DNA from: Prevotellaceae bacterium
Lineage (GTDB): Bacteria > Bacteroidota > Bacteroidia > Bacteroidales > UBA932
Length of the DNA: 6,741 nucleotides
Direction of reading: 5' to 3'
Assembly: GCA_031288855.1 (NCBI GenBank)
Contig: JAITQQ010000159.1
Coordinates: forward strand, 1 to 6,741
Under the pieces are notes generated by a model. That model had not been told where the DNA came from. It did not search any database and was given only the letters and a program-made list of their open reading frames with translations. The position numbers and the translations under genes were made by a program. Of this stretch, positions 1 through 6,741 are shown one piece after another. Numbering within the stretch: the stretch's first letter is position 1; every line of letters begins with the position of its first letter.

Positions 1-603
1 TTGAAGCGTGTGGTTTATCTCGCCCAAATGTTGATGCGTAAATGCCTTATAAATGGAAATATTTGACGCGCGGTAACTGAAATGCGATGTTTCGGCGAGC
101 TGTTTTCCCGCGCCGGTGGCGCCGGTGAGCGCGTGAATATAAATATCATCAGCCATCCATTTGTGAGCGGCCAGCGGCGCCAAGGCCAAAATAATGGCCG
201 TAGCGAAACAGCCGGGATTTGCCACGTAAGCGGCCGCCGCAATGTCATTCCTGAACAATTCGGAAACGCCATACACAAAATGTTTGTCTCCAAACTTATT
301 TTCTACCCGGAAATCATTCCCAAGGTCGATCACTTTACAGTGTGCGGGTATTTTATGCGTGGTCAAAAACTCCCGCGACAAGCCGTGTCCAAGGCACAGG
401 AACAACACATCGGGCTCGCCCAACGTGTCGGTAAAATGCAAATCGCAGTCGCCGTACAAATCTTTGTGCACCGACGACACCGCCTGTCCATTGAGGCTGC
501 TCGTCAGCAACGCGGTAATCGTTACGTGGGGATGGTTCAACAATATTCTGATCAACTCCCCGCCGGTATAGCCGGTAGCGCCGGCAATAGCTACTTTAAT
601 CAT
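1..603 (-). CDS. argC: N-acetyl-gamma-glutamyl-phosphate reductase, N-terminal part (gene runs off the left edge)
   Basis: Reduces N-acyl-gamma-glutamyl phosphate to the semialdehyde with NADPH, the third step of arginine biosynthesis, in the cytoplasm. The first 201 residues are present, of a family length usually around 310-350; no stop codon lies inside the window, so the C-terminal substrate-binding part is missing here by truncation of the window, not by mutation. The start ATG at 601-603 opens MIKVAIAGATGYTGGEL, a Rossmann dinucleotide-binding loop (residues about 3-17). The active-site cysteine is Cys132 in NPGCFAT (129-135). The segment LTGATGAGK (159-167) and the later HFSYRASNIS / KAFTHQHLGEI (174-195) also match ArgC. 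It overlaps the argG stop by 8 bases (ATGATTAA), so translation is probably coupled. In related genomes the next gene is usually argD, which cannot be checked here. In Bacteroidota the acyl group may be succinyl rather than acetyl. Confidence 0.96.
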   Translation of the reverse strand, partial: MIKVAIAGATGYTGGELIRILLNHPHVTITALLTSSLNGQAVSSVHKDLYGDCDLHFTDTLGEPDVLFLCLGHGLSREFLTTHKIPAHCKVIDLGNDFRVENKFGDKHFVYGVSELFRNDIAAAAYVANPGCFATAIILALAPLAAHKWMADDIYIHALTGATGAGKQLAETSHFSYRASNISIYKAFTHQHLGEINHTLQ

Positions 604-1783
604 TTTCGTGTACGGCATAATAAATCTTTAACGGATTAGACAGCACTTTGGAAAAGCCCACCACATCGGCGCCGGTAAACGAAGTGTTGATTTCGCCATA
701 TTGCCCGAACTTCGCATTCATCAAATCGTAGGGCGACGAACAGCCCAACACCGCAAAATGGTAAGGCCGCAACTCCACCGTCACCACGCCGCACACCGCC
801 TTTTGCGTGTCGGACAAAAACGTTTCGATATTCCGGGCCAACGGATCGAGATATTGCGCCTCATGCATGAGTTGCCCATACCAGCCTGCCAACTGTTCTT
901 TCCAGTACAACTGCCCTTTGGTGAGCGTGTGCTTTTCGAGCAAATGATGGCTTTTAATAATAATCATCGGCGCAGCCGCCTCAAACGCCACCCGGCCTTT
1001 TATGCCGATGATGGTATCGCCCACGTGCGTGTCGCGCCCCACGGCAAATTTCGAAGCCAACGCATGCAGCTTGCGGATAAGCGCCACCGGCTTCAACGGC
1101 TCGCCGTTCAAAGCCGTTGGCTCACCCTGATGAAATGTAATAGTGATTTTTTCGGGCGCTGTTTTTTCAAGTTGCGACGGATAAGCCTCATTGGGCAAAT
1201 ACGTGTCGGACTTCAAAGTTTCCACACCGCCAATGCTCGTACCCCACAGGCCTTGGTTAATCGAATATTTTGCTTTTTCCCACGAAAGGTTATATCCGTT
1301 CTTGGCCAAGTAGGTAATCTCTTCCTCGCGCGACAAAGCCAATTCCCTGATCGGGGCAATTACCTTTATGCCGGGCGCCATCACTTCAAACACCAAATCA
1401 AAGCGCACTTGGTCGTTTCCCGCACCGGTGCTGCCATGCGCCACATACGCAGCCTGCAACTTTTGTGCATGTTTCAACACCGCCAACGCCTGAAAAACCC
1501 GCTCCGAACTTACCGACAACGGATACGTGGCATTTTTTAAAATATTCCCGAAAATTAAATATTTAATCCCCTTGTTGTAATATTCCTCTTCCACATTAAT
1601 AGCGGTATGCGTAGCCGCCCCAAGCGCAAGCGCACGTTCTTCTATTTTACGCTCTTCTTCTTTTGAAAAACCACCGGTATTCACCAAGGCGGTATGCACT
1701 TCCAAACCTTTCTCATTTTTCAGGTAAGGTACGCAAAACGAGGTATCCAACCCACCGCTAAAAGCCAACACAACTTTTTCCAT
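596..1783 (-). CDS. argG: Argininosuccinate synthase
   Basis: Condenses citrulline and aspartate with ATP to give argininosuccinate, the penultimate step of arginine synthesis; cytoplasmic and normally a tetramer. The protein has 395 residues, full length for the family (about 400). The ATP PP-loop is AFSGGLDTS at residues 7-15. HGSTGAGNDQVRFD (116-129) is the conserved nucleotide/citrulline-binding segment, and SINQGLWG (174-181) and the stretch GDTIIGIKGRVAFEAAAP (255-272) are further family signatures. It lies 47 bases downstream of the GNAT gene on the same strand, with only AT-rich sequence between, and its stop overlaps the argC start. All three genes therefore look like one transcript. 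There is no Shine-Dalgarno sequence before the ATG, which is normal for this phylum. Nothing in the sequence suggests loss of activity. Confidence 0.98.
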   Translation of the reverse strand: MEKVVLAFSGGLDTSFCVPYLKNEKGLEVHTALVNTGGFSKEEERKIEERALALGAATHTAINVEEEYYNKGIKYLIFGNILKNATYPLSVSSERVFQALAVLKHAQKLQAAYVAHGSTGAGNDQVRFDLVFEVMAPGIKVIAPIRELALSREEEITYLAKNGYNLSWEKAKYSINQGLWGTSIGGVETLKSDTYLPNEAYPSQLEKTAPEKITITFHQGEPTALNGEPLKPVALIRKLHALASKFAVGRDTHVGDTIIGIKGRVAFEAAAPMIIIKSHHLLEKHTLTKGQLYWKEQLAGWYGQLMHEAQYLDPLARNIETFLSDTQKAVCGVVTVELRPYHFAVLGCSSPYDLMNAKFGQYGEINTSFTGADVVGFSKVLSNPLKIYYAVHEND

Positions 1784-1830
1784 GCTATTGTAAATTATAA
1801 ATATAGATTAATTATTTTTTACTGCCAAGT

Positions 1831-2481
1831 TTAAAGTAACGTTCTGAAAAGTGCACGAAACGCGAATACCGGCGCGGCCGCCAATGTTTTTACCGGCGTT
1901 GTAATAAAAGAAGTCAACGCCGGCGTTGCCGATTTTACCGGCTTCGGCTTGTATTCCGGATCGTACAAGAGTGCCGTACACAAGCACATTTTCCGGTCGT
2001 TGCGTTCGAGAATATCGTAATTTTTGCACCCTTTACAGCCGTCCCAAAACTCCTTGTCGTCGGTTAATTCGACAAACGGTACCGGCCGGAATCCCAATTC
2101 GTAATTAATTTTCATCACCGCGGGGCCGGTAGTAATGCTGAAAATTTTAGCTTTCGGGTAACATTTTCGCGACAAAGCGAATATTTCCCGTTTGATTTTT
2201 CTCGCCAGCCCGCTGTGCCGGTAAGCATGCGCCACGATAAGCCCGGAGTTGGCCACAAATTGTTTATGGCTCCATGTTTCGATATACGAAAAGCCTATGA
2301 TTTCATCATTTTCTATCGCCACTACGGCTTTCCCTTCAATCATTTTTTGGGCAATGTATTCAGCTGTACGGTTGGCAATGCCTGTTCCCCTTTCCTGTGC
2401 GGAAATATAAACCAACTCACAGATTTTTTCCGCATATTTCACATGGCTACAATTTGCCTGACAGATGGTAATATTACTCAT
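1831..2481 (-). CDS. GNAT-family N-acyltransferase of the arg operon; candidate N-acetyl/N-succinylglutamate synthase
   Basis: The 216-residue protein is a GCN5-related acyltransferase. The acyl-CoA pyrophosphate loop is visible as YRHSGLA (87-93, the R-x-x-G-x-A form), preceded by the central strands KAVVAIENDEIIGFSYIETW (51-70) and FVANSGLIVAH (75-85), and followed by KINYELGF (124-131). A conserved-looking block WDGCKGCKNYDIL...CLC (146-168) holds four cysteines (149, 152, 166, 168) spaced like a metal site. The last 45 or so residues are Pro/Ala/Thr-rich and look like a loose tail. It is the first full gene after the arginine leader ORF and precedes argG-argC, an order I recall from other Bacteroidota. 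From this context I infer that it acylates glutamate in the first step of the pathway, in place of classical ArgA or ArgJ. The family is certain; the substrate is inferred. The start is fixed by an in-frame TAG just upstream of the ATG. Confidence 0.85.
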   Translation of the reverse strand: MSNITICQANCSHVKYAEKICELVYISAQERGTGIANRTAEYIAQKMIEGKAVVAIENDEIIGFSYIETWSHKQFVANSGLIVAHAYRHSGLARKIKREIFALSRKCYPKAKIFSITTGPAVMKINYELGFRPVPFVELTDDKEFWDGCKGCKNYDILERNDRKMCLCTALLYDPEYKPKPVKSATPALTSFITTPVKTLAAAPVFAFRALFRTLL

Positions 2482-2534
2482 CTAAGCAATAAAATTTAAA
2501 GATTAAAAAATACAAATGGATTCTTGAACAAAGG

Positions 2535-2542
2535 CCTCCTTA
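2535..2542 (-). promoter_or_regulatory. Perfect Shine-Dalgarno-like sequence TAAGGAGG at the leader stop
   Basis: TAAGGAGG is fully complementary to the 16S rRNA anti-Shine-Dalgarno core, and its TAA is the stop codon of the leader ORF. It is too far (about 53 bases) from the GNAT ATG to serve it directly. The nearest possible start is a TTG three bases downstream (2529-2531), which opens only an 11-codon ORF. None of the other genes in the window has an SD, so this one may have a regulatory use such as holding a terminating ribosome, or may be chance. Confidence 0.45.
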
Positions 2543-2605
2543 GGCACATCTTCGGACGTGCCGTCTCCGTTGGTTTAAATCAATAGTATAGCCTTTTTCG
2601 TTCAT
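2540..2605 (-). CDS. Arginine-rich leader peptide (putative attenuator peptide), 21 residues
   Basis: This small ORF reads ATG to TAA in the leader of the arginine operon. The peptide begins MNEKGYTIDL and then carries QRRRHVRR (12-19): five arginines in seven residues, encoded CGG AGA CGG CAC GTC CGA AGA, then Cys-Ala-stop. This is the design of amino-acid operon leader peptides such as those of the his and trp operons: a short ORF loaded with codons for the end product, in front of the biosynthetic genes. The ATG lies 9 bases after the -7 box, so the mRNA would have only about 5 bases before it. The A-rich start context suits initiation in this phylum. The last arginine codons lie within the hairpin at 2543-2562. 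The peptide probably has no function after synthesis; stalling on its codons would be the signal. Expression is not proven. Confidence 0.75.
   Translation of the reverse strand: MNEKGYTIDLNQRRRHVRRCA
2543..2562 (-). promoter_or_regulatory. RNA hairpin within the leader ORF
   Basis: On the minus-strand RNA, GGCACGUC pairs with GAUGUGCC around a CGAA loop, giving eight continuous pairs including one G-U. On the plus strand the same G-U position would be an A-C mismatch, so the stem is fully formed only in the arg transcript. It covers codons 15-21 of the leader ORF, including Arg18 and Arg19, and ends one base before the stop codon. A ribosome paused on Arg13-15 would therefore interfere with its 5' arm. 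The alternative GACG-GCA-CGUC stem (2555-2565) shares that arm and excludes this hairpin. Confidence 0.65.
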
Positions 2606-2614
2606 AATTCGGCG

Positions 2615-2644
2615 CAAAGGTAATTATTTTTTTAATATTACAAA
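2615..2644 (-). promoter_or_regulatory. Promoter of the arg operon (Bacteroidota type)
   Basis: Reading the minus strand, TTTG (2641-2644) is the -33 box and TACCTTTG (2615-2622) matches the -7 consensus TAnnTTTG, with an 18-base spacer, close to the usual 19 or so. Transcription should start near 2610, just before the leader ORF. This is the best-formed promoter in the window and lies within the purQ promoter region on the other strand. Confidence 0.75.
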
Positions 2645-2661
2645 AAAAAATCATATTTTTG
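2631..2661 (+). promoter_or_regulatory. Promoter of purQ (Bacteroidota type)
   Basis: TATTTTTG (2654-2661) matches the -7 consensus TAnnTTTG. The -33 position holds only TTTA (2631-2634, 19-base spacer), a three-of-four match. The start site would fall near 2666, leaving about 11 bases before the purQ ATG. The region overlaps the divergent arg promoter. Confidence 0.6.
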
Positions 2662-2676
2662 TACAAAAGTTTATTT

Positions 2677-3366
2677 ATGAAATTCGGCGTTGTGATTTTT
2701 CCCGGGTCAAATTGTGACCATGACATGATTTATATTTTCCGTGAGCTTTTAAAAAAAGATGTGGTGGAATTGTGGCACAAAGATCACAACCTGAAAGGCG
2801 CAGACTGCATTCTGTTGCCCGGCGGGTTTTCCTACGGCGACTACTTGCGGTGCGGGGCGTTGGCCAAGTTCTCGCCGGTCATGAAAGAAGTGATGGAATT
2901 TGCCGACAAGGGCGGTTTTGTGATGGGAGTATGCAACGGTTTTCAAATTTTATGCGAAAGCGGATTACTGCCCGGCGCGCTGTTGCCCAACGATTCCCAA
3001 AAATTTATATGTAAAAATATATACCTGCTGCCCGACAGTAAAACGTCGCACCTGACGCACTACCTGCCGTCGGGAAAACCGCTGAAAATACCCATTGCGC
3101 ACGCCGACGGGCGTTATTACGCAGACGAAAAAACACGTGCGGAACTACGGAAAAACGACCAGATATTATTCCGCTACTGCGATGAAACAGGATTGGTTTC
3201 AGACCTCACCAATCCGAACGGATCGGTGGACAATATTGCAGGCGTATGCAACGCAAAGAAAAACGTGTACGGCATGATGCCGCACCCCGAGCGGGCTGCC
3301 GACGCAACATTGAACAACTGCGACGGATTAAAGATATTTGATTCCATGCTGAAGATGCTCCGCTGA
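2677..3366 (+). CDS. purQ: Phosphoribosylformylglycinamidine (FGAM) synthase, glutaminase subunit PurQ
   Basis: Releases ammonia from glutamine and passes it to PurL for conversion of FGAR to FGAM, the fourth step of purine synthesis; it acts in a cytoplasmic complex with PurL and PurS. The 229-residue protein is the normal size of a free-standing PurQ. The class I amidotransferase triad is Cys86 (GVCNGFQ, 84-90), His203 and Glu205 (MPHPER, 201-206). Other family motifs are FPGSNCD (8-14), PGGFSYGDYLRCGA (48-61), HADGRYY (142-148) and NPNGS (179-183). I chose the ATG at 2677 over an in-frame TTG at 2659 because that TTG lies inside the -7 box, upstream of the expected transcript start. The gene stands alone: no purL or purS is next to it. 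Many relatives carry a fused long PurL with this domain at its C-terminus, so a separate PurQ implies the split enzyme form in this organism. Confidence 0.97.
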   Translation: MKFGVVIFPGSNCDHDMIYIFRELLKKDVVELWHKDHNLKGADCILLPGGFSYGDYLRCGALAKFSPVMKEVMEFADKGGFVMGVCNGFQILCESGLLPGALLPNDSQKFICKNIYLLPDSKTSHLTHYLPSGKPLKIPIAHADGRYYADEKTRAELRKNDQILFRYCDETGLVSDLTNPNGSVDNIAGVCNAKKNVYGMMPHPERAADATLNNCDGLKIFDSMLKMLR

Positions 3367-3373
3367 AACTACT

Positions 3374-4063
3374 TTACGGATTATCTGCCCGGTAGTAAAA
3401 ATCGAGCAAAACCGTTGACAGGCTGTCGCGGCACAACACGCAAGACGAAGACTCCGCCAATTCCTTGACACGGCGTGCCTGCACACGCAAACTATCGGTA
3501 GCCGGCGACGTCTTAAATGTGACAATAGCTTTGTCAAAATACTTCCTGAAAATATAAGCCTCAAGCCCTGTTATTTGCTTTTTCAACAACATGCCCTCCA
3601 ACGTGCCGTTAAAAAATTCCTGCCGGTAAACCTTTGCAAAATGAAGCAACCTGATACTTTCTTCCACTTCCCTGTCGGTACGCGGAAAGCCTTCCCGCTC
3701 TATGCGCACCATCGTACGCACCATATCTTTCAATGACCTCAGCGGCGCATCGGCTTCCAACAACAGCTCAACTTCTTCCAACACGCTAAGGTATTCAGGG
3801 CGGGAAACGGTATCAAAAACCGCATCGTGGCGATATTTGAACGACACTTCATCGTATATTTTCAATAGCGTATGATATTGTTGCGTGAGCCCCGAGAAAG
3901 CACTAAATCCTGTATCGGAAGTTAACTTCGGAGAAGCGCGGTAAGTGTTAAAAAACGAACGGAACACATCAAAAGCCTTGCAAAACCCCTCAAAATAGGC
4001 ATCCTGCTGTGCAAAAGCGCCCAATGGCATGAGTAACAATCCTATTAATATGTATTTTTTCAT
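3374..4063 (-). CDS. Exported protein of unknown function
   Basis: I do not recognise the family. The 229-residue product starts with a clear Sec signal peptide: basic MKKY, a hydrophobic core (ILIGLLLMPLG) and a signal peptidase I site AFA|QQ after residue 18, giving a mature periplasmic or secreted protein of about 211 residues. No lipobox cysteine is present. The mature part looks largely helical and charged, for example 93-125 and 129-175. It has few cysteines; one pair, Cys208 and Cys211 in CVLC near the C-terminus, could form a disulfide or bind a ligand. It ends 7 bases from the converging purQ stop and is divergent from the 785-residue protein gene. A TAAATTTG box upstream (4087-4094) suggests its own promoter. 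No enzymatic motif is visible. Confidence 0.85.
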   Translation of the reverse strand: MKKYILIGLLLMPLGAFAQQDAYFEGFCKAFDVFRSFFNTYRASPKLTSDTGFSAFSGLTQQYHTLLKIYDEVSFKYRHDAVFDTVSRPEYLSVLEEVELLLEADAPLRSLKDMVRTMVRIEREGFPRTDREVEESIRLLHFAKVYRQEFFNGTLEGMLLKKQITGLEAYIFRKYFDKAIVTFKTSPATDSLRVQARRVKELAESSSCVLCRDSLSTVLLDFYYRADNP

Positions 4064-4086
4064 GTCCGGCCGAATATTAACAAGTG

Positions 4087-4094
4087 CAAATTTA
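4087..4094 (-). promoter_or_regulatory. -7 box for the exported-protein gene
   Basis: On the minus strand TAAATTTG matches TAnnTTTG, 23 bases before the ATG at 4063, which would leave a leader of about 18 bases. I see no good -33 TTTG at the right distance, so only the -7 box supports this call. Confidence 0.45.
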
Positions 4095-4105
4095 TAAAAT
4101 TTTCT

Positions 4106-4113
4106 TATATTTG
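4106..4113 (+). promoter_or_regulatory. -7 box for the 785-residue protein operon
   Basis: TATATTTG matches the -7 consensus TAnnTTTG exactly. The start site should fall near 4118, leaving about 18 bases before the ATG at 4136. No clear -33 box is visible. The location argues against translation from the TTG at 4118. Confidence 0.55.
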
Positions 4114-4135
4114 CAGATTGGTTTTATTTTTACCC

Positions 4136-6493
4136 ATGAGTAAAAAATGGATATTGTTAATATGCTTCGCCGTGCTTGTTTGCTTGTCCGGCGCTTTTTG
4201 GTTGCTGACGAATCAAACGGAAAAACAGAAAGCAGAGGCCAACATCATCAGTGCAGTGCCCTTTGACGCCCTGTTCATCGTACAGCTCGACAAATTGGTA
4301 TTGCTTAATGATAATTTTGCAGCGCCGGCGGCATGGAATAATCTCATATCCGGCCAGTCGCCATTGCTCGCATGGATTAAAAAAACAATCAGCGTCATTA
4401 ACAACGACGATGCTGCAGCGCTCCTCTTACATTCAAGAACATACCTTTCGGCACACCCGCTCGGCAAAAACGAATTATCTATTTTGTGCGCCATGGCTTT
4501 CCCGCCGTCTATCAACGACAACAATTGGGAAAACATCATCGGCAATATTATTCAGCCGGCGAGCCGCACGCGTTATCAGGAAAGCACGATTGTTTCGATT
4601 CAAACAGACGACGGCATGTTATACCTGTCCTACGCCAAAGGCATTGGCATGGCCAGCAGTTCGCTCATCACCATACAGTCGGCCATCCGCCACCTCAAAA
4701 GCGGAGAATCGCTGGCGCACAACGAACAATTTGCTACAGCGGCGCAAACCATCGGCCGGCATGTGGACATTGGGTTTATGCTCAATCACCGCCAACTGCC
4801 GCACTTGGGCAATGTGGCCGGCAATAAAATACCTTCGGAAAAAATAAATTTTCTGGCGCACACCGCCAACTGGACAGCGCTCGACGGACAGATTACGCCG
4901 AATATGATTACCCTCAACGGCTTTGTCTTTCCTTCTTTTACGATGGACAATTACTTGTCGGTGTTGCTGAATCAGTCAAACAGCAATACCGAAGCATGGG
5001 ACGTGCTCCCCGCATCGGCTAATTTCATGCTCAGCCTGTCCATAGGCGATCCCGATCGTTTTTTGAACAATTACGGCGGCTTCCTCGAAGCGCATAAAGA
5101 CCTCAGCAAATACAAGCAGCGCCTTGCCGCGTTAGAAAAGGAGTGGCCACAAAACGCGCCAAAATTATTCTGTTCGCTGTATCCGGCTGAAATGGCGCTG
5201 GCCAATCTCTCATCCGACAATTGGGTGATACTGCTTAAAACAGCCAATGCAGGATACGCCTTGGAACAGCTACAGGCACAAGCCGTACACCTCAACAAAA
5301 ATTTCATAGCCACGCGGGAAACCGCTATCGATAATTCTTCCATCACCATATACAACAATCCGGCAGCCGGCTTATTCCACGCGGTACTCGGCGATGTTTT
5401 CCCCGAAGATCAGGAATCATTTTTTACGGTTTCCGGCGACTGGTTTTATTTCTCAGGCAACAAGGAATTGTTGAAACAAGTGGGCGTAAGGCAGCATAAA
5501 AACACACTTAAAAAATATTTGTCGCAAATTGAGGTTTCACAATACCTCACCAACAATGCCTGCCTCACTATTGTGGCACGCTCACCCAATAAAGCAGAGC
5601 ACGCCTTGTTGCAATATTTTCATCCGCGTGTGCAACGAGCGGTGGCGAACACAGCACAACAGTTCCATGCCAACATTCAAATCCTGCAACTACAGCCGTC
5701 AAGCGACAAGTTATATGCTTCGTTCCTGTCTTTATTCGATACGAACACCGGCAATTCTTCATCGCCTGAGCCGGCGCCGGCACAAACACATGACGAAGAA
5801 AAACCACAGGCAATAACTCCGGAAACCGCTCAGGGCGACGAGCGTTTGCGCGTGCCGGTCATCAATCATTATACCAAAGAAAAAGAATCATTTGTTCAAT
5901 TTGCAGATTACCGCATCGGGCTGCAAAGCAAAGACGGACAATGGTTATGGGCAAAAAAACTCAACAGCGCCATCATCGGCGACGTCATACAGATTGATTA
6001 TTTGCGCAACGGAAAGTTGCAAATGTTGTTTACCACGCCTACCCACATTTACCTGTATGACCGCAACGGAAACCTTGTAACGCCATATCCTGTAACGTGG
6101 AAAACACCGGCGTCAACCATGGCGGTGTTCGACTATGACAAAGACCGCAACTACCGCATCTTCATTACCGATGCCGATAACGTGGTGCGGGTTTACGACA
6201 AACGCATTCAGCCTGTAGAGGGATGGAAACCTTTCAAAAGTCCGCACGCCGTCACGCGTGCGCCGGAGTTTTTCCGTGTGGCGTCACGTGATTATATTGT
6301 ATTGTGTAGCGAACAAACCATGTATATTTTCGACCGCAAAGGCAACGAGCGGGTAAAACTCGAAAAGCCGGTAATAGTAAAACCGGACACGCCGATTACG
6401 GCACAGCAGCAGCCCGCACTCCTCAAAGTAACCGCAGCCGACGGAAAGCAGGCGCTCATTTATCTGAAAGACGGAAAAGTAGAATTGAAGTAG
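4136..6493 (+). CDS. Membrane-anchored DUF3352-like protein with C-terminal beta-propeller-like domain
   Basis: The 785-residue protein is of unknown function. Residues 5-25 (WILLICFAVLVCLSGAFWLLT) form an uncleaved-looking N-terminal membrane anchor after MSKK, so the bulk should face the periplasm. Residues about 38-535 resemble DUF3352-type proteins, beginning with SAVPFDALFIVQLD. A linker rich in Pro, Glu and Ser (539-570) then leads to a C-terminal part (571-785) of short beta repeats ending in phrases such as IYLYDRNGN (638-646), FDYDKDRNYRIFI (665-677), VRVYDKR (684-690) and MYIFDRKGN (729-737), like a quinoprotein/WD-type propeller. I chose the ATG at 4136; the upstream TTG at 4118 coincides with the expected transcript start. 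The next gene begins on the base after its TAG. A role in envelope structure or quality control is possible but not shown. Confidence 0.85.
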   Translation: MSKKWILLICFAVLVCLSGAFWLLTNQTEKQKAEANIISAVPFDALFIVQLDKLVLLNDNFAAPAAWNNLISGQSPLLAWIKKTISVINNDDAAALLLHSRTYLSAHPLGKNELSILCAMAFPPSINDNNWENIIGNIIQPASRTRYQESTIVSIQTDDGMLYLSYAKGIGMASSSLITIQSAIRHLKSGESLAHNEQFATAAQTIGRHVDIGFMLNHRQLPHLGNVAGNKIPSEKINFLAHTANWTALDGQITPNMITLNGFVFPSFTMDNYLSVLLNQSNSNTEAWDVLPASANFMLSLSIGDPDRFLNNYGGFLEAHKDLSKYKQRLAALEKEWPQNAPKLFCSLYPAEMALANLSSDNWVILLKTANAGYALEQLQAQAVHLNKNFIATRETAIDNSSITIYNNPAAGLFHAVLGDVFPEDQESFFTVSGDWFYFSGNKELLKQVGVRQHKNTLKKYLSQIEVSQYLTNNACLTIVARSPNKAEHALLQYFHPRVQRAVANTAQQFHANIQILQLQPSSDKLYASFLSLFDTNTGNSSSPEPAPAQTHDEEKPQAITPETAQGDERLRVPVINHYTKEKESFVQFADYRIGLQSKDGQWLWAKKLNSAIIGDVIQIDYLRNGKLQMLFTTPTHIYLYDRNGNLVTPYPVTWKTPASTMAVFDYDKDRNYRIFITDADNVVRVYDKRIQPVEGWKPFKSPHAVTRAPEFFRVASRDYIVLCSEQTMYIFDRKGNERVKLEKPVIVKPDTPITAQQQPALLKVTAADGKQALIYLKDGKVELK

Positions 6494-6739
6494 ATGAAAG
6501 CAATCCTCATCATATTATTGGCTTTTTTTGTAGTGCGGTGGTTGATGTTCCGTTTCGCCCCAATATTGTTGGCTTCTTTTTTCAGAAATATAAGCAAACA
6601 GCAGGGATATCAACAGCCGCACAGCACGAAAGCGCGCAAGGAAGGCGACATTAAAATAAAGCAAGCCGCAAAACAAGATAAGAAAATCGACAAGGATGTG
6701 GGCGATTACGTGGCCTACACGGAAGTAAACGAAAAATGA
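6494..6739 (+). CDS. DUF4834-like small membrane protein
   Basis: This 81-residue protein has one N-terminal membrane segment (residues about 3-30, ILIILLAFFVVRWLMF and onward), then a basic, Gln/Lys-rich middle (31-62) and the C-terminal motif KKIDKDVGDYVAYTEV (63-78). From memory, this layout and the K-x-x-x-x-D-x-G-x-Y-V-x-[YF]-x-E-[VI] ending match the DUF4834 family found in Bacteroidota; its function is unknown. Its ATG follows directly on the TAG of the 785-residue gene, so the two are surely co-transcribed and probably co-translated. The pairing with a membrane-anchored propeller protein hints that both act at the inner membrane. Confidence 0.85.
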   Translation: MKAILIILLAFFVVRWLMFRFAPILLASFFRNISKQQGYQQPHSTKARKEGDIKIKQAAKQDKKIDKDVGDYVAYTEVNEK

Positions 6740-6741
6740 AA
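6736..6741 (+). CDS. Possible start of the next gene (cut by the right edge)
   Basis: ATGAAA at the very end overlaps the TGA stop of the DUF4834-like gene in the common ATGA arrangement. The tight spacing of the cluster makes a further co-transcribed gene likely, but only two codons are visible. Confidence 0.35.

Follow-up and report, generated by a model that had tools for sequence, protein, structure and literature searches.

Does a short, arginine-rich open reading frame (ORF) in front of an arginine operon serve a Prevotellaceae bacterium as an arginine sensor? The stretch of DNA analysed here (the window, 6,741 nucleotides) carries on its minus strand a promoter, a 21-codon ORF with five Arg codons among seven and then the genes for an acyltransferase, ArgG and ArgC. 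A reading made from the sequence alone (hereafter the sequence-only reading) had described this order, and each part of it was found again. Like the leader of an attenuator, the ORF is short and lies between promoter and operon on the same strand. The trpL, hisL and pheL leaders of enterobacteria are amino-acid leader-peptide attenuators, and the locus shares with them a short ORF behind a promoter, codons for the operon's own amino acid, a hairpin at or after the ORF and a biosynthetic operon downstream. It differs from them in the amino acid, here arginine, in a start codon that probably lies almost at the RNA 5' end, in having no canonical terminator in the window, in a C-CGA sequence that is nearly fixed in Bacteroidales and in a place that is held by argR in other Bacteroidales.

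From the comparison of related loci we consider it likely that the leader ORF is the sensor of a ribosome-mediated arginine attenuator which reads charged tRNA-Arg. Bacteria with such a leader probably sense arginine by the speed of the ribosome on the Arg-rich stretch; we infer that the ribosome stalls there and that the RNA of the window converts the stall into expression. Leader-peptide attenuation is old, and arginine-sensing leader ORFs are published for other genes (speF, rbf). A search for a leader of an arginine biosynthesis operon found none in the open-access literature, which, as the search covered open-access papers only, is weak evidence of novelty.

Leader ORF, promoter and operon in the window

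The features of the window are collected in Table 1. We named the promoter by what we take to be the Bacteroidota promoter consensus. Its TTTG element and its -7 box are 18 nt apart, and the start codon of the leader follows 9 nt behind the -7 box. The distance is short elsewhere too, 7-9 nt in 96 of 114 distinct leaders from related loci (about ten of the 114, e.g. L038, L092 and L128, look spurious), which would put the RNA 5' end only a few nucleotides from the start codon; the window mRNA is thus probably almost leaderless. To our knowledge, Bacteroidota are largely devoid of Shine-Dalgarno sequences. The absence of Shine-Dalgarno sequences and the TAnnTTTG -7 box both appear in PMC9723704 (papers are cited throughout by PMC number and from excerpts of their text). 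Starts this near to the 5' end would make the leaders a good system for the study of translation-transcription coupling in Bacteroidota.

Table 1. Features of the leader region and the operon in the window
Feature	Position	Strand	Basis and remarks
Leader ORF, MNEKGYTIDLNQRRRHVRRCA	2540..2605	minus	21 codons + TAA; predicted
-7 box TACCTTTG (TAnnTTTG)	2615..2622	minus	sequence
TTTG, -33-like element of the leader promoter	2641..2644	minus	sequence
Arg codons 13-15 (CGG AGA CGG)	2561..2569	minus	sequence
Arg codons 18-19 (CGA AGA)	2549..2554	minus	sequence
Hairpin P2, GGCACGUC-CGAA-GAUGUGCC	2543..2562	minus	codons 15-21, Arg-containing ORF end; predicted
Helix P1, 5' arm	2591..2604	minus	leader codons 1-5; predicted
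Helix P1, 3' arm	2525..2535	minus	nt 5-15 after the leader stop codon; predicted
U6 tract between leader and GNAT gene	2505..2510	minus	14 nt after P1; not a canonical terminator
Hairpin holding the GNAT start codon	2454..2489	minus	predicted
GNAT acyltransferase	1831..2481	minus	Pfam GNAT; probably the N-acyl(succinyl)glutamate synthase that starts arginine synthesis
argG, argininosuccinate synthase	596..1783	minus	TIGR00032 above cut-off
Putative argC, N-acyl-gamma-glutamyl-phosphate reductase	1..618, cut by window end	minus	semialdehyde dehydrogenase domains

Codons 13-19 of the leader read CGG AGA CGG CAC GTC CGA AGA (R R R H V R R). The two closest relatives of the window keep the leader, as MNKKGYTIDLNQRRRHVRECA-stop in L171 and MNEKGYIIDLNQRRRHVRGCA-stop in L172. 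What is kept in the relatives is the CGA of codon 18 after GTC; codon 19 encodes E in L171 and G in L172. No tRNA remnant was found by ARAGORN, and Rfam covariance models of known leaders and riboswitches gave no match in the window or in 18 relatives. A search of viral contigs found no relative.

The leader is separated by 58 nt from the GNAT gene; the divergent neighbour of leader and operon is purQ. Genetic data place BT3761 in arginine synthesis, probably as N-succinylglutamate synthase (PMC7311316), and the GNAT protein of the window is likely its ortholog, orthology being assumed. The gene cut by the window end is presumably argC, judging from its domains and its place in the operon.

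Leaders in related loci and the place of argR

Taken singly, the Arg content of the window leader is modestly unusual, improbable but not striking (binomial score 2.6 as -log10 p, 5% background). By itself this score would leave room for a chance ORF in front of an operon that is controlled otherwise. We analysed 230 loci, namely the window, 80 loci from a GNAT profile search (the best 80 of at least 580) and 149 loci, a few of which repeat loci of the 80-locus set. The latter are the best matches from the orders of G002 (Bacteroidales), G025 (Aestuariivivens, presumably Flavobacteriales) and G022 (Microscillaceae, presumably Cytophagales) and from the families of G011 (Fermentimonas) and G001 (Prevotellaceae). 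A leader was defined as an ORF of 7-45 codons no more than 450 nt upstream of the GNAT gene, its ATG following 4-13 nt after a TAnnTTTG box. Before any Arg requirement this rule was satisfied in 130 of the 230 loci, and in 103 of the 230, many of them close kin and hence not independent trials, the ORF had at least two Arg in its last eight residues. In 20 rounds of dinucleotide shuffling the mean was 0.5 such leaders and the maximum 2. The rest of the same loci (1.73 Mb, both strands) yielded 60 background ORFs by the same rule. After identical peptides were collapsed, 92 of 117 leaders kept the Arg feature, vs 3 of 57 background ORFs. An operon with an accidental ORF at its head is accordingly a most improbable reading, against which stand both the count over the shuffles and, as a negative control, a lineage of argR-type loci at shuffle level (below).

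The ends of the leaders are enriched in one residue above all. Arg makes up 30% of the last eight residues in leaders vs 4% in background ORFs of the same loci, Val 11% vs 3.5% and Lys 1.2% vs 8.8%; since Lys is depleted, the signal is arginine and not positive charge. As in an attenuator, codons of the operon's own amino acid are enriched and conserved in relatives. The sequence-only reading had staked its proposal on an Arg-rich ORF at this place in close relatives, and the ORF is present in these as well as in several Bacteroidota orders. In several orders of the phylum, the comparison shows a predicted promoter, a near start codon and a short Arg-ended ORF before the arginine operon. Cultured relatives with a leader include Pseudozobellia thermophila and Algibacter onchidii (L063, L078).

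Distribution across orders was assessed by another rule (at least three Arg in the last eight residues, any promoter, 350 nt). Among loci of Flavobacteriales type, 14 of 36 had Arg-rich ends vs 0.6 in shuffles; L074 and L111 represent one locus, and L128, L137 and L138 seem doubtful. The count was 10 of 30 for Cytophagales-type loci (shuffles 0.33) and 59 of 135 for other Bacteroidales-type loci (shuffles 4.1). The argR-type Bacteroidales (L085-L110) had Arg-rich ends in 2 of 26 loci vs 2.3 in shuffles, thus no excess. That arginine operons are normally controlled by ArgR, as the sequence-only reading stated, agrees with this set, in which argR lies directly before the GNAT gene.

ArgR was searched with PF02863 in a set of 28 genomes (2 positive) and in one of 80 genomes (28 positive), G001 being in both. 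Judged by coordinates, 20 of the 28 positives have their ArgR match immediately before the GNAT gene. Combined over 107 loci, the 73 leader genomes searched have ArgR adjacent in none, elsewhere in 8 and not found in 65; among the 34 other genomes it is adjacent in 20, elsewhere in 2 and not found in 12, and five of these 34 (L156, L179, L115, L074, L078) carry leaders missed by the strict rule. Many genomes are drafts, so absence of argR is soft evidence. The ORFs of the window include no argR, and the nearest relatives G371, G387, G377 and G001, all drafts, gave no match.

Leader and adjacent argR exclude each other with a Fisher p of 6e-13, a value which overstates the exclusion because the split corresponds to one change in the tree. 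In this GNAT protein tree (FastTree, 108 rows, 100 with either state) a single change separates leader and argR states, when L156, L179, L115, L074, L078 and L112 are relabelled as leader by hand and the 8 rows with neither state are left out; with all three labels there are 9 changes. The exchange may therefore have happened once, long ago; that argR was replaced repeatedly and independently was rejected, as the tree needs the single change only. By position, the putative leader takes in its lineages the place that argR has in other Bacteroidales. Ribosome stalling would then be one regulatory logic at a site where relatives use another, a repressor, and Bacteroidota without a nearby argR would have a concrete arginine-sensing device.

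Some loci deviate from the common plan. Tandem leaders seem to be present in the flavobacterial loci L074 (= L111), L075, L078, L114 and L115, where the GNAT gene is preceded at 213-227 nt by a 21-23 codon ORF ending in several Arg, and an R-R-P-stop motif occurs elsewhere in the same 450 nt; L074, L078 and L115 have a second short ORF nearer the gene. In L132, L135, L136, L139 and L140, from genomes of about 0.6 Mb, the match to GNAT is part of a frame of 594-620 amino acids with ArgG directly after it, an arrangement that resembles a fusion of GNAT with ArgG; the search upstream of these five gave no Arg-ended ORF. The GNAT matches of L092 and L107 contain in-frame stop codons.

Codons, reading frame and peptide

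The 114 distinct leaders contain TCCGA 97 times, and 96 of these lie in the frame NTC|CGA, at leader lengths of 11 to 31 codons (one Cytophagales-type case of 42 codons is doubtful). Of the 386 Arg codons in leaders 49.5% are CGA; in long ORFs from these loci the share is 10.6% (7431 Arg codons). The base before a leader CGA is C in 110 of 124 cases, the window (2552-2555) included, while 30% of codons in long ORFs are NNC; in Val-CGA pairs, Val is GTC in 85 of 87. The preference belongs to Bacteroidales; Flavobacteriales-type loci use mainly CGC and CGT, and Cytophagales-type leaders have mixed Arg codons with many AGG. The C before CGA matches no structure or decoding rule known to us.

Selection on the peptide as a whole was tried as proof of translation and set aside, the ratio pN/pS being 0.80 in frame vs 0.88 and 0.86 in the shifted frames (252 non-independent pairs). 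As this signal is weak, frame and Arg identity were used instead as the sign of translation. Comparison of the predicted leaders indicates that frame and arginine are conserved, the remaining peptide little. The sequence-only reading had expected a conserved Arg-rich ORF with changing codons, an expectation borne out between orders (CGA, CGC/CGT, or mixed with AGG) but scarcely within Bacteroidales, with their almost invariant C-CGA and the pN/pS just stated. By eye, many Bacteroidales leaders, variable otherwise, show near codons 5-8 one of the residues H, N, Y or Q with I or T behind it, often as CATAT.

An RNA element of the riboswitch kind, untranslated and holding UCCGA by its structure, with the ORF as a by-product, would account for C-CGA being nearly invariant at synonymous sites within Bacteroidales and for the weak pN/pS, and helix P1 is supported in the window's clade. 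We regard such an element as very unlikely, since it leaves unexplained that TCCGA keeps the frame despite the differing leader lengths and that other orders keep Arg with different codons; P1, moreover, shows no native-pairing effect in 95 other leaders (p 0.24), and the Rfam search was empty for the window and 18 relatives. An assay with a bacterial his leader found CGA to be a slow, de-attenuating codon; any Arg codon except AGG, when paired with CGA, gave the highest de-attenuation (PMC4046918). Slow reading would fit the choice of CGA for stalling, and the nearly fixed C-CGA would be a natural experiment on the codons that make a ribosome wait.

The position of the arginines admits a further reading, nascent-peptide arrest, for which SpeFL and the fungal arginine attenuator peptide are examples. 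A V/I-R-R end near the stop codon would bind free arginine or ornithine in the ribosome and stall it when these are abundant, so that excess represses. The distance from the last Arg to the stop is 1-3 codons in 104 of the 114 distinct leaders, and the residue preceding Arg is hydrophobic, mostly V. Of the 36 Flavobacteriales-type loci, 9 contain an R-R-P-stop motif. A lone Arg codon, as in MKKSGIIFVRL-stop (L025), is all that five convincing leaders have, which would be odd for a counter of starvation. The core HIRRT of Salmonella ORF34 (PMC6386406) can also be set beside the HVRR of the window clade. Yet the non-Arg residues and the spacing from the start vary widely, as do number and position of Arg, and the synonymous choice of GTC and CGA is conserved though sensing by the peptide does not require it. 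Leaders of 11 residues are also short for an arrest peptide. On balance it seems unlikely that the leader end, with V/I-R-R beside the stop and C-CGA as its context, senses free arginine or ornithine as a nascent chain; if it did, a minimal peptide, down to 11 residues and one Arg, would replace ArgR in a large part of the phylum. We retain the sensor of charged tRNA-Arg as the preferred reading.

The fungal arginine attenuator peptide is eukaryotic and translational and arrests at high arginine, by which it differs from the leader described here; what the two share is a short ORF before an arginine gene, by which arginine is reported. In bacteria, the orf34 leader of Salmonella speF (DUF2618) has consecutive Arg codons, and its translation rate reports arginine (PMC6386406). 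It is likewise an Arg-codon leader ORF, and its core HIRR resembles HVRR here. As far as the excerpts describe it, orf34 differs in its target, ornithine decarboxylase, in its sensing Arg codons, 12-13 of 34 and not by the stop, and in the part of Rho and RNase G in the output. With its 21 residues and its arginine operon, the window leader does not belong to DUF2618/ORF34, and the HVRR similarity was noted by eye. The rbfL leader of Staphylococcus aureus has rare Arg codons at its end (MVLKYRKR), where pausing senses arginine limitation (PMC13009471). Short length, terminal Arg codons and arginine sensing are common to both; limitation there represses a biofilm regulator (rbf) by covering the ribosome-binding site, which is of opposite sign and non-biosynthetic. 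Within the phylum, attenuation by leader peptides before amino-acid operons was proposed for Flavobacterium psychrophilum from transcript maps (PMC9723704), the same type of mechanism, in which arginine is not named as a case in the excerpts. Candidate leader ORFs have also been mentioned for Bacteroides thetaiotaomicron (PMC7366714).

RNA folds and the output step

In the proposed attenuator, a ribosome short of charged tRNA-Arg would halt on the Arg codons of the leader, CGA being slow, and would block a hairpin at or behind the leader stop codon, and the operon would be expressed. With ample arginine the ribosome would finish and depart, the hairpin would form and expression would fall. In the window and its nearest kin, P2 inside the ORF end and P1 would take the place of a terminator; candidate outputs in the window are termination, RNA decay and translation of GNAT.

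Folds around and downstream of the leader stop codon are stronger than those of shuffled sequences (mean z -1.68, n 108; 37 of 108 at -2 or below). They are strongest in the Fermentimonas family (z -2.37, n 30), where the folds that were printed place a hairpin within a few nucleotides of the stop codon in quite different sequences. In the window clade (14 loci) the fold is weak (z -0.71), and for the whole leader region of the window z is only -1.19. Pairing of the last leader codons with downstream sequence is 0.424 vs 0.369 in shuffles, 61 of 108 leaders exceeding their own shuffles; it lies below the shuffles in the Fermentimonas family (0.279 vs 0.339) and in the window clade (0.341 vs 0.378).

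A hairpin of -12 kcal/mol or lower with a T-rich run was found in 24 of 109 leaders vs 4 of 109 shuffled ones (one shuffle each), an excess that is smaller in independent terms because a single clade of near-identical sequences supplies 15 of the 24. The terminator hairpin of L006, L010 and L058 starts at the stop codon of the leader, and its 5' arm would be hidden by a ribosome that waits on the final Arg codons; read in this way, the three would represent the simplest attenuator, with a textbook terminator. The window has no terminator-like site, and its U6 tract is not a canonical terminator.

In the 14 loci of the window clade, native pairing of P1 is stronger than pairing between arms swapped among loci (-10.9 vs -8.1 kcal/mol, permutation p 0.0003). 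A single RNA architecture across clades was rejected, as native pairing of P1 was found in the window's clade only. In fold models of the window, P1 outlasts a ribosome stalled at the Arg codons; only one at the stop codon abolishes it. For a switch between alternative helices, P1 is supported and P2 predicted, and the ribosome-masking model shows no clear switch.

The start codon of the GNAT gene is predicted to be paired more than control starts: the pairing value is 0.70 over 114 leader loci, whose kinship makes them non-independent, and reaches 0.475 for 254 control gene starts and 0.50 for shuffles. When 31 nt were masked as a stalled ribosome in fold models of seven loci including the window, the start codon was not freed. 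A translational switch through this hairpin was rejected, since the hairpin stays closed in the models. The sensor of the window is well supported; its output step, given the masking models and a window without a terminator, is not. In L172 a paired G-C is changed to A-U in the coding part of the GNAT-start hairpin (by eye).

Another hairpin of 27 nt, GCAATTGACAATCNNGGTTTGTCTTGC, lies upstream of GNAT and is almost unchanged in a Cryptobacteroides-like clade (L030, L031, L036, L041, L045, L046, L025 and others). L037, L043 and L049 have no Arg leader, and the hairpin there directly follows the promoter. With two mismatches allowed, it was found in 4 of 59 genomes of one family, once in each; by coordinates its place in G036, G369 and G372 is shortly before the GNAT match, and the fourth genome, G017, is that of L030.
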